Shown one piece after another: positions 1-64,000 of a stretch of DNA of 64,000 nt. The position numbers were made by a program, and so were the translations under genes. The DNA is from Desulfosarcina sp. OttesenSCG-928-A07. GTDB taxonomy: Bacteria > Desulfobacterota > Desulfobacteria > Desulfobacterales > Desulfosarcinaceae. How positions within the stretch are numbered: position 1 is the stretch's first letter; every line of letters starts with the position of its first letter. Where the stretch lies: positions 1-64,000 of the forward strand of contig JAJDJS010000010.1 in NCBI GenBank assembly GCA_030267325.1, written 5' to 3'. The notes beneath the pieces are model-generated. The model was not told the origin of the DNA. It saw nothing but the letters and a program-made list of their open reading frames with translations, and made no database searches.

Positions 1-1410
1 TGGAACCCGCGCCGACCACGACCGTACCCCTGGAGCCGGAGCCGTTGCCGATAAAAATATTGCCTGCTGAAGTGGCCTTTCCACCAGTGGTGAGATCAAG
101 CCGGCCCGTGCCGGAATTGCCGATGTAGAGAGCACCGCTCGTGTTTTCCAGTATGGAGCCATTACCATCGACGGTGACCGTGCCGTCACCTGCAGCATTG
201 GTGCCGATGTAAATGTGGCTTGCGGAGGCAGCCCTTCCGCCACGGGTGATGTCAAGCTTGCCTATGTCGTTAGCGCCAACGTAGAGAACGCTGCCCGTGC
301 TTTCCAGCAACGACCCCGCGCCGTCGACTGTGACCGTGCCCCTGGAGCCGGAACGGTTGCCGATATTAATGAAGCTTGCGGCGATGGCCTTTCCGCCATT
401 CGAGAGGTAAAGCCTGCCCTTGCCACTAGCGCCGATGTGCAGTTCACCTCCCGTACTTTTCAGTTCGGATCCGTTGACCGTGACCGCGCCGTTACCTGTA
501 GCATTGTTGCCGATGGAAATGTTGCCCGAGGAGCTTGCCTTGCCGCCAGAGGTGAGGTTCAACACGCCCGTGCCGAAATCGCCGACATTGAGCGTGCCGC
601 TCGTGTTTTCAAGTATAGAATCGGTACCGGAGACGGTGACCGTGCCGTGAGCTGTATTAGATTTGCCGATGTAAATGTGCGTTGCGGAGGCAGCCCTTCC
701 GCCACGGGTGATGTCAAGCTTGCCCGTTCCGTCATTGCCGACGCGTAGCTCTGCCGCCTTGTTTTCCAATAATGAGCCGGTACCGTCGACCGTAACCGTG
801 CCGTAGGAGCCGTTACCCTGGCCGATGAGAATGTAGCCTGCGGAGCTGGCCTTGCCGCCAGCGGTAAGATTCAGCTCGCCCGTGCCGGCATTGCCGACGT
901 AGAACCACCCACCTACGTTTTCCAGTATGGAGCCGGAGCCATCGACCGTAACCGTGCCGTAGGAGCCGTTAGCGTTGCCGATTTCAATACTGATTGCAGA
1001 GATGGCCTTGCCACCGTTCGTCAGGTCAAGATTGCCCGTGCCGGAATTGCCGATGTATAGGGAGCCACCCGCGTTTTCCAGTATGGACCCGGATCCATCG
1101 ACCGTGACTGTACCCTTGGCGCCGGAATAGGAGCCGATGTAAATGTTGCTGCGTGCGGAAGTGGCTTTTCCGCCAGCAGTGAGATTCAGCACGCCTGTAC
1201 CGGAATGGCCGATGTGGAGGTGAGCGTTTCCCGCAACTTTCAGTTCGGAGCCGCTACCGTCGACCGTGACAGTGCCGATGGAGCCGGCATTGGAACCGAT
1301 ATGAATGTTGTTTTGGGAGCTGACCTTTCCACCAGCGGTGAGCTTCAAGGTACCCGTGCTACTATTGCCGATGTAGAGAAAATGGGCCAAACCATCAACA
1401 CCGGTGCCGA
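1..1410 (-). repeat. Tandem coding repeats of about 150-165 bp in the surface protein
   Basis: Nine units can be followed by the conserved IG(N/S) codons that read gccgat on the plus strand, at roughly 46, 208, 358, 510, 662, 811, 976, 1132 and 1290. Each unit has a second related half about 70 bp away (near 116, 264, 426, 582, 737, 893, 1048, 1207 and 1365). Unit length varies between about 149 and 165 bp and copies are diverged, so this is an old protein repeat rather than a recent DNA tandem array. The array continues past the left edge. Confidence 0.85.
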
Positions 1411-1756
1411 TGGTGACTGTGCCATCATTGTCGATGCTAACATTATCCAAAACGGTGGGAAGAAGTGTGGCGGGAGTGCCGGTTTGTGAGCCGGTATTCC
1501 AGTTGCCCACGGTCTCCCAGTTTCCGGTCGCTGCGTTCCAGTAATAATTTGCGGCCGAAGCGCTTTGAACACAAGACAGGAGCATGGCTGCAAGGAAAAG
1601 CGGAACTGCGGCCATAAAAAAGCCGGATCTTTTCCGGCTTTGCGCTTTTCCGGGGGAGGCGGAAAGAGTTTTTGAAAAAAAATTCTGGGCCTTTTCTTTT
1701 TGCATGAAAAAACCTTCAAAAAATCCAGAAAAAAAATATTGTGGTTTGTTCTTCAT
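1..1756 (-). CDS. Autotransporter-type beta-strand repeat surface protein, C-terminus beyond window
   Basis: The minus-strand frame is open from an ATG at 1756 to the left window edge, so only the N-terminal ~585 residues are present. A strong AAGGAGG lies six bases before the ATG. The N-terminus is an unusually long signal region: a charged/aromatic stretch of about 47 residues, then a hydrophobic core (FMAAVPLFLAAMLLSCV) ending in an AxA-like SASA site, the form often seen in large autotransporters. The mature part opens with NYYWNAATGNWETVGNWN and then consists of repeats of about 50-55 residues rich in G, S, T and N, with the recurring cores NIxIGN, GTVTVDG, YIGNSGTG and LTxGGK. This matches the passenger-type autotransporter-associated beta-strand repeat. 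A role in adhesion or surface display is inferred; the translocator domain is not visible. Confidence 0.85.
   Translation of the reverse strand, partial: MKNKPQYFFSGFFEGFFMQKEKAQNFFSKTLSASPGKAQSRKRSGFFMAAVPLFLAAMLLSCVQSASAANYYWNAATGNWETVGNWNTGSQTGTPATLLPTVLDNVSIDNDGTVTIGTGVDGLAHFLYIGNSSTGTLKLTAGGKVSSQNNIHIGSNAGSIGTVTVDGSGSELKVAGNAHLHIGHSGTGVLNLTAGGKATSARSNIYIGSYSGAKGTVTVDGSGSILENAGGSLYIGNSGTGNLDLTNGGKAISAISIEIGNANGSYGTVTVDGSGSILENVGGWFYVGNAGTGELNLTAGGKASSAGYILIGQGNGSYGTVTVDGTGSLLENKAAELRVGNDGTGKLDITRGGRAASATHIYIGKSNTAHGTVTVSGTDSILENTSGTLNVGDFGTGVLNLTSGGKASSSGNISIGNNATGNGAVTVNGSELKSTGGELHIGASGKGRLYLSNGGKAIAASFINIGNRSGSRGTVTVDGAGSLLESTGSVLYVGANDIGKLDITRGGRAASASHIYIGTNAAGDGTVTVDGNGSILENTSGALYIGNSGTGRLDLTTGGKATSAGNIFIGNGSGSRGTVVVGAGS
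1616..1641 (-). terminator. Terminator-like hairpin inside the signal-peptide coding region
   Basis: On the minus strand an 8-bp stem (AAGCCGGA / TCCGGCTT, loop AAAGA) runs into a T6 run. It lies inside the open reading frame of the surface protein, about 115 bp after its start codon and immediately before an internal Met codon. It has the form of an intrinsic terminator and could act as an intragenic attenuator. Function is inferred from structure only. Confidence 0.35.
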
Positions 1757-2275
1757 GGCGCCTCCTTATTTTATTTAAAAAAAACAGCAGTTTTTTTGGC
1801 AAACCATTTCAATTGTCTTTGACACTCTGGGCGGCTACAGAAATTTATGTAAAGAATTCAGTCAAATATATCGAAAATCAGGTTGTTTTTCCCCATGACA
1901 ACTCACAGGATGAGGTTTGTAAAAAACGGGCAGTTTTGTTTTTACCATAGAGGATTTCTATATACGGGGCCGGAGAAAATTTGTAATCATCACAAAGGGT
2001 GAATTTTTTAAAAAAAGCCCCTCACCCAAACGGGTGACAGACGTCTTTTGTCTTGAAAAATCATGAAGTCAGGCTTAAGCGTGCTCCCCAAAAATCAGTG
2101 CGAGGAGGGGCAGGGGCAGGGGCGTTTCGCGAAACGCCCTTGTGCCAGAGACGCAGAACGTCCAAGATCAAAAATGCGGTGCGGAGTGCGGAAAATCCAA
2201 GATCTGCCGCAGGACGCGCTGTATAAAAAAGGATGCTGATGAACCCACTTTTTCCCAAAGGCCATAAAGAAAAAA
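1757..2275. other. Divergent intergenic region, no gene
   Basis: This 519-bp region separates the surface-protein gene (minus) from the membrane LuxR gene (plus). No convincing reading frame is seen. It holds an AT-rich half next to the surface-protein gene, a small hairpin at 2022-2037 (TCACCC aaac GGGTGA) flanked by a run of seven A that would be a T run on the minus strand, and a further GGGTGA at 1997-2002 that could pair with the same TCACCC. A 20-bp palindrome is listed separately. Confidence 0.6.
2120..2139. promoter_or_regulatory. Perfect 20-bp palindrome, candidate operator
   Basis: The sequence GGGCGTTTCGCGAAACGCCC is its own reverse complement over 20 bases. It lies 137 bp before the membrane LuxR gene and 364 bp before the divergent surface-protein gene. 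A palindrome of this size fits a dimeric regulator binding site; it could equally form a hairpin in RNA. No T run follows on either strand, so a terminator is unlikely. Confidence 0.45.
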
Positions 2276-3682
2276 ATGAAACCGGGTAAAACCAGCTGGC
2301 GTATAAAATCCGTTTCCATTTTTTCGTTCCTCTTTTCCTATATGCTCTCCTTTGTCTTTGAGGGACAGGTGCTTTACAGTCTGCTGAAAGATAGCGGCCT
2401 TAAAGCCGACAGCTACATCGTGACCGGCATTGTTGCCACTTGCATCGGACTTTTTTCCTGTGGTTTTTTCATTAAAACGCTGCGTATGGCAAAGTCCATC
2501 ATGGCCGGTGGAATGCTTGTCAGCCTTGCAGCAACCCTTCCCTTTTTCTTTGCGCCCTCGGCGTTGTGGCTGGCGGCCCTTGGGGTTACAGGCTTTTCTG
2601 CAAGCTGCGCGATTGCCGCCTGGGGTTATTTTCTAAAAGCCTTCACGCCCAGAGATGAACGAATCCATTCCTGTGCCGATGTCTTGATCGCTTCCAACAT
2701 CCTCATGACTTTGATCAATGTGGTGGCGATGAACATTTCACCCCTTATCGGGCTTGCGCTTTCCACATCCTGCCTTTTCATCGGGACACTGCTCGTATGG
2801 CGCTTGCCTGCGGATGAAACACCAGCACCCGCCACCACGGCCGAAAGGAATTCCCCCGGTGATCTGAAAAAGCCGATGATCCTGCTGTTTTTGTTTGTTT
2901 CGATCATCACCGTGAATTCGGGCTTGATGTACCAGGTCATCAATCCTGCGTTCGCGCATCTGACCGGGCTTGTGAGCGGGTATTGGGCAATTCCGTACAT
3001 TATTGCCCTTGTTGTCATGCGAAACCTTCCGGCAAAGACAAATCGTTCCCTGATACTTTATCTGGGGATGGTCATGATCATGGGCGCTTTTATCTCCTTT
3101 ATGCTGATGGGGCGCGGCGCTGCGGACTATCTGGTGATCAATACGCTGATGCTGGGCGCCTGCGGGATCTTTGATCTGTTTTGGTGGAGCATTCTCGGAG
3201 GGATGCTGGACTATGCCAAAAACCCCGTCAAGGTCTTCGGCATCGGCCTTTCGGCCAACGTATTCGGCGTATTGTGCGGCGGTATACTGGGCCTGGGCGT
3301 CACGTCCATCGCTCTGCCTGACGCGCAAGTAACGGTCATCGCCCTTACGGTGGTCTGCGTTACCCTTGTCCTTCTTCCGCCGCTGAACAGGCAGCTGGTG
3401 ATGCTTTTAAAAAATCACGTCTATTTGACCGCATATTCGGGCATGAGTGAAAAGCAGCAAAGTTCCATCATTCAGCATACAGAAATCCTTGTCCCTCTGA
3501 CGCAGCGGGAAAAAGACGTTTTGCTTCAGGTCTTGACCGGAAAATCGAACAAGGCGATTGCCGAGGTGCTCTTTGTCAGTGAAAACACGGTAAAAAGTCA
3601 TCTGAAAAACATCTACGCAAAATATGACGTCAACTCACGCTCGGAGCTGATCAGCTTCATCCTGAAAAACCGAATCCCTTAA
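2276..3682 (+). CDS. Membrane-bound LuxR-family regulator with 12-TM transporter-like domain
   Basis: A 468-residue protein with about twelve hydrophobic segments (roughly residues 12-390) arranged like a major-facilitator transporter, followed by a LuxR-type helix-turn-helix at about 405-465. The HTH carries the family signature: LTQREKDVLLQVLTGKSN, IAEVLFVSENTVKSHLKNIY and a C-terminal SRSELI. Known members of this architecture are thought to sense a small molecule or ion through the membrane part and act on DNA from the membrane; no response-regulator receiver domain is present. The ATG at 2276 has only a weak purine-rich site (AAGAAAAAA). It is divergent from the surface-protein gene and may control it; that link is inferred from position. 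Confidence 0.85.
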   Translation: MKPGKTSWRIKSVSIFSFLFSYMLSFVFEGQVLYSLLKDSGLKADSYIVTGIVATCIGLFSCGFFIKTLRMAKSIMAGGMLVSLAATLPFFFAPSALWLAALGVTGFSASCAIAAWGYFLKAFTPRDERIHSCADVLIASNILMTLINVVAMNISPLIGLALSTSCLFIGTLLVWRLPADETPAPATTAERNSPGDLKKPMILLFLFVSIITVNSGLMYQVINPAFAHLTGLVSGYWAIPYIIALVVMRNLPAKTNRSLILYLGMVMIMGAFISFMLMGRGAADYLVINTLMLGACGIFDLFWWSILGGMLDYAKNPVKVFGIGLSANVFGVLCGGILGLGVTSIALPDAQVTVIALTVVCVTLVLLPPLNRQLVMLLKNHVYLTAYSGMSEKQQSSIIQHTEILVPLTQREKDVLLQVLTGKSNKAIAEVLFVSENTVKSHLKNIYAKYDVNSRSELISFILKNRIP

Positions 3683-3753
3683 TTTTCAGGCGGAAAAAGC
3701 AGTGCAGAGGGCGGGAAAGAAAGTCCAATAAACATCACCCGAAAGGTTAAACC

Positions 3754-4548
3754 ATGCGATACGGCGCCATGAATTTTCCGGCAGCGCCTGTGACAGCTGA
3801 ACTTGAGGCCATTGCCAGCCAGGGATTTGACTACCTGGAACTGGCCATGGATCCGCCCATGGCCCATTATCCGCAGCTCATGGATCAGCGCAAGGCCATT
3901 ATGGCGGCCCTTAACGCAAACGGACTGGGGCTGGTTTGTCATCTGCCCACCTTTGTGTCCACAGCGGATCTCACGGAAAGTATCCGTCTGGCATCCATCA
4001 TGGAAATGCGCAGGTCTCTGGAAACAGCCGCTCTCCTGGGGGCGGAAAAAGTGGTGATTCATCCTTCCATGGCCGTGGGGATGGGAAATTTTGTGCTGGA
4101 CCAGGTCAAGGAATTAACGCTGCTGTTTCTGGCGGAAATGGTGGCCGAGGCAAATCGATTGTGCCTTCCCTTGTGTCTGGAAAACATGTTTCCCCAGAAC
4201 CGGCTGGGGGTAACGCCCGATGATCTGGCGGCCTTGCTTGACCCTTTTCCGTCTCTTCAAATGACCCTGGACACAGGTCACGCCCATATCGGCGACAAAG
4301 ACGGCGTACAGTTGGGAGCTATGGTGAAAGCGCTCGGCCCGCGTATCCATCACATCCATGTGAGTGACAATAACGGAGAACGAGATGCCCATCTGGCGGT
4401 GGGACAGGGAACCATCGGATTTGATGCGTTGGTCAGGGACCTCAAATCCATTGGCTATGATGATACCATTACCCTTGAGGTGTTTGGTGATGATCCATTG
4501 ATGCGGGTGGAAAGTCGGGAGCGGCTCAGAGCCCTGTTTGAGCGTTAG
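3754..4548 (+). CDS. Sugar phosphate isomerase/epimerase-like TIM-barrel protein
   Basis: A 264-residue protein of the xylose-isomerase-like TIM barrel superfamily, which includes AP endonuclease 2. Visible features are FDYLELAMDPP near the N-terminus, KVVIHPSMAVG (residues ~95-105), LCLENMFP with the metal-binding Glu, MTLDTGHAHI with Asp and His ligands, and HHIHVSDNNGERDAHLAVGQGTIGF, then TLEVFGDD. These are the usual divalent-metal ligands of the family. The exact substrate cannot be read. It starts 70 bp after the LuxR gene in the same direction and its last four bases overlap the convergent DHH gene. Confidence 0.8.
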   Translation: MRYGAMNFPAAPVTAELEAIASQGFDYLELAMDPPMAHYPQLMDQRKAIMAALNANGLGLVCHLPTFVSTADLTESIRLASIMEMRRSLETAALLGAEKVVIHPSMAVGMGNFVLDQVKELTLLFLAEMVAEANRLCLPLCLENMFPQNRLGVTPDDLAALLDPFPSLQMTLDTGHAHIGDKDGVQLGAMVKALGPRIHHIHVSDNNGERDAHLAVGQGTIGFDALVRDLKSIGYDDTITLEVFGDDPLMRVESRERLRALFER

Positions 4549-5426
4549 CCGGGCTCATCTTCTTGCATGGCAGCAATGATTTTCTGAAGGTAAGCAGTTT
4601 CTTTTTCACGGGGAAATCGGCAAGCGCCGGCGCCGTAATGTCCGCCACCTTCAAACGCGCCCAGCATTTTTCCCACATTCACACGGCAGCCGCGGTTTAA
4701 AATACTGTGCCCCACCTGGATGCTGGCGGTGTCTTCGTTCTCATATGTGATTTTGACATTGACCGCGCACTGGGGAAAAAGGGAATACACCAAAAACCGG
4801 TTACCCGTGGGTGTGGGATTGAGACGCCGGAAATCCGTGACCGACACCCGGCCCATCACCCGGGTGTTTTCTTTGAGGGCCTTTTCGTAAATCAGATTCG
4901 CGGTCACCACCTGTTCAGAGCGGGCACTGACCTTCTCATCCTGCATCACCTCATCCATGGGCAGGGTTCGCAAAAGGGCGACCAGATGTTCCCAATAGTC
5001 TTGTTCAGACGGATCGCTGGAAAGGGTCATGGAGAGCAAAATAAAAGGGTAGGCTTCGGGGTGGAGGATTTCATCCAGGGTCAGATCCGCTGAGTCAATG
5101 CGATCGGTTTCATGAACCAACTGCCGGTAGTCCCGTTTAAACCGGCCCTGGTAGTGTTCAAAAATAATGCCCGCAGCAGACGGGGCCAGTTTAAAATGGC
5201 CCTTGATGGGTTTGTCCGGTTCATTGGAAATATGGTGGTCAAACCATAAATGGCTTTTTTCGTGATAGGGAAGATTCGCGATCACATCGCCGTCTTGAAT
5301 GTCGACCCGTCCGTGCTGCATATCACTGGGCTGCACCCAGCACACGGGCGGGGCAATATCCAGCGCGTCCATCAACAGGACCGCACACACCACACCGTCG
5401 AAGTCAGGTCTTGTCACGACTCTCAT
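4545..5426 (-). CDS. DHH-family phosphoesterase
   Basis: A 293-residue member of the DHH/DHHA1 family, which hydrolyses phosphodiester bonds in oligoribonucleotides, cyclic dinucleotides or polyphosphate. The N-terminal motif RPDFDGVVCAVLL supplies the first metal-binding Asp residues, LWFDHHISNEP is the DHH signature (~78-85), and ILNRGCRVNVGKML plus FEGGGHYGAGAC at the C-terminus correspond to the substrate-binding GGGH element. Length is close to exopolyphosphatase-like family members. The substrate is not evident. The gene ends overlapping the isomerase-like gene by 4 bp and is 79 bp downstream of a small same-strand gene. Confidence 0.82.
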   Translation of the reverse strand: MRVVTRPDFDGVVCAVLLMDALDIAPPVCWVQPSDMQHGRVDIQDGDVIANLPYHEKSHLWFDHHISNEPDKPIKGHFKLAPSAAGIIFEHYQGRFKRDYRQLVHETDRIDSADLTLDEILHPEAYPFILLSMTLSSDPSEQDYWEHLVALLRTLPMDEVMQDEKVSARSEQVVTANLIYEKALKENTRVMGRVSVTDFRRLNPTPTGNRFLVYSLFPQCAVNVKITYENEDTASIQVGHSILNRGCRVNVGKMLGAFEGGGHYGAGACRFPREKETAYLQKIIAAMQEDEPG

Positions 5427-5505
5427 TCCAACACATCCTCCACTTTTTGGGAGTGTTTGTCAGCGATCCAAAGGGGGGCCAGCAGCACAACCAATAAAGG
5501 CCGGA

Positions 5506-5694
5506 TCAGGTTTCCGGGGAAGGCGTCTCCGGAGCATCTTCCGCCGATTGTCTGACGGTATCACTGACGGAGTTATAAATGGTCCTGAAGGATTCCGGAA
5601 AACTGGCAGGAGAAATGCGTCCGGTTTCAATGAATTTGACCACGATTTCTTTGGCGGTCCGCAGGATCTGTTCATCCAGACTGGTCTTTTTCAT
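5506..5694 (-). CDS. Small conserved-looking hypothetical protein
   Basis: A 62-residue acidic protein beginning MKKTSLDEQILRTAKEIVVK and ending in a Ser/Pro/Glu-rich tail. The N-terminal 45 residues are predicted helical by eye. Codon usage resembles neighbouring genes, the start is preceded by an AAGG sequence, and the gene is 79 bp upstream of the DHH phosphoesterase on the same strand, so it may be co-transcribed. I do not recognise a domain and assign no function. Confidence 0.55.
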   Translation of the reverse strand: MKKTSLDEQILRTAKEIVVKFIETGRISPASFPESFRTIYNSVSDTVRQSAEDAPETPSPET

Positions 5695-5868
5695 CGTATC
5701 GACCTTGCTGATTTTATATCAATATGCAATTAAAGGGCCTGTTAACAGGAAGCGGACGGGAAGTCAACCGCAGCCATTTCTGATGTCTTATAGGGATACG
5801 CGGCCTTGGCAATGATCAAAACGCCCGCCACTGACGATCCGCGAACCTTGTCCATCAACAGGAGTTTC

Positions 5869-6285
5869 ATGAAACCATCAACAAAATCATACGATCAGAC
5901 CTTACGTTACACACCCGACACACCGGAAGTCATTTCCACGGATTTCCTTGACCCCATCAAATATGCCTACCATGGCAAACGGGATATCGTGATTACCATT
6001 TCCCAGCCGGAATTCACATCTGTATGCCCCATGACCGGTCTTCCGGATTTTGGCGTCATCACCATTCGGTACACGCCGGATCAGTTTATTATTGAACTGA
6101 AGTCTCTCAAATATTACCTTCTGCAATTCCGGAATGTGGGAATTTTTTATGAGCATGTGGTCAACCGGATATTGGACGATCTGGTAAAGGTGTTAACCCC
6201 CCGGTTCATGGAAGTGACCGGGATGTTTACGGCCCGAGGCGGGCTTTCCACAACAGTCTGTGCGGATTACAGGAGAAAAGCGTGA
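5869..6285 (+). CDS. queF: NADPH-dependent 7-cyano-7-deazaguanine reductase
   Basis: QueF reduces preQ0 to preQ1 in queuosine biosynthesis. The 138-residue protein is the short, single-domain (Bacillus-type) form. The catalytic cysteine is in [13 protein letters not shown], whose Asp is the general acid, and the family motif [14 protein letters not shown] follows. The start at 5869 has AGGAG six bases upstream and gives the usual N-terminus; the frame is open for 21 more codons upstream but these look non-coding. Its stop overlaps the start of the lipoprotein gene, so the two are probably co-transcribed. Confidence 0.93.
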
Positions 6286-7214
6286 TGAAAAAACATATCA
6301 ACGTCCGATGGCTGTCGCTTGCAGGGATACTTTTGCTCATTGCCGGCTGCAACGTCCTGCCTTCTTACCGGCCCGCTGACACCCCAACCATTCAGGATTT
6401 TTCATCCTCCGGCCGCTACCGGAAGCAGATCGGTGTCATGGCGCTGACCAACACCACCCTTTTTGCCAGCTCCCAGGCAAGCGCACCGTTCATGGAAGCC
6501 TTTCTTTCCGAACTCGCATCCACTGTTCCCGACGCGATCCTGCTCACTCCGGGAAAACCCGATACGCCCGCCTTTCTGCTGAACCCGCCCCGTCTTTCCA
6601 CCGGAGAGGTGGATGCCTTTGCCTTTTCCGCCCTGGCCCGGCAGGCCGGGATGAGTGCCGTGGTCAGTCCGGTCCTCATGGATGTTCGTGTCCGCAAAGA
6701 AACCAGCGGATTATGGATTTTTAGAAGCGTTGACCACTATCTCCGGATTCAGGTCGCGGCTGCGGTGTATGATCCCATCACCGGCTCCCGGATCACCCTT
6801 GAGCGTCTGACCCAAGAGATTTCCATTGATGAAGATCTGGCCGGGGTCATCAACACCGGACGGGAAACCGCCGTTCCCGGCCTGGAGAAAACCATCGGGA
6901 AAATGGGAAAAGAGCTGGGAGAACAGATGGGCGAGACCATTTCCCGGGCGCCCTTGCGGCTGTCGGTGATTGCCGTGGAAAACAGCATGTGCGTCATCCC
7001 GGCGGGAAGCCTGGCTGGTATTTCCCAGGAAGACCGGTTTGCCGTCATTGACAACCGGGAAGTGCTGGCCGGGTGGAACGAACAGCGGTACAGGGTTCCA
7101 GGGGTTAAAATCGGAGGGGTTCGGGTGATTCAGGTCACACCCGAAAAATCCTTTGCCGTCCCGGAATCGGGTGACCCGCCGCCGGTGGGCAGCATTGTTG
7201 TGCCAGGGACTTAG
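6285..7214 (+). CDS. Outer-membrane-type lipoprotein of unknown function
   Basis: A 309-residue protein with a lipoprotein signal peptide: KK at the N-terminus, a hydrophobic core and the lipobox IAGC (Cys near residue 21), so it should be lipidated and anchored in an envelope membrane. The middle region (RKQIGVMALTNTTLFASSQ, MSAVVSPVLMDVRV) resembles the fold of CsgG/LpoB-type proteins and the C-terminal third (GSLAGISQEDRFAVIDNRE, GGVRVIQVTPEKSFAV) resembles FlgT C-terminal domains; both are impressions, not firm assignments. ATG 6285 and GTG 6282 are both possible starts, served by the same AGGAG. It overlaps the queF stop codon. Confidence 0.75.
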   Translation: MKKHINVRWLSLAGILLLIAGCNVLPSYRPADTPTIQDFSSSGRYRKQIGVMALTNTTLFASSQASAPFMEAFLSELASTVPDAILLTPGKPDTPAFLLNPPRLSTGEVDAFAFSALARQAGMSAVVSPVLMDVRVRKETSGLWIFRSVDHYLRIQVAAAVYDPITGSRITLERLTQEISIDEDLAGVINTGRETAVPGLEKTIGKMGKELGEQMGETISRAPLRLSVIAVENSMCVIPAGSLAGISQEDRFAVIDNREVLAGWNEQRYRVPGVKIGGVRVIQVTPEKSFAVPESGDPPPVGSIVVPGT

Positions 7215-7276
7215 GCAGTGCGGCCCTGCACAATCAGCAACATTTTTTATTTATCGTATTTCAAACGGTTGCGAGT

Positions 7277-8266
7277 TCAAGACAACCCTTCCGAATCCTC
7301 TGGAAAAAAAGATTCAGCATAATCCCGAATCCGGGAAAGCGCCTCTTTTTCCGAGGCCAGAAAACGAATGGACTGCCGGAAGGAAGTGGCACGGGGCATG
7401 CCTTTGACAAACCAGGAAAGCCGGCTGCGCATCATCCGGCAGGCCGCATCTTCTCCCAGATAGCGCACTGCCGCGCGCACATAATCCGTCAGGATGCGGA
7501 TTCGGTCCGCATCCGTTACCACCGGTACGGTTCTCTTTTCCACAGCCGCCTGAATCTGCCTGAAAATCATGGGGTTTCCGATGGCCGCCCGTCCCACCAT
7601 CACCCCGTCACACCGGGTTTGCGCCATCATCTCCAGAGCATCGTCTGCTGAATTCACATCTCCGTTTCCGATCACCGGAATGGAAAGCGACGCTTTCACT
7701 GCCGCAATAATACGCCAGTCCGCGTGTCCGCCAAACCCTTGCGTGGCGGTCCGGGGATGTACAGCGACCGCATCCGCCCCGTTGTCTTCCGCAATTCGGG
7801 CGATTTCCAGGGCCTGATTTCCAGATGGGTCCCATCCGGAGCGAATTTTGATGGTCAGGGGAATCGAAATGGCTTTTCGCACCGCCGCAATGATTTGACC
7901 TGCCCGCACCGAATCCCGCATCAGGGCTGCGCCGGAACGGCTTTTGAGGATTTTTTTGACGGAACAGCCACAGTTGATGTCAAGGATATCGGCGCCAGAG
8001 GCCTCAACAAGCTGCGCCGCCCGGGCCATGATGGCCGGATCTGCCCCAAAAATCTGAATGGAAAGGGGTTTTTCAAAAGGGTCACTGTCCATGAGCCGGA
8101 TGGTTTTTTCAGACCCGTACACAAGCCCGTTGGAACTGATCATTTCCGAGCAGACCAGCCCGCATCCGGCTTCTTTGGCCAGGATACGCATGGGGAGGTG
8201 AGTGATACCGGCAAGCGGGGCAAATACGGTTACCGCAGCACCGGTGTCCACAGCGCCGATCTTCAT
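7277..8266 (-). CDS. dusB: tRNA-dihydrouridine synthase
   Basis: A 329-residue flavoenzyme that reduces uridines in tRNA D-loops using FMN and NADPH. Signature segments are FAPLAGITHLPMRILAKEAG (FMN binding), CSEMISSNGLVYG, QIFGADP, DINCGCSVKKILKSRSGAAL with the catalytic Cys, IKIRSGWDP, HPRTATQGFGGHADW, IPVIGNGDVNS and DGVMVGRAAIGNP. The pattern and length fit the DusB type found across bacteria; note CGCSVKK where many homologues have CGCP. Its start overlaps the end of the upstream DUF1848 gene by 4 bp, indicating translational coupling. Confidence 0.93.
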   Translation of the reverse strand: MKIGAVDTGAAVTVFAPLAGITHLPMRILAKEAGCGLVCSEMISSNGLVYGSEKTIRLMDSDPFEKPLSIQIFGADPAIMARAAQLVEASGADILDINCGCSVKKILKSRSGAALMRDSVRAGQIIAAVRKAISIPLTIKIRSGWDPSGNQALEIARIAEDNGADAVAVHPRTATQGFGGHADWRIIAAVKASLSIPVIGNGDVNSADDALEMMAQTRCDGVMVGRAAIGNPMIFRQIQAAVEKRTVPVVTDADRIRILTDYVRAAVRYLGEDAACRMMRSRLSWFVKGMPRATSFRQSIRFLASEKEALSRIRDYAESFFPEDSEGLS

Positions 8267-9168
8267 GACCCGCCCCTTTTCCCGTCCGCCGGGTTGGCAT
8301 AGCAGTACAGACAGTTATGGAGGCAGGGATGAAGCCGGTACGACCCCACATCCACGGATTTCGTGCACCCGCATCCTCTCCCCCGCCGCTGTCCGGTATC
8401 AGCCCGTTGGCTTACGGATCCGCCGTAGCGGTCCATGATCCGTTTTCCGGAAACACACGCGCCGGACCGGACCGTAGAAAAAAGGGGAAGCTGATTTGCA
8501 ACCGCATTTTCGCAGCACAGGGCCAAGTGGATGCCAAGGGGCATGAGGCGGCGTTCCAGATCCAGAACAAGGGTGATTTTGTCCGCTGCCGGAAGATCGA
8601 TGAAGGTCAGCTTTCCCCGGCTCCGCCGGATGATTTTGGGATACAGGTCCATAAAGCTGGCCACGCAGGTCCGAATGCCCGCGTCGGCAGCCGAACGGGC
8701 AATGCGGTCAAAATCTCCAAGATTATTTCGGATCTTGCCGGGTTCGCTAAAAAAATGGCAGATGGGATCAAATCGCCACGCCACGGTTTCCGGACCAAAC
8801 CGCCGACTTAACTCGCCAAACTGCTCCAGTCGCTGGTCAAGGGGCGGAACACCGGGTTCCAGGTCCGGCACCCCTGAATTGACGGTAAACTGAAAAAACA
8901 CATGATACCCCATGGCCTTCAGGGTTTCACCATGCCTTGCGTCCAGAAACGGCCCGAAATTTTTGGACCAGAACACGAGGGTATGCACCTCATCCGGTGT
9001 TACGGGGATTTGCCGAACCTTGCGGGTATAGGGATTCTCAACGGAAATCAACCTCCTGGAAATGGCCGCCATGAACCCTTCCATATAAAATGCGGGAATA
9101 TCCGTCCGCCTGGAAATTGACAGCACCTTTTTTTCCGCGTGTGCACCATACCGCGACGCGCTGCCCAT
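8263..9168 (-). CDS. DUF1848 family protein
   Basis: A 301-residue protein of the DUF1848 family, recognised from SISRRTDIPAFY near the N-terminus, VSVxNP-like SVENPYTRKV, FWSKN, YHVFFQFT and, at the C-terminus, the cysteine cluster GCGCTKSVDVG followed by CLHNCLYCYANP. The last motif resembles an iron-sulfur binding element of radical-SAM proteins, and the family is thought to bind such a cluster, but the activity is unknown. It is translationally coupled to dusB (4-bp overlap), which hints at a role in RNA modification; that is inference. Confidence 0.82.
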   Translation of the reverse strand: MGSASRYGAHAEKKVLSISRRTDIPAFYMEGFMAAISRRLISVENPYTRKVRQIPVTPDEVHTLVFWSKNFGPFLDARHGETLKAMGYHVFFQFTVNSGVPDLEPGVPPLDQRLEQFGELSRRFGPETVAWRFDPICHFFSEPGKIRNNLGDFDRIARSAADAGIRTCVASFMDLYPKIIRRSRGKLTFIDLPAADKITLVLDLERRLMPLGIHLALCCENAVANQLPLFSTVRSGACVSGKRIMDRYGGSVSQRADTGQRRGRGCGCTKSVDVGSYRLHPCLHNCLYCYANPADGKRGGS

Positions 9169-9169
9169 C

Positions 9170-9517
9170 TCAGGATTTTCGCTTGTCTTTCAGGGAAATC
9201 ACCCGTGCGCCGGAAGACTTGGGGGAAGGCGGCGGTGAGGGATCGGGGGCTTTGTCAGGCAGGGAAGATTCCGGGGACGATGCTTCCGGAGACACGACCC
9301 GCTCCAGCCGGATGCGGTTGCCGTTCATGGTAAATTCGTCTCCCATGATGTACCGGTCCCGCAGAATCCAGGTTACCACCTCAAGGGGCACCTGAAGCAT
9401 CAACAGCTTGACGTGATACCAGTCGGGTTTGCTATCCGGCAGAATATCTTCAATCCGGGCAAAACAAAGGGGGGTATCTTCAAAATGGATTAAAACAATA
9501 TCGTTTTCCGCGGCCAT
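9170..9517 (-). CDS. Conserved-looking hypothetical protein
   Basis: A 115-residue protein with a compact N-terminal region (NDIVLIHFEDTPLCFARIED, WYHVKLLMLQVPL, WILRDRYIMGDEFTMNG) and a low-complexity Pro/Ser-rich C-terminal tail. The start at 9517 is preferred over 9532 because GGAGG lies eight bases before it. It ends one base before the DUF1848 gene begins, so the three genes down to dusB form one operon. No family is recognised; the core looks like a small beta-rich domain. Confidence 0.7.
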   Translation of the reverse strand: MAAENDIVLIHFEDTPLCFARIEDILPDSKPDWYHVKLLMLQVPLEVVTWILRDRYIMGDEFTMNGNRIRLERVVSPEASSPESSLPDKAPDPSPPPSPKSSGARVISLKDKRKS

Positions 9518-9531
9518 GGGAAAATCCTCCA

Positions 9532-10452
9532 TTATAAACCACGAATCAATTGAACCGCCCGCTGGCAGATACGGAAAAGAAAATCAGCTAATGCCTCGTC
9601 ATAGTTCTTAACTTCGTGGGTGTAGATACGGCTCTCTTCCCATATAGGATGATGGCCCCCATCTTTGGGGCGGGCCAAACGCAATCCCCAGTAAGCAGAA
9701 TCTGTCATTCTACTGGCATGGTTGCTTCCGGCTGCCGTCAGAAGCAGACGCAGGTGTTCATCCTCCCCTGACAATCCAATGAACAGACAAAAATGTGTAC
9801 GAAGAATGGTCACCAATTGCTGCCGCCAGGGTGAATCAGACGCGCCTATTTCTTTTTCGAATTCTTCTTGGGCAAGAATAATGGAGGGCGTGCCTTTTTC
9901 ACGGAGGTCATGAGGCAAAAAACCATGCGGGTGGTATATGGTCACATCCACGTTTTCGGCATAATAGCGCGGGCTTTGGATACAGGATACCGTATAGCCG
10001 TAATAGGAAAGGTAGGTTTCAAGAACACTGTCAAAGTTGAAGCTGATGATATTGGCGATTCTGCCCCGAGAGGAGTTCATGATCAAAGCGCCCATGGCGG
10101 CGATCTTCTCTTCCCTGTACAAGCTCTTGAAATCCATATTAACACCCCGATAAAGAGCTTCCCGCACAGCATTGAGAAAGGCGCCCACGTCATCCTGATA
10201 ATAGCGCTTCTTTATGTCCTGAGCCACAACAGCAGCGCTCTTTCCACTCCTATAGTCGGAAAACGGCGGCGATCCATCTGTCGCTTTTGAGTCGTATAAT
10301 TGGTTCAATAATTTTTGCCAACTGGGCAGGTTCTGCAAGGAAGCACCAGCGCCCAGCACCAGCCCCACATGACCCTTGGTCAGGTGTGTGGCCACATATT
10401 CAATGAGCCACGATTCCTCCCGCCAGTTGCTCTCAAGCTTTTCTCCCATCAT
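9532..10452 (-). CDS. SIR2-like domain protein, putative NAD-dependent defence effector
   Basis: A 306-residue protein with a SIR2-like Rossmann domain over most of its length. VGLVLGAGASLQNLPSW (residues 29-45) is the nucleotide-binding start, SFNFDSVLE (137-145) provides the catalytic Asn/Asp pair, IYHPHGFL (172-179) the catalytic His, and CLFIGLSGEDEHLR (222-235) the C-terminal motif. In known antiphage systems such domains degrade NAD+ on infection; deacetylase activity is less likely as no Zn-binding cysteines are visible. Its ATG overlaps the stop of the upstream metallopeptidase-like gene (ATGA), so the two are translationally coupled. Defence function is inferred from family and pairing. 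Confidence 0.8.
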   Translation of the reverse strand: MMGEKLESNWREESWLIEYVATHLTKGHVGLVLGAGASLQNLPSWQKLLNQLYDSKATDGSPPFSDYRSGKSAAVVAQDIKKRYYQDDVGAFLNAVREALYRGVNMDFKSLYREEKIAAMGALIMNSSRGRIANIISFNFDSVLETYLSYYGYTVSCIQSPRYYAENVDVTIYHPHGFLPHDLREKGTPSIILAQEEFEKEIGASDSPWRQQLVTILRTHFCLFIGLSGEDEHLRLLLTAAGSNHASRMTDSAYWGLRLARPKDGGHHPIWEESRIYTHEVKNYDEALADFLFRICQRAVQLIRGL

Positions 10453-12467
10453 CGCGCTATCTCAGGCCTGTTATACGCAAGGGAATTCAACATGCAGAGG
10501 GATTGAGTACCTGATGGGTCCAGGTTTCTGGTCTTTTCAAGCAGATATTTCAGGGGATTATCCAAATGATCGGGTATCAGTATCCCACCAGCGCCGGAAA
10601 AATTCTTGTGGTTCTGTATATGCAGTTGTGCTGCCGCTTCCTCGGAATACAGAATTGTAGACATGAACTGTGCAAGATTAATGAATGCAAGCAGGAGGGG
10701 CTTGAGTTTTTCTCGTCTTTTTTCAAGATGATCATGAATTTCTTCAAAAATATTGACGGCGTTGGAGGGGATCCTGGCCAAGGTGGCCTGCAGCTCTTTT
10801 GTTATTTCCAAAAAACGGGCAATGGTTGCGTCAGCTCGATTTGTCTCCAGGTGGAGTTGGTTGACTGACAAAGCCGCCAAGGTCCGTACAATATAGTCGT
10901 CATAACGGCGGCGCAAATCCGGCAGCACGTTCCAGGACAACCAAATTCCTTTTACATACGTCTTTTCATCTTTTTTGTAAAAATAGATAAAGTCAAAAAG
11001 ATGGACCGCAACTTCCCGAAATTCAGGCAATAATCGTCCATAGATGTCCCGTAAATGTTCGGCATCCGTAATGGTCAATTTCTTGGAGGACTGGGCCGCA
11101 TGATGCTGCGCAACAATGGAGATGAAGAAATAACGGATTGAGTCCAGAAAGGATTTCGGCCGGTTACCTTCATCGTAATTGTAACTCCAGTCGTACAGTT
11201 TTTGAAAAATCCCGTCCTCACTGGAATCAATGATCTCGCCAAGAACTGTTTCCACAAATACATGGGAGAGTTCATGGGTTATGTTGAAAAGAGACCAAGG
11301 CAAGGCATCACACGCGTTTACCGAAGATAACGGGGCGCTTAACGTACACCTCGACGCCTGCCGAAAGCCGTCCCGCCGGCTGAAATATACCAACATGGGA
11401 TACCGGTCGTTCTCGTATTCCTGTTGGATTTCTTCACTGTGGCAACCCAAATATGCATCATGCCATACCTTTTTGTCTGCAAACGGTGTCTTGTGCAGTT
11501 CCACCGGGGGCCTGCGGGAAAATTCAAACACGCGCAACGCAAAATTGAATCGGCCTAAGGCGTCTTCCACAAAAGAAGATATTCGCTGCAAGGCAAGGGT
11601 CGCTGTGCCTATTCCCAACAAGGAGTGAATCCAGAAGTGACATTCTGTTAAAACGATTGGCGATACTCCGGAAAAACACTGGCTTGACAACCTCGCCACG
11701 GCCGCAGTGACGTCTTTCAGGTGACTTTCAAAAATATTTCTTGCCTGGAACTCTCCCTTTTGCATCTCTTCCATGGATTCTTTGGCGTCATCAAGCAATT
11801 GAGCATTAAAGAGGCGCAGCTCTGAGCCCAGGGGCGGCAAAAATAATTCGCAACGCGCAATGGCGGACGCCATGAGTGGAGCGTAGTCGTGCAAAAGTTC
11901 ACGGGTTGACGCAGGAAAGTCCAAGGCGCATATCGCCTGGAGCGTTTCACGCCAGTCAGTGTGGATACGGGTGGAAGCATGATCGGGAGGAACAACGAAC
12001 GCCCTGTGTTGGCAAAGAACATTTTTTTCTATTTCCCAGACCTCATGGGGCTGTTTCTTCTCCTTCAGAAAGCGTTCAAGCTCTTGTGCATGGCTGTCAT
12101 TACGGATCACCACCAGCAGGTTGTAATACCCATAGGTAAGAAAAAAAGTTGCTGGAAAGGGTGGAAAACCAGAAGATAAAAACACCGCCGGAGTAACCGC
12201 GCCCAAAAAAAACACCGCACTCCAGTCCAAAAAAAAGTCCTCACAGGAGCACGGATTTGGTGGTTCACTTGTTCTGGAAAGGGGAATAACGGGGGAAACT
12301 CTGCTAAGTGGCGTCCATCCCGCCAGAATACCGGACAAATCTTGGCATAACTGGACGATGGGGCTTGTTTGGTATAGATCGCGATTCAGGCTCAGATAGT
12401 ATACATCAGACGCAATGCCGCAACGGGTTTCCGTGGAGCAAGAATATCTTGTGCTACCCGTTTCCAA
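10449..12467 (-). CDS. Large protein with HExxH metallopeptidase motif, partner of SIR2 gene
   Basis: An open frame of 672 codons. The central region contains FNITHELSHVFVETVL with the zinc-protease signature HELSH at residues 398-402 and several downstream acidic residues (GEIIDSSEDG) that could supply the third ligand, as in gluzincin-like peptidases. Residues ~560-640 look helical or coiled (LEITKELQATLARI, IHDHLEKRREKLKP). No in-frame ATG lies near the N-terminus: the frame begins at a TTG without a Shine-Dalgarno site, and the first internal Met is near residue 199. Coherent protein sequence continues upstream in other frames, so the true gene probably begins at about 12776 and is interrupted by frameshifts. 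I do not recognise the family; a protease that senses or activates the SIR2 partner is inference. Confidence 0.7.
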   Translation of the reverse strand: METGSTRYSCSTETRCGIASDVYYLSLNRDLYQTSPIVQLCQDLSGILAGWTPLSRVSPVIPLSRTSEPPNPCSCEDFFLDWSAVFFLGAVTPAVFLSSGFPPFPATFFLTYGYYNLLVVIRNDSHAQELERFLKEKKQPHEVWEIEKNVLCQHRAFVVPPDHASTRIHTDWRETLQAICALDFPASTRELLHDYAPLMASAIARCELFLPPLGSELRLFNAQLLDDAKESMEEMQKGEFQARNIFESHLKDVTAAVARLSSQCFSGVSPIVLTECHFWIHSLLGIGTATLALQRISSFVEDALGRFNFALRVFEFSRRPPVELHKTPFADKKVWHDAYLGCHSEEIQQEYENDRYPMLVYFSRRDGFRQASRCTLSAPLSSVNACDALPWSLFNITHELSHVFVETVLGEIIDSSEDGIFQKLYDWSYNYDEGNRPKSFLDSIRYFFISIVAQHHAAQSSKKLTITDAEHLRDIYGRLLPEFREVAVHLFDFIYFYKKDEKTYVKGIWLSWNVLPDLRRRYDDYIVRTLAALSVNQLHLETNRADATIARFLEITKELQATLARIPSNAVNIFEEIHDHLEKRREKLKPLLLAFINLAQFMSTILYSEEAAAQLHIQNHKNFSGAGGILIPDHLDNPLKYLLEKTRNLDPSGTQSLCMLNSLAYNRPEIAR

Positions 12468-12776
12468 ATACGTCTCACTTTCTGATTTTAATGGACACAG
12501 TGGGGTGTTGGAACAAATACCCGAGGAGTGCCAAGACGCTCTTGTCTCGGGTGGTCACCGTCCCCAAAAAGTATAAATTGGCGATGTACCCCCATCAGGG
12601 TTAACGCATTCTACGGCGCGTGACTCAGGACCTGCTTCTTCAAGTTGCGGGTGTTTGCCAAGGAGGTGCAAGGGGGTTGCCAAATAACTGGCATCATCAG
12701 TCTGCCCCATTGAAAGCCGCAATCCACTATGGGCATCCTGCTTTCTCAGTTTGCGGACACTTCGTTTTGTAACCAT
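12468..12776 (-). pseudogene. Probable N-terminal part of the HExxH gene, displaced by two frameshifts
   Basis: A reading frame begins at ATG 12776 (GGAGG just upstream; also a GTG at 12797) and encodes MVTKRSVRKLRKQDAHSG and onward to ECVNPDGG before stopping near 12555. If one G is added to the G5 run in GATGGGGGTAC (about 12593-12597), the frame continues YIANLYFLGTVTTRDKS then LALLGYLFQHPTVSIK; if one A is removed from the A4 run of TTAAAATC (about 12485-12488), it joins SESETYLETGSTRYSC in the 672-codon frame. The joined sequence is protein-like throughout. Both shifts are at homopolymers, so sequencing error and genuine inactivation are both possible. Confidence 0.5.
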
Positions 12777-12968
12777 CATTCCTCCATATTGTGCCACATG
12801 CGCTATCTGAAGACGAACAGATCATAGTCTCTTAAAGAGGGCATTTTAGCATCAATTTTATAGAGACTTCAAGGGTTTTTCCCTCCTGGCCAGTGCTTCT
12901 CCCCGCCATCGGTCCTCAGCGATGTCTGCATGGCGATCGGTCGCTCAAACACTTTCCTGGGATGATGG

Positions 12969-12980
12969 CCCCCCCCCCCC
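12969..12980. repeat. Homopolymer tract of 12 C
   Basis: Twelve consecutive C (G on the coding strand of the downstream operon). Tracts of this length are prone to slipped-strand length change. It is upstream of the HExxH/SIR2 operon and downstream of the pheT terminator, so it lies where it could affect promoter spacing. The effect is speculative. Confidence 0.8.
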
Positions 12981-13067
12981 GCTTCTTGCGTTCCCGTTGA
13001 TTACCTCACTTCGCATCTGGTGCTTTTTGCCGCATGACGCTCGTTTTATCAGGGGATGACGATTGCG

Positions 13068-13086
13068 AAAAAACGGCTGGCAGCCG
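13068..13086 (-). terminator. Intrinsic terminator after pheT
   Basis: On the minus strand CGGCT GCC AGCCG forms a 5-bp GC-rich stem directly followed by T6, 18 bp after the pheT stop codon. Position and form fit the end of the infC-rpmI-rplT-pheS-pheT transcript. Confidence 0.6.
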
Positions 13087-13103
13087 GAAAAAGCCCTGCC
13101 ACT

Positions 13104-15521
13104 TTACATCGGCAGGTCAGCATCAAAAACCGCAATCAGGCGATGGGTCAGATCCCGGTGAAGGGCATTGATGGCCTCGTCTTCCAGGGTGCGTTCCGAT
13201 GACCGGTACACCACCCGCAAAGACACACTTTTTTTCCCGTCTGGAATGGGGTCTCCGGAAAACACGTCAAAAAGTGAAACCTGCTCCACCAGCGGTTCAT
13301 CAAAGGCCAGCAATTTTTCAATCAACCGGTTCGATTCAATGTCCTGATCCACAATCACCGTGATGTCCCGATCTGTTGCGGGAAATCTGGGAATGGGCGC
13401 CATTTGCGGCGTACCGGCCATGGCAGCGGCCAGTGCCTCTCCTTCAAATTCAAAAATAAAGACCGGCTGTCGGATCTGATAAGAATGGAGCACACCTGCA
13501 TCCACTTCTCCCACCTGACCGATAACCTTGCCGTCAGCGGCAAAAACGCTGGCCGTATACCCCGTCCGGGTGTATTGGCACGCGTCATCGGAACAGGCGG
13601 TAAAGGTTGCCGCAGTAATGCCCAGCCCCTTGAGCAATCCTTCGGCAACACCCTTGATATCGTAAAAATCACAGGCCCGCTCACGGGTATGCCAGACCGG
13701 ATCCGTCACCGGTCCGGTCCAGGCAGCAATGACCATTTCCCTTTCAACAGGGAGGAGGGCGCCGGGCTGGGGGAAAAACACTTTTCCGATCTCAAAAAGC
13801 CGGATTCGGCTCTGCTGACGGGAAACATTGCGCTGAACGGTTTCCAGCATCCCCGGCACCAGACTGGTGCGCATCACCGCCTGATCCTCGGAAATCGGGT
13901 TGAGGAGCGTTACATGGGATCGCCTGGGATCATCGGCATTCAGCCGGATCCGGTCGCCGGATTCCGGACTGATGAAGCTGTAATTGATGGCTTCGGAAAA
14001 TCCGAACCCCACCAGAATTTCCCGGATGCGCTGGCGAACGGCCATAAGGGGTGAGTCTTTGGGGCCAGTGGCCGGCGGCGCCGGATAGGTGGTGGGAATA
14101 TGATGATATCCCCAGAGCCGGGCCACCTCTTCCATGAGATCCTGGGGGAGGGTCACATCCACCCGAAAGGATGGAATCGCCACCACCAGGTGCTGATCAT
14201 CCCGGGACGTGACTGAAAATTCAACCCGTTCCAGAAAATCGGCCATTTTTTCGCTGTCAAGGTCGGTTCCCAAAAGCGTATTGGTGGCAGCCACATTCAG
14301 GTGAATAGGCGGCTGGGGTGCGGGGCGGAAATCCGCATCCATGATGTCCCCCAGGGGTGCGCCGTTTCCCAGTTCCACCATCAGGGCGGTGGCCCGGTTG
14401 AGGGCAAAAAGGGTTCCGCCCGGATCGACGCCCCGCTCGTACCGATAGGCTGCATCAGTGCTGAGGCCCAGGGTTTTGGCGGTTTTTCGGATGCTAATGG
14501 GATTAAAACAGGCGCTTTCAATGAGAACGCGCGTCGTGGTGTCCTTAATTTCGGAGTCCAGCCCGCCCATGACACCGCCGATGGCCACGGGTTTTTCGCC
14601 GTCACAGATCATCAGCATCTGGTCTGTGAGTGTACGTTGTTTTTTGTCCAGGGTCACAAAACCTTCGCCCTGGGCTGCGGTTTTCACCACAATCCGGTGG
14701 CCGGCCAGAAAATCAAAATCAAAGGCATGGAGCGGCTGACCGGTTTCCAGCATGACAAAATTGGTGATATCCACAATATTGTTGATGGGCCGGACGCCCA
14801 CGGACCGGAGCCGGTCCTGGAGCCAGAAGGGAGACGGCGCCACGGTGAGGGGACCCACCACACGGGCCGAATACCGGGGGCAATGGTCCGGTGCTTCAAT
14901 GGTGATGGTGGTGGAAGGGGGAAGGGGGCCCGCTGCCGCAAGAACCGAAACCGCCGGTTTTGTTATGTTGATATTCTGAATGGCCGCAATTTCACGGGCC
15001 ACGCCTATCATGCTGAGGCAGTCCGGCCGGTTGGGGGTCAGACCGATTTCAAGCACCACATCATCCAGCCCAAGGGCTTCTTTAAGGGGTGTTCCGGGTA
15101 AAAACGACCCATCCAGCACCATGAGGCCGGAGCGGTCCAGACCCAGTTCCAGTTCGGTTTCACTGCACAGCATACCGCAGGATGCTTCTCCCCGGATTCG
15201 GGTTTTTTCCAGCAACACGCCGCCGGGAAGCCGGGTTCCCACTTTGGCCAAAGGCGCCTTCATCCCCACGGCAACATTGGGCGCGCCGCACACAATGGAA
15301 AGAATCTCGCCGCCCGCATCCACTTTGCAGCACCTGAGCCGGTCTGCATTGGGGTGGGGAGAAACCGACAGGACCTCTCCCACCACCACGGTATCCAGGT
15401 ATGCGTAGCGATCTTCAATGGCATCGACTTCCAGCCCGGCCATGGTGAGTGCCTCGGCCAGATCAGGAATCGTCATGTTGATGGGGACATAGTGTTTCAG
15501 CCAGTTGATGCTTACTTTCAT
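13104..15521 (-). CDS. pheT: Phenylalanyl-tRNA synthetase beta subunit
   Basis: An 805-residue beta subunit of the alpha2-beta2 enzyme that charges tRNA-Phe. It begins MKVSINWLKHYV and shows the N-terminal tRNA-binding EMAP-like domain (VVVGEVLSVSPHPNADRL, SIVCGAPNV), the B3/B4 editing domain (ATALMVELGNGAP region upstream; RYSARVVGPL), the B5 and core regions, and the C-terminal anticodon-binding ferredoxin-like domain (FPATDRDITVIVDQDI, LRVVYRSSERTLEDEAIN). ATG 15521 is used; the frame extends three codons to a TTG that lacks support. It lies 18 bp after pheS in the usual cluster. Confidence 0.96.
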   Translation of the reverse strand: MKVSINWLKHYVPINMTIPDLAEALTMAGLEVDAIEDRYAYLDTVVVGEVLSVSPHPNADRLRCCKVDAGGEILSIVCGAPNVAVGMKAPLAKVGTRLPGGVLLEKTRIRGEASCGMLCSETELELGLDRSGLMVLDGSFLPGTPLKEALGLDDVVLEIGLTPNRPDCLSMIGVAREIAAIQNINITKPAVSVLAAAGPLPPSTTITIEAPDHCPRYSARVVGPLTVAPSPFWLQDRLRSVGVRPINNIVDITNFVMLETGQPLHAFDFDFLAGHRIVVKTAAQGEGFVTLDKKQRTLTDQMLMICDGEKPVAIGGVMGGLDSEIKDTTTRVLIESACFNPISIRKTAKTLGLSTDAAYRYERGVDPGGTLFALNRATALMVELGNGAPLGDIMDADFRPAPQPPIHLNVAATNTLLGTDLDSEKMADFLERVEFSVTSRDDQHLVVAIPSFRVDVTLPQDLMEEVARLWGYHHIPTTYPAPPATGPKDSPLMAVRQRIREILVGFGFSEAINYSFISPESGDRIRLNADDPRRSHVTLLNPISEDQAVMRTSLVPGMLETVQRNVSRQQSRIRLFEIGKVFFPQPGALLPVEREMVIAAWTGPVTDPVWHTRERACDFYDIKGVAEGLLKGLGITAATFTACSDDACQYTRTGYTASVFAADGKVIGQVGEVDAGVLHSYQIRQPVFIFEFEGEALAAAMAGTPQMAPIPRFPATDRDITVIVDQDIESNRLIEKLLAFDEPLVEQVSLFDVFSGDPIPDGKKSVSLRVVYRSSERTLEDEAINALHRDLTHRLIAVFDADLPM

Positions 15522-15539
15522 GAGGCCCAAACCATTTTC

Positions 15540-16559
15540 TTAAAATTGGCGCAAGAACCGGCAGTCATTGTCAAAATACCGCCGGATATCATCAATCCCG
15601 TATTTGAGCATGGCAATCCGCTCAATGCCCATGCCAAAGGCAAACCCGGTGTAGCGCAAAGGATCGTATCCGACATTTTCAAATACTGCCGGATGGACCA
15701 TGCCGGCACCCAGAACTTCCAGCCAGCCGGTGTGGGAACACACCCTGCAGCCTTTTCCCCGGCACATCACGCACCGGATGTCCACCTCCGCGCTAGGCTC
15801 GGTAAAGGGGAAGAAACTCGGCCGAAAACGCAAGGTGGTCTGATCATCAAACATCTGGTGGACAAATCCCGTCAGAATGCCTTTAAGGTCCGCAAAGGAA
15901 ATCCCCTCATCCACCAGAAGTCCTTCCACCTGATGAAACATGGGGGTGTGGGTAAGGTCCGAATCACAGCGGTAAACTTTTCCCGGCGCGATGATGCGAA
16001 CCGGCGGCGCCTGTTTTTCCATAACCCGGGGCTGGGTGGGCGAAGTATGGGTCCGCAGCACCACGCTGTCCGACACATAAAAGGTGTCGTGCATGGCCCT
16101 GGCCGGATGATTTTCGGGGATATTGAGGGCCTCAAAATTGTAGTAATCAGACTCCACTTCAGGGCCTTCGACCACGGCAAACCCCATTTTCCCCAGAATT
16201 TCGCAAATCGTGTTCATCACTTGGGTAATGGGATGAAACGAGCCGATCTCCGGTGTCCGTCCAGGAAGGGACACATCAATCCGGTCAACGCCCCTGTCCT
16301 GGGCCAGCCGTTCCATGGCAGCTGTAATGGCGGAGGAAATAAGCCCCTTGACCTCATTGGCCCGTTGTCCGGCAAAGCGCCGCTCATCTGGGGGAAGCTG
16401 GGAAATATTTCTCAAAAAAAGCGTGACATATCCCTTCCGGCCCAGATACTGGACGGAAATCTGATTCACGGCCTCTTCATTCGCTGCCGTCGAAAGCGCT
16501 GTCACAGCCTTTTGGTATATCTCTTCAATGGTATTTTTCACACGTGTACCCTGAAGCAT
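15540..16559 (-). CDS. pheS: Phenylalanyl-tRNA synthetase alpha subunit
   Basis: The 339-residue catalytic subunit of PheRS. The N-terminal coiled coil (NTIEEIYQKAVTALSTAANE) is followed by the class II aminoacyl-tRNA synthetase core: motif 1 around HPITQVMNTICEIL and FAVVEGPEVESDYYNFEAL, motif 2 at KVYRCDSDLTHTPMFHQVEG, and motif 3 at GFAFGMGIERIAMLKYGI. TLRFRPSFFPFTEPSAEVD is the characteristic PheS signature. ATG 16559 and GTG 16541 are both possible starts. It lies 129 bp after rplT and just before pheT. Confidence 0.96.
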   Translation of the reverse strand: MLQGTRVKNTIEEIYQKAVTALSTAANEEAVNQISVQYLGRKGYVTLFLRNISQLPPDERRFAGQRANEVKGLISSAITAAMERLAQDRGVDRIDVSLPGRTPEIGSFHPITQVMNTICEILGKMGFAVVEGPEVESDYYNFEALNIPENHPARAMHDTFYVSDSVVLRTHTSPTQPRVMEKQAPPVRIIAPGKVYRCDSDLTHTPMFHQVEGLLVDEGISFADLKGILTGFVHQMFDDQTTLRFRPSFFPFTEPSAEVDIRCVMCRGKGCRVCSHTGWLEVLGAGMVHPAVFENVGYDPLRYTGFAFGMGIERIAMLKYGIDDIRRYFDNDCRFLRQF

Positions 16560-16688
16560 TCTGAAGGGTTTACCTCTTTCCGCCCCGACCCACGGGTGAC
16601 GGAACAGAAAGAGATGGGTTTACATCTTCTGGGAAAACAGCGGGCCACCGTATCAAGCGGCGGCAGTGTCGTGACAGGATGACGCTGT

Positions 16689-17039
16689 TCAGGCCTGCTG
16701 GGCCGCAAGGGCGGCAATCCGAGAAAAACCCGCGGGATCGGAAATGGCCAGTTCAGCCAACACTTTCCGGTCCAGAACCACATCGGCTTTTTTGAGGCCG
16801 GCGATAAATCGGCTATAGGAAAGGTCGTTCATCCGGGCCGCTGCATTGATCCGGGCAACCCACAGCCGGCGAAACTGGCGTTTGCGCTGCTTGCGATCCC
16901 GAAACGCATAGTGAAGCGCCCGATCCACCGTATCTGCCGCGGTTCGGAAAAGTTTGCTGTGCCCGCCGCGAAAGCCTCTGGCCAGCTTGAGTACTTTCTG
17001 CCGCCGTCTTCTTGCTTTAAATCCTCTTTTGATCCGCAT
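16689..17039 (-). CDS. rplT: 50S ribosomal protein L20
   Basis: A 116-residue basic protein beginning [20 protein letters not shown] and containing [20 protein letters not shown] and [20 protein letters not shown], typical of bacterial L20, an early assembly protein that binds 23S rRNA and, in several bacteria, represses its own operon. The ATG at 17039 is preceded by AAGGAG; the frame extends further upstream but those codons are not L20-like. It follows rpmI by 96 bp. Confidence 0.97.
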
Positions 17040-17135
17040 GATCTGTCTCCTTAAAGAATGCGGGCCACCCCATGGGCAAACCGCATTTGGGTTCATCAAT
17101 GAAAGGGTGACGCGCTGTGTCCACGACGCCTGCGA

Positions 17136-17333
17136 TCACCCATTGGGCAAAAGCAGCCGCACTTCGCGCATATCGCTTTTTTTGATCAGCTGAACGGCTT
17201 TCAGCGCCCGTTTCCGTTTCCGGGTTTTGGATGTCAGGATATGGCGATGATGGGACTTTCCAAACGTGTATTTGCCGGAACCGGTTTTTTTGAACCTTTT
17301 GGCGGCTGCCCGGTTTGTTTTGATTTTCGGCAT
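17136..17333 (-). CDS. rpmI: 50S ribosomal protein L35
   Basis: A 65-residue, very basic protein starting MPKIKTNRAAAKRFKKTGSG and ending with KKSDMREVRLLLPNG; this matches bacterial L35 in length and sequence. GAGGAGAG lies just upstream. It sits between infC and rplT as in most bacteria, but a terminator-like hairpin in the 257-bp gap after infC suggests that rpmI-rplT output is set separately. Confidence 0.97.
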   Translation of the reverse strand: MPKIKTNRAAAKRFKKTGSGKYTFGKSHHRHILTSKTRKRKRALKAVQLIKKSDMREVRLLLPNG

Positions 17334-17432
17334 GTTTTCTCTCCTCGGACGTAAATAAAAAATAAATAAAATCAGACCCGGAAAATTGACAACAGACTCC
17401 TGCCGTCTGCAATTTTCATCTGACTGAACAAG

Positions 17433-17464
17433 AAAAAAGCCGCATCTGCATCCGCTGCTTTTTT
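17433..17464 (-). terminator. Terminator or attenuator hairpin between infC and rpmI
   Basis: On the minus strand AAAAAAGCAGC and GCGGCTTTTTT form a stem of ten pairs with one mismatch around a 10-base loop, ending in T6. It lies 127 bp after the infC stop and about 100 bp before rpmI. In other bacteria L20 controls this operon through leader RNA, so an attenuator is plausible; the alternative is a simple partial terminator. Confidence 0.45.
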
Positions 17465-17590
17465 AAAAATCGATGGCGCGAACGAACGCCATTCGTCCAC
17501 GCCAGATGAATGCGGTGTCGTTACGATGGGACTGTTTGTCCATCAAGCGGCGGAGACAAGTCCCACCCTGACCGTGAATCCGAAACCGGA

Positions 17591-18139
17591 TTACTTCGGC
17601 GCCAGCACCATCATCATGATTCGGCCCTCCATTTTGGGGGCCTGCTCAACAATGGCAACCTCTTCCAGGGCGGTGACAATGTGCCCCAGAAGCGCTTTGC
17701 CGCGTTCAGCCATTGTAATCTCCCGGCCCCGGAACATCACCGTGACCTTAACCTTGTCTTTTCGTTCAAGGAATTTCCGGATATGCCCCATTTTGGTTTC
17801 AAGATCGTGTTCACTGGTTTTGGGACGGACTTTTATTTCCTTGACCTGAAACGTGGTCTGTTTTTTTTTGGCTTCCTGCTGTTTCTTGGTCTGCTCATAC
17901 TTGAACCGCCCGTAATCCATAATTCTGCATACCGGCGGTTTGGCGGTCGGTGAAATTTCCACCAGATCCAGCCCATAGTCGTTGGCTTTGGCCAGCGCCT
18001 GATGAATCGGCAAAATACCGACCTGATTTCCTTCGGGGTCAATCAGTCGGACTTCCCTGACCCGGATTCCCTGATTGATCCGTGTAGCGTCGGGACGGTT
18101 TCTGCCTGGTGCCTGTTGGATGTTTTTGGGAGCTGCTAT
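17591..18139 (-). CDS. infC: Translation initiation factor IF-3, apparent ATA start
   Basis: IF-3 binds the 30S subunit and proofreads start codon choice. The C-terminal domain is clear (KEIKVRPKTSEHDLETKMGH, VTVMFRGREITMAERG), and the N-terminal domain begins RINQGIRVREVRLIDPEGNQ, which lies upstream of any ATG, GTG or well-placed TTG. Reading upstream, the frame reaches ATA at 18137-18139, preceded at six bases by AGGAGGT, giving IAAPKNIQQAPGRNRPDATR before the conserved block and 182 residues in total, normal for IF-3. Known infC genes use rare start codons (AUU in E. coli) for autoregulation, so ATA is a credible start here. A TTG at 18013 would delete the conserved N-terminus. Confidence 0.92.
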   Translation of the reverse strand: MAAPKNIQQAPGRNRPDATRINQGIRVREVRLIDPEGNQVGILPIHQALAKANDYGLDLVEISPTAKPPVCRIMDYGRFKYEQTKKQQEAKKKQTTFQVKEIKVRPKTSEHDLETKMGHIRKFLERKDKVKVTVMFRGREITMAERGKALLGHIVTALEEVAIVEQAPKMEGRIMMMVLAPK

Positions 18140-18316
18140 GCTTCCACCTCCTGGGACAATCGCTTCTGAAATGTTGTGTAGCCGACCCTGGATGAACGGG
18201 AATCTTCATCCGTTGGTCAAGGGCTCCATACGCTCTTACCAAACTGTGGACCCATATATGACGATGCGTTCAAATGCAAGAAAAAAAGCGGAAAAACCCT
18301 GTCAGCCCCCTGATTC

Positions 18317-18835
18317 TCACGCGCTTTTCTGGCCAAGGGTATACCGGCTGAGCAGGCTGTCTTTCCAGTATGTATTTTCAGCATCAGCAAAAAATTCCTG
18401 AAAAAGCAAGAGGCTGTCTTTTCTCATCACACCGGGAACAAGGGTGATGGCCGCATCCCGGTACAGGGGCGCCAGCCCAGTACGGTCACACCCTGTGCCG
18501 CCGCCCATGACATCTTCGTAGGCATAAACAATCCGGGAAATACCGCTGAGCAAAATGGCGGAAAAACACATCAGACAGGGCTCCAGGGTACAGTAAAGGG
18601 TAAACCGCGCCGGATCCGTATCCGGTAAGGCAGCGGAAAGCGCCCGCAAGGCACCCATTTCCGCATGGTCAAGTTCATTTGCTTTTTTTGCGGCAGTTCC
18701 GGTCCGCTCTCCCCTTGCGATGATACGGCTTCCATCGGAAATAACGCAGCCCACCGGAAACTCTCCCTGGTCCAGGGCATGCCGGGCCATTTCAAGCGCC
18801 GCTGTCATAAATCGGATATCATCTGGAAAATTCAT
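18317..18835 (-). CDS. tadA: tRNA adenosine(34) deaminase-type nucleoside deaminase
   Basis: A 172-residue zinc deaminase of the CDA fold, expected to convert A34 to inosine in tRNA-Arg(ACG). The zinc and proton-shuttle motif is ELDHAEMGALRAL (HAE) and the second motif is CTLEPCLMCFSAIL (PCxxC); GEFPVGCVISDG and VMGGGTGCD are further family features. The last differs somewhat from the classical TadA C-terminal segment, so a related deaminase acting on another substrate remains possible. ATG 18835 is preferred to the upstream TTG. It follows the HsdR-N-like gene by 11 bp. Confidence 0.85.
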   Translation of the reverse strand: MNFPDDIRFMTAALEMARHALDQGEFPVGCVISDGSRIIARGERTGTAAKKANELDHAEMGALRALSAALPDTDPARFTLYCTLEPCLMCFSAILLSGISRIVYAYEDVMGGGTGCDRTGLAPLYRDAAITLVPGVMRKDSLLLFQEFFADAENTYWKDSLLSRYTLGQKSA

Positions 18836-18846
18836 AAGGGCAACAG

Positions 18847-19401
18847 TCAATCAAGTCGGCAGACATCGGTGTCGCACGGACAAGCACCGTCAATTTCAAA
18901 TGCGTAGGCGATCCGTGCTTCCATCTCCGCACGATAAGAAGAGATGGAAGTAAACTGGGCTGTCTTTGCCTGATTGATCAAGTCCTGCCAGGACGGAATG
19001 GCGTCAAGCCCGGAGGCTGTGACATCACCGGTCTCACCGTCCAGGATATCGGCATCTTCGCCATTGGTAACCACCACCACGGGAACCTGGTAAGGCGTGA
19101 TGAGCCGTGAAATCGCCAGAGCAGGCCGCTGGCGGGTCACCAGGGACCCCGGACCGTAGCGGATGACCATGAGGGTCCGGTCATCTTGCGCAATGGTAAA
19201 ATCCACCCACAACTTTCCCCGCCGCTCACCGGCCGAAACAATCAGCGGCTGCCGGGGATGGACAGCGGTCTGGGGATATCCCTTTTCATAGACCAACAAT
19301 CGGGCAATGGACTGACGATAGCGTTCATCATGGGTATCGTCAAGCGCCACGCCGGTGATAACATCATAAAGCGTTCCCATGATCAGATGATGCCCTTCCA
19401 T
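18847..19401 (-). CDS. HsdR N-terminal-domain-like protein
   Basis: A 184-residue protein resembling the nuclease-like N-terminal domain of type I restriction enzyme R subunits (HsdR_N type). The segments RQSIARLLVYEKGYP, RGKLWVDFTIAQDD, LMVIRYGPGSLVTRQRPALA and YQVPVVVVTNGEDADILDG match that arrangement. The active-site lysine expected in a PD-(D/E)xK nuclease after the acidic residue is replaced (IRYGPG), so catalysis is doubtful. The C-terminus holds a CPCDTDVC cluster. AGGAGG precedes the ATG by six bases. It is immediately upstream of tadA and probably co-transcribed with it. Confidence 0.72.
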   Translation of the reverse strand: MEGHHLIMGTLYDVITGVALDDTHDERYRQSIARLLVYEKGYPQTAVHPRQPLIVSAGERRGKLWVDFTIAQDDRTLMVIRYGPGSLVTRQRPALAISRLITPYQVPVVVVTNGEDADILDGETGDVTASGLDAIPSWQDLINQAKTAQFTSISSYRAEMEARIAYAFEIDGACPCDTDVCRLD

Positions 19402-19658
19402 CCGGCGCCTCCTGTTTTCAGGATTTCAATGGTAACATCCTATGATACTTTCATATTTCCTTTCAAGCCCGGAATATCCTTGATTGCAACGGGATGCCGT
19501 CGCATTCAGGAGTAACGGAGATGATCCGACAATTATCTTTACAGTCACACAGCCTTATGATAGGATGTTACATTTAAAACTATGCGCCGCCCCCATTTTC
19601 TTTTCGGGTCAACTTTCCTCAAAGAATCATGCATCTGTTTTTTTTTAGGGATGGAGCA

Positions 19659-20021
19659 ATGGACGAAAAAGATTTGAATTTCTTCAAAGATCTTCTCCGG
19701 CAACAGTTACGGGAACTGCTCAGCAATGCGGATGAAACCGTTTCGGGAATGACCGCACAAAAAGAAAATTTTCCAGATCCCACCGACCGCGCCACACTGG
19801 AGTCTGACCGCAATTTCATCTTGCGGATTCGTGACCGTGAACACAAACTCATCAACAAGGTCAAAAAAGCACTGGATCGCATTGACGACAGCACCTTCGG
19901 CATTTGTGAAAAATGCGGGGAAAATATTTCCGTTGAACGCCTTAAGGCAAGACCGGTGACCACCTTGTGTATTGACTGCAAAACCAAAGAGGAGAAGTTT
20001 GAAAAATCCCTCGGACTCTGA
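19659..20021 (+). CDS. DksA/TraR-type zinc-finger transcription factor
   Basis: A 120-residue protein with an N-terminal coiled-coil region (DEKDLNFFKDLLRQQLRELL to about residue 70) and a C-terminal C4 zinc finger, FGICEKCGENISVERLKARP then LCIDCK. Proteins of this type enter the RNA polymerase secondary channel and modulate initiation, often with ppGpp. The start is placed at 19659 where the family N-terminus begins; AGGG is eight bases upstream. The coiled-coil tip residues typical of DksA are not obviously conserved, so it may be a divergent paralogue. It overlaps the following PHP gene. Confidence 0.88.
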   Translation: MDEKDLNFFKDLLRQQLRELLSNADETVSGMTAQKENFPDPTDRATLESDRNFILRIRDREHKLINKVKKALDRIDDSTFGICEKCGENISVERLKARPVTTLCIDCKTKEEKFEKSLGL

Positions 20022-20895
20022 CACCAAGCCGGGAATTGATCTGCACATCCACTCCACTGCCTCCGACGGTTCCCTGACACCCTCCCGGATTCTGGAAACA
20101 GCGACACGCATCGGCCTCAAAGCCATCGCCATCACCGACCACGACACGCTTGCCGGTTCTGTTGCAGCCTTGTCCGCAGGAATTCCCCCTGCCCTTGATT
20201 TTATCACCGGCATTGAAATCAGTGCATCATCTCCGCCGGGATATTCCATCAGCGGCAGCGTCCACATTCTCGGATACGGGATTGACCCCAACAACGCGCA
20301 CCTCACTTCCCTCCTTGTGGAACTGAAACAATCCAGAGAAGATCGAAATCCAAAAATTATCGCCAGACTTCGGGAATTGGGGATGGATCTCACCTCTGCG
20401 GAACTTTCCGATATTGTGGGAAACGCCATGGCCGGCCGACCCCACATTGCCCAGCTCATGGTCCAGAAGGGTTTTGTCCACTCCATCAATGACGCATTTG
20501 ACCGATTTCTTGGGAAAAATAAACCCGCCTATGTCCACAAGTACCGCATTCCCATGGATGCGGCAATCTCCGCCATCCATAATGCCGGCGGTATTGCTGT
20601 GCTGGCCCATCCCTACCTCAACGGCATTACCGATCGGGTTGAATTTGAGAATTTTCTCCTTACCCTCAAAGATATGGGACTTTTGGGTATTGAGGCCATT
20701 TATCCGGCCCATTCTCCGTCCATGACCGCCGAATATTGCCGGCTGGCCAAAAAACACGACCTTCTGGTGACCGGCGGGACCGATTTCCACGGCGACGCTT
20801 CTCCGGGCATCCAGATGGGCGTTGGCAGAGGACACCTTCATGTACCCTACACCCTGTTTCAAAACCTGACCGAACAGCTCGCCGCATCCCGATGA
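19999..20895 (+). CDS. PHP-domain phosphoesterase, RNase AM/YciV type
   Basis: A 298-residue metal-dependent phosphoesterase of the PHP family. Metal-binding motifs are DLHIHSTASDG, ITDHDT, GIEISA, AVLAHPYL and GGTDFHGD. The closest known group are the YciV/TrpH (RNase AM) enzymes that hydrolyse 3',5'-nucleoside bisphosphates and trim RNA 5' ends. The frame extends to 19972, but TTG at 19999 has AGGAG five bases upstream and overlaps the end of the zinc-finger gene by 23 bp, so it is the likely start. The stop overlaps the rnc start (ATGA), tying this gene to RNA processing. Confidence 0.88.
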   Translation: MKNPSDSDTKPGIDLHIHSTASDGSLTPSRILETATRIGLKAIAITDHDTLAGSVAALSAGIPPALDFITGIEISASSPPGYSISGSVHILGYGIDPNNAHLTSLLVELKQSREDRNPKIIARLRELGMDLTSAELSDIVGNAMAGRPHIAQLMVQKGFVHSINDAFDRFLGKNKPAYVHKYRIPMDAAISAIHNAGGIAVLAHPYLNGITDRVEFENFLLTLKDMGLLGIEAIYPAHSPSMTAEYCRLAKKHDLLVTGGTDFHGDASPGIQMGVGRGHLHVPYTLFQNLTEQLAASR

Positions 20896-21614
20896 AAAAG
20901 TGGATTTCACCCGAAACAGTTTCTGCTGAAACCCTGGAAACCGCATTGGGGTATGGTTTTAAAAAAAAAGACCACCTGGTCCGTGCGTTGTGTCACCGAT
21001 CGTTTATTCATGAGCATCCGGAACTGGGGCTGTCCAGCAATGAACGCCTTGAATTCCTTGGGGATGCAGTGCTGGATCTGGTGATCAGTCACCTGTTGAT
21101 GCAACGATTTCCCGAACTTTCTGAAGGTGCCTTGTCCAGACATCGGGCAGAGTTGGTCAACGAAACCCGGCTTGCGGATATTTCCCGTGAACTTGGCATC
21201 GGCCCCCATCTTTTACTGGGAAAAGGAGAAGACCTCACCCACGGACGGGAAAAAAACTCCATTCTGGCCGATACCCTGGAGGCGGTCACCGGCGCCATTT
21301 ATCAGGACAGCGGATTTGACGCAGCTTTTCATTTTATTGAAAGCCATTTTCAGAAGCAGCTTGACCGGATCACCCATCACCCTAAAATGGACTACAAAAG
21401 CCAGCTCCAGGAACAGGCCCAGTCCCTTTATCACGAGGCACCCCACTACCAGTTGGTGGCGGAGGCCGGACCGGATCACGACAAATGCTTCCGGGTCCGC
21501 GTGACAATTTCCGGAATTTCCGCTGAAGGCACAGGAAAAAGCAAAAAAATGGCCGAACAGGATGCGGCCCGGGCCGGCCTTGCGCTCCTGGATGCCGAAT
21601 CCGGGTCCTCATGA
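20892..21614 (+). CDS. rnc: Ribonuclease III
   Basis: A 240-residue double-strand-specific endoribonuclease. The RNase III signature NERLEFLGDAVLDLVISHLL (about residues 49-68) contains the metal-binding acidic residues; the second acidic site is in ILADTLEAVTGAIYQDSG. The C-terminal double-stranded RNA-binding domain is MDYKSQLQEQAQ through GKSKKMAEQDAARAGLALL. The ATG overlaps the PHP-gene stop and the gene's own stop overlaps the next radical SAM start, so it lies in a tightly coupled operon. Confidence 0.96.
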   Translation: MKKWISPETVSAETLETALGYGFKKKDHLVRALCHRSFIHEHPELGLSSNERLEFLGDAVLDLVISHLLMQRFPELSEGALSRHRAELVNETRLADISRELGIGPHLLLGKGEDLTHGREKNSILADTLEAVTGAIYQDSGFDAAFHFIESHFQKQLDRITHHPKMDYKSQLQEQAQSLYHEAPHYQLVAEAGPDHDKCFRVRVTISGISAEGTGKSKKMAEQDAARAGLALLDAESGSS

Positions 21615-22675
21615 GAAAAAATCCCAGCGCCCTTCCCGCTCCCCGCCATCTGGTGATTCCGTTGTTCATCCCCCAACAGGGATGCCCCCATCACTGCATT
21701 TTCTGCAACCAGCGGGCCATTACAGGTGCGCCTTTCCGTGTCCCGTCAGCAGGCGACCTTGAAACAGAGGTGAACCGCTATCTGGCCCATTCCCAAAAAC
21801 ATTACGCATCTGTTGAAATCTCTTTTTTTGGCGGTAATTTTCTGGGGCTTCCGGCAGATCAGATTCAAGAACTGTTGGCCCTTGCCGCTGGATTTGTCCG
21901 GCGCGGCCATGTTCACAGCATCCGGTTTTCCACCCGGCCCGATACGATTTTTCCCCACACCCTGGACCTTGTTGCACCTTTTCCCGTATCCACCATTGAG
22001 CTGGGCGTTCAGTCCATGCAGGATGCTGTGCTGGATACGGCGCTGAGGGGCCATCGGGCAGCCAATGTCATTGCCGCTGCCCGCCAGGTTAAAGCCCGGG
22101 GATACCGGCTCGGACTTCAGATGATGGTGGGACTTCCTGCAGATGACGCTGCCAGCGCCATGGACACGGCCCGCCAACTTGCCCTGTTGGAGCCGGATTT
22201 TGTCCGTATCTATCCCACCCTGGTGCTGAAGGACAGCCCGCTGGCCGAGCTGTTTTATCGCGGCCGATATCAGCCCCTTTCCCTTGGCGCCTGCATCACC
22301 CAGGTCAAGGCACTGTTTCTCTTCTTCAGGCAGCACCCTATTCCAGTGGCCCGGATGGGGCTTCAGGCATCGGACACCCTGTCCGGAAGCGCCCTTGTGG
22401 CCGGTCCCTACCACCCTTCCCTGGGCCATCTGGTTCATGGTGAAATCGCTCTGGACGCCATTTTTTCCGTACTCAAAACATCGCCTCCCGAAGGAGAAGC
22501 CATTTCCATCGCGGTCCATCCCCGCCGGGTATCCCGGATTCAGGGGCTGAACCAACGAAATCTGACGGTACTCCGGAAACACTACCCGGCTTCCGAAATC
22601 CGCATTCATCAGGATGAAACCCTTGACCTCAACCAGATCCGGGTCGGGCATCAGAATGTGACGGTGGTTTCTTGA
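21611..22675 (+). CDS. Elp3-like radical SAM protein
   Basis: A 354-residue radical SAM enzyme. The iron-sulfur motif is GCPHHCIFCNQRAITG (CxxxCxxC, residues ~25-32); SFFGGNFLGLP, IRFSTRPDTI, IELGVQSMQDAVL and GLQMMVGLP are standard barrel motifs. The organisation fits the Elp3/MiaA-like radical SAM group that includes the C-terminal extension seen in many anaerobes next to rnc; no GNAT domain is present, so it is not a complete Elp3. The substrate is unknown. It overlaps rnc by 4 bp. Confidence 0.88.
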   Translation: MRKNPSALPAPRHLVIPLFIPQQGCPHHCIFCNQRAITGAPFRVPSAGDLETEVNRYLAHSQKHYASVEISFFGGNFLGLPADQIQELLALAAGFVRRGHVHSIRFSTRPDTIFPHTLDLVAPFPVSTIELGVQSMQDAVLDTALRGHRAANVIAAARQVKARGYRLGLQMMVGLPADDAASAMDTARQLALLEPDFVRIYPTLVLKDSPLAELFYRGRYQPLSLGACITQVKALFLFFRQHPIPVARMGLQASDTLSGSALVAGPYHPSLGHLVHGEIALDAIFSVLKTSPPEGEAISIAVHPRRVSRIQGLNQRNLTVLRKHYPASEIRIHQDETLDLNQIRVGHQNVTVVS

Positions 22676-22710
22676 CAGATGTTTCACAACGATAGAAAGG
22701 AGGATCTTCC

Positions 22711-23217
22711 ATGCATGTCCAATTGATGGCAGCCGTGACGGTTGACGGAAAAATTGCCAGAACGCCTGATCATTATCCGGACTGGACCGGAAAGGCGGAC
22801 AAACGCCTGTATGCGGATATCACCCGAAAAGCAGGCGTCATGATCATGGGGTCAAAAACCTTCGATGCCATCGGCCGGGCTCTGCCGGATCGAAAAACCA
22901 TTGTGATGACGCGAAATCCCAATCGCCGCACCCCTCATCCGGACCTGGTTTTTACTGCAGATCCGCCGGATAAAATTCTGGGTGACCTTTCATCCGTGGG
23001 CATTCAATCCGTTGTTTTGGCGGGCGGGGCCACCATTAACACGCTATTTGCCGAAAAAGGGCTGATTGACGAGATGATTCTGACGATTTCCCCCCTTGCC
23101 TTTGGAGCGGGAATTTCTCTTTTTTCCCATGCCGTCGACATTGAATTGGCCCTGAAGCACATGGACCCAATTGATGCAAATACGGTTTGTCTCCGGTATG
23201 AGGTGATTCGTCCATAA
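22711..23217 (+). CDS. RibD C-terminal / dihydrofolate-reductase-like reductase
   Basis: A 168-residue protein with the reductase fold shared by dihydrofolate reductases and the RibD C-terminal domain: MAAVTVDGKIAR, GVMIMGSKTFDAIGRALPDR, KTIVMTRNP, SVVLAGGATINTLFAEKGLIDE and SPLAFGAGISLF. These bind NADPH. It is free-standing, without the deaminase domain of RibD, so it may reduce a pterin or riboflavin precursor; which one is not evident. GGAGG lies before the ATG. It follows the radical SAM gene by 35 bp in the same direction. Confidence 0.82.
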   Translation: MHVQLMAAVTVDGKIARTPDHYPDWTGKADKRLYADITRKAGVMIMGSKTFDAIGRALPDRKTIVMTRNPNRRTPHPDLVFTADPPDKILGDLSSVGIQSVVLAGGATINTLFAEKGLIDEMILTISPLAFGAGISLFSHAVDIELALKHMDPIDANTVCLRYEVIRP

Positions 23218-23327
23218 CGAACGGAAATTTGCCGTGCGTTATCTTCTCTCAAAACGCGTATGCCAAGGTATTTTTTGCTGATGTTGGGCTTAAGGAACAG
23301 AAAATTTCATCATTTTTCAAACAGGAA

Positions 23328-23363
23328 GGGATCAACGGCATCAAGAAAAACGCCGTTGATCCC
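23328..23363. terminator. Perfect 12-bp inverted repeat between convergent genes
   Basis: GGGATCAACGGC and GCCGTTGATCCC form a perfect 12-bp stem around a 12-base A-rich loop. It lies between the end of the reductase gene (plus) and the end of the cystatin-like gene (minus), where a two-way terminator is expected, but no T run follows on either strand. Confidence 0.45.
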
Positions 23364-23391
23364 GTGAGGCAGGGAAAGGAAAAATCAATCT

Positions 23392-23745
23392 TTACAATAA
23401 GGGAACGATTGAATCATTTTTGATTTCAGCGTTTTTACCGATCGCTTTATAGATGATAAGCTTGACGACAGTTGTTTTCGGCTGTGCGGTCACCAGGGTT
23501 TGTTTGGCGATAAACAGATAGTTCGTTCCAGAGACAACTTGTGTGGCCGCCACATAGAGTGCTTCATAGCTTGCCCCTGTCAGATCTTTCGTAGCTTCTT
23601 TAAAAGCATCCTGTGCATCCTGACTTATGGCACAAGGCTCGGCGATCTGCCAGGCACCGGCCATGTCTTTCTCATTCGCAAACGCCACACTTCCGACAGA
23701 CATAAAAATCAGTGCCAGCGCAGCAACAAAAGCCATTTTTTTCAT
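23392..23745 (-). CDS. Small secreted protein with cystatin-like motif
   Basis: A 117-residue protein with a clear Sec signal peptide (MKKMAFVAALALIFMSVGSV, cleavage after AFA). The mature part contains QVVSGTNYLFIAKQT, which matches the cystatin core motif QxVxG followed by the usual NY strand, preceded by a helix (QDAQDAFKEATKDL). Cystatins inhibit papain-like cysteine proteases; bacterial periplasmic homologues are known. AAGGAG lies seven bases before the ATG. Inhibitor function is inferred from the motif; the first hairpin loop matches but the remaining cystatin contact residues cannot be judged by eye. Confidence 0.75.
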   Translation of the reverse strand: MKKMAFVAALALIFMSVGSVAFANEKDMAGAWQIAEPCAISQDAQDAFKEATKDLTGASYEALYVAATQVVSGTNYLFIAKQTLVTAQPKTTVVKLIIYKAIGKNAEIKNDSIVPLL

Positions 23746-24277
23746 GTTGTTCTCCTTATATGGGGATAGGTAGTCCAGAAGAATTCCCTGCCATCAGCCT
23801 CATTTTTGAGAAGAAAAACCCGCTTCAGTTATCTTTTCTTATATCTGCGCGTAGTATAGAATACATCCTGGCGGAAGTCTTCATATAATTTAGGCTTCTT
23901 GCCCGGAAAAGGAGCCTGGACAACGTCATAACCATTTAAAGACACTGGAGATTATACGAATATAAGCCCAAAAAAATTATGCTGCTTTTTGTTTGTATGG
24001 ATATCATCGTATTAAAAAGAATCTTGCTTTCAGGGTACAACCGCAAAATGATTGACCGCTATCTTGCACTGGCACCTGAAAGTGATTCGGGTTGTTTTGA
24101 CAGGTCAACCCAGGTGTAATCTGGGTAGCAGTATCTGTCCGTAATACATGCCATCCCAACGCATATTCTTCTCTCCTCCAAAAAGACCGTCTGGGGGAGA
24201 GGGGATTTCTTCTGTTGGGCAACCTGTTTTACCAAATCACCTTGCCACCACTAAAACCGGCCTGAAACAGGCTGGGT
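23746..24277. other. Intergenic region, no gene
   Basis: About 530 bp upstream of the cystatin-like gene and downstream of the ankyrin gene (both minus strand). It is AT-rich near 23830-24050. A -10-like TATACT on the minus strand at about 23858-23863 could serve the cystatin-like gene, but no good -35 is seen. A terminator candidate near the ankyrin stop is listed separately. Short open frames here look like chance. Confidence 0.5.
24260..24272 (-). terminator. Terminator candidate after the ankyrin gene
   Basis: On the minus strand GCCTG TTT CAGGC is followed by CGGTTTT, five bases after the ankyrin-protein stop codon. The stem is short and the T run has only four bases, so it is a weak candidate. 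Confidence 0.4.
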
Positions 24278-27238
24278 TCATTTTCCCCTGCCTTGCCCTT
24301 TCCCCCGCTTCATCAGGGCGGCCTGAAGATAGGCCACGGCCCGGCCGTTTTCCTTTTCAAGGGCCACCTCAAGGGGCAGGCGTCCGTTATCGTCTCTTTG
24401 GGCCGGATCCGCGCCAGCAGCCAGAAGGGGCGGGATGGAGTCTGAAAATTTACGGTCGCTGGCCGCAAGAGTCAGCATGGTCCAGCCGCCTCGCGCCCTG
24501 GCATTGGCATTGGCCCCGGCCTTGAGATAACGCGTTGTCAGTTCCGGCTCCTTCAGACTGCAGGCCAGCGGAAGCCAGCCGTTCCCGGTTGTTGGATTTG
24601 GATTGGCCCCGGCCCGAAGCAGAAGATCGGCTGTGGGAATCGGCTTCCGGTCTTCATCCCGCACATCGCAGCAGGCCAGGCTCAAAAGCGGAGTGAAGCC
24701 TTGTTTCTCGGTGGCGTTTACCCGTGCGCCCGCCTTGAGCAGGACGTCTGCCAGATCGGGTGTTGTGGCCCGCACTGCCGCATAATGAAGGGCCGAGCCC
24801 TGCTTCTCATCAATGGCGTTCACATCCGCGCCGCAGGATATCAAAAACCTTGCCACGGCCACGCTGTTCTTCTCGCCAAGGGCTGCTGCAATGATCAGGG
24901 CTTCACTGAGAACTTCCGGTTGGGCCGGCGGTTTGCCGCAGGACACAAGCTCCCGCAAGAGGGTCAGGTTGCCGGACCGAGCTGCCAGCAAGATGGCTTT
25001 TTCAGCTTCCTCGCTCTTTGGCCCGGTGGCGGCAATCAGCGCGCGGGCAAAGACCGGGTCTGCATCTTCCGCTTCCGCCAGCCGCTCCAGGGCGGATGTG
25101 GATCTTTTTCCACTGCCCCGCACCGGCGAGCCGGCTTTCAGCAGATCACCGGCCAATTCCCAGGCTTCGGATTCAATGGCCATGTCCAGGGCCCTTTTGC
25201 CAATCCGGCTGATTGGGCGGACATCTGCGCCAGCCTTCAGCAGCATGCGGCCGGCTTCGGTATTGCCGGCATGCGCGGCCTTCATCAGGGGCGTTTCATT
25301 ATCTTGCCCAAAGGTGATGTTGGGATGGGCGCCGGCGGCCAGGAGCAGGCGGAAGTGTTCTTTTTTGAATTGCCAGGGGGCGGTGCCGGCCAGAATGTGC
25401 AGGGGAGTTCCCAGGTAAAAGGTAGCCATGCGAAGTTCCGGCTTGTAGCTGAGAACGGCTTCCAGTACGTCCGGATTGGGATTGTAGAGGGCCTTGAACA
25501 TGGCCTCGGAGTCCAGGTCCCGCACCTTGCAGCCGGCTTTGGCCAGAAGGTGGATCACCTCCGGATGGGGCGTTGTGCCCGCTGCCTGGGAAAGTGCGGT
25601 GTAGTGGTGCTTGACCGTACGTTTTCCGGTCCAGAATTCCTTCTGGAAGATGAGAACCGGCAGTGCGATGACAAATCCCACCGGGTTGGTGCGCCCCTGC
25701 ATCATGGAAATTTCCTCTTTTTCCACCCGGATGCCGGACAGGGACCGCTTGCCGATAAGGCTTTTGATTTCATCGGGCGTGGCCACCAGATAAACCAGCG
25801 GATTAAAGAGTGCATCGTTGGGATTCTGGCGCGCTGCGGCCATGATGCGTTCCCGCTCTGCGTGAAGACGCCGGCGTTCGGCTTCCGCCAGACCGGACGG
25901 GCGAACCCGCAGGTTTCCGGCTTTGTCGATAATACCCGCCTCAATGGCAAAATCCCGGTCCATTTCATCCATAACCGGCTGAATGTCCGCGCCAGCCTGC
26001 ACCAGGGCCAGCGCGCAGCCTGGTTTTTGCGGAAAACGGGTGGAAACACGCAGCGGAAACGCCCTTTCCTTTCCCTTGTCCAGGGGACTGAAACCCAGTT
26101 CCAGCAGATACTGCACCAGATCCGCGCAGTCATGGGGCGATCCCAGGGCCATGAACAGAAGCGAGTTGTTTTCTGTGCGCCAGGTTGCGCCGGACCGGAC
26201 CAGAAAGCGCGCCACATCCGCGCCCATGCCGGACTTGCAGGCCTGCTCCAGGGGCGTTCCATAAGCTCCGCCATTGACATCATTGTACGGCAGCAGCCGG
26301 GCCAGAATGGCCGGATCCGCAGGCGCCACATCCGGGTATTTCCGGCGATATTCCAGACTGGATTTGGGGCGGATCAGGGCGGCGTGGAGCATATTACATC
26401 CGTATTTGTCCTGCCAGGCCGGGTTCACACCGGCGTCCAGCAGCAGTTTTGCCGCCTTGTGCTGCCCGCCCAGAAGGGCCAGTCGCAGGGCTTCTGTTGT
26501 GGGCTTCACCCCTGCATCCAAAAGGGCTGCAACCTTGATGGCCGCCTCTTCCGGGGAAACGGTCAGATGGTGGGGCGTGGCGTCTGGCAGTTCGCGGAAC
26601 TGGTCCTTGTCCGGATCCATGTTCCACCCCAGAAACAGGCGCCAGATGGAGTGCTTTTCCGTGGGCTGGGGGCGGGCCCCTGCCGCAAGGAGCGCGCGGA
26701 AATGCGGTATCCGGTCGGGGGTTTTGGCAGCCAGTGAAAGGGCGGTGTAGCCGGAAGTGCCTTTGGTGAGTGCGTTCAGATCTGGTTTATACCGCAGCAA
26801 GGCCCGGATGGCAGCCGGATCCGGATTGTAAACCGCCAGATGAAGGGCAGTGCGAACGGATTCGGTCGTCCACCACCAGGAGCCGGTTTCCGTCCAGACC
26901 AGCTCGGTCATATCGCTTGTGGCCTGGGGATCACACCCGGCTTTGACCAGAAGGTCAATCACCTCGCCATGGGGCGTTTCCCTGGCCGCCCGCATCAGGG
27001 GCGTGCGCGGTGCGCTCTCATTGGAAAATTTCGCCAAAACCCCGGCCAGGGAATGGCCACTGATCATCTCCCGAACCTGGGCCGGCGTTGCTGCTTCGTA
27101 ATAACCGCCAAGACCCGCCAGAATGCGGACCCGCTCCGGCAGCAGTGCTTCTTTGGCCCAGGCGACCTGTCCCATCTGTGAAATGGCCAGCAGAATGAAA
27201 AAAAGAATGGGAACGTGGAACCAGCAGGTTGGTTTCAT
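24278..27238 (-). CDS. Large exported ankyrin-repeat protein
   Basis: A 986-residue protein starting at ATG 27238, with a signal peptide (MKPTCWFHVPILFFILLAIS, cleavage near AWA-KE). The rest is built of about twenty ankyrin repeats, recognisable by recurring units such as TPLMRAARETPHGEVIDLLV, TPLMKAAHAGNTEAGRMLL and SALHYAAVRATTPDLADVLL, in two halves separated by a non-repeat region around residues 480-560. Ankyrin repeats bind proteins; export to the periplasm or beyond is inferred from the signal peptide. The open frame continues 24 codons upstream but these are not supported by a signal or ribosome-binding site. The direct-repeat copy at 27261-27305 lies just upstream. Confidence 0.85.
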   Translation of the reverse strand: MKPTCWFHVPILFFILLAISQMGQVAWAKEALLPERVRILAGLGGYYEAATPAQVREMISGHSLAGVLAKFSNESAPRTPLMRAARETPHGEVIDLLVKAGCDPQATSDMTELVWTETGSWWWTTESVRTALHLAVYNPDPAAIRALLRYKPDLNALTKGTSGYTALSLAAKTPDRIPHFRALLAAGARPQPTEKHSIWRLFLGWNMDPDKDQFRELPDATPHHLTVSPEEAAIKVAALLDAGVKPTTEALRLALLGGQHKAAKLLLDAGVNPAWQDKYGCNMLHAALIRPKSSLEYRRKYPDVAPADPAILARLLPYNDVNGGAYGTPLEQACKSGMGADVARFLVRSGATWRTENNSLLFMALGSPHDCADLVQYLLELGFSPLDKGKERAFPLRVSTRFPQKPGCALALVQAGADIQPVMDEMDRDFAIEAGIIDKAGNLRVRPSGLAEAERRRLHAERERIMAAARQNPNDALFNPLVYLVATPDEIKSLIGKRSLSGIRVEKEEISMMQGRTNPVGFVIALPVLIFQKEFWTGKRTVKHHYTALSQAAGTTPHPEVIHLLAKAGCKVRDLDSEAMFKALYNPNPDVLEAVLSYKPELRMATFYLGTPLHILAGTAPWQFKKEHFRLLLAAGAHPNITFGQDNETPLMKAAHAGNTEAGRMLLKAGADVRPISRIGKRALDMAIESEAWELAGDLLKAGSPVRGSGKRSTSALERLAEAEDADPVFARALIAATGPKSEEAEKAILLAARSGNLTLLRELVSCGKPPAQPEVLSEALIIAAALGEKNSVAVARFLISCGADVNAIDEKQGSALHYAAVRATTPDLADVLLKAGARVNATEKQGFTPLLSLACCDVRDEDRKPIPTADLLLRAGANPNPTTGNGWLPLACSLKEPELTTRYLKAGANANARARGGWTMLTLAASDRKFSDSIPPLLAAGADPAQRDDNGRLPLEVALEKENGRAVAYLQAALMKRGKGQGRGK

Positions 27239-27260
27239 TTTGGATATTCCTCTCTCATCA

Positions 27261-27305
27261 CCGCTGTCCCCGTCCGCCGGCGTCTGAAGACGGTGTCCGG
27301 AAGCT
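27261..27305. repeat. Left copy of a 45-bp direct repeat flanking darTG
   Basis: This 45-bp segment matches 29080-29124 at 42 positions and in the same orientation; the differences are at its 7th, 19th and 21st bases. The core shared string includes GTCTGAAGACGGTGTCCGGA. The two copies bracket the darT-darG pair, suggesting either an ancestral duplication or the ends of an inserted unit. Confidence 0.8.
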
Positions 27306-27314
27306 ACCAAGCGC

Positions 27315-28376
27315 TCAGGAAGATCCGTCCGGGATTTGCACCGTTGTCCATCCGTGCTTTTTCAGCGCGTCCACCGCTACTTTGACTTGTCGGGGTGTGA
27401 ATGTCTGCTTATGTGTGTTCCATGCATGGATATGGCGAACAATTTCATCCACCGAGTGAACAGGCGCGTGTTTTAATACCCAGTGCGCGGTGGATAAAAG
27501 CTCTAGGCCGGACGGTGCTTCAAAACCATCCACCAATTCCGCAACCCTGCGGATGCGTGCGCGGGTATCCGGATGCCCCTCCAAAAACCGCATCGCCGCC
27601 TCTGTTGCACCCGGCAACAGGGTGAGCGGCTTTCCAGGTGCATCGCCGCCATCGGCATAACCAGAAATCAGGTGGCCTTCAATGCGGTTCAACACATGCC
27701 GCAAATTTTCGGCATAGGGGCCATAGAGCGCTTTTTTGTAGTTGAGCCGTAATGGCTCTCCGGCTTCCTGAAGAAAATACATCAGCTTGTGAAGTTCCAG
27801 AAGAGTGACAACCGGGTCCAGCAAGCCGGCAAGATAAAGGCGCATCAGCTCAATTAACGCGGCCCGGCCCGGCGTCATGGTCGGCGCTGCACGGTGATGG
27901 GTCATCTTGTCCGTATCCGGCGCCCCTTGGGGCTCATAAATGGTAACACGTACGCTGGAAAGCGATTTGAACGCCGCTTCAATGCGGGGTTTGACATCTG
28001 TCCAGTTGAGTCCGCCAAGCCCGCTTCCCAAAGCCGGTATGGCCACAGAATGAATGCCGTATTGCTGTATCGTTTCCACCAATGCCGTGAGCCCGGATTC
28101 AATATCCTTCATCCGGCTCTTTTCGCGCCAATGGCGTTTTGTTGGGAAATTGATGACAAAATGCGGTGCTGTCAATTGGCCGATTTTAAAAACAAACATT
28201 TGGCCTGGTTGTACATCGCCACGTTTGCAGGCTTTGGCATAGGCTTTGAAATTCTCCGGGAAGGCGTGCTTAAATTGAAGCGCAATGCCGCGACCCATCA
28301 CCCCCACACAATTCACCGTATTGACAAGGGCTTCTGAATTTTCCTGTAGAATATCGCCGCTTTTGTATTCAATCAT
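27315..28376 (-). CDS. darG: DarG-type macrodomain antitoxin
   Basis: A 353-residue protein with an N-terminal macrodomain (~1-150): IEYKSGDILQENSEALVNTV, NCVGVMGRGIALQFK, FVINFPTKRHWREKSRM and AIPALGSGLGGLNW. This removes ADP-ribose from thymidine in DNA. The C-terminal ~170 residues (LLELHKLMYFLQEAGEPLRL, YKKALYGPYAENLRHVL) are the helical DarT-binding domain of full-length DarG. The ATG at 28376 has AGGAGG eight bases upstream and lies 16 bp after the darT stop, so they are co-transcribed, toxin first. The longer frame to 28436 overlaps darT and is not supported. Confidence 0.93.
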   Translation of the reverse strand: MIEYKSGDILQENSEALVNTVNCVGVMGRGIALQFKHAFPENFKAYAKACKRGDVQPGQMFVFKIGQLTAPHFVINFPTKRHWREKSRMKDIESGLTALVETIQQYGIHSVAIPALGSGLGGLNWTDVKPRIEAAFKSLSSVRVTIYEPQGAPDTDKMTHHRAAPTMTPGRAALIELMRLYLAGLLDPVVTLLELHKLMYFLQEAGEPLRLNYKKALYGPYAENLRHVLNRIEGHLISGYADGGDAPGKPLTLLPGATEAAMRFLEGHPDTRARIRRVAELVDGFEAPSGLELLSTAHWVLKHAPVHSVDEIVRHIHAWNTHKQTFTPRQVKVAVDALKKHGWTTVQIPDGSS

Positions 28377-28392
28377 CTCCGCTGCCTCCTGA

Positions 28393-29034
28393 TCAATAGT
28401 ACCAGTCCGGTCTGACTTCAACCTGCCGTTGATCACCGTGGGATGTCAGAATGCTGACGGCTTCTTCATACACTGCGTGTGAATATACACCGATCCGTTC
28501 AACCAAAGCCCACGGAAAGCTGTATTCCATCAAAAATTCTGCCTGTTTTTGTTCCCGGCAGTCAGCCCATGATGCCGTCATGATCGCACCCCAATTGATG
28601 CGCCCCAACTGGCTCAGATCCGCATATGCATTAAAATACCGTGATCCCGCGTTGGAGTCCGTAAACACCCAGCGTTTGCCATGTTCATTTGCCCATTTCA
28701 CGGCTTTTTTAAGATCGGCAACGATATGAAGAATCGACTCCTGCCCACCCCGGTATGTGATATCAGGATGGTTGTTCTTGTAAAAGAGATAAAGCATCAC
28801 GGAGCGCGGGCAAAAATAAAATGGAACACAATGGCCTACATACAGTTCCGGATAGCAGGCCAGCTTCAGTTCATAAAGCCGCCGTTGCTTGATACGGTCC
28901 ATGCCGATAACGGTACCGGGCGTGCCACGCCGAACGATTTCCGAATCACACCACAAGCACCCGTCCCTGATCATTGATGAGAGCCGGTCCATATGGACAA
29001 TGTGATAAATTTTCGGATTCGCAGGAACCGTCAT
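28393..29034 (-). CDS. darT: DarT-type DNA thymidine ADP-ribosyltransferase toxin
   Basis: A 213-residue DUF4433-type protein. Features of DarT are KIYHIVHMDRLSSMIRDG (NAD-binding His), GMDRIKQRRLYEL with the conserved Arg pair at 51-52, YVGHCVPFYFCPRSVMLY, and QKQAEFLMEYSFPW with the likely catalytic Glu at 166. DarT ADP-ribosylates thymidine on single-stranded DNA, blocking replication, and has known roles in phage defence. All key residues appear intact, so the toxin is probably active and held in check by the adjacent darG. Confidence 0.93.
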   Translation of the reverse strand: MTVPANPKIYHIVHMDRLSSMIRDGCLWCDSEIVRRGTPGTVIGMDRIKQRRLYELKLACYPELYVGHCVPFYFCPRSVMLYLFYKNNHPDITYRGGQESILHIVADLKKAVKWANEHGKRWVFTDSNAGSRYFNAYADLSQLGRINWGAIMTASWADCREQKQAEFLMEYSFPWALVERIGVYSHAVYEEAVSILTSHGDQRQVEVRPDWYY

Positions 29035-29079
29035 CTCATCCTGCCGTCTCCGCTTTTCAGGTTATCGTCAACCGCCTCT

Positions 29080-29124
29080 CCGCTGCCCCCGTCCGCCAGT
29101 GTCTGAAGACGGTGTCCGGAAGCT
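29080..29124. repeat. Right copy of the 45-bp direct repeat flanking darTG
   Basis: Matches 27261-27305 at 42 of 45 positions in the same orientation. It lies 45 bp upstream of the darT start. The segment from here to 29307 has no gene. Confidence 0.8.
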
Positions 29125-29307
29125 GCCGGGTCCCAAATTCCGGTTTCCCCTGTTGCTGTTTTCTGTCCGTTGCCGAATCATATGGCCCGTGCCACGGCCT
29201 GCTTCACCGGATGGTGCTGGCCTGTAGGATCGCGTTTCCCGTGACGGTTGCGGCGGCGGGGTTTCCGGTTATCGGGACGAACGCGCTGGGCCGCCGGGCT
29301 TTGGGGT

Positions 29308-30384
29308 TTAACTCTCCGACTCGTTATAAGCGCTCAGACTTTTTTCATATTCCGCGGCCCGGGAGATGATGGTGTCCAGCCAGTGGGCAGAGCCCCAGCC
29401 GGCCTTTTTCGCATGCTGCAATAGTGGCGTGATCTGCTCCCCATATTCCACAAAGGCCATGCCAAAATCGGTGTCAAGGGCCATCTGGAAGGCTTTGCGA
29501 AAGTACGCTTCCGTCTGCTGCAGGTCGCCCTCCTGGAACCAGTACATGGCATGAAAAAGGTCCATGTAATATTTCCGCAGCGTATATGCATGCGCATCGC
29601 TTAGCGCCACATACTGCAAAAACGGCGTTTCCAGCGGGGTTGATTGTGCAATGCCAACGCGAATACTGTTCAGGCGATACTCCAGAACCGGTATTTTTCC
29701 GCCGCAAGGCGCCTCCTGAAAGCGCGGCATGTCGCCATTCCAGTTCGTGGTCAGGTTGGCCCATTCCCGAAACGTGTGATACGCGGTCAGAAATTCAGGA
29801 TGGGCCTTGGCCAGTCTGACCACCCCCAGCATGGAGGCCTCCGCCTGCTGCGGCACACCCAGGGCCAGATAGCAGCGAAACCGCATACATTCCGCCAGAA
29901 AGGCATCAGTCGCGCTCTTTTGTGCCGAAGCGTGCGTCTGTTCCGCAAGGTCAAGGGCTTGCCGCGTATTGCAGAGGTAGTAATGAAACTCTGACTGTAC
30001 CTGGCGCACCGTGATGTCGCCCGGTTCGCCATACCAGCGGGAAAAGTGCCGGCGAACATCTGGCAAGGCGTCTATAAAGCTGCGTACTGCGCCAGGCGTT
30101 GTTGAAAAAACAGCAAACCGGTTGGGCGCATCCGCCTGCCATATGCTGCCAAGATGCGGAAACTGCGGCGGTCCGTCAAACCGGGAAATCCTTTCAAGAT
30201 CCGACAGAATCGTATGATCAGCAGCATACAGCTTGATTTGCGCCAGCATTAAAAAGGCTTCCCAAAATGCTTCTGCCGGCGCGCCGGATTCCAGTTCATG
30301 GAACAATCTGGAAAACGCGTCAAACTGATATTCACACGCGTATTGAAACAACAGGTTCAGGTTATGGGGTGTCTGTATCACCAT
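29308..30384 (-). CDS. Helical-repeat hypothetical protein, companion of the MalT-type regulator
   Basis: A 358-residue protein composed mostly of helical pairs, with TPR-like stretches such as FLAECMRFRCYLALGVPQQA and AMYWFQEGDLQQTEAYFRKA near the C-terminus. No signal peptide, membrane segment or HTH is seen. It begins 108 bp after the LuxR regulator stop in the same direction; GGAG precedes the ATG closely. Its helical repeats resemble the sensor part of MalT-type regulators, so it could be a partner or a truncated relative of the upstream gene, but this is a weak impression. No function is assigned. Confidence 0.6.
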   Translation of the reverse strand: MVIQTPHNLNLLFQYACEYQFDAFSRLFHELESGAPAEAFWEAFLMLAQIKLYAADHTILSDLERISRFDGPPQFPHLGSIWQADAPNRFAVFSTTPGAVRSFIDALPDVRRHFSRWYGEPGDITVRQVQSEFHYYLCNTRQALDLAEQTHASAQKSATDAFLAECMRFRCYLALGVPQQAEASMLGVVRLAKAHPEFLTAYHTFREWANLTTNWNGDMPRFQEAPCGGKIPVLEYRLNSIRVGIAQSTPLETPFLQYVALSDAHAYTLRKYYMDLFHAMYWFQEGDLQQTEAYFRKAFQMALDTDFGMAFVEYGEQITPLLQHAKKAGWGSAHWLDTIISRAAEYEKSLSAYNESES

Positions 30385-30491
30385 ATCTCCGGTGTCTTCA
30401 TTAGAAAGTAAAAAATAAAGTAAAAAAAATGCTGCGTGCTGAAGGAATCTTTTCGGAAATTCAATACCTTCCAGGTTCCTGTCTGAACAGT

Positions 30492-33206
30492 TTAAATAAG
30501 ATACGGCGGCGAGCGCAAGTCCGAAGTTCGGTCACGGTTCTTGTCAGACTGCATCTGATAGGATGGTTTGGGCAGATACCCTTCAATGTATTGATGGGCA
30601 ATGGCGATGGACACGGCCTCTGCCCGGTTGCTTGCATCCAGTTTGTTGTAAATGCTGCGAATGGCTGCTTTTACCGTATTGACGGAAATATGCTGCTTAA
30701 GGGCGATTTCCTCCCGCGTCAGGCCCTGGGCAAGGGCCTGCAGGACGTTTTTTTCCCGTTTGGACAAGGGGTTGCTTTTGTTGGTTTGCTGTGGATGCCG
30801 GTTGCGGTATTCGGCACGAACCGCTGCCGCCCGTTTGACAAAATCGCCGGCCTTGTCATCAATCAGATTCAGCCAGTCCAGGTCAAAGTCGTATTGATGC
30901 TGCTTCCGGGCCGCATGAATCAGGGCGCGCACAGGCTCGCCGCCCTCAATGAACAGGGTGGTCAGATTGTTATGATAGCACATGTCATAGGCGCTCCGGA
31001 AAGCCTTCATGGCCCTCTCCGGATTCCCGAGGCCCTGGTGGCCGATGGCCAGAAGGATGAACAGGTAAATACGGTCATGCCAGATGCCGTCAGCCAGAAA
31101 AAGCCCCCGCGGATGTTCCAGCATGCCGACAAGCTGGGCATACTCCTCCCGAGCGGTCAGATATTTGGCATACATGACCTGGGGCCGGCCGCATATCGCC
31201 AGCGGCCGGTTCGAATGATCCATGGTGATGATGGTTTTGGGGATCTGGTTAAAATCATGCAGTTTGAGGTAGTACCAGGTCAGGACCGTATCCCGGATTT
31301 CTTTCAGGACAGGGATTTCATATTTGTCCGCATAGGCGGCAATGCTTTGGGTCTGCTTTGTCATTTCCGGAAGCTCACCCTGCAGCCAGGCGATGCGGGC
31401 CAGCACAAAATAGCCGTTGCAGGCATAATCATGCTGATTGTTGGCCTCGGCCTTGTAGATGCCCTGGTAGGCCTGCTGCCGGGCTTTTTCAAAATCGCCG
31501 ATCATGAAAGCGGATTCAGCAGAAATAATGTGTTCCATCCCGCTCATGCAGCCATGCAGCACCTTGTTGATCCAGGGCGCCGCCCGGTATGCGGCCTGCT
31601 CCATCCGCTCCCGGGCCCCGGGAAGGTTGTCCGACATGGCAAAGCAGCTGTTGTTTTCGATGGCCAGGGTGTTGTGTTTATAATAACTGGCCCCATTGGG
31701 CAGATACGGGTCAGCTTTTTGAAAAAATTCGCCGTAGGTTTCCTGGTTGTATATCATGTGAAGAAAGCCAAGGGCGATGTAGGTGTCGCCCAGCAAGGTG
31801 GTTTCATCTTCCCGGCCGCGATCCAGCAGCCTTTTTTCCAGATTGAACAAGAGTGTCTCTGCTTTTCCCAGCTCCAGGATGTCCATATAAAGATGGGCCC
31901 GGAAATAATCGGCCACCGGATAATCCTGCACCTCCTCCGGCGTCAGCAGATCCAGGTGTTCCAGAAGAAACGCAGCCTCCTGCTCGGTAACGCCGTACAA
32001 TTTTCCGGCAAAGAGGCCGATGGTCTGCAGCATGCGGACGTGGTCTCCACCGTGACGGTAGCAGGCGATGGCCTCCAGTGCGTCACCTGCCGCAGCATAG
32101 TACCGGGCTGCTGTTTTCCAGACGTGCTGTTTATCCGAATCTGTCAAAAGATACTGTTTTTTTTGCAAAAAAAGGTGATAGAGCCGATGAAAAAAAAGCC
32201 GCCCGGTCCCATGCTCGGATATGAAAAAAGGATGGCTTCCCAGAGTTTCTGTGTCAGCCGGATCCCCGTCGTATAAATCAATGACCAGTTCTATGGTGAA
32301 GTGGTTCAAAAAGGACAGGCGGATCAGCGCTGTCTGCTGCGATTTGGGATATGCCAGAAAGAACCGCTCTTCAAACATGTGGGTGATGGTAAGCTCATCC
32401 AGAAGCCGGGTGTTGGGCGCCGTGTTGCGATGCTGAACCAAAAGGCGCAAGGCCAGGGCCCAGCCTTCTGTATGCTGTTCAATGGTGCCCAGCTCGTCCT
32501 GCGTCAGGGGCAGGCCGTGCAGCTGGTAGAGCTCGGCGATCTCATCTGGCGTAAACCGTAAGTCTTTACCCAGCACCAGAAACCGTTTGCTGCTCAGAAA
32601 CGCAATGGACTCGGTGCTGGCCAGTTCGTTGGAGATCAGCACCAGGCGGAAGGGCTCCAGTGCCATCTCAACCATGGTGCGAAAAAAGAATTTGATCTGC
32701 TCATTATAGATGACCCCGAAATCGTCGAATACCCATATTTTCTGCCTGGATCCGGTGCTGTGCTTGACCAGCAGATGAATAAAGGCGTCAAATCGGGGCA
32801 GTGTATCGGGAAATCCCAATGCCTGCATGCCGCGGGCCAGGTCCGGAGCGCCGGGCGTGCAGGCCTGGACCATGTGGTTCCAGAAGTGGGTGGGAAGGTT
32901 GTCCAGGGCTGTTAACCGAAGCCAGAGCGCATCGGTTTTGGATTCGGCCAGATAGTCGGACATGGCCAGGGTTTTGCCGTAACCTGGCCCAGCCAGAATG
33001 ACCAGAAGCGGATGTTCCAGTCCATCGCGAATAAGGGCATTCACCCTGGGGCGGTGCAGTATTCCCTGAGTCTTCGACGCGTTGTTTCGCCGCCGAATCA
33101 CACGGCTCTCTTTTTTAGATAGTGTCACCCCAAAGTCCTCATTTTCAGATGGGATTTTGCGGATCCGGCTGATGATCGTCAAAATGGATGTGGCATTCTG
33201 CGACAT
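30492..33206 (-). CDS. MalT-type STAND LuxR-family transcriptional regulator
   Basis: A 904-residue signal-transduction ATPase. The nucleotide-binding domain has Walker A ILAGPGYGKTLAMSDYLAES (~70-90) and Walker B KIWVFDDFGVIYNEQIKFFF, followed by TEGWALALRLLVQ (winged-helix region), a long helical TPR-like sensor (~400-780) and a C-terminal LuxR HTH, SNPLSKREKNVLQALAQGLT then ISVNTVKAAIRSIYNKLDAS. Like MalT, such proteins oligomerise on binding an inducer plus ATP. The Shine-Dalgarno site before ATG 33206 is weak. Its target and ligand are unknown; the 29308-30384 gene downstream is the nearest candidate partner. Confidence 0.9.
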   Translation of the reverse strand: MSQNATSILTIISRIRKIPSENEDFGVTLSKKESRVIRRRNNASKTQGILHRPRVNALIRDGLEHPLLVILAGPGYGKTLAMSDYLAESKTDALWLRLTALDNLPTHFWNHMVQACTPGAPDLARGMQALGFPDTLPRFDAFIHLLVKHSTGSRQKIWVFDDFGVIYNEQIKFFFRTMVEMALEPFRLVLISNELASTESIAFLSSKRFLVLGKDLRFTPDEIAELYQLHGLPLTQDELGTIEQHTEGWALALRLLVQHRNTAPNTRLLDELTITHMFEERFFLAYPKSQQTALIRLSFLNHFTIELVIDLYDGDPADTETLGSHPFFISEHGTGRLFFHRLYHLFLQKKQYLLTDSDKQHVWKTAARYYAAAGDALEAIACYRHGGDHVRMLQTIGLFAGKLYGVTEQEAAFLLEHLDLLTPEEVQDYPVADYFRAHLYMDILELGKAETLLFNLEKRLLDRGREDETTLLGDTYIALGFLHMIYNQETYGEFFQKADPYLPNGASYYKHNTLAIENNSCFAMSDNLPGARERMEQAAYRAAPWINKVLHGCMSGMEHIISAESAFMIGDFEKARQQAYQGIYKAEANNQHDYACNGYFVLARIAWLQGELPEMTKQTQSIAAYADKYEIPVLKEIRDTVLTWYYLKLHDFNQIPKTIITMDHSNRPLAICGRPQVMYAKYLTAREEYAQLVGMLEHPRGLFLADGIWHDRIYLFILLAIGHQGLGNPERAMKAFRSAYDMCYHNNLTTLFIEGGEPVRALIHAARKQHQYDFDLDWLNLIDDKAGDFVKRAAAVRAEYRNRHPQQTNKSNPLSKREKNVLQALAQGLTREEIALKQHISVNTVKAAIRSIYNKLDASNRAEAVSIAIAHQYIEGYLPKPSYQMQSDKNRDRTSDLRSPPYLI

Positions 33207-33501
33207 CCATTTTCTCGTTTTGGAGCCTTGTGAAAAAAAATGACACTGCCATAAAAAATACCCGTTCGGGTGTATTTTAGAATTCGGAGAAAAGATAAGA
33301 CCACTATATGGGATTGAAAATCCCTTGTGGGTAACGGCAGCGCAATTGTTTCTGCCGAAATCTCACATAAATTTAAAAATATTACAAATTAAGATAGTCG
33401 CACGGAAATATCAGTCTCAGCCATCAACTCTATTTATATGAAAGGAGCCGCAATATCCAAAACATTTTTTACACCTAATTCCTTTATGAAAGGACGGCAA
33501 C
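33207..33501. other. Divergent intergenic region with small hairpins
   Basis: Nearly 300 bp between the MalT-type regulator (minus) and a small cysteine-rich gene (plus). At 33254-33277 an AT-flanked stem ACCCG TT CGGGT is bordered by AAAAATA and TGTATTTT, so it has terminator character on both strands; on the minus strand it would lie in the regulator's leader. A second hairpin GGGATT/AATCCC is at 33310-33324. Two similar strings, TATGAAAGGAGC and TATGAAAGGACG, precede the small gene. Confidence 0.45.
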
Positions 33502-33702
33502 ATGATCTCTTCTCCATGCAAATATTGTGAAAGAAAAAATGACCCCAAAGAAGAGTGTATGAAGGGCTGCAAGATACTTAACGACGTTCAGGGGTTCCAC
33601 CTGACAACGTCCAGAACGTCTTGCTATGGTGCCATTGATTATACAGAAGAGAATCGATACCATATTAAATCGCCGTCGCCTATAGCGATAAATTCGTTAT
33701 GA
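33502..33702 (+). CDS. Small cysteine-rich protein, putative zinc ribbon
   Basis: A 66-residue protein beginning MISSPCKYCERKNDPKEECM, with cysteines spaced CxxC...CxxxC (residues 6, 9, 19, 23) and one more near residue 41. The spacing could bind zinc. AAAGGA lies nine bases before the ATG. It stands alone between divergent regulators, and its codons are more AT-rich than those of neighbouring genes. I recognise no named family. Confidence 0.6.
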   Translation: MISSPCKYCERKNDPKEECMKGCKILNDVQGFHLTTSRTSCYGAIDYTEENRYHIKSPSPIAINSL

Positions 33703-34027
33703 TGATCAAGACAGAGCTGCCCCTGAAAACAGGTAATTGATCATCACGGGGACGATTCCGAGCAGAGTGGCATCGCCGTGTCATCCTGACCTTTCCGGCC
33801 TGTGACGGCCTGACATTCACACAACCTTGATGACCCTCCTCCGGTTTGACCCGAGGCTCCCGCAGGGTGACAGGAAGTGGAGTAAGCCGCGTGTATCCTG
33901 AAAAAATACCATTCATGGAAAGCACGCAGCAGAAAAAAATGCGCCAGCATCATCCTTGAAAGCCGTCGGCTGAAGGGGATCCATTCATCCGGCTTACGCT
34001 CTCCCTGAAAAAGGCAGGAACATGCTG
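33703..34027. other. Intergenic region with an inverted repeat, no gene
   Basis: About 325 bp before ptsP. At 33700-33709 and 33737-33746 a perfect 10-bp inverted repeat (TGATGATCAA / TTGATCATCA) overlaps the stop codon of the small gene and may end its transcript, although no T run follows. Further short inverted elements (for example GGCC tgtgac GGCC near 33800) are present. Open frames on the minus strand here look like chance. Confidence 0.5.
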
Positions 34028-36262
34028 ATGACAGCTCCCCGACAAAACCTGTTGAACATGCTGTGCAATCTGGGTGATCTGTCTCGTCTGGCCATCAACA
34101 GCCAGAATATTGAAGATTTTCTTCAGGGTGTGGTTTCCCTGATTTCCGACCACCTCAACATACCCGTGTGTTCCATTTATCTGTACGATGACAGCACAGA
34201 TGAATTTGTGCTGAGAGCCACGGTCGTCTCTCCTCCTGATACGGTAATGGCGGACGCCTCTGACACCGGCGCAGAGAAAGATCTCCGGATTCCGGATTCT
34301 CCTTATTTTTCCGAAGCCGCCGATTCCTTTGGGGGTTCTTCCCTGACAGTTCCCATCAACCGGGGCGTGGACAAAATCGGCAAACTGGTGGTTCAGCACA
34401 CTGTGCCTGATTTTTTTGACAGCGCGGTTTTCATGGCCTTAAATGCCATCAGCGCCCAGTTGGCCGCAGCCCTGGAAAGCGCCAGAGTGGTGATGGGGTT
34501 GCAGCAACTGTGTGAAAATCCGGAAACCCTGCCGGTGAGCCCAGTGACCATTTCCGGTGATCCCACATCCGGCGGTTATGCCATGGGCCTGTCGGCAGTA
34601 TGGGGAAAAAGCCATGTTCGTTTCATCACCGATCCTGAACTGCCTGAACACGGTACCCTGACCGACTTCCACCAGGCCATCCAAAAAACCACTGAACAGC
34701 TTGACGCCCTCCAGAAACGCTGCGCCGAGCGCCTGCCGGAAAACGCTTCCCTGATTTTTTCAGCCCATTTCATGATTTTAAAAGATCCTGAATTTGTTGA
34801 TCGCATGGCGGAAAAAATCAGATCCGGAACGCCAGCCACCCGGGCCGTACAAAACGTAGCCCAGCATTACATCCACCGGTTCAATAACAGCCCCAGTTCA
34901 TATATTCGGGAAAAAGTTAATGATATCGAAGATCTGTCCGGAAGGCTCCTGGGAAACCTCATGCCCCCGGACCACGATGTCGGGGACATGGACAGCCACG
35001 GCAGGGTGGTGATTGCCCACACCCTGTATCCGTCAGAGCTGCTCAAGTTGGGGGCCGAATCCGTGGCCGGCATTGTACTGGTGGACGGCTGCGTCACCTC
35101 CCACGCGGCCATTATCGCCCGATCCCTCAAAATTCCGATGGTAATGGCCAAACGTCCGGATCTCATCAACCTGGAAGAAGGGACCGTCATCCTGGTTGAC
35201 GGTGATTCCGGAAACATTCATGTGGCGCCGCCAGCTTCCCTGGTTGACGACTTTAAAGCCCGGGCCCGGAGCCGGCAGTCCTGTGGCGAGGGCCCCGTGT
35301 TCGGATCCGGCACATCCACCGTGACCCTGGACGGAACCGACATCACGCTTTATGCCAACATTAACCTGTTGACCGAGCTGCCGCTGGCCGAAAAAGTCGG
35401 CGCCGACGGCATTGGTCTGTATCGCACGGAATTTCCGTTTCTGATGCGCCCGTCGTTTCCTTCGGAGACCGAGCAGTACCTTATTTATCGTCAGGTGAGC
35501 GCTTCAATGACCGGAAAACCCGTGATATTCCGCACCCTGGATATCGGCGGTGAAAAAACCGTGACCTATGCCAATACCGAGGCGGAGGCCAATCCGGAAC
35601 TGGGGCTGAGGTCCATCCGGTTCACCCTGAAACACAGGGATATCTTCGAGCAGCAGATCCGAGCCATTTTGCGTGCGGCTGCGGACAACGAAATGCTGGG
35701 CATCATGTTTCCCCTGATTTCCTCCATTGACGATTTTCGCAGGGCAAAGCAGGTGGTTCAGTCCTGCCTGGACCGGTTGCAAAGGGAAAAGCTCAAATAC
35801 CATCACCGTCCCTTTGTGGGCATGATGATCGAACTTCCCGCAGTGGTGGAAACCATGCCGGAATATGCGGCGGAATGCGATTTTTTTTCCATCGGCACCA
35901 ATGATTTTGTCCAGTATATGCTGGCCGTGGACCGAAGCAACAAACAGGTGGCCGATTATTACCGCCACGAACACCCCTCTGTCCTCCGGGCCCTTTCCCG
36001 AATTGTGAGAATTGCGGCAGATCATGACAAACCCATTTGCATCTGTGGTGAAATGGCCCATGACAAGGCCATGATTCCCTTCCTTCTGGGCATCGGGCTC
36101 CGACGACTCAGCATTGATCCCCAGTTTATTCCTGCGGTACGCGACACCATCACCCGTTTAACCCTTGACGACTGCCAGACTTATGCGCAAGATCTTCTGA
36201 CCACGGGCAGCATTGTCTCGGTTCAGGCGGTCTTTCAGCAATACGCCACCCTTTTCCGATAA
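34028..36262 (+). CDS. ptsP: PTS enzyme I-Ntr (GAF-domain phosphoenolpyruvate phosphotransferase)
   Basis: A 744-residue protein with an N-terminal GAF domain (~20-150), an enzyme I N-terminal helical domain, the phosphohistidine domain (VDGCVTSHAAIIARSLKIPM, active-site His) and a PEP-utilising TIM barrel (GIGLYRTEFPFLMRP, FRTLDIGGEKTVTY, GIMFPLISS, FSIGTNDFVQYMLAVDRSNK, ICGEMAHD). This is EI-Ntr, which phosphorylates NPr in a regulatory, non-sugar PTS linked to nitrogen and carbon status. AGGA is better spaced for the second ATG (34028) than the first (34022). No HPr or IIA gene is adjacent. Confidence 0.93.
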   Translation: MTAPRQNLLNMLCNLGDLSRLAINSQNIEDFLQGVVSLISDHLNIPVCSIYLYDDSTDEFVLRATVVSPPDTVMADASDTGAEKDLRIPDSPYFSEAADSFGGSSLTVPINRGVDKIGKLVVQHTVPDFFDSAVFMALNAISAQLAAALESARVVMGLQQLCENPETLPVSPVTISGDPTSGGYAMGLSAVWGKSHVRFITDPELPEHGTLTDFHQAIQKTTEQLDALQKRCAERLPENASLIFSAHFMILKDPEFVDRMAEKIRSGTPATRAVQNVAQHYIHRFNNSPSSYIREKVNDIEDLSGRLLGNLMPPDHDVGDMDSHGRVVIAHTLYPSELLKLGAESVAGIVLVDGCVTSHAAIIARSLKIPMVMAKRPDLINLEEGTVILVDGDSGNIHVAPPASLVDDFKARARSRQSCGEGPVFGSGTSTVTLDGTDITLYANINLLTELPLAEKVGADGIGLYRTEFPFLMRPSFPSETEQYLIYRQVSASMTGKPVIFRTLDIGGEKTVTYANTEAEANPELGLRSIRFTLKHRDIFEQQIRAILRAAADNEMLGIMFPLISSIDDFRRAKQVVQSCLDRLQREKLKYHHRPFVGMMIELPAVVETMPEYAAECDFFSIGTNDFVQYMLAVDRSNKQVADYYRHEHPSVLRALSRIVRIAADHDKPICICGEMAHDKAMIPFLLGIGLRRLSIDPQFIPAVRDTITRLTLDDCQTYAQDLLTTGSIVSVQAVFQQYATLFR

Positions 36263-36302
36263 CGCCCGCATCCTTTATTTTCTTCCAAAAGGAGCGCATG
36301 TT

Positions 36303-38759
36303 ATGGCGATCCATGCACAGTTGCGACGTTTTGCGGTGATCCTCGTCCTCCTGGTTTGGGTAATCCTTTTCTGTCTACCGGTCTCATCAGCCCGATGCGA
36401 TGACACCGCTGCTCTGGCAGGGGATACCGCACCCGCGCCATCGCCCCCCACCCTTTCCCGTGTGGTTTACCGGGCCGGAACACTTTCCCAGGAGCTGGTG
36501 TCCTTAACGGACTCTCTTGCGAACATGAACAATTTCAAGGCCATGGGGAAAACGCTCGTTGATATGGAAGCGCGGGTTCAGGAATTCGAGACCGATATGG
36601 ACACCATCAGCGCGGCAGATCTTCGGGGGTACCAACAGCTCGCCCGGCTGAAAAGGAGACTGCGGAGTTTATCGGAAACCGTTTCCATGGATACTGCCAC
36701 CCTGGAACAAAGCCTCCATGGGATTGAGACGGCCCGCCAAACCTGGATTGATGAAAAAAAACAATGGGACCAATGGTATGCGCTGCTGACGGATGACCTT
36801 TCAGTCACGGAGGTGGCGGATGCTTTTTCCCGGGCAGAAGCGGATATTGCCGCCGCGGGCACCCTGCTTTCCGAAAAACTGGGGCCGCTTCTGGAAATTC
36901 ATCGAAAAACCGGAAATATTCAGGCGCGCATTGACGCACTTCAGGCGCGGATCAATACCTTGATGTCCCAAAAACGGGATGGCAGCCTGCGAAGCGACAC
37001 ACCGCCGCTTTTTTCTTCCGCCTATCTCCGGCAGCTCATTGAGCTGTCCAACGCGCCGGAAACCCTGCTCAATCCCTTCCCCCTGCCGGATGCGGCATTT
37101 TATAAAGAAAACCTGTGGGTGATTCTCCTCCAACTGGTGGTTTTCGGCCTTCTCCTCACCCTGCTCAGACGCCACCGGTCCACTTTTTTAGGGCATCCGA
37201 CCAGGCGTTTTCTGGGGTCCCGCCCCATTTCCGTTTCCCTTCTGGTGCCGGTTTTTACCCTCACCTTTCTTTATGGCACACCGCCGAGCCTCTGGCAGAT
37301 GCTGTTTCAGACCCTGGCCGGTGTGGCCATCGCCCGGCTGACCACCGCTTTTGTCCGGGAGGACTGGATTAATCGGGCCATTGCCATTCTGGTCATCGTG
37401 CTCATCGGTTTTCAGATGCTTTTGGCGTTGGGGATTCCCATGGCCGTGATGCGGCTTTTTGTTCTGGCATGGAGCGTTGCCGGCGCGATTTTCTATGGCC
37501 GCCACATCCGGATTCAGGAAAAAATGGAAGGTGCACCCTGGCAGCTGTGGACGTTGCGATGGGTGGTTTTGACCTTCTGGGTGATTGCCATTACCGACAT
37601 CATCGGATGGTCCGGGCTTTCCATCCAGATTCTGAGCGGCAGCATCGGCACCGCCATCCTGATGATCATGGGCTGGGTGATGATCCGGTTGATTCGCATC
37701 ATGCTGGAAATGGGAGCTGAACGCCTTCCCATGGACCGCTTCAATTTTCTGAGAAATACCGCCAACGCCATTTTGTTTCGGATCGTCCGGATCGCCAAAG
37801 CCGGCATTGCGTTTTTTGTGGCGGTGAATCTCCTGGTGGTCTGGAATCTGTACACGCTTCCGTCAGAAGCAGCACACACACTTCTCACCTTTGGATTCAC
37901 TGTGGGCAGTGTGCGTATCACAACCGGCTTGGTACTGGTGGCGGCCATCATCCTTTACGCCACGTTTATTCTTTCCTGGCTGGTGCAGCGCGCCCTTATG
38001 GACAAGGTTCTCAGCAAAAGCCACATGGATACAGGCGCACGGCTGTCCATCGCCCGTCTGGCCCATTATGGTCTGATCTTCATCGGATTTCTCATCGCCC
38101 TGTCCGCCATGGGATTTGAGCTGAAAAATATCACCATCATCGGCAGCGCGCTGGGTATCGGCATTGGTTTCGGCATGCAGACCCTGGTGAACAACTTTGT
38201 GTCAGGCCTGATCCTGCTGTTTGAACGGCCCATCAAAATAAACGATGTGATTGAGCTGAGCGGAGGCCAGAAGGGCCGCGTTACCAAAATGGGGCTTCGG
38301 GCAACCACGGTGCAGACGTTTGACAAAGCCGAAGTGGTGGTGCCCAACGGAAACCTCATTTCCAATCAGCTGACCAACTGGACACTGGAAGATCGCTCCA
38401 TGCGACTGGTTATTCCTGTGGGAGTTGCCTATGCGTCGGATGTGGGAACCGTTATTCGAATTCTTGCCGAAATTGCGGAAAGTAATGAAAAAGTGCTGAA
38501 AACACCCGCCCCGTCCGTTGCCCTGGTCAATTTCGGCAACAGTAGTTTAGATTTCCAGCTAAGGGTCTGGGTGGCAGACTTTAATGACGGCGTGTCCACC
38601 CAAACCGCTCTGATGCTGGAAATCAACCAGCGATTCCGGGATGCATCCATTGAAATCCCCTTTCAGCAGCAAGACTTTCATTTTCGCAGCATGGATGACG
38701 CGGCAATCGCGCAATTTAAACAAATTATCGCTTCTTCCGGAAAGCGAGGTGCCCCATGA
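36303..38759 (+). CDS. Large mechanosensitive channel of the MscS/MscK family
   Basis: An 818-residue membrane protein with a signal peptide (residues ~1-32), a periplasmic coiled-coil region (~55-270), about ten membrane helices and a C-terminal MscS core: pore helix ITIIGSALGIGIGFGMQTLV, then FVSGLILLFERPIKINDVIE, GQKGRVTKMGLRATTVQTFD and VVVPNGNLISNQLTNWTLED. The layout is that of MscK/KefA-like channels that release solutes under osmotic downshock. AAGGAG is nine bases before ATG 36303; the upstream part of the frame overlaps ptsP and is not used. The stop overlaps the nitroreductase start. Confidence 0.93.
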   Translation: MAIHAQLRRFAVILVLLVWVILFCLPVSSARCDDTAALAGDTAPAPSPPTLSRVVYRAGTLSQELVSLTDSLANMNNFKAMGKTLVDMEARVQEFETDMDTISAADLRGYQQLARLKRRLRSLSETVSMDTATLEQSLHGIETARQTWIDEKKQWDQWYALLTDDLSVTEVADAFSRAEADIAAAGTLLSEKLGPLLEIHRKTGNIQARIDALQARINTLMSQKRDGSLRSDTPPLFSSAYLRQLIELSNAPETLLNPFPLPDAAFYKENLWVILLQLVVFGLLLTLLRRHRSTFLGHPTRRFLGSRPISVSLLVPVFTLTFLYGTPPSLWQMLFQTLAGVAIARLTTAFVREDWINRAIAILVIVLIGFQMLLALGIPMAVMRLFVLAWSVAGAIFYGRHIRIQEKMEGAPWQLWTLRWVVLTFWVIAITDIIGWSGLSIQILSGSIGTAILMIMGWVMIRLIRIMLEMGAERLPMDRFNFLRNTANAILFRIVRIAKAGIAFFVAVNLLVVWNLYTLPSEAAHTLLTFGFTVGSVRITTGLVLVAAIILYATFILSWLVQRALMDKVLSKSHMDTGARLSIARLAHYGLIFIGFLIALSAMGFELKNITIIGSALGIGIGFGMQTLVNNFVSGLILLFERPIKINDVIELSGGQKGRVTKMGLRATTVQTFDKAEVVVPNGNLISNQLTNWTLEDRSMRLVIPVGVAYASDVGTVIRILAEIAESNEKVLKTPAPSVALVNFGNSSLDFQLRVWVADFNDGVSTQTALMLEINQRFRDASIEIPFQQQDFHFRSMDDAAIAQFKQIIASSGKRGAP

Positions 38760-39508
38760 AAAAAGCGCCAGACAAGACAACCATTGACCAGATCAAAGCC
38801 CATCGCTGTATCCGTAAATTCACGGACCAGCCCGTGGACGACAAAACCGTTGAAGCGCTGGTGACCACGGCCCAGTGCGCGGCAACCTCCCACTACCTTC
38901 AGGCGTATTCCATTATCCACGTCAAAGATAAAACCACCCGAAAAACCATCGCCCAATTGTCCGGCAACCCGGCCTGGGTGGAAAAGGCGCCGGTTTTTCT
39001 GGTTTTCTGCGCGGATTTAACCCGTCTTGACGCAGCATGCCGGATGCGCGGCGTAGTCATGGAAAAGGGGTGGACGGAACTGTCTGTCACGGCCACGGTG
39101 GATACGGCGCTGGTGGGCCAGAACCTCCTTCTGGCAGCGGAATCCCTGGGGCTTGGGGGGGTGTTTATCGGCGGGATCCGGAACGATCCGGAAACGGTCT
39201 GCGAGCTTTTGAAAATTCCCGATCAGGCGTATCCGGTGTTCGGGATGTGTCTGGGCTGGCCAGCCCACGATCCGCCCGTCAAACCTCGCCTGCCGGTTCA
39301 GGCGGTTCTGTTTACGGACCATTACCCGGCGGCCTATGATCAAAACACACTTTCTGACTATGATAAAAAGGTCAACGCGTATTATCTGCACCGGAATGAC
39401 AATCTCCGGGAAGAAACCTGGACCGGCCAGGTGGCGGCGTTCGCCAGCCGGGTCATTCGGCCCGGCATGAAGGCTTTTCTGGAAAAAAAGGGATTTTTTC
39501 TGAAGTAA
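38756..39508 (+). CDS. NfsA-type NAD(P)H nitroreductase
   Basis: A 250-residue FMN-dependent oxidoreductase of the oxygen-insensitive NfsA group. HRCIRKFTDQPVDD at the N-terminus binds FMN phosphate; AQCAATSHYLQAYSIIHV, WVEKAPVFLVFCADL, ALVGQNLLLAAESLGLGGVF and GGIRNDP are typical, and the C-terminal arm YYLHRNDNLREETW is as in NfsA. Natural substrates may be quinones or flavins. It overlaps the channel gene by 4 bp. Confidence 0.9.
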   Translation: MKKAPDKTTIDQIKAHRCIRKFTDQPVDDKTVEALVTTAQCAATSHYLQAYSIIHVKDKTTRKTIAQLSGNPAWVEKAPVFLVFCADLTRLDAACRMRGVVMEKGWTELSVTATVDTALVGQNLLLAAESLGLGGVFIGGIRNDPETVCELLKIPDQAYPVFGMCLGWPAHDPPVKPRLPVQAVLFTDHYPAAYDQNTLSDYDKKVNAYYLHRNDNLREETWTGQVAAFASRVIRPGMKAFLEKKGFFLK

Positions 39509-39531
39509 TCAAAACATACCGCCAGGTGCGG

Positions 39532-39996
39532 TTACACATCAAACTTTGCTTTGATTTTAAAGGTGCGGGTGGCCGGCAGGTTCAGAATGGCCGTCACTCC
39601 GGTTGCCTTTGAAATGTCTGCCAAATGGGCCGTGATCATGGCCATGGACGGTGCGATAAACGTAAACCAGACATTGTAGGGATTGTCCCTCAGATAATTG
39701 TGGGTAACGCCGGGATACGCGTTGACTGTCCGGGCAAAGAGATCCATCCGCTCTGGCGGCACCTTGGCCGCGCACAGGGTGCTGATAAAACCCACTTTGT
39801 CTGGAACAAAATTCCCCCCGATCCGGCGGATAATGCCTTTTTCCTTGAGTGCCACAAGGCGGGAAATGACGGTCTCCTCATCCATGCCCACCTCCTCGCC
39901 GATAACGGCAAACGGGCGCGGCGACAGGGGAAACCGGGTTTGAACCCGGTTGAGAAGCGCTTTGTCCCGGTCATCCAGAACGGTTTTCTTTTCCAC
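39532..39996 (-). CDS. Siroheme decarboxylase subunit (AhbA/AhbB type, Lrp-like)
   Basis: A 154-residue protein with an Lrp/AsnC-like fold: a winged HTH (DEETVISRLVALKEKGIIRR) followed by an alpha-beta domain. The stretches IRRIGGNFVPDKVGFISTLC and GVTHNYLRDNPYNVWFTF are typical of the AhbA/AhbB subunits that decarboxylate siroheme to didecarboxysiroheme in the alternative heme pathway of sulfate reducers and archaea. Whether it is A or B cannot be decided by eye; the partner is not in this window. It is 21 bp downstream of ccsB, linking heme synthesis and cytochrome c assembly. Confidence 0.85.
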   Translation of the reverse strand: MEKKTVLDDRDKALLNRVQTRFPLSPRPFAVIGEEVGMDEETVISRLVALKEKGIIRRIGGNFVPDKVGFISTLCAAKVPPERMDLFARTVNAYPGVTHNYLRDNPYNVWFTFIAPSMAMITAHLADISKATGVTAILNLPATRTFKIKAKFDV

Positions 39997-40017
39997 CCTT
40001 TTCCCCTTTCCCTTTTT

Positions 40018-40866
40018 TTACGCTTTTCCGTAGCTGTGCAGGCCTGGCAGCAGATTGACGCCAAAGTAAGTAAAAAGGACCGCTGCAAACCCCACAATGG
40101 AAAGCCAGGCGATTTTCTTTCCCTGCCATCCCCGCATGAGCCGGGCATGCAACAGCGTGGCGTAAATGAACCAGGTGATCAGCGACCAGGTTTCTTTGGG
40201 ATCCCAGGACCAGTAGGTACCCCATGCGGAATTGGCCCAGATGGCGCCGGTAATGATGCCCGCTGTGAGAAAGAGAAAGCCGAACAGCACCATCCGGTGG
40301 GTCAATTCATCCAGGGTGTCCAATTCCGGAATGTGCCCCAGGATACCATCCTGTTTTTCGGGGTTTGTGGACCGGATCAAAAACATGAGGCTCAGCCCAA
40401 AGGCAATGGCAAAAGCCGCATACCCCAAAAAGCAGGTCACCACATGGGCGATGAGCCAGTTGCTTTTGAGGGCCGGCACCAGAGGTTGAATCCGGTCACT
40501 GATATTGGGCGACAAGGACGCATAGGCCATGGCCAGAAAGGCAATGGGCGTGGCAAAGGCGCCAATGATCGGATTTTTGTATTTATACTCCACGCCCACA
40601 TAAATCACGCCGGCGGTCCACGCAAAAAACACAAGGGATTCGTAAAGATTGGAAAGCGGCGCATGGCCGATGCCCATTTCGTAAGACTCCACCCATCGCA
40701 GAATGACGCCGGCGGTGGTGGTCAGAACAGCGCCCACCATGATCCAGCGGGCCGGTTGGGTCAGGCTGATTTTTTTAAAAATCAGCGCAGAAATGTAAAG
40801 CAATGCCGCCAGACCGAAAACAAAGGTAGATACGGAAAGCAGTAACGAACTGTTGAGGGAGGACAT
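40018..40866 (-). CDS. ccsB: Cytochrome c biogenesis protein CcsB/CcsA type
   Basis: A 282-residue protein with about eight membrane helices. The tryptophan-rich heme-handling motif WGTYWSWDPKETWSLITW (WWD domain) is near residues 217-234, and conserved histidines lie in LTHRMVLFGF, LLHARLM and IAHVV. It forms the heme exporter and cytochrome c synthase of system II together with ResB, whose gene is 64 bp upstream on the same strand. Naming between CcsA and CcsB differs among organisms. Confidence 0.92.
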   Translation of the reverse strand: MSSLNSSLLLSVSTFVFGLAALLYISALIFKKISLTQPARWIMVGAVLTTTAGVILRWVESYEMGIGHAPLSNLYESLVFFAWTAGVIYVGVEYKYKNPIIGAFATPIAFLAMAYASLSPNISDRIQPLVPALKSNWLIAHVVTCFLGYAAFAIAFGLSLMFLIRSTNPEKQDGILGHIPELDTLDELTHRMVLFGFLFLTAGIITGAIWANSAWGTYWSWDPKETWSLITWFIYATLLHARLMRGWQGKKIAWLSIVGFAAVLFTYFGVNLLPGLHSYGKA

Positions 40867-40930
40867 GGGACTCCTTATTTAGCTTAGGTTGTGAAGCATT
40901 TGGGTCCGTTCTGTCACAGACCCAAAAATG

Positions 40931-42349
40931 TCACACTTTTGTCATGGCACCAAATATTTTTTCAATGCGATGCTGCATGGAAATTTTGTTCCGATTGGCG
41001 ATTCCGGAAAGGGTTACCCGCCGCCTTCCCTGCTGGTCATCAATGACCACGCATACCTGCTGGTGAGACAGATAAAAGGAGACAAAACAACCGATGATCA
41101 TCAATGCAAAACCCGCATACACCAGCCCGACGCCCGGATCCCGGGTGACCTGAAGCCCGGTATAATAGCGAGTTTCTTCGTCAGGAAGCGCGGCAGGAGG
41201 GCTCGGGCGAGGCGGAATCACCGCAATGGCCACATCGCCGCTGCGCATCCGGTCAAATCCCGGAAATCGGATGGGCAGCACCACATCAACGGGCTCACCT
41301 TCCATTGGCGTCAAAATCCCTTTAAGGGCTGGCCCCAGGGGCCTTCCGTGAAAATCGGTTTGGGGTTCATAGGACACAATGAGAAACTTGCCCAAGCCTT
41401 CCGGAATATCCACCTCAACACCGACTTTGGCGTGCCGGGTGTAGGTCATGCCGGATTCTTTGGACAGGAAATGAAGATGATATTCGGTATCCGGGCCGGG
41501 TTCGGGCAAAGCTGGCGAATCTTGCTGCTGGGGCGCCAGTTTTCCGTAACTGCTCTGAAAAATATTGATGCCCCGGTAGCGCAGCGGATCATTGACAATG
41601 ATGTCTTTCTGAAGAACAGGCGCCCCGTTTTCCAGAAGGGTCAGAGAAGACCGATACTCCTTGACCATGCCGTTTTCATACCGGCTGATACTGAACCGGT
41701 CGCACCGGATCTGGAAATCCAGAGAAAGGGTCTGTCCTGTCCCATGGATGTGGACCGTATCTGTGGTTTCGCCTTCGGGAAGGGTCACAAACCCTTCAAA
41801 CCCGAAAAAGGACCCCACAAGCCCCCCCACCAGCAAAAGAATCACACTGAGGTGAACAATGTAAACGCCCAGCCGGGACCATCGCCCCTTTTCTCCATAA
41901 ATAACCACCTGGTTTTCTGTCCGAAGAACCTGGCATCCGGGGAACCACCGCCGGACCAGGGGTTCGTAGGACTTAATCAAAGCTTCGGTATCCCGGGCAT
42001 CATCCAGCGTGCGCGCATCTTTTCGGCCGACAAACCGGTCCGGCCGGATGTCGGAGGCAGGGCCCCAAATCAGAGAACCGGTTTTTTGGAGCCGGTTGAT
42101 GGAACACACCACAATATTGATCATCAAGAGCAGCAAAAGCCCCTGGAACCACCAGGCATGATACATGTCAAACAGGTTCAGGTGCTCGATCAGGCGGACG
42201 CCGATCGGGCCGTATCCCTCATAAAATTGTGGATTTTTGTTTTGGGGAAGGACTGTGCCGATGATGGAGGTCATGGCCAGGGAGAGCAGCAGTACAACAG
42301 TCAGTTTAATGGAAATAAAAAAATTCCACAGTGGGTTTACGGTTTTCAA
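40931..42349 (-). CDS. resB: ResB-like cytochrome c biogenesis protein
   Basis: A 472-residue membrane protein. NPLWNFFISIKLTVVLLLSL opens the first helix, IIGTVLPQNKNPQFY and WWFQGLLLLLMINIVVCSIN follow, a third helix lies at LGVYIVHLSVILLLVGGLVG, then a large periplasmic domain and a final helix at LVYAGFALMIIGCFVSFYLS. This is the ResB/Ccs1 component of system II cytochrome c maturation. TTG 42349 is chosen as start because GGAGG lies four bases before it; the open frame extends 34 codons further in Pro-rich, unlikely coding sequence. Confidence 0.88.
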   Translation of the reverse strand: MKTVNPLWNFFISIKLTVVLLLSLAMTSIIGTVLPQNKNPQFYEGYGPIGVRLIEHLNLFDMYHAWWFQGLLLLLMINIVVCSINRLQKTGSLIWGPASDIRPDRFVGRKDARTLDDARDTEALIKSYEPLVRRWFPGCQVLRTENQVVIYGEKGRWSRLGVYIVHLSVILLLVGGLVGSFFGFEGFVTLPEGETTDTVHIHGTGQTLSLDFQIRCDRFSISRYENGMVKEYRSSLTLLENGAPVLQKDIIVNDPLRYRGINIFQSSYGKLAPQQQDSPALPEPGPDTEYHLHFLSKESGMTYTRHAKVGVEVDIPEGLGKFLIVSYEPQTDFHGRPLGPALKGILTPMEGEPVDVVLPIRFPGFDRMRSGDVAIAVIPPRPSPPAALPDEETRYYTGLQVTRDPGVGLVYAGFALMIIGCFVSFYLSHQQVCVVIDDQQGRRRVTLSGIANRNKISMQHRIEKIFGAMTKV

Positions 42350-42876
42350 AAGACCTCCAGGGGAAACAAAAAGGAAAGGCGCACCTGGGCGCGGGTCATA
42401 TGGATCGGGATGCGGAAAAGGGGGCTCACCCGCCGGGGTCCGTGTACGCATCCGAACAGGTATCGATTCAGCTCATTTTTTGCACGTAGTTACAGCTTAA
42501 TCCGTTAAAATCATTCGCCAAAATGAAAATTCTGACGTCGTATCCTCATAATCCGGCACAGCCTATTCATTTTTTTAAAGCAACTCAAAAGGTTTTGAAA
42601 TTTTAGATTCAAAGTGAATTCATAACATTAACATAACAAAGAACTGACCGGCTTTTTTAAGAAATGTATCTTGGCAGAAAATTGTCGCCGAGAAAAGCGA
42701 AAAGGCATATTCTGTTCGTGAACGGTCCGCTTGGCAACACCGCAAACCAGCGTATCCCGGAGCTGTCCACCCAGATCCGGCACAGGAAACCGGGTTGTTT
42801 TTTAAAGGGGCTGTATTATACTAAACATAATTAAACATCGACACCAACGGTATTACCACCACAAACAGGGGAAAAT
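42350..42876. other. Divergent intergenic region, no gene
   Basis: About 527 bp between resB (minus) and the FmdE gene (plus). It is AT-rich in the middle (42530-42690). One promoter candidate for the FmdE gene is listed separately. No RNA gene or longer repeat was seen. Confidence 0.5.
42795..42822 (+). promoter_or_regulatory. Sigma-70-like promoter candidate for the FmdE gene
   Basis: TTGTTT and TATACT are separated by 16 bases, 55 bp upstream of the FmdE start codon. The -10 matches consensus at five of six positions, the -35 at three. Confidence 0.38.
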
Positions 42877-43491
42877 ATGGAATCATTTGAAACATTGCTG
42901 GAAGGTTCAGCCAAAGCCCATGGTCATTTGTGTGCCGGCCAGGTCATCGGTGTGCGTATGGCCATGCGGGGATGCGAGCTGATCGGCCTGGATAATCCGA
43001 GCGATATCTCCCAGATCAAGAAATTGATTGTTTATGTGGAAATTGACCGCTGCGCCACAGATGCCATTGGCTATGTCACCGGTGCCAAGCTTGGGCGGCG
43101 ATCCCTTAAATTTGTGGATAACGGCATCATGGCCGCCACCTTTGTCAACCTGGAAACCGGTACAGCCTGGCGCCTGGTGTCCACCGAATCTTCCAGGGAC
43201 AAAGCCGCTGAATTTGCTCCGGGCATTACCGATGTAAGCGAACAGCAACTGGTGGGATACAAAATTATGCCCGATGACCTCTTGTTTGATATCATGCCCG
43301 TGCGGGTGGACGTGCCCATCCATGACATGCCCGGGCCGTCCCGGTTCAAGGCCCAGTGCGATTCCTGCGGAATTATTGTCCGGGATAAACGCGAAGTGCT
43401 GGTGGGAAGTCGGATCCTCTGCCGCGCCTGTGCCTGCGGTGCCTATTACCGGCCCCTGGATTCCGGCTCCGGCTGCCGGCACACGCCCTGA
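42877..43491 (+). CDS. FmdE-family protein with C-terminal zinc finger
   Basis: A 204-residue protein. The FmdE signature AHGHLCAGQVIGVRMAMRGC is near the N-terminus, VEIDRCATDAIGYVTGAKLG follows, and the C-terminal part holds a zinc finger, FKAQCDSCGIIVRDKREV then RILCRACACG. FmdE-like proteins are associated with formylmethanofuran or formate dehydrogenases and other Mo/W enzymes, probably in cofactor handling. The next gene encodes a molybdopterin-binding protein, supporting a role in Mo/W enzyme maturation; no such dehydrogenase is in the window. Confidence 0.9.
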   Translation: MESFETLLEGSAKAHGHLCAGQVIGVRMAMRGCELIGLDNPSDISQIKKLIVYVEIDRCATDAIGYVTGAKLGRRSLKFVDNGIMAATFVNLETGTAWRLVSTESSRDKAAEFAPGITDVSEQQLVGYKIMPDDLLFDIMPVRVDVPIHDMPGPSRFKAQCDSCGIIVRDKREVLVGSRILCRACACGAYYRPLDSGSGCRHTP

Positions 43492-43535
43492 CACAAGTCC
43501 CCTGCCCTGCTTTGAATTTGAAGAAGGATATATCC

Positions 43536-44603
43536 ATGTGTGAAACACCCAAAGACGCGCCATCCAACCCCTCAATGACCCGAATCCGGGTGGAGGATGC
43601 CATTGGCACCCGGCTGGCCCACGATATTACCGAAATCCGTCCCGGCGAGTTCAAGGGGCCTGCCTTTACGCGGGGCCACAAGGTGGAAGAAGCTGATGTC
43701 TGTCATCTGATGCGGCTGGGAAAACGCCATCTTTATGTTCTGAATCTGGGACCGGACCAGGTCCATGAGGATGATGCGGTGGTGGAACTGGCTGCAGCCC
43801 TTGCCGGCCCCGGCATTACCTTCGAGGCCAGTCCAAAAGAAGGCAAATTGCAGCTTTTGGCCGCCTATACGGGACTTCTCAAAGTCAATGGAGAAGCCCT
43901 TTATGCCTTCAACCGGATCCCCGATGTCATGTGCGCGTCCATTCATAATAATTTTCCCGTGGTAAAAGGCCAGAACATCGCCGGTACCCGGGCCATTCCC
44001 CTGGTGATTGAGCGGCAGGTTCTGGATCAGGCGGTTTCCCTGGCCCGCGCTAAAGCCCCTGTGTTCAGCGTCAAGGCCTATTACCGCAAAAAAATCCGCC
44101 TGCTCATCACGGGAAGTGAAGTGTATGACGGACTGATTGAGGACCGGTTTGAGGCCATTGTAAGGGAAAAACTGGCCGCGTTTGGTGCAAATCTTGAGGA
44201 AACCCGCATTCTGCCCGACGATGTGGACCGGATCGCCGATACCATCCGTTACTTTGCCGACAAGGACACGGACATGATCATCACCACCGGCGGCATGTCC
44301 GTTGACCCGGACGATGTGACCCGCCACGGCATCCGAAAGGCCGGTGCGGATGCGCTTTATTATGGCGCGGCCGTGCTGCCGGGCGCCATGTTCCAGATCG
44401 CCTACAAGGGGGAGCTTCCCATTGTGGGAATCCCGGCCTGCGGTCTCCACCACCGAATCACCGTATTTGACCTGGTATTGCCCCGACTTCTGGCCGGGGA
44501 GCGGCTGGATGATGCGGATCTGGCCCGTTTTGCTGTGGGTGGAATGTGTCTGTCTTGCCCCACATGTCGGTATCCCGCCTGTTCCATGGGAAAAACCGGC
44601 TGA
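43536..44603 (+). CDS. MoeA/MogA-like molybdopterin-binding protein with cysteine-rich tail
   Basis: A 355-residue protein whose C-terminal half is a MoaB/Mog molybdopterin-binding domain (KIRLLITGSEVYDGLIED, DMIITTGGMSVDPDDVTRHG, GAAVLPGAMFQIAYKG), preceded by a MoeA-like N-terminal region (RVEDAIGTRLAHDITEIRPG). It ends with a cysteine cluster, CLSCPTCRYPACSMGKTG, reminiscent of a metal-binding site. It likely inserts or handles Mo or W in the cofactor. AAGGA is eight bases before ATG 43536. It is 44 bp after the FmdE gene and probably in one operon with it. Confidence 0.88.
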   Translation: MCETPKDAPSNPSMTRIRVEDAIGTRLAHDITEIRPGEFKGPAFTRGHKVEEADVCHLMRLGKRHLYVLNLGPDQVHEDDAVVELAAALAGPGITFEASPKEGKLQLLAAYTGLLKVNGEALYAFNRIPDVMCASIHNNFPVVKGQNIAGTRAIPLVIERQVLDQAVSLARAKAPVFSVKAYYRKKIRLLITGSEVYDGLIEDRFEAIVREKLAAFGANLEETRILPDDVDRIADTIRYFADKDTDMIITTGGMSVDPDDVTRHGIRKAGADALYYGAAVLPGAMFQIAYKGELPIVGIPACGLHHRITVFDLVLPRLLAGERLDDADLARFAVGGMCLSCPTCRYPACSMGKTG

Positions 44604-44768
44604 TTCCACTTCCACCGCACCCGCCGGCCTGCGATGACGGGTCGGCGGGTGATCGAAATTGAGTGACAGGGAAACACGCCCGCCCTCCTTTCCAAAACAT
44701 CATCATTTGTATTCACCGGCGTTTCCCTAAGAAGAATTTTGTATCCATTTCTGCCAGTTCCATTGCGG

Positions 44769-44796
44769 TTGACATTTCCACCTGTGGTGGTATTCT
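44769..44796 (+). promoter_or_regulatory. Sigma-70-type promoter for the sigma-54 activator gene
   Basis: A perfect TTGACA is followed, after 16 bases, by TATTCT, 56 bp before the ATG of the regulator at 44853. This is the best sigma-70-like promoter seen in the window. Confidence 0.55.
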
Positions 44797-44852
44797 TTTT
44801 TATCTATACGGGTCCGATGGATTCTCACTTTCAACTGGATTTGTGAACAAGT

Positions 44853-46214
44853 ATGGAACAACGTTCAAACTTTGATCATATTTTTTCCAGCCGGGATAAT
44901 ATCGAGCGAATTCTCGATGACCTGAAAGATGGGATTATTGCCCACGATCTTGACCGCACCATTTTTTTCTTCAACAAAAAAGCCGAAGAAATCACCGGTT
45001 ATCAGCGGAAAGAAGTTATCGGAAAAGACTGCCATGAGGTATTTGACGGCGGATTCTGCGGCAGTCGGTGCTCATTTTGCGAAAGTTCGGAAGCCCCGTT
45101 TCTGGATACAGCTGAATATCCCCTCACCATTCTGACCCGAAATGGAGAACCGCGCCGGGTCGAAATGACCGCCACCATGATGTGGAATGCGGAACACGAC
45201 CACTTTGGTGTTCTGGCCACATTCCGGGACATGACGGATCTTTTTGAACTGCGGGTTAAGGCAAGGGATATGACGGGATTTTCCAATATCATCGGATGTG
45301 ACAGCAAAATGGTGGATGTTTTCCGTCAGATCCGGGATGTTTCGGGGTATGATTATCCGGTTCATATTTTTGGCGAAACCGGAACCGGAAAGGAACTCGT
45401 GGCCAATGCCATTCATAACGAAAGCCTTCGCGGCGGCGGACCATTTGTTCCCATCAACTGCGGGGCCCTTCCCGAGGGCCTCATTGAAAGCGAGTTGTTC
45501 GGCCATGTGAAAGGTGCCTTTTCCGGCGCCATCCGCGACAAGAAAGGCCGGTTTGAGCTGGCCCACAAAGGAACCATCTTTCTGGACGAAGTGGCCGATC
45601 TGCCGAAATCCCTTCAGGTTAAGTTGCTGCGTTTTCTTCAGGAAGGCAACTTTGTAAAGGTGGGCGGCGAAAAAACTGTATCCGTGGATGTGCGGGTGGT
45701 GAGCGCCACCAACAAGGACCTTAAAAAAGAGGTCAAAAAAGGCAATTTCCGGGAAGATTTGTTTTATCGGCTCAACGTGATTCCCATTCACATTCCGCCC
45801 ATCCGCGAGCGTCGTGCCGACATCCCCCTCCTGGCGGATTTTTTTCTTTCCAAGGCGCCGGCCATTGCCGGCCAACGGCCATCCCTTCGCGTCTCCCGGG
45901 AAGCCCTTAACCTGCTGATGGACTATTCCTGGCCCGGAAATGTGCGGGAGCTTCAGAATGCCATCCAGTTTGCCATTGTCCGGTGCCAGGGAAAAATCAT
46001 TCACCCCGATGACCTGCCCATTGAACTGAAGCGTCTGGTGGTGCCCAAAGCCAAGCGCGGACCGGTCCGAAAACTGGATCCCGAAAAAGTCGTGGCAGCA
46101 CTGGCAAAAACCGGCGGGAACAAGGCCAGGGCCGCAAAGGTCTTAGGCGTTGGCCGGGCTACCCTGTATCGTTTTCTGGCGGATTATCCGGGAGCGTTGC
46201 AGCTTCATCGCTGA
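44853..46214 (+). CDS. PAS-domain sigma-54-dependent activator (Fis family)
   Basis: A 453-residue enhancer-binding protein. The N-terminal PAS domain (~15-130) contains a cysteine group, FCGSRCSFCESS, which may bind an iron-sulfur cluster or metal and sense redox. The AAA+ domain has Walker A FGETGTGKELVANAI, the sigma-54 contact loop GAFSGA (Ser for the usual Thr), Walker B KGTIFLDEVADLPKS and the arginine-finger region NFREDLFYRLNVIP. The C-terminal Fis-type HTH is TGGNKARAAKVLGVGRATLY. It does not carry a receiver domain, so it is a one-component sensor. It may control the FmdE/molybdopterin genes upstream; that is inferred from position. Confidence 0.93.
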   Translation: MEQRSNFDHIFSSRDNIERILDDLKDGIIAHDLDRTIFFFNKKAEEITGYQRKEVIGKDCHEVFDGGFCGSRCSFCESSEAPFLDTAEYPLTILTRNGEPRRVEMTATMMWNAEHDHFGVLATFRDMTDLFELRVKARDMTGFSNIIGCDSKMVDVFRQIRDVSGYDYPVHIFGETGTGKELVANAIHNESLRGGGPFVPINCGALPEGLIESELFGHVKGAFSGAIRDKKGRFELAHKGTIFLDEVADLPKSLQVKLLRFLQEGNFVKVGGEKTVSVDVRVVSATNKDLKKEVKKGNFREDLFYRLNVIPIHIPPIRERRADIPLLADFFLSKAPAIAGQRPSLRVSREALNLLMDYSWPGNVRELQNAIQFAIVRCQGKIIHPDDLPIELKRLVVPKAKRGPVRKLDPEKVVAALAKTGGNKARAAKVLGVGRATLYRFLADYPGALQLHR

Positions 46215-46315
46215 CCCCCCTTCCTGTGCCTTCAAGTGAACAGCAAGGTTCCACACCATCACCAAAAGAAATTAGTTACAACGCTTACCGAAAACAGATG
46301 CATATGGAGCGGATC

Positions 46316-47122
46316 ATGCCTTCTTTTCTGGTGGCCGCGATTCAACTCAACTCACAAGACCGGCCGGAAATCAATATGGACACCATTTCCACACTGACTT
46401 CCGATGCAGCCCAAAACGGCGCCCAAATGGTGGCGCTTCCCGAATCCGCCCATTATCTGTCTGACCTGCACATGGCGGCCCATGCCGAATCCATGGACGG
46501 CCCCACCCTTTCCATCTACCGCCAATTGGCAAAAGACCATGGGATCTATTTCTGCGGAAGTTTTGCCGAACGCACCAACGATCCGAAACGTGCCTTTAAT
46601 ACGGCGGTGCTGATTTCACCCGAAGGCGAGATCATTGCTGTTTACCGGAAAATCCACCTGTTTGACGTGGCTATCGGCGATGCAGTGGACCATATGGAAT
46701 CCCGGCATACCCTGCCGGGTGACCGGAGTGTGGTTGCCAAAACCCCTTGCGGGGTCATGGGGCTGGCCATCTGCTATGATCTCAGATTTCCAGAGCTGTT
46801 CCGGCAGCTTGGCGACAAGGGCGCCGATATCATCATTATCCCTGCCGCCTTTACCCTGTACACCGGAAAAGACCACTGGGAAGTCCTGCTCCGGGCCAGG
46901 GCCATTGAAAATCAGGTGTATGTGGTGGCCCCGGCCCAGTGGGGGCCGCATCCGGTAAACAAAACCTGTTTTGGAAACACCATGATCATTGACCCCTGGG
47001 GAACGGTGATCGCCCGTGCCTCCGAAGGACCAGGATACATCCTGGCCCCTGTTGACACAGGCCGCATCATTAAAGTTCGCAGCCAGCTTCCCTGCCTGCA
47101 AAATCGCCGCTTTTTCAACTGA
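46316..47122 (+). CDS. Carbon-nitrogen hydrolase (nitrilase superfamily, Nit2-like)
   Basis: A 268-residue amidohydrolase. The Glu-Lys-Cys triad is visible: MVALPESAHYL (Glu), YRKIHLFDV (Lys) and GLAICYDLRFPELFRQLG (Cys). It is close to the Nit1/Nit2 and omega-amidase group, which hydrolyse deaminated glutathione or omega-amides. ATG 46316 has GGAG six bases upstream; the frame extends to 46226 but the extra codons look non-coding. It follows the sigma-54 activator by about 100 bp. Confidence 0.9.
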   Translation: MPSFLVAAIQLNSQDRPEINMDTISTLTSDAAQNGAQMVALPESAHYLSDLHMAAHAESMDGPTLSIYRQLAKDHGIYFCGSFAERTNDPKRAFNTAVLISPEGEIIAVYRKIHLFDVAIGDAVDHMESRHTLPGDRSVVAKTPCGVMGLAICYDLRFPELFRQLGDKGADIIIIPAAFTLYTGKDHWEVLLRARAIENQVYVVAPAQWGPHPVNKTCFGNTMIIDPWGTVIARASEGPGYILAPVDTGRIIKVRSQLPCLQNRRFFN

Positions 47123-47241
47123 TCTGAAAATTGTAAAATTTTTGTCATCCTCTCTGCCTCGCCTTGTCTCTTCACCGGCATTTCACTACAAGTCAGCCTG
47201 ATGTGGTGGTCGAACCCTTCTGTGACAGAGAGGACCTATAT

Positions 47242-48249
47242 ATGCTGACAAAAAGTATTCAGGCACTGCACGGGATATGTGCGGTTTTGCTATATCTGCT
47301 AAATACCGTTGTTATGTGTATTCCGCTGTTTATCGTCGCCCTGATTCGCCTTCTGATTCCCGTCAAACCCGTGCAGCGGCTTTGCCGGCATGTCCTGACG
47401 GCCATTGCCAGCCTCTGGATCGGCAACAACAATCTCAACCAAAAGCTGATGGGAAATATCCGCTGGGATGTGGAAGGGCTGGAAGGCCTTTCCCCTGACG
47501 GCTGGTACATGGTGGTGGCCAATCATCAGTCATGGGTGGATATTCTGGTGCTCCAGAATGTGTTTCACCGGAAAATTCCGTTTCTGAAATTTTTTTTAAA
47601 AAAAGAACTGTTCTGGTTCCCGCTGATGGGTCAGGCGTGGTGGGCCTTGGACTTTCCCTTCATGAAGCGCTACTCGCGCCAATTTTTGCGCAAGAACCCG
47701 CATTTGATCGGAAAAGATCTGGAAATTACCCGAAAAGCCTGTAAAAAATTCAGGACCCTGCCTGTATCGGTGATGAACTTTGTGGAAGGCACCCGTTTTA
47801 CACCGGAAAAACATGCCCGTCAGAAATCCCCCTACACCCACCTTTTGCGAACCAAAGCCGGCGGCCTGGCCTTTGCCATGTCGGTCATGGGCGACAAATT
47901 CAGCCAAATTGTGGATGTCACCATTGCCTATCCCCACGGCATCGCCAGTTTCTGGGATTTTATGTGCGGCCGGGTTCGGAACATCCGGGTCCGGGTCAGA
48001 GCCATTCCCGTAACAGCTGATCTCATGGGCGATTATCTCCAGGACCCCCAGTTCAAACGGAATTTCCAGAACTGGCTCAACGCCCTGTGGCAGGAAAAAG
48101 ATCAGGAGATGGCCCGCCTGCTGAATGTGGCAACAATTTCCGCCCATTCGACGGATCCTGCTGCTGAGATGGCCGATACCCCCATGGAAATCTGCCCGTA
48201 TATCACCAAAATACCGAATCCGGCCACCTTGCCGCCGCAAACACCTTGA
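47242..48249 (+). CDS. 1-acylglycerol-3-phosphate-type acyltransferase (PlsC family, YihG-like)
   Basis: A 335-residue membrane acyltransferase with one or two N-terminal helices (ICAVLLYLLNTVVMCIPLFI). Motif I is VVANHQSWVDILVLQ, motif II is around FLKKELFWFPLMGQAWW and motif III is VMNFVEGTRFTPEK; together they define the PlsC fold. The longer N-terminus and sequence resemble the YihG/LCLAT1-like group. ATG 47242 is preceded by AGAGGA; the upstream part of the frame is not supported. A good terminator follows. Confidence 0.88.
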   Translation: MLTKSIQALHGICAVLLYLLNTVVMCIPLFIVALIRLLIPVKPVQRLCRHVLTAIASLWIGNNNLNQKLMGNIRWDVEGLEGLSPDGWYMVVANHQSWVDILVLQNVFHRKIPFLKFFLKKELFWFPLMGQAWWALDFPFMKRYSRQFLRKNPHLIGKDLEITRKACKKFRTLPVSVMNFVEGTRFTPEKHARQKSPYTHLLRTKAGGLAFAMSVMGDKFSQIVDVTIAYPHGIASFWDFMCGRVRNIRVRVRAIPVTADLMGDYLQDPQFKRNFQNWLNALWQEKDQEMARLLNVATISAHSTDPAAEMADTPMEICPYITKIPNPATLPPQTP

Positions 48250-48293
48250 CAACCATCAAACCTGCCGATTAGATTCTGTTTATCCTGATTCTC

Positions 48294-48318
48294 AAACTGG
48301 ATAAATACCGGTTTTTTT
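48294..48318 (+). terminator. Intrinsic terminator after the acyltransferase gene
   Basis: AAACTGG ATAAATA CCGGTTT forms a 7-bp stem (one G-T pair) and runs into a total of seven T, 44 bp after the acyltransferase stop codon. Confidence 0.6.
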
Positions 48319-48555
48319 CAGCATTCATGGAATGATTTCAGGCTGTTTTTTGATCACGGTCATACCCCGGCAAATGTTTTTCCGCTATCTTGCCGGGGGA
48401 AAAGGGCCGGGTGTGGGGAAAAAATCAGGCCGTATCCTCCATGCGCTGTTGCCCGTCATATCTATTTATTCCCAATCGTCCAGATGGTGAGACACTGCTG
48501 AAGGGGCAGACCCTTCGATAGCAGATTGCGTCATCCATCGGTGAAGGAGTTTCTC
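48319..48555. other. Leader region of the fumarase gene with a stable hairpin
   Basis: No gene is present between the terminator and the fumarase start. At 48365-48398 CCCCGGCAA and TTGCCGGGG form a perfect 9-bp GC-rich stem around a 16-base loop, without a following T run. It could be part of the fumarase mRNA leader or an operator-like element. Confidence 0.45.
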
Positions 48556-50166
48556 ATGGTTGAATTCAGGTATACGGATCTGCTCCCCCTCAAAGAAGAC
48601 ACCACCCCTTGGCGCCTCTTGGCCACCGACCCGCTCTCCACCACGACATTTGAGGGGAAAACCATTCTTAAACTATCCTCCGACGGGCTGACCCAGCTTG
48701 CCGAAACCGCCTTTACCGATGTGGCCCACCTTTACCGGCCAGGGCATCTCAAACAATGGGAAGCGATTCTCGGGGATCCGGAAAGTTCTCCCAATGACCG
48801 GTATGTGGCCCTTGAGATGCTGAAAAATGCCGTTATTTCCGCTGAAATGGAATTTCCCATGTGCCAGGACACCGGCACGGCCATTGTCATGGGCAAAAAA
48901 GGCCAGCAGGTGTGGACCACGGGCGAGCACGATGAGGAGGCCCTGTCCAGGGGAATTTTCAACGCCTATACAAAAAGGAACCTGCGGTATTCCCAGAACG
49001 CGCCGCTGACCCTGTACCAGGAGAAAAATACCGGGTGTAACCTGCCGGCCCAGATTGAAATTTACGCAACGCCCGGCGCGGCCTACAAATTTTTGTTCAT
49101 TGCCAAAGGCGGCGGATCAGCCAACAAAACCTTTTTGTTCCAGGAAACCCGGGCAACCCTGAATCCCGGCATCTTGGCCGACTTTCTCGTGTCCAAAATG
49201 AAAACCCTGGGAACCGCCGCCTGTCCGCCCTATCATCTGGCCGTGGTCATCGGCGGCACCTCCGCTGAATTTAACCTTAAAACCGTTAAGCTGGCGTCTG
49301 CCGGCTATCTTGACGCCCTGCCGGTCACAGGCAGCGAAGCCGGCCACGGGTTCCGGGACCTTGAAATGGAACAAATTCTGCTGGATCGGTCCCGCGCGCT
49401 CGGACTGGGGGCCCAGTTCGGCGGAAAATATTTCTGTCTGGATGTGCGGGTCATCCGTCTGCCCCGCCACGGCGCGTCCTGCCCCATCGGCATGGGGGTG
49501 AGCTGCAGCGCGGATCGGAACATCAAGGCCAAGATCACCTCTGAGGGAATTTTCCTGGAGCAGCTGGAAACCGATCCGGCAAAGTACCTGCCCCAACCAG
49601 AAGCACCGGAAACCGAGGCAGTGGCCATTGACCTCAACCAGCCCATGGAGGCTATCCGCCGTACGCTCTCAAAGTATCCGGTGGCCACCCGGCTGAAACT
49701 GTCCGGCAACATTGTGGTGGCCCGGGACATTGCCCATGCCCGGCTCAAAGAACAGCTGGACAAAGGCGAAGGGCTTCCCCCCTACTTTCGGGACCACATC
49801 ATTTATTATGCAGGTCCGGCAAAAACACCGCCCGGCTATCCGTCCGGATCTTTCGGCCCCACCACTGCCGGTCGAATGGACCCCTATGTGCCGCTGTTTC
49901 AGGCCCAGGGCGCATCCATGGTGATGCTGGCCAAGGGAAACCGCTCCCGCATGGTGACCGATGCCTGTAAAAAATACGGTGGATTTTATCTGGGCTCCAT
50001 TGGCGGGCCGGCCGCACGGCTGGGCCGGGACTGTATCACCGCCGTGGACGTCATAGACTATGCGGACCTTGGCATGGAGGCCATTCACCTGATTACGGTC
50101 AAGGATTTCCCGGCTTTTATTCTGGTGGATGACAAGGGAAACGACTTTTTTGAGAAGCTGACCTGA
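48556..50166 (+). CDS. Class I (iron-sulfur) fumarate hydratase, fused alpha-beta
   Basis: A 536-residue single-chain class I fumarase interconverting fumarate and malate with an oxygen-sensitive [4Fe-4S] cluster. The N-terminal Fe-S hydro-lyase domain shows [40 protein letters not shown] and [20 protein letters not shown], whose cysteines are the cluster ligands; the C-terminal beta domain shows [20 protein letters not shown] and [24 protein letters not shown] is six bases before ATG 48556. It fits use of a citric-acid-cycle segment in a strict anaerobe. Confidence 0.95.
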
Positions 50167-50213
50167 CAAGATCCGGGTAATGCGATGGATGTCCCTGTGA
50201 AACAGAAGGATAC

Positions 50214-51320
50214 ATGAGAAACATGACAACTTCATTAGAAAAAGAAATTGAACAGCACAAAAAAAAGATTCACTCTGATTCCTACCCGATGTCGATTGGT
50301 GAAGCGATCAGCATGTATATAAACGGTGAAATAGACATTCACCCTGAATTTCAGCGCGTTTACAGATGGACGCTTCTGCAAAAATCCAAATTCATAGAAT
50401 CAATACTTCTCGGCATACCCATTCCTTCTTTCTTTGTGTCCCAGCGTGAAGACGGGGTATGGGACCTGGTTGATGGTCTTCAACGATTTTCGACCATCTT
50501 GTCTTTTATGGGAGAACTTAAGAATGAGGACGGAGAAAAATTACCGCCCTTGACGCTGACAAAAGGGGGCTACCTTTCAGAACTTGACGGAGCAATATGG
50601 AGCGATGAAGAAAAAATATCGAAGCCATTGAAACTGTCTTTTCGCCGCGAAAAAATTGATTTCAAAATTATTAAAAAAGAAAGTACTTCCGACACCAAAT
50701 ATGATTTGTTTCGACGCCTGAACACGGGTGGATCTGAGCTCTCCGATCAAGAAGTCCGAAATTGCCTGCTCTTGATGGCTAATAAAACGTTTTATGAATG
50801 GGTAATTCAAATATCCAAGAATGTGGATTTCGTTGAAACAACGCCACTTAGCGACAGTAAATATGCAGAACAGTACAACATTGAATTGTTAATACGTTTC
50901 ATCGTTTTTTATGAGCTAAAATGGGAAGACGTAACTGCCCCTGTCATTGGCGATATAGGTGAATTCCTGAATGATCAGATTATCGCCATCGCCCAAAACC
51001 CCGATTTTGACACCCAAAATATGGCCGATATATTTTCCAAAACATTTCATCTTATAAACAGCTCTTTAGGCAGCGATGCGTTCAAAAGATTCTATCCTGA
51101 GGAAAGCAAGCATAAAGGTGGATTCTCAATCGCCCTCTTTGAGGCGATATCAACGGGTATCGCGAAGAACATCGCCACCGTTACCACACAGACGTTGAGG
51201 GAGAAAATTGAGAATTTTTCGTTAACCTCTGACTTTACTGCTGCCAGTGGAGCTGGGACGCGGGCAAGTACGCGAGTTTCCAAAACCATTCCTTACGCGA
51301 TAACATATTTCTCATCATGA
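50214..51320 (+). CDS. DUF262 (ParB-like/GmrS-type) protein of a two-gene module
   Basis: A 368-residue protein with an N-terminal DUF262 domain: YPMSIGEAISMYINGEIDIH, PEFQRVYRWTLLQKSKFIES, IPIPSFFVSQREDG and the signature WDLVDGLQRFSTIL (DGxQR type). DUF262 is a ParB-like nucleotide-dependent nuclease or NTPase fold found in GmrSD-type modification-dependent restriction and other defence proteins. The C-terminal part is helical; no HNH motif is seen. The module is clearly more AT-rich than the flanking genes, suggesting transfer. AAGGA lies only three bases before the ATG. Its end overlaps the HEPN gene by 4 bp, so the two act together. Confidence 0.85.
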   Translation: MRNMTTSLEKEIEQHKKKIHSDSYPMSIGEAISMYINGEIDIHPEFQRVYRWTLLQKSKFIESILLGIPIPSFFVSQREDGVWDLVDGLQRFSTILSFMGELKNEDGEKLPPLTLTKGGYLSELDGAIWSDEEKISKPLKLSFRREKIDFKIIKKESTSDTKYDLFRRLNTGGSELSDQEVRNCLLLMANKTFYEWVIQISKNVDFVETTPLSDSKYAEQYNIELLIRFIVFYELKWEDVTAPVIGDIGEFLNDQIIAIAQNPDFDTQNMADIFSKTFHLINSSLGSDAFKRFYPEESKHKGGFSIALFEAISTGIAKNIATVTTQTLREKIENFSLTSDFTAASGAGTRASTRVSKTIPYAITYFSS

Positions 51321-51985
51321 ACGATGCCAAGCTTGAAAAACTTGTCTCAGACATAGAACGGGAATGGAACTGGCGACAGCGGGAGCTTTCTTTTTTTAAG
51401 CAGGCCTTGTCGAGTGCTGACAAATACCAGAAAGAAGCTATATCCCGCGCTGGAATATTGTTGCTTTATTCGCATTGGGAAGGTTTTATAAAAAAAATCA
51501 GCCAGAGATTTCTTGAATGTTTTATCAACGAAGAGATAGACAGTGTTCCGGACTATGTCATGGTATGCCATCTGGCACGGATGAATGACAGTTTTGAGCA
51601 TAAATATTCACGGGTTGAGCGTGCCCGTCATTCTATCGACTGTATATCAGAAGGTTCAAAGGTCTGCCGGTCCTTGGAAAAAGTCATTAATACTGAGTCG
51701 AACCTTGATTCGAAAAACTTGAAAAAAATTGCAGACTCAGTTGGAGCAAGTCTCTCGAAATTCGAAACCAGAATGCAGTTTATTGATCATAATTTTGTAA
51801 GCGTAAGACATGCGATTGCCCATGGTGAGGGCAGAAAGTTCACCGAAGATGAATTTCTGAATTTGGAAAGAGACATTACGGTGCTGATGGATGCATTCAA
51901 GCAAGACGTTATTGACTCTGCTCTGCACGCGAATGCGTTTAATAAAAGTGGCATTCATCATCGTTGCATTAAACTGGAAAGATAG
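51317..51985 (+). CDS. MAE_28990-type HEPN protein, putative ribonuclease partner
   Basis: A 222-residue helical protein of the MAE_28990/MAE_18760 HEPN type. ISRAGILLLYSHWEGFIKKI and RFLECFINEE form the first helices, and HNFVSVRHAIAHGEGRKF contains the catalytic R-x4-H motif (RHAIAH) typical of HEPN ribonucleases. Such proteins are often encoded next to DUF262 proteins in putative defence loci. The ATG overlaps the DUF262 stop (ATGA), indicating coupling. RNA cleavage is inferred from the motif. Confidence 0.85.
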   Translation: MNDAKLEKLVSDIEREWNWRQRELSFFKQALSSADKYQKEAISRAGILLLYSHWEGFIKKISQRFLECFINEEIDSVPDYVMVCHLARMNDSFEHKYSRVERARHSIDCISEGSKVCRSLEKVINTESNLDSKNLKKIADSVGASLSKFETRMQFIDHNFVSVRHAIAHGEGRKFTEDEFLNLERDITVLMDAFKQDVIDSALHANAFNKSGIHHRCIKLER

Positions 51986-52229
51986 GCTTCCCTTGTGGCA
52001 GGGAAATCGTTGCAAGGCTATTTATCGGCAGGAGAAACATACCTTTTGATCGAGGCGTTAATGGTGACGCCTGATTTTAAGCCCCGTCTTGGTTCTCTCA
52101 TCCTATAAAAGTCCGTCTATATGAGAGAGGGAAATTTCCGGTGGGTATCCGTGATTTCGGAAAGTAACCTTGACAAACAGCCCTGTTTCATTTTTTGACC
52201 TCACCTTAAAAAAGAAAGCAGGTACGCAC

Positions 52230-54380
52230 ATGAGCAATCTTGACGCGTTGTTCAAACCCGCATCTGTCGCGGTGGTGGGCGCTTCCGGCACACCCGGAAA
52301 AGTGGGCCACGATATCTTTGTCAACATTCTCAAGGGCGGGTACACCGGCACCTTGTATCCGGTCAATCCCAGAGCCAAATCCATTTCCAGTGTGCGCGCC
52401 TATGCGGATATTCTGGATATTCCCGATCCGGTTGAACTGGGGATCATCATCCTGCCCCCGGTTGCAGCGGAAACCGCCATCACCCATGCCATTGAAAAAG
52501 GGGTCAAGGCCATTGTCATTGTGTCCGCCGGGTTCAAGGAAGTGGGCGGCGAAGGGGTTCAGATCGAAAAGCGCATTGTGGACAGGTGCCGTGAGGCCGG
52601 GGTCCGGGTGGTGGGGCCCAACTGTCTGGGCGTGATCAACCCCAAATCCGATATTTGCCTGAACGCCAGTTTTTCCGGACGGATGCCAGCGGCCGGCAAT
52701 ATTTCTTTTATTTCCCAGAGCGGGGCCTTGTGTACGGCGGTGCTGGATTTTGCCGCAGACAAGGATTTCGGATTTTCAAAATTCGTTTCCATTGGCAACA
52801 AGGCGGATGTGGATGAACTGGATCTCTTGCGGTATTTCCACGCAGACCCGGAAACCGAGGTGATCATGCTCTATATCGAAGAGCTGCAGCGGGGACCGGA
52901 GTTTATTGAAGCGGTAAAGGAAATCACCGGCGGTGATAGGCCCACACCGGTTCTGGCCATCAAATCCGGCCGGACCGCCGCCGGCGCCAGGGCCGCCGCC
53001 TCCCACACCGGATCCCTTGCCGGCAGTGAAGCGGTTTATGATGCGATTTTTACCCAAAGCGGCATTATCCGGGTGGACTCCATCAATGAGCTGTTCGATT
53101 TCGGAACCGCCTTTGCCTATAAAAATGAAAGTGCCACGGGAAAAATGCGGCGCAAGGTGCCCATGGGCAACCGGGTGGCCATTGTGACCAATGCAGGGGG
53201 TCCGGGTATTGTGGCCACCGACATGACCATTCATTCCGGGCTGGAGCTGGCCAAGCTGAGTGAGGAAACCGTAGAGGCCCTCAAAAGCCATCTGCCGGAT
53301 ACCGCCAATTTCAACAACCCGGTGGACGTGATCGGTGATGCGGCCCAGGATCGCTACGAAAACGCCCTTTCTGCGGTAATCAAGGACGAGGGGGTGGACG
53401 GCGCCATTGTGATCCTCACACCCCAAAGCATGACCAATGCCATTGGCACGGCCGAGGCGGTGGTCCGCATCGCAGGACGCTCCCACAAACCCATTTTATG
53501 CTGTTTCATGGGAATTATCGACGTGTCCGCCGGCGTTAAATACCTCCAGGAACACGGCGTACCAGTTTACCGGTTTCCCGAAGGCGCGGCAAAGTCCTTC
53601 GGCGCCTTGTACAAGTATTCCCGGTGGCTGAACCGTCAGCAACTGGCCCCATTTCCGGTCAAACACGACAAGGCCCGGGCCGACGCCATCATTTCCGAGG
53701 CGTTGGAAAAAGGAGAATCTTATATCGGTGAAATCGGCGGCGTTGAGCTGCTGGGCTGCTACGGGTTCAATACGCTTTCCACCGAGCTCACCACGTCTGC
53801 CGACGCAGCCGGTATGGCCGCTGAAAAAATGGGGTATCCGGTAGTGATGAAAATCGTCTCCCCCCAGATCATCCACAAATCCGATGCCGGCGGCGTGCTG
53901 GTGGGGCTGGACTGCAAAGAAGCGGTGACGGACGGGTACACCACCATTGTGGAAAACGCCAAAAAATTCAACCCGGATGCACAGATCACCGGCGTTTTGA
54001 TCCAGCAGCTGGCCCCCAAGGGGACCGAGGTGATCCTGGGCATGAGTCGGTACCCGATTTTCGGGCCGCTCATCATGTTCGGGATCGGCGGCGTTTTTGT
54101 GGAGGTGTTTCAGGATGTGGCCTTCCGTCTGGCCCCGCTTACCCGGAACATTGCCAAAAACATGGTACGCAGCATCAAGGGATACAAAATGCTCACCGGA
54201 TTCCGCAGCGCGCCAAAGACGGATATTTCCGCGATTGAACGCATGCTGGTGTCGCTTTCTGATCTTGTTCTGAATCATCCGGAGATAAAAGAACTGGACA
54301 TCAACCCCCTGATCGTTCATCCAGAAGGAAAAGGGGTCACCGTGGCCGACTGCCGTTTTATTCTTGAAGATCCGAAATAG
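52230..54380 (+). CDS. Acetate-CoA ligase (ADP-forming), fused alpha and beta
   Basis: A 716-residue acyl-CoA synthetase converting acetyl-CoA, ADP and phosphate to acetate, CoA and ATP. Domains in order: CoA-binding (PASVAVVGASGTPGKVGHDI, residues ~8-30), succinyl-CoA-ligase-like domains (GPNCLGVINP, FISQSGALCTAVLDFA, GNKADVDELDLLRYF, AAASHTGSLAGSEAVYD with the likely phospho-His), and a C-terminal ATP-grasp domain (GYPVVMKIVSPQIIHKSDAG, MFGIGGVFVEVFQDVAFRLA, LDINPLIVHPEG). CAGG is visible before ATG 52230. It is 30 bp before the CoA-transferase gene; together they yield ATP from acetyl-CoA. Confidence 0.93.
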   Translation: MSNLDALFKPASVAVVGASGTPGKVGHDIFVNILKGGYTGTLYPVNPRAKSISSVRAYADILDIPDPVELGIIILPPVAAETAITHAIEKGVKAIVIVSAGFKEVGGEGVQIEKRIVDRCREAGVRVVGPNCLGVINPKSDICLNASFSGRMPAAGNISFISQSGALCTAVLDFAADKDFGFSKFVSIGNKADVDELDLLRYFHADPETEVIMLYIEELQRGPEFIEAVKEITGGDRPTPVLAIKSGRTAAGARAAASHTGSLAGSEAVYDAIFTQSGIIRVDSINELFDFGTAFAYKNESATGKMRRKVPMGNRVAIVTNAGGPGIVATDMTIHSGLELAKLSEETVEALKSHLPDTANFNNPVDVIGDAAQDRYENALSAVIKDEGVDGAIVILTPQSMTNAIGTAEAVVRIAGRSHKPILCCFMGIIDVSAGVKYLQEHGVPVYRFPEGAAKSFGALYKYSRWLNRQQLAPFPVKHDKARADAIISEALEKGESYIGEIGGVELLGCYGFNTLSTELTTSADAAGMAAEKMGYPVVMKIVSPQIIHKSDAGGVLVGLDCKEAVTDGYTTIVENAKKFNPDAQITGVLIQQLAPKGTEVILGMSRYPIFGPLIMFGIGGVFVEVFQDVAFRLAPLTRNIAKNMVRSIKGYKMLTGFRSAPKTDISAIERMLVSLSDLVLNHPEIKELDINPLIVHPEGKGVTVADCRFILEDPK

Positions 54381-54410
54381 AAAAATCCGGCTCAACCCAG
54401 GAGGACCATC

Positions 54411-56300
54411 ATGAAGCGGTCATTGTATTGGGCAGATGGGTATGTTGAAAAAAAACGAACCGCAGAGGCGGCCATCTCCATGATCCGACCGGGCCAGCGG
54501 GTGTTTATCGGCAGTGCCACGGGCGAACCCCAGGAATTGGTCCGGGCCTTGTCCGCAGGCATCGTCCGGCTCAGCGGCCTTGAGGTGGTCCGGCTGATGG
54601 GCTATGAAACCACCTCCCTGTCTGAAATCGCCGATCAGACCCAGGATCACAATCTCAACATCCGGACCATTTATCTGGGGTCTGCGGACACCGAAGAAAT
54701 TTCCCGGTACATGCGCTTTATCACGCCCCTGAACATCTCGGAGGTGCCGGGGTTATTTTTGTCCCGGAAACTGCCCATTCATGTGGCCCTGATCCAGGTC
54801 TCGCCGCCGGATGATTTCGGATGGATGAGCCTTGGCATTTCCGTGGACATCACCTTGGCTGCGGCCCAGAGCGCGGATCTGGTCATCGCCCAGGTCAACC
54901 CGCAAATGCCGCGCACCATGGGCCAGAGTTTTATCCACGTCAACGCCGTCCATATACTGGTGGAGCACGAAGAACCGCTTTTGTCCACGGGTCTTCGCAA
55001 AAGCGCCAAACGGGCGGAATGGATCGGAAAACATGTCACCCGCCTGATTGAAGACGGCTCCACCCTGCAGATCGGGCTGGATGCCGCTTCCCAGGCCACG
55101 GCCAAAGGACTGGCGGATAAAAACGATCTGGGGTTTCACTCCCAGTACATCACCGATGATGTCATGCACCTGTATGCGTCAGGCGTGATCACCAACCGTA
55201 AAAAAGGCATCAACGAGGGCAAGCTGGTGACGTCCTGCGCCATCGGTACGCCCAATCTCTACGAATTTCTCCACGACAATCCGGGTGTGGATTTCCGGCC
55301 CTCAGATTATGTGAACGATCCCTTTATCATCAGCCAGCACAACCGGATGGTGTCCATGAATGTGGCCCACTCCATTGACCTCACCGGTCAGGTATCGGCG
55401 GAAGCGTCAAAACACACGTTTTTTGCAGGTGTCTCGGGCATTCCGGATTTTGTGCGCGGTGCCAGACGGTCCAAGGGCGGAAAATCCATCATCATGCTGT
55501 TTTCCTCCTCCAAGGACGGAAAACGCAGCCACATTGTACCGTCCCTGGAAAACGCGGCCGTGGTGGTGCCCAGAGGCGATGTTCACTATGTGGCCACCGA
55601 ATACGGAGCGGTCAATCTGTTTGGGAAAAGCCTTCAGGAGCGGGTGCTGGCCCTGATCGGCATTGCCCACCCGGATCATCGGGACTGGCTGTTCAGTGCG
55701 GCCAAGGAAGCCAGGCTCATCGGCAACGAGCGGCATCTGGGAGAGGCCACACGCGGCATTTATCCCATTCAACTGGAAGAGGCCCTTATCCGGGACGGCG
55801 AGGAAATCACCATCCGGCCTTCCAAGCCCGTGGATGAGCGCCGCCTTCAGGAGCATTATTACAACCTGGACAAAAAAGATGTGCAGCTTCGTTTTTTTCA
55901 TGAAAAACGAAGCTTTGACCGCCAGGATGTGGAGATTCGGTCCCAGATTGACTATATCAAGGATCTGACGCTGGTGGCCCTTGTGGGGGAATTCGGTTTC
56001 GGCAAGGTGGTGGGCGTGGGCGAGTATCTGCTGCTTCCTGAAAAAAATTTCGCCGAAGTGGCCTTTTCCATTTCAAAGCCCTATCAGGGAAAAGGGCTGG
56101 GCAAGATCTTCATCCGGAAACTGGCCAGGGCAGCCCGGGAAAACGGCATTGCCGGACTCATCGCCTATACCACACCTCAAAACAAGGCCATGATTTCGCT
56201 CTTCAAGACGCTTCCCTACAAGGTAAAAACCTCTTTTGACGGCGAATCCCTCACCCTGACCTGCCGTTTTGATGAAATCGCCGCACCCGAAGACAACTAG
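54411..56300 (+). CDS. Acetyl-CoA hydrolase/transferase fused to a GNAT domain
   Basis: A 629-residue protein. The first ~440 residues are an acetyl-CoA hydrolase / 4-hydroxybutyrate CoA-transferase domain (RPGQRVFIGSATGEPQELVR, DGSTLQIGLDAASQA, HTFFAGVSGIPDFVRGARRS, AVVVPRGDVHYVATEYGAV, EGRxx-free C-end HPDHRDWLF). The last ~150 residues are a GNAT acetyltransferase domain (VVGVGEYLLLPEKNFAEVAF, KPYQGKGLGKIFIRKLARA, the acetyl-CoA loop). A transferase moving CoA between acids joined to an acetyltransferase could sense or use acetyl-CoA; the role of the fusion is unknown. AGGAGG precedes the ATG and the gene follows the ADP-forming ligase by 30 bp. Confidence 0.9.
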   Translation: MKRSLYWADGYVEKKRTAEAAISMIRPGQRVFIGSATGEPQELVRALSAGIVRLSGLEVVRLMGYETTSLSEIADQTQDHNLNIRTIYLGSADTEEISRYMRFITPLNISEVPGLFLSRKLPIHVALIQVSPPDDFGWMSLGISVDITLAAAQSADLVIAQVNPQMPRTMGQSFIHVNAVHILVEHEEPLLSTGLRKSAKRAEWIGKHVTRLIEDGSTLQIGLDAASQATAKGLADKNDLGFHSQYITDDVMHLYASGVITNRKKGINEGKLVTSCAIGTPNLYEFLHDNPGVDFRPSDYVNDPFIISQHNRMVSMNVAHSIDLTGQVSAEASKHTFFAGVSGIPDFVRGARRSKGGKSIIMLFSSSKDGKRSHIVPSLENAAVVVPRGDVHYVATEYGAVNLFGKSLQERVLALIGIAHPDHRDWLFSAAKEARLIGNERHLGEATRGIYPIQLEEALIRDGEEITIRPSKPVDERRLQEHYYNLDKKDVQLRFFHEKRSFDRQDVEIRSQIDYIKDLTLVALVGEFGFGKVVGVGEYLLLPEKNFAEVAFSISKPYQGKGLGKIFIRKLARAARENGIAGLIAYTTPQNKAMISLFKTLPYKVKTSFDGESLTLTCRFDEIAAPEDN

Positions 56301-60218
<3,918 letters not shown>

Positions 60219-60313
60219 AATCCCGAGACAGCCTTTTAGCTGGCTTTAATGATCGGGAAATAGCAGATTTTTTAATAAATTCAGCAAGCTAATTTATTTT
60301 TGGTGACACCCTA

Positions 60314-60355
60314 ACAAAAGACCGCATCATCCGTATGGATGATGCGGTCTTTTGT
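60314..60355. terminator. Strong bidirectional terminator between nifJ and the HU gene
   Basis: ACAAAAGACCGCATCATCC and its exact complement form a perfect 19-bp stem around the tetraloop GTAT. The stem ends in A/T runs on both sides (TTTTGTGTTTT on the plus strand), so it can stop the nifJ transcript on the plus strand and the HU transcript on the minus strand. Confidence 0.9.
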
Positions 60356-60442
60356 GTTTTAAAACATGTCAGGATGAAAAACAGTTTCAATTAGCCGGGA
60401 AGAACCCGCATGTTCCAAAAACGTATGAATGTAGGAATGTCG

Positions 60443-60718
60443 CTAATTGATAGCGTCTTTGAGTGCTTTGGCGGGTGTGAATTTGAGGGCATTTCTGGCT
60501 GCTATCTTGATTTCGGCACCGGTTTGGGGATTTCTTCCGGTACGGGCTTCCCGCTTGGTTACTTTAAAACTACCAAAGCCGGCGATCTGAACAGAACCAT
60601 CTTTTTTCAGCGCTTCCGCCATGGCGTTGAAAATATAATCCACTGTTTCCTGAGCCTGTTTCTTGGTTGAAACCAGTTTCGCGTTCGCGACTGCGATGAC
60701 CAAATCACCTTTATTCAT
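60443..60718 (-). CDS. HU-type histone-like DNA-binding protein
   Basis: A 91-residue nucleoid protein, MNKGDLVIAVANAKLVSTKK at the N-terminus, the flexible DNA-binding arms around VQIAGFGSFKVTKREARTGR and NPQTGAEIKIAARNALKFTP. Length and sequence are typical HU. GGAGGG precedes ATG 60718; the longer upstream frame is not used. A good terminator follows and a promoter candidate precedes it. Confidence 0.96.
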   Translation of the reverse strand: MNKGDLVIAVANAKLVSTKKQAQETVDYIFNAMAEALKKDGSVQIAGFGSFKVTKREARTGRNPQTGAEIKIAARNALKFTPAKALKDAIN

Positions 60719-60769
60719 TTTTCTTTCCCTCCATGAGACGTGTGTTTGCTTGAGGTCGTTAAAGCTGCA

Positions 60770-60799
60770 CCTATAACCGCAACTTTGTCTTCCCGTCAA
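60770..60799 (-). promoter_or_regulatory. Sigma-70-like promoter for the HU gene
   Basis: On the minus strand TTGACG and TATAGG are 18 bases apart, 52 bp before the HU start codon. Both hexamers match the consensus at four or five positions. Confidence 0.5.
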
Positions 60800-60978
60800 G
60801 GGATTATCCGGATTTAAAGGCGTTATCAATGGATTTTACGAAGGAATGGATTTGTTTTTCAGACCCAATCACCTGGACAAAATGGGGTAACAAAAGGAAA
60901 AAAAGGTATTTTCACGTTTGGGGCTTTGATCATAAAACTTATTGAAATCACACAATAATCACATCACCTGAAATATTC

Positions 60979-61416
60979 TCACCCGTGATACGGATCATGG
61001 AGATCCAGTGTCACCGGGCCGGGGAGTCCCGGGCGAACGTGAAAGATGCGTTCTTTCCGAATCTGGACGCTTCCGGGCTTTGCACCCGCAGGTTTGGTCA
61101 CATAACAGGCCAGCGTCCCGGAAACCGCCACCATTCCCCCGTTTCTGGCTTTGCTGTGATAAGCGGCAATGGCGGCGGCTTGTTTGAGGGTTTCCGACCC
61201 AGGCGGCTGATCTTTGTCAATCCTCAGAATTACATGACTTCCAGGCATACCGCGAACATGGAACCACCAGTCCGTGGGGCGGGCGACTTTCAGGCTGAGC
61301 CGGTCGTTGTCCGCATCGGTTTTCCCCGCCAATACCCGAAATCCGCCGGGCAGGAGATATTCCCGGACCTGGGGAAAAGCAGGCAGGCCTGTGTGCCGGG
61401 TTCGGTTCATGGTCAT
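60979..61416 (-). CDS. Stand-alone NFACT-R (DUF814) RNA-binding protein
   Basis: A protein of about 145 residues consisting of a single NFACT-R domain: GFRVLAGKTDADNDRLSLKV, DWWFHVRGMPGSHVILRI and AYHSKARNGGMVAVSGTLAC are the characteristic stretches, and KPGSVQIRKERIFHVRPG follows. NFACT-R is the C-terminal RNA-binding domain of RqcH/Tae2, which rescues stalled ribosomes; stand-alone versions are known and may act with other translation factors. ATG 61416 (AAGGGA eight bases before) or 61410 are likely starts. It is divergent from the EfpL gene. Confidence 0.82.
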   Translation of the reverse strand: MTMNRTRHTGLPAFPQVREYLLPGGFRVLAGKTDADNDRLSLKVARPTDWWFHVRGMPGSHVILRIDKDQPPGSETLKQAAAIAAYHSKARNGGMVAVSGTLACYVTKPAGAKPGSVQIRKERIFHVRPGLPGPVTLDLHDPYHG

Positions 61417-61565
61417 CGTCCTTGTCCCTTTTGACAAAAAACTGGTTCCAGACATAATCTTGTCAGGAATGGCAATTCCCGTTATAAGTCAGTCGGTTTT
61501 TTGCGAAATTGATTTTTTCAACATCACTTGTTCACGAACCTTAAAATCCCATCAGGAGAACGCCC

Positions 61566-62138
61566 GTGCCCAAAGCCAGTACCCTTCGAAAAGGCCATAT
61601 TATCAATATTGACAATCATCCCTATCAAGTCAAACAAATTGACGTGCACACGCCTTCGGCCAGAGGCGCCAATACCTTGTACAAGGTTCGGTACGTATCC
61701 CTTGTTACCGGTGAAAAACGGGACCAGAGCTACAAGGGAAACGACCTTTTGGAAGAGATGACCGTGGACCGGCGGCGGGTCAGTTTTTTGTATCAGGACC
61801 AGCATTTTTTCACCTTCATGGACAGCGAAAATTATGAGCAGTACACGCTTTCCGAAAATACGCTGGAAGATCAGCGCCAGTGGCTGGTTGAGGGGATGGA
61901 AGATATCCTCCTGCTGGTCCGGGAAGGAAGCCCCTTGTGCATTGAACTTCCCCAGTCTGTTGATCTGGAAATCGTTGAGACCACACCGGTCATCAAAGGG
62001 GCAACAGCCACCAATCGGAACAAACCAGCCACTTTATCCAACGGAATCACTGTCTTGGTTCCCGAGTACATGACCGCCGGAGAAATCATTCGGGTCAACA
62101 CGGAAACCGGACAGTACATGTCACGGGTAAAAGGGTAA
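61566..62138 (+). CDS. efpL: Elongation factor P-like protein EfpL (YeiP)
   Basis: A 190-residue EF-P paralogue that relieves ribosomes stalled on proline and related sequences. It has the KOW-like N-domain (KGHIINIDNHPYQVKQIDVH), the loop TPSARGANTLYKVR where position 33 is Arg instead of the modified Lys of EF-P (a hallmark of the YeiP/EfpL group), and the C-terminal OB domains (LCIELPQSVDLEIVETTPVI, NKPATLSNGITVLVPEYM). No EF-P modification genes are nearby, consistent with a form that needs none. It is divergent from the NFACT-R gene. Confidence 0.93.
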   Translation: MPKASTLRKGHIINIDNHPYQVKQIDVHTPSARGANTLYKVRYVSLVTGEKRDQSYKGNDLLEEMTVDRRRVSFLYQDQHFFTFMDSENYEQYTLSENTLEDQRQWLVEGMEDILLLVREGSPLCIELPQSVDLEIVETTPVIKGATATNRNKPATLSNGITVLVPEYMTAGEIIRVNTETGQYMSRVKG

Positions 62139-62173
62139 AGCGTCCGGCGCGTTTTGTCTGGATCACACGATTG

Positions 62174-62198
62174 CCGCCCGGATTTTCGAGCCGGGCGG
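62174..62198. other. GC-rich hairpin downstream of efpL
   Basis: CCGCCCGG and CCGGGCGG form a perfect 8-bp stem around a 9-base loop, 35 bp after the efpL stop. There is no T run, so it may be a factor-independent pause, an mRNA-stabilising hairpin or part of the next gene's leader. The rest of 62139-62425 shows no gene. Confidence 0.45.
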
Positions 62199-62425
62199 AT
62201 CGGACACCCTGATTTTCCGGATCTGCATCAAAAAGGCAGCGGAATTTTCCCCTCTTTTTCCATATCGCCAAGCTGGACCAGCGCACGGGCATGTATATTT
62301 CCACCCTGCGCAGCCATTGTTTTTTCCGAAACTGTGGTTCATATTCGGTTTCGGTTCCGCGCACGAAATTTTTTCCGCTGTTTGTCCCATGCCGCATATC
62401 TTCAACCCCATGATCCGGAGGCGAT

Positions 62426-64000
62426 ATGAAGTGGCTGCATCTTTCCGACCTGCACTTTGATCCTGAAAACGCTGGATTCAATACTGCCAGGCTCCGAAAA
62501 AAATTGCCGGACTACATCAATTCAGCCGGAATCCGGGCGGATCACCTCTTTTTTACCGGTGATTTTCGGAACGCCTCCCGCCAAGAAGACAGCGATGAAG
62601 CGGCTGAAGCGGCGACGGAGTTTTTGCGCCGCATCGCTGAAAGCGCCGGTATTACCGATCCTCGTCGGATTCACATTGTTCCCGGCAACCATGATCTCAC
62701 ACGGGTGGATGGGGATGAAGGCGTAAACAGGCTGAAAATCTTACGGCAGGATTACGAGAAGGAGCGCAATCGTCCGGAAGGTTGTTTTACCGGGGAGGAG
62801 CTTGATCACCTTCTGGGACGCTTCGGTTTTTTCCGCAGAATCGTCAAGGCCTTGCAACCAGCCGATGTCTGGAAAGATTCTTTGCTGCCCCTGCATCCGT
62901 ATGCCTGTTTTGATGATTTCAGCCTGGTTTACATGAATACCGCCGTAACCTGCGGCTCGGATGATGATCGGGGCCAGTTGGTTATTGGATGCAAGGATTT
63001 GTATGAGTCACTATATGCCATAAAGAATGAAAATCCGGGAAAACCTGTCATTGTGCTGGCCCACCATTCGCCCCAGTATTTTTCAGGCAGGGAACGCCGG
63101 AACCTTGAAACTGTTTTCAGCGATTTTTCCAATCTTGCCTTGTACCTGTGCGGTGATGAGCACAGTCCCTGGAGCCGCGCCGTCAACACACTGCCGCAGC
63201 TTACGGCGGGCTGTCTGGTTCAAGAAGCAGGAACGGAAGTTGTCTTTTATACCGGAGAATTGTGCAACGGCGCATTCGTTCCGCCCCAGGCCCACCGCTG
63301 GGACAAAAATCTTTCCTGCTGGGATGCTTATCCGCATATGGATACGCGAATCGGGAAAATGATAGCCGATATCCGCAATCCGTTTTTTGTCGTGCCGCAA
63401 ATCAACATCGTCTCCAATCTGGACACCCTCAACATCCGGCTTGCCGAGCCTTTTATCGGTCGGGAAAAAGAGCTGGAAAGCATCCGGACTACCTTTCAGT
63501 CAGGCGATACCGTCTTTCTCACCCAGTCCATCAAGGGGCTGGGCGGCGTTGGGAAAACCCAGATAGCCCTGAAATACGCTTTTTCGCATGAAAAAAACTA
63601 TAAACATGTCTGGTGGATTGATGCGGCAACGGAAACCGCCATCATAGAGGGATACAGGGCGTTTCTGGAGAAGATTGGCGTGTCCATGGACCCCAAGGCG
63701 CCGCCGGAACACTATATTCATGCGGTTCGGGCCTGGATGCGGAAAAACGACAACTGGCTGTTCATCTTTGACAATGCCGATGCCTATAAGCGGGAGGAAA
63801 AACCCGTTTTACCGGATAAAGTGCTGGCCGATTATTTGCCGCAGAATCTGGACGGAATCCGGCATATTCTGATTACCTCCCGCTATGGAAACTGGAAGGG
63901 CAAAACGCGGGATATTGAGGTGTTCAGCCCGGAGGATGCCCGAGACTTTCTTACAATTTATACAAAATTGAAGCACGATGCCTTTCAGGACGAATTGGCG
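62426..64000 (+). CDS. Metallophosphoesterase-STAND (NB-ARC) ATPase fusion, cut by window edge
   Basis: The frame is open from ATG 62426 (GGAG six bases upstream) to the right edge: 525 codons with no stop. Residues 1-~260 are a calcineurin-like metallophosphoesterase: LHLSDLHFD (5-12), FFTGDF (42-47), VPGNHD (85-90), VLAHHSPQ and LCGDEHS supply all the metal ligands. From ~345 comes a STAND/NB-ARC ATPase: FIGREKELESI, Walker A KGLGGVGKTQIAL (Lys 377), Walker B WLFIFDNAD and HILITSRYGNW. The C-terminal sensor region, normally TPR or WD repeats, lies outside the window. The layout (effector, STAND switch, missing sensor) is that of Avs-like or NLR-like defence proteins; this role is inferred. 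Confidence 0.85.
   Translation, partial: MKWLHLSDLHFDPENAGFNTARLRKKLPDYINSAGIRADHLFFTGDFRNASRQEDSDEAAEAATEFLRRIAESAGITDPRRIHIVPGNHDLTRVDGDEGVNRLKILRQDYEKERNRPEGCFTGEELDHLLGRFGFFRRIVKALQPADVWKDSLLPLHPYACFDDFSLVYMNTAVTCGSDDDRGQLVIGCKDLYESLYAIKNENPGKPVIVLAHHSPQYFSGRERRNLETVFSDFSNLALYLCGDEHSPWSRAVNTLPQLTAGCLVQEAGTEVVFYTGELCNGAFVPPQAHRWDKNLSCWDAYPHMDTRIGKMIADIRNPFFVVPQINIVSNLDTLNIRLAEPFIGREKELESIRTTFQSGDTVFLTQSIKGLGGVGKTQIALKYAFSHEKNYKHVWWIDAATETAIIEGYRAFLEKIGVSMDPKAPPEHYIHAVRAWMRKNDNWLFIFDNADAYKREEKPVLPDKVLADYLPQNLDGIRHILITSRYGNWKGKTRDIEVFSPEDARDFLTIYTKLKHDAFQDELA

Follow-up and report, generated by a model that had tools for sequence, protein, structure and literature searches.

Does the pairing of a large HExxH protein with a SIR2-domain protein in Desulfosarcina sp. 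OttesenSCG-928-A07 represent a defence operon, and if so, what does each partner contribute? Bacteria commonly use SIR2 NADases as suicide effectors. The window analysed here is a 64,000-nucleotide stretch of this genome (contig JAJDJS010000010.1), and an earlier note made from its letters had described a HELSH-bearing protein coupled to a SIR2 protein. ORF calls bear this out, with both ORFs on the minus strand and overlapping by ATGA. The features of the locus are as follows.

12468 to 13100, minus strand: region upstream of MP, with an 80-aa ORF (12555 to 12797) lying outside MP, from the ORF list and the search of relatives
10449 to 12467, minus strand: MP, a 672-aa HExxH metallopeptidase-like protein with a TTG start; homology in relatives spans about 10464 to 12416
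11262 to 11276, minus strand: HELSH of MP (H398, E399, H402), inside predicted helix 393-412
10992 to 11015, minus strand: E485xxxH489xxD492 of MP, in predicted helix 469-496, with Glu485 as a candidate third zinc ligand alongside second-shell residues
10449 to 10452, minus strand: ATGA stop/start overlap coupling MP to SIR2; the MID gene occupies this place in relatives
9532 to 10452, minus strand: SIR2, a 306-aa SIR2-domain protein, predicted NADase effector, from Pfam SIR2_2 and the family profile
10030 to 10038, minus strand: N139-F-D141 of SIR2, aligned with KomC N107/D109
9922 to 9933, minus strand: H174-P-H176-G of SIR2; H176 aligns with KomC H146, the residue altered in the solved KomC(H146N)

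The HExxH protein had been drawn as reaching 12797, but that limit crosses an in-frame stop at 12555 to 12557. MP can start no further upstream than the TTG at 12467, and homology to the family sets in near 12416. We dropped the 80-aa ORF as a conserved upstream gene because no relative of it could be detected within 700 bases upstream of MP at the other loci.

The SIR2 ORF matches Pfam SIR2_2 (PF13289) at 1.5e-12 (48.3 bits; cut-off, 24.5). Its GAGAS, Asn, and His motifs are intact, as had been claimed, and N139, D141, H174, and H176 (NxD and HxHG) are invariant in 20/20 SIR2 rows; the KomC N107/D109 numbering was counted off the printed alignment. Against the PDB, the SIR2 family profile retrieves KomC (6.6e-18), unlabelled 1005-aa SIR2-like chains (3e-12), ThsA (1.4e-12), and DSR2 (8wyb; 1.5e-10). 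By profile, the nearest PDB proteins are immune NADases such as KomC, ThsA, and DSR2, which argues against a housekeeping SIR2, and the protein is predicted to be an NADase-type effector.

HExxH and the downstream ExxxHxxD are each invariant in all 19 aligned MPs; a distant cousin in genome G150 has ExxxD at the latter position, with HETGH upstream. The combination of HExxH and a later Glu makes MP a candidate zinc-peptidase-like protein of the gluzincin type. The family libraries searched, Pfam, PADLOC, and PDB profiles among them, gave no trusted match for MP. A Pfam scan of the 19 MPs gave rve_2, ACDH-11_C, Trans_coact, and PUB10_N, each in a single member and at 0.00045 or weaker, and we took these hits as chance. 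The AF2 model of MP has a mean pLDDT of 84.8 and a pTM of 0.88 (a model built without an alignment reached a pLDDT of only 35.4 and was of no use). With the good model, Foldseek returned nothing at E <= 0.001 in PDB or BFVD, and neither Foldseek nor a second look with VIA-align brought up a recognised solved peptidase among the matches listed; the assignment of a peptidase fold therefore rests on the motifs. A designed helical protein came first in the VIA-align comparison (Z 11.2). Towards the N terminus, MP (about residues 71 to 160) resembles a phage SAM lyase (Z 8.2) and other small domains of ferredoxin-like fold, a few of which bind ligands, with Z only 5-8. We drew no function from any of these likenesses.

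The pairing recurs in unrelated genomes, an outcome that the earlier note had named as support. Relatives were reached only through a search with an alignment of SIR2 proteins, and among the best 80 of 283 SIR2 relatives, 19 are preceded by an MP homologue in the same orientation. Their hosts are very different, with labels of SAR324, Pseudomonadota, Acidobacteriota, Binatota, PVC, Planctomycetota, Verrucomicrobiota, Bacillota, Bacteroidota, and Saccharibacteria, which span at least nine phylum-level labels. The other 61 loci yielded no MP homologue by tblastn or profile, nine of them (L074 included) having less than 2 kb of upstream sequence. Distance matrices of MP and SIR2 correlate with r of 0.83 over 18 loci, and those of MP and MID, the third gene of the relatives described below, and of SIR2 and MID with 0.85 and 0.65 over 15 loci; in each case 0/2000 permutations were as high. 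On this comparative evidence, the MP-SIR2 pairing is not chance. The operon tree is out of step with the host labels, and horizontal spread is the best explanation for the distribution of the MP-MID-SIR2 operon.

The family is rare and patchy. Among 395 genomes of the phylum and 389 of the order, only the window itself gives a full-length match; relaxing the MP search of the order to E 0.1 added short, weak matches in 17 further genomes, which were left uncounted. The single MP sequence found nothing beyond its own genome in the 395 phylum genomes and no homologue in genome contigs, viral contigs, or plasmids. Similarly, five MPs had no match in 72,556 plasmid records and one MP had none in 50,697 phage records, a DNA pattern of the HELSH region gave nothing in viral contigs, and no hit of a SIR2 profile search of viral contigs was confirmed. 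Absence from the plasmid and phage records searched is unusual for a highly mobile defence system and counts against a defence reading. One viral contig locus (L153) has an MP-like stretch only, with no matching ORF of at least 100 aa, near a serine-recombinase-like ORF. Plasmid SIR2 matches H1 to H3 have other annotated neighbours and were rejected as the same operon; the stretch surrounding a further match, H4, carries no annotation.

In all 19 relatives, a third gene, MID, lies between MP and SIR2, so that the description of a two-gene operon holds for the window genome and fails for the family. The order MP-MID-SIR2 is tight, with overlaps. MID evolves fast: in 99 of 105 locus pairs it is less conserved than either MP or SIR2. 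It has no trusted Pfam, PADLOC, or PDB match; on comparison we rejected the idea that it duplicates part of MP. Profile searches found no match to MID in the window or in its genome, which is 94% complete. A MID hidden elsewhere in the genome was considered and set aside on this empty search, a result that would show little without a positive control; the profile recovered both MIDs outside its building set (L079 and L081). In the tree, the window falls within a clade of 11 (100/100 support), every other member of which carries MID. We therefore read the absence as a loss and the window as a derived variant: the pair seems to be a version that lost its middle gene. Without MID, the window operon may be inactive, a point against the defence reading preferred below.

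The pair had also been described as an insertion between pheT and a dusB operon. However, in none of the ten congeners that have both pheT and the small gene does pheT adjoin the small gene-DUF1848-dusB cluster; the two lie 0.74-1.56 Mb apart in four and on different contigs in six. Because the flanks are never adjacent there, the site is a rearrangement junction, with no insertion into a conserved site. G+C content is 48-50% in MP and SIR2 versus 54-57% in the five flanking genes measured; this lower value, like the rare and patchy distribution, counts in favour of the explanation preferred below. DUF1848, which gives a PADLOC match to RTasDUF1848, was rejected as part of a reverse-transcriptase system; it adjoins dusB in 8/8 relative loci examined.

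Several known systems share parts of this architecture. SIR2-HerA combines a SIR2 effector with a separate large partner, as does the window, but no HerA-type match is present in MP or MID. The DSR1 and DSR2 defence-associated sirtuins likewise have an NADase-type SIR2 domain, although DSR2, in its solved chains, is one protein of about 1005 aa, whereas here a 306-aa SIR2 has a separate 672-aa partner. The best PADLOC match of the window SIR2 is Thoeris ThsA (2.6e-06), confined to residues 131-240 of a protein that stops at 306 aa, and there is no TIR match of the ThsB kind in the four genes at 8263 to 12467 (MP, SIR2, and two downstream genes). PADLOC comparison thus relates SIR2 to ThsA over that segment and leaves MP without a trusted match. 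The closest solved SIR2 by profile, the 264-aa KomC of Kongming, has the same Asn and His positions and also belongs to a multi-gene operon, which is activated by dITP through KomB according to the excerpts of its report (PMC12774641). The partners here are the HExxH protein and, in relatives, MID, both without a trusted Pfam match, and they may differ from KomA and KomB. SIR2-HerA is named as a system in the excerpted text of PMC10952713. Protease components of abortive infection, resembling MP in this respect, appear in excerpts of PMC10952713 and PMC3506569: CHAT in Borvo and type III-E CRISPR, and the zincin Lit. These excerpts describe CHAT as caspase-like and Lit as itself cleaving EF-Tu, but mention no separate SIR2 gene for either. 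Among the open PMC titles and abstract starts listed, none reports an HExxH-SIR2 operon; within that scope, the three-gene MP-MID-SIR2 operon is apparently undescribed so far.

The pair is probably what remains, after the loss of MID, of an MP-MID-SIR2 operon that has spread horizontally and has an abortive-infection type of defence role; its membership in the broader class of regulated SIR2 defence operons is likely. SIR2 would be the effector and would deplete NAD+. MP and the fast-evolving MID would detect infection and turn SIR2 on, most simply via proteolysis of SIR2, of MID, or of a phage or host trigger. In the window genome, a clean deletion of MID would have left the MP stop and the SIR2 start overlapping as ATGA. 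The proteolytic step itself, close to the earlier note's idea of a protease that releases SIR2 activity, we put forward only tentatively. Rather unlikely is the reading as an undescribed immune operon whose SIR2 NADase is under proteolytic control by a new family of zinc metallopeptidases, with MID as an interchangeable sensor or brake; the window would then be a natural experiment in which peptidase and SIR2 persist without it.

To our knowledge, the known triggers of SIR2 NADases are all binding events. According to excerpts of the relevant reports, DSR2 is switched by a tail tube protein, Thoeris by cADPR isomers, and Kongming by dITP (PMC12774641). Such precedents, together with the low-scoring likeness of the MP N terminus to ferredoxin-like, partly ligand-binding domains, favour MP as a structural sensor or scaffold of the same operon family, with a zinc site for folding or ligand binding and an allosteric activation of SIR2 that involves no cleavage. 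This is possible, if somewhat doubtful: Glu399 and both His are invariant in 19/19 distant homologues, and a mere scaffold need not keep them. It is compatible with a defence role and would replace only the proteolytic step. A larger departure would be a toxin-antitoxin-like module that stabilises mobile DNA instead of sensing phage, with SIR2 as the toxin and MID (or MP) as the antitoxin or chaperone. The overlapping, tight gene order, the fast evolution of the middle gene, and the presence of a phage integrase domain in three and a mutator transposase in two of 111 flanking ORFs are consistent with it. We nonetheless find it improbable, since the window SIR2 keeps the family-invariant residues without MID, which speaks against an essential antitoxin role for MID, and an HExxH protein of 630-750 aa would be an unusual antitoxin.

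Other explanations concern the window copy. It is quite possible that the pair is a decaying remnant, non-working after MID loss while the family works elsewhere, a view compatible with the MID-less defence operon that we prefer. The retention of MID in 19/19 relatives, the position at a rearrangement junction, and a long end branch in the tree (1.56) point this way; both remaining frames, however, are full length with all family-invariant residues kept, and MP and SIR2 now meet in an exact translational overlap. The assembly is in draft form, with 114 contigs, and the gene order flanking the pair is unseen in congeners, as would be expected of a chimeric contig joining pheT, the pair, and the dusB block, or of a MID lost in assembly. 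Such an artefact is very improbable given the clean ATGA and two unbroken frames, evidence that bears on the inner junction.

Coupling of a SIR2 NADase and a peptidase in one conserved operon would point to NAD+ depletion gated by a protease, with a logic resembling that of caspase-gated immunity. Cultured hosts such as Pedobacter sp. Leaf216 (locus L087) and Paraflavitalea (L090) have the three-gene form, which together with the MID-less form of the window offers a direct genetic handle on the role of each part. As for other defence genes nearby, which the earlier note had named as support, a scan of 111 flanking ORFs of the 19 loci (10 of them singly) pinned PADLOC-type neighbours to only three relative loci, L075, L080, and L087, a raw count without a background rate.

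In the window, the operon consists of two genes whose open reading frames (ORFs) are linked by an ATGA overlap.

9170-9532: small conserved gene, flanking the pair on one side
9532-10452, minus strand: ORF of 306 amino acids, SIR2-domain protein (SIR2)
10449-12467, minus strand: ORF of 672 amino acids, HExxH metallopeptidase-like protein (MP)
13104: end of pheT, flanking the pair on the other side

The earlier note extended MP upstream to 12797, which does not hold: a stop at 12555-12557 interrupts that frame, and the homology shared by the family sets in at about 12416. The G+C content of MP (48%) and SIR2 (50%) is lower than that of dusB, DUF1848, the small gene, pheS, and pheT (54 to 57%), which fits a foreign origin of the pair. 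A G run and a noncoding stretch (12900-13100) separate MP from a terminator-like hairpin (13074-13086), and promoter-like sites in 9000-13300 were not above chance. The small gene encodes 120 amino acids without a trusted Pfam match; this uncharacterized conserved gene is present in 27 of 30 family genomes, counting the window's own.

Used as a single-sequence query, MP found no homologue. An alignment of the window SIR2 protein with five distant SIR2 proteins (A1) recovered 283 relatives from 84,980 species genomes. Among the best 80 of these 283, tblastn and profile searches place an MP homologue upstream and in the same direction at 19 loci (L073, L075-L091, and L093; L numbers denote loci from other genomes or collections), confirming that the pair is conserved in unrelated genomes. 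The same two methods detected no MP homologue at the remaining 61 loci, nine of which, including L074, have less than 2 kb of upstream sequence, a weak test for some. Because the carriers occupy 19 of the first 21 ranks (exceptions, L074 and L092), MP goes with one SIR2 subfamily. Host labels comprise SAR324, Rhodobacterales, Rubrivivax, Paraburkholderia, Lysobacterales, Acidobacteria, Binatia, a PVC bacterium, Rhodopirellula, another planctomycete, Spartobacteria, Ammonifex, Saccharibacteria, and four Bacteroidota; many are metagenome-assembled genomes, and individual labels may be wrong. The family is infrequent in the window's phylum: among 395 genomes of the phylum and 389 of the order, the only full-length MP family match is the window itself. 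The MPs of the window, L082, L076, L087, and L085 had no match in plasmids, nor did the L076 MP in phages. On a viral-collection contig carrying a serine-recombinase-like gene, a stretch resembling MP (L153, 6001-7044) has no long ORF that matches it and seems to be a mobile-element copy that has decayed.

The description of a two-gene operon stands for the window, which has MP and SIR2 only, but not for the family: in 19 of 19 relatives a third gene of about 225 to 290 codons, MID, lies between them. A profile built from 17 MIDs (A4) recovers the other two (L079 and L081) but nothing in the window, and none was found in the window's own genome (94% complete; run without a positive control). 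Only 1 of the 17 members touches a Pfam family (Pentapeptide, 0.004); PADLOC gave no match and the PDB chance-level rows only. MID is the least conserved gene in 99 of 105 locus pairs, with a mean identity of 17%, compared with 23% for MP and 29% for SIR2. By mechanical start calls, 4-bp overlaps join MP to MID in 5 of 17 relatives and MID to SIR2 in 2 of 17; loss of the sequence between two overlaps of this kind would leave an ATGA junction like that of the window.

A tree of the joined MP and SIR2 alignments (18 loci; L074, L086, and L089 omitted as truncated or missing one partner) groups the window with ten other loci in a clade supported at 100/100. These ten and all seven loci outside the clade carry MID, so with the window nested among carriers the simplest history is a single loss in its lineage, unless the root falls on the window's own branch. 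The exact placement inside the clade, beside another long branch (L077), is weakly supported (82/75). Distance matrices correlate between MP and SIR2 (r = 0.83; 18 loci), MP and MID (0.85), and SIR2 and MID (0.65; both 15 loci), with 0 of 2,000 permutations reaching the observed value in each of the three tests. Such correlation shows the operon moving as one unit; physical contact between the proteins does not follow, since shared descent per locus would suffice. The tree disagrees with host labels, suggesting transfer between lineages.

The pair had been read as an insertion between pheT and the dusB operon. Of 12 congeners, 10 have both pheT and the small gene; the two are adjacent in none of these, lying 0.74 to 1.56 Mb apart in four and on separate contigs in six. 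The small gene-DUF1848-dusB cluster is intact in 8 of 8 relative loci examined; the pair is thus at a rearrangement junction. Downstream of pheT, six congeners read by eye have a MerR-like gene (6/6) and a nusA-like gene (5/6).

Flanks of 19 relative loci (L074 included; L086 gave none) yielded 111 ORFs. Among the best 25 of 58 Pfam families, phage integrase occurs in three ORFs and mutator transposase in two. PADLOC at 1e-5 gave 53 families, of which the best 25 were read. Single scans of 10 flanking ORFs matched four, spread over three loci: a PDC-S37/Hhe-like helicase at L075 (2.8e-147), UvrD-like and SNF2-like helicases at L080, and a second SIR2 protein at L087. As support for a defence role these neighbours are weak, given the lacking background rate and the unspecific helicase matches. 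At L080 (5916-10866), an Hsp70-like protein (by eye) between the two helicases adjoins the MP-MID-SIR2 operon; the region looks like another defence cluster. On a Rhizobium plasmid (L007, 1300-7048), a P-loop NTPase, a SIR2 protein, and a nucleoside 2-deoxyribosyltransferase are closely ordered, and the latter two are also paired in L006.

In an alignment of 19 MPs (that of the window and 18 others, with L089 omitted as truncated), H398, E399, and H402 of HExxH are invariant, as are E485, H489, D492, Y495, W509, S511, and W512. An AlphaFold2 model from these sequences is confident (pLDDT 84.8, pTM 0.88) and has HExxH lying within helix 393-412 and ExxxHxxD within helix 469-496. A gluzincin would be expected to show this layout, with Glu485 as the candidate third zinc ligand. 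Zinc binding and peptidase activity are predicted from these features; a fold search with the model gave no recognized peptidase among the matches listed. MP has nothing over the curated cut-off in Pfam, zero matches in NCBIfam and PADLOC (2023 copy), a single weak PHROGs match (0.034), and no credible match among PDB sequences. Its relatives have four one-member Pfam matches, each 0.00045 or weaker, and none in PADLOC.

SIR2 matches Pfam SIR2_2 (48.3 bits; cut-off, 24.5). In 20 aligned rows (L086 omitted, L074 kept despite truncation), G36, N139, D141, H174, H176, and G177 are invariant; the Asn and His motifs are intact, as first read. N139 and H176 align with N107 and H146 of KomC, the Kongming SIR2 protein, which is among the nearest solved proteins to the SIR2 profile (6.6e-18). 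Further matches are 9v0g, a 278-aa "NAD-dependent protein deacetylase" (3.8e-14); 7uxt, "USG protein" (3.9e-14); FAM118B (3.4e-13); ThsA of Thoeris (1.4e-12); and 8wyb, labelled DSR2 (1.5e-10).

We consider MP-MID-SIR2 to be, with somewhat better than even probability, a regulated SIR2 defence operon. SIR2 would be the effector, since its subfamily groups with enzymes reported to destroy NAD+ in infected cells. MP could be sensor, activator, or both. The catalytic Glu is invariant across very distant homologues, which suggests that cleavage matters, with MID, SIR2, or a phage protein as candidate targets; proteolysis as the switch is a more tentative proposal, which we hold to be somewhat less likely than not. 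As the fastest-evolving component, MID would fit a sensor, adaptor, or brake. That the window lacks MID yet keeps its SIR2 residues intact argues against MID as an indispensable antitoxin, unless the window system is dead. The effector is of a known kind, and its partners gave no trusted match, MP in Pfam, NCBIfam, PADLOC, PHROGs, or PDB and MID in Pfam, PADLOC, or PDB; together they make the operon a new form of SIR2 system as far as these libraries reach. No description of the operon came up in the open-access text searched.

In another genome, G150, a distant cousin of MP resembles the family profile at the second motif (8.1e-5), where it has ExxxD, with HETGH upstream; hhalign gives an E value of 0.00037, yet a probability of just 36%. 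At this locus (L156, 4761-8054), the gene immediately preceding that of the 727-aa cousin encodes a 368-aa protein with GDG, NYD, and HG motifs by eye, like a worn SIR2, for which hhalign against the SIR2 family and a PDB search were both nonsignificant. The two are possibly a second, older peptidase-SIR2 pairing. Two ORFs near them, recognized by eye, are type I restriction-like and TIR-like/FGE-like, respectively.

Follow-up and report, generated by a model that had tools for sequence, protein, structure and literature searches.

Introduction

Among the described systems closest to the locus studied here, PD-T4-2 consists of a DUF262 and a HEPN protein (PMC10952713), and in Escherichia coli ECOR65, where it occurs natively, it protects against T4 (PMC9519451). 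PtuXYZ brings together a DUF262 protein, an ATPase, and an RNase (PMC11980606). BrxU and SspE have a DUF262 part that binds NTP, hydrolyses it, and governs the DUF1524 nuclease to which it is fused (PMC10952713). HEPN proteins of the MAE_28990 and RiboL-PSP groups have been listed in operons with ParB and DNA methylase genes (Anantharaman 2013, PMC3710099). The literature searched, mostly outside subscription journals, contained no experimental test of the DUF262-HEPN family described here. We analysed one pair of this family in a 64-kb stretch of DNA from Desulfosarcina sp. OttesenSCG-928-A07 (hereafter the window), together with its relatives in other genomes, prophages, plasmids, and viral contigs.

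Anatomy and composition of the gene pair

We identified two overlapping genes on the forward strand of the window, ORF A and ORF B, with the following features:

50214–51320, + strand: ORF A, 368 aa, DUF262/GmrSD_N protein (ParB/Srx-fold NTPase), predicted sensor
51317–51985, + strand: ORF B, 222 aa, HEPN protein (MAE_28990 / RiboL-PSP group), predicted RNase effector
51317–51320, + strand: ATGA start/stop overlap of ORF A and ORF B, 4 bases, from the sequence
50469–50486, + strand: VDGLQR motif of ORF A (residues 86–91), expected NTP pocket, from alignments
51806–51826, + strand: HEPN R-x4-H-G motif RHAIAHG of ORF B (R164, H169, G170)
50167–52229, + strand: accessory insertion in the fumarase / acetate-CoA ligase interval, from same-genus synteny (L043–L052)

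ORF A has a second in-frame ATG at 50226, which agrees about as well with the N-termini of its relatives. The G+C content of ORF A and ORF B together is 0.414 (41.4%) compared to 0.533 for the window, and is the lowest (rank 1) among 623 stretches of 1772 bp in the window. Pairs were below their flanks in G+C content in 13 of 13 chromosomal loci compared, the window copy included, with a mean difference of −12 points (Wilcoxon p = 0.0002); low G+C content therefore characterises the module irrespective of its location. The flanking genes encode a class I fumarase (Fumerase and Fumerase_C domains) on one side and an acetate/acyl-CoA ligase (CoA_binding_2, Succ_CoA_lig, and ATP-grasp_5 domains), followed by a CoA-transferase, on the other, so that the window copy has metabolic genes as neighbours and lies in no defence island. 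A preliminary description had placed a DUF262 (DGLQR) and a MAE_28990-type HEPN gene (R-x4-H), coupled by a 4-bp overlap and lower in G+C content than the metabolic genes around them, between fumarase and acetate-CoA ligase genes, and each of these points was borne out.

Neither a target-site duplication nor transposon ends were found around the window pair, and no convincing terminator or promoter was found for it. One sigma-70-like site (TTGACA, 16, TATATT; 11/12) is situated at 51007–51034 within ORF A, approximately 280 bp ahead of ORF B; the count of sigma-70-like sites is near chance, and one such site could drive ORF B separately. Further along the window, positions 54411–56297 encode an acetyl-CoA hydrolase/transferase with a fused C-terminal GNAT acetyltransferase domain, which is conserved in the genus.

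Families, motifs, and predicted folds of ORF A and ORF B

ORF A matched the Pfam family PF03235 (GmrSD_N, DUF262; E = 1.8e-24) as well as the PADLOC models NsnA (218 bits) and PD-T4-2_A (120 bits, E 2.8e-35). Pfam gave no match to a DUF1524 domain in either ORF, and NCBIfam contained no family for ORF A or ORF B. D87, G88, Q90, and R91 were invariant in alignments of relatives, and both [IV]DGxQR and P.[FY]QR were kept in 80/80 DUF262 relatives (non-redundant at 90%). The best solved relative of the AlphaFold2 model of ORF A (pLDDT 91) was BrxU (residues 1–420 of 580, Z 8.2), followed by SspE, DndI, and CTP-binding ParB. The long alignment with BrxU had a high rmsd of 13 Å, and close superposition is therefore confined to the N-terminal ParB/Srx part (approximately residues 14–175), as with SspE, on which the model superposed with 3.8 Å over 143 residues. 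A PDB sequence search with ORF A returned only coatomer matches, which were judged spurious.

ORF B matched two HEPN families in Pfam, PF18735 (HEPN_RiboL-PSP, E = 1.1e-31) and PF18737 (HEPN_MAE_28990, E = 2.8e-26), and carries the active-site motif R164-HAIA-H169-G. This R-x4-H-G motif was invariant in two alignments of 20 and 27 ORF B relatives. Conservation of the motif, on which the preliminary description had made its reading depend, extended to 77/77 full-length HEPN relatives (non-redundant at 90%) for R-x4-H, and to 75/77 for the stricter form R[NH]xxxHG, compared to 0.05% of shuffled copies. The top structures for the AlphaFold2 model of ORF B (pLDDT 82) were the HEPN protein 4nqf (Z 10.6) and then the HepT toxin 7ae8 (Z 9.2), as determined with VIA-align; Z scores of 9–11 are modest for a helical bundle, but a HEPN assignment accords with both the motif and the Pfam matches. 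Foldseek alone gave no significant structure match for the model, and a PDB sequence search with ORF B found nothing. ORF B is thus predicted to be a HEPN-fold protein and a putative RNase.

Insertion site and distribution

The fumarase gene was present in 10 of 12 other genomes of the genus, with one match each. Within the stretches extracted around it, the ligase was found downstream in eight of the ten, two showing none, and the CoA-transferase in nine, the tenth stretch having ended before it. The DUF262-HEPN pair was absent from the same-genus genomes compared. In three of them (L045, L047, L052) the gap between fumarase and ligase is just 134–312 bp, while six others (L043, L044, L046, L048, L049, L051) have a conserved opposite-strand regulator, named FadR/GntR-type from its sequence, between the fumarase and the ligase or CoA-transferase; it is absent at the window's fumarase-ligase site. 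Flank homology with the same-genus genomes extends to the 3' end of the fumarase gene and resumes just before the start of the ligase gene. Across the order, ORF B relatives were found in 21 of 291 genomes, spread over 20 genera and including none from the genus besides the present genome. The pair is thus patchily distributed and accessory, which is most naturally read as gain by horizontal transfer.

Pairing of the two genes across relatives

With ORF B searched alone, an ORF A-type gene was situated directly upstream in 14/14 relatives (13 genome loci and one order-level relative). The same arrangement was found in all 31 viral contigs recovered with an ORF B alignment and in 11 of 11 further order-level genome loci that were checked. 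The search with ORF A yielded 80 viral contigs, many of them shared with the ORF B search, and a HEPN gene came next in 74 of the 76 ORF A-type genes with room downstream. One exception (L161) has a different HEPN-like protein downstream (RNDRIHG); in the other (L165), the HEPN is replaced by a P-loop ATPase, recognised from its sequence, as in Menshen. In L165, a member of the same DUF262 family has thus naturally exchanged its effector for one of the Menshen type.

Spacing from A to B in relatives is mostly between −4 and a few bases, with the −4 overlap commonest, and pairwise tree distances of ORF A and ORF B correlate with r = 0.81 (maximum of 0.31 in 999 permutations). Three loci have an intact B gene next to an A gene that carries a nonsense codon (L029) or a frameshift (L129) or is cut to about half (L012), for which sequencing error is possible, and both genes are lost in L163. 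To judge from the loci compared, DUF262 and HEPN genes form a mobile module of two obligately paired genes, in line with the stand-alone two-protein unit suggested by the preliminary description.

Mobile and defence contexts

Relatives of the pair were located on prophages, plasmids, and a phage, and part of these contexts are linked to defence, as the preliminary description had anticipated. Prophage copies adjoin a cI-type repressor at cargo sites (L073, L074, L077), and one pair lies between tail-completion and baseplate genes (L065). Among plasmids, nearer pairs were found in Psychrobacter, beside a BsuBI/PstI restriction-modification (R-M) system, in Leptospira, on a conjugative plasmid of Corynebacterium, and on a 5.7-kb mobilizable Col plasmid of Enterobacter (L054, CP056768.1). 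The L054 pair spans the record start of CP056768.1, and its DUF262 gene is therefore missing from the gene table. More distant DUF262-HEPN pairs are encoded on conjugative IncX1 and IncF plasmids of E. coli. On one of them (L026, IncX1, positions 3010–5524), the end of the replication-initiation gene lies within an overlap with the DUF262 gene, and the HEPN gene comes next; 521 Escherichia plasmid records had some DUF262 match to ORF A.

Phage GenBank records gave no match to ORF B by single-sequence tblastn; a distant pair in the Terrisporobacter phage TVCOM_ph1 was found via ORF A, and an Eco57I-like methylase adjoins it. Eco57I-like methylases are also encoded beside or near the pair in a subset of other loci (L010, L014, L015, L028, L030, L098/L099, L111, L112, L125/L126, L127, L161). 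Most copies, including that of the window, have no methylase nearby, and the two Eco57I-like matches of this genome are on other contigs than the pair. Several chromosomal copies are, like the window copy, situated among metabolic genes.

Proposed function and alternative explanations

A DNase domain is missing from the pair and a HEPN protein is encoded next door; the simplest reading is therefore that ORF A senses and ORF B, a predicted RNase, executes. We consider it rather probable that the DUF262-HEPN pair works in this way as a mobile anti-phage module of two genes. The linkage of the two genes, their correlated divergence, the conserved motifs, the modelled folds, the mobile contexts, and the action of PD-T4-2 against T4 speak for this reading, whereas the metabolic neighbours of the window copy, the modest Z scores of the ORF B model, and the lack of PD-T4-2_B homology in ORF B beyond the motif speak against it. 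We infer that ORF A is an NTP-binding and NTP-hydrolysing sensor with a ParB/Srx fold, of the GmrSD/BrxU/SspE kind and lacking a nuclease domain of its own, which would be triggered by a sign of infection, the simplest candidate being phage DNA or the modification state of that DNA. A nucleotide-driven conformational change in ORF A would then set free the activity of ORF B, its putative contact partner. ORF B would be an RNase of the HEPN homodimer type, with R-x4-H as its active site, and would cut RNA and thereby halt phage production, probably costing the infected cell. The preliminary description had suggested a defence or toxin-antitoxin-like unit in which the DUF262 protein controls an RNase; its two-protein unit, pairing, mobile context, and motif stand, while the data leave room for an ORF A that restrains a toxic ORF B as well as for one that senses infection and switches ORF B on, the latter being favoured.

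It is unlikely, in our estimate, that the pair is a toxin-antitoxin or addiction module, in which ORF B would be constitutively toxic and held inactive by binding of ORF A, loss or degradation of ORF A would free it, and the module would serve first to maintain plasmids and prophages, with any effect on phages a secondary one. The order of the two genes with their overlap, the obligate pairing, the copies that adjoin rep genes or occur on small plasmids, and the match of ORF B to HepT 7ae8 are all consistent with such a module, as is the role of HEPN proteins as RNase toxins in HEPN/MNT pairs (PMC7641770). However, ORF A is a 368-aa NTPase-type sensor rather than a small antitoxin, and the intact B genes behind broken or short A genes (L029, L129, L012), sequencing errors being possible, argue weakly against a strict antitoxin role of A. 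The sensor-effector reading is favoured over a toxin-antitoxin module on fold and family evidence, in that the modelled ORF A resembles the BrxU, SspE, and DndI sensors.

The Eco57I-like methylases beside or near a subset of pairs, together with the operons listed in PMC3710099, where MAE_28990 HEPN genes accompany those of ParB and DNA methylases, would suit an R-M-like system, in which ORF A reads the cognate methylation of an Eco57I-type adenine methylase and the pair attacks un- or wrongly modified elements. We regard this as distinctly improbable given that most copies, that of the window among them, are without a methylase nearby, the genome's own Eco57I-like matches are on other contigs, and the effector is a predicted RNase and not a DNase. 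Lastly, the FadR-type regulator of most same-genus genomes is missing at the window site, as would be expected if the acquired pair had replaced it as a non-defence regulator of the adjoining metabolic transcripts; but the site is empty in other genomes of the genus and relatives of the pair are found in unrelated settings, which in many cases are mobile; this makes such a role very improbable indeed.

Comparison with known systems

The pair resembles PD-T4-2 in its two-gene order, DUF262 followed by a HEPN with R-x4-H, and in ORF A, whose homology spans most of the protein at approximately 25% identity (hhalign probability 99.8). ORF A matched the PD-T4-2_A model, but NsnA scored higher, so that this match is not specific. 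In contrast, ORF B had no match to the PD-T4-2_B model up to E 1, nor did the genome up to E 10, and 13 genomes with related pairs yielded one weak match only (E 0.02). The hhalign alignment of ORF B with an authentic PD-T4-2_B relative covered 14 columns, comprising the RN..AH motif only. L053, which was found with the PD-T4-2_B model, has the same gene order and R-x4-H motif. L026 was considered as PD-T4-2 itself and rejected, as its HEPN fails the PD-T4-2_B model. By the same measure the window pair is not PD-T4-2 proper, its B component failing that model, and because ORF B has no detectable PD-T4-2_B homology beyond the RN..AH motif, the precedent of PD-T4-2, the nearest analogue with experimental proof, is on the effector side one of analogy only.

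ORF A shares its DUF262 subfamily with Menshen (NsnABC), the NsnA model being matched by all 32 members, whereas no ATPase or third gene of the kind present in Menshen and PtuXYZ adjoins the window pair. The NsnB model found its matches in this genome on contigs other than that of the pair; NsnC had no match in the genome, the control search being equally without a match anywhere. Judged by gene content, the window pair is not Menshen, as the ATPase partner is absent. With GmrSD, BrxU, SspE, and DndI it has the DUF262 NTPase-type sensor in common, including DGxQR in ORF A, but it has a separate HEPN protein as predicted effector in place of a DUF1524 HNH nuclease; lacking DUF1524 in its Pfam matches, it is not GmrSD. 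It differs from HEPN/MNT (HepT-MntA) in that the partner of the HEPN is DUF262 and not an MNT nucleotidyltransferase. ORF B matches both HEPN Pfam models of the groups listed in Anantharaman 2013, and ParB is the fold of DUF262; that study gave a bioinformatic remark, whereas obligate pairing, mobile contexts, and the insertion site are documented here.

A PADLOC scan called ORF A as NsnA and returned nothing for ORF B. This library, the one tested, sees half of the module, and recurrent prophage and plasmid cargo would thus be missed in counts of defence. If ORF A switches ORF B on, this would extend the reach of DUF262 sensors from the DNases for which they are known to RNases acting in trans, and the pair would offer a compact two-protein system for finding what DUF262 senses. 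Taking these comparisons together, we consider the chances evenly balanced that such pairs represent a widespread immunity class, in which the sensor of type IV restriction has its DNase exchanged for a trans-acting HEPN RNase and one DUF262 family is plugged into varied effectors, namely HEPN proteins (two sequence families, not detectably related), a Menshen-type ATPase, and the DUF1524 nuclease.
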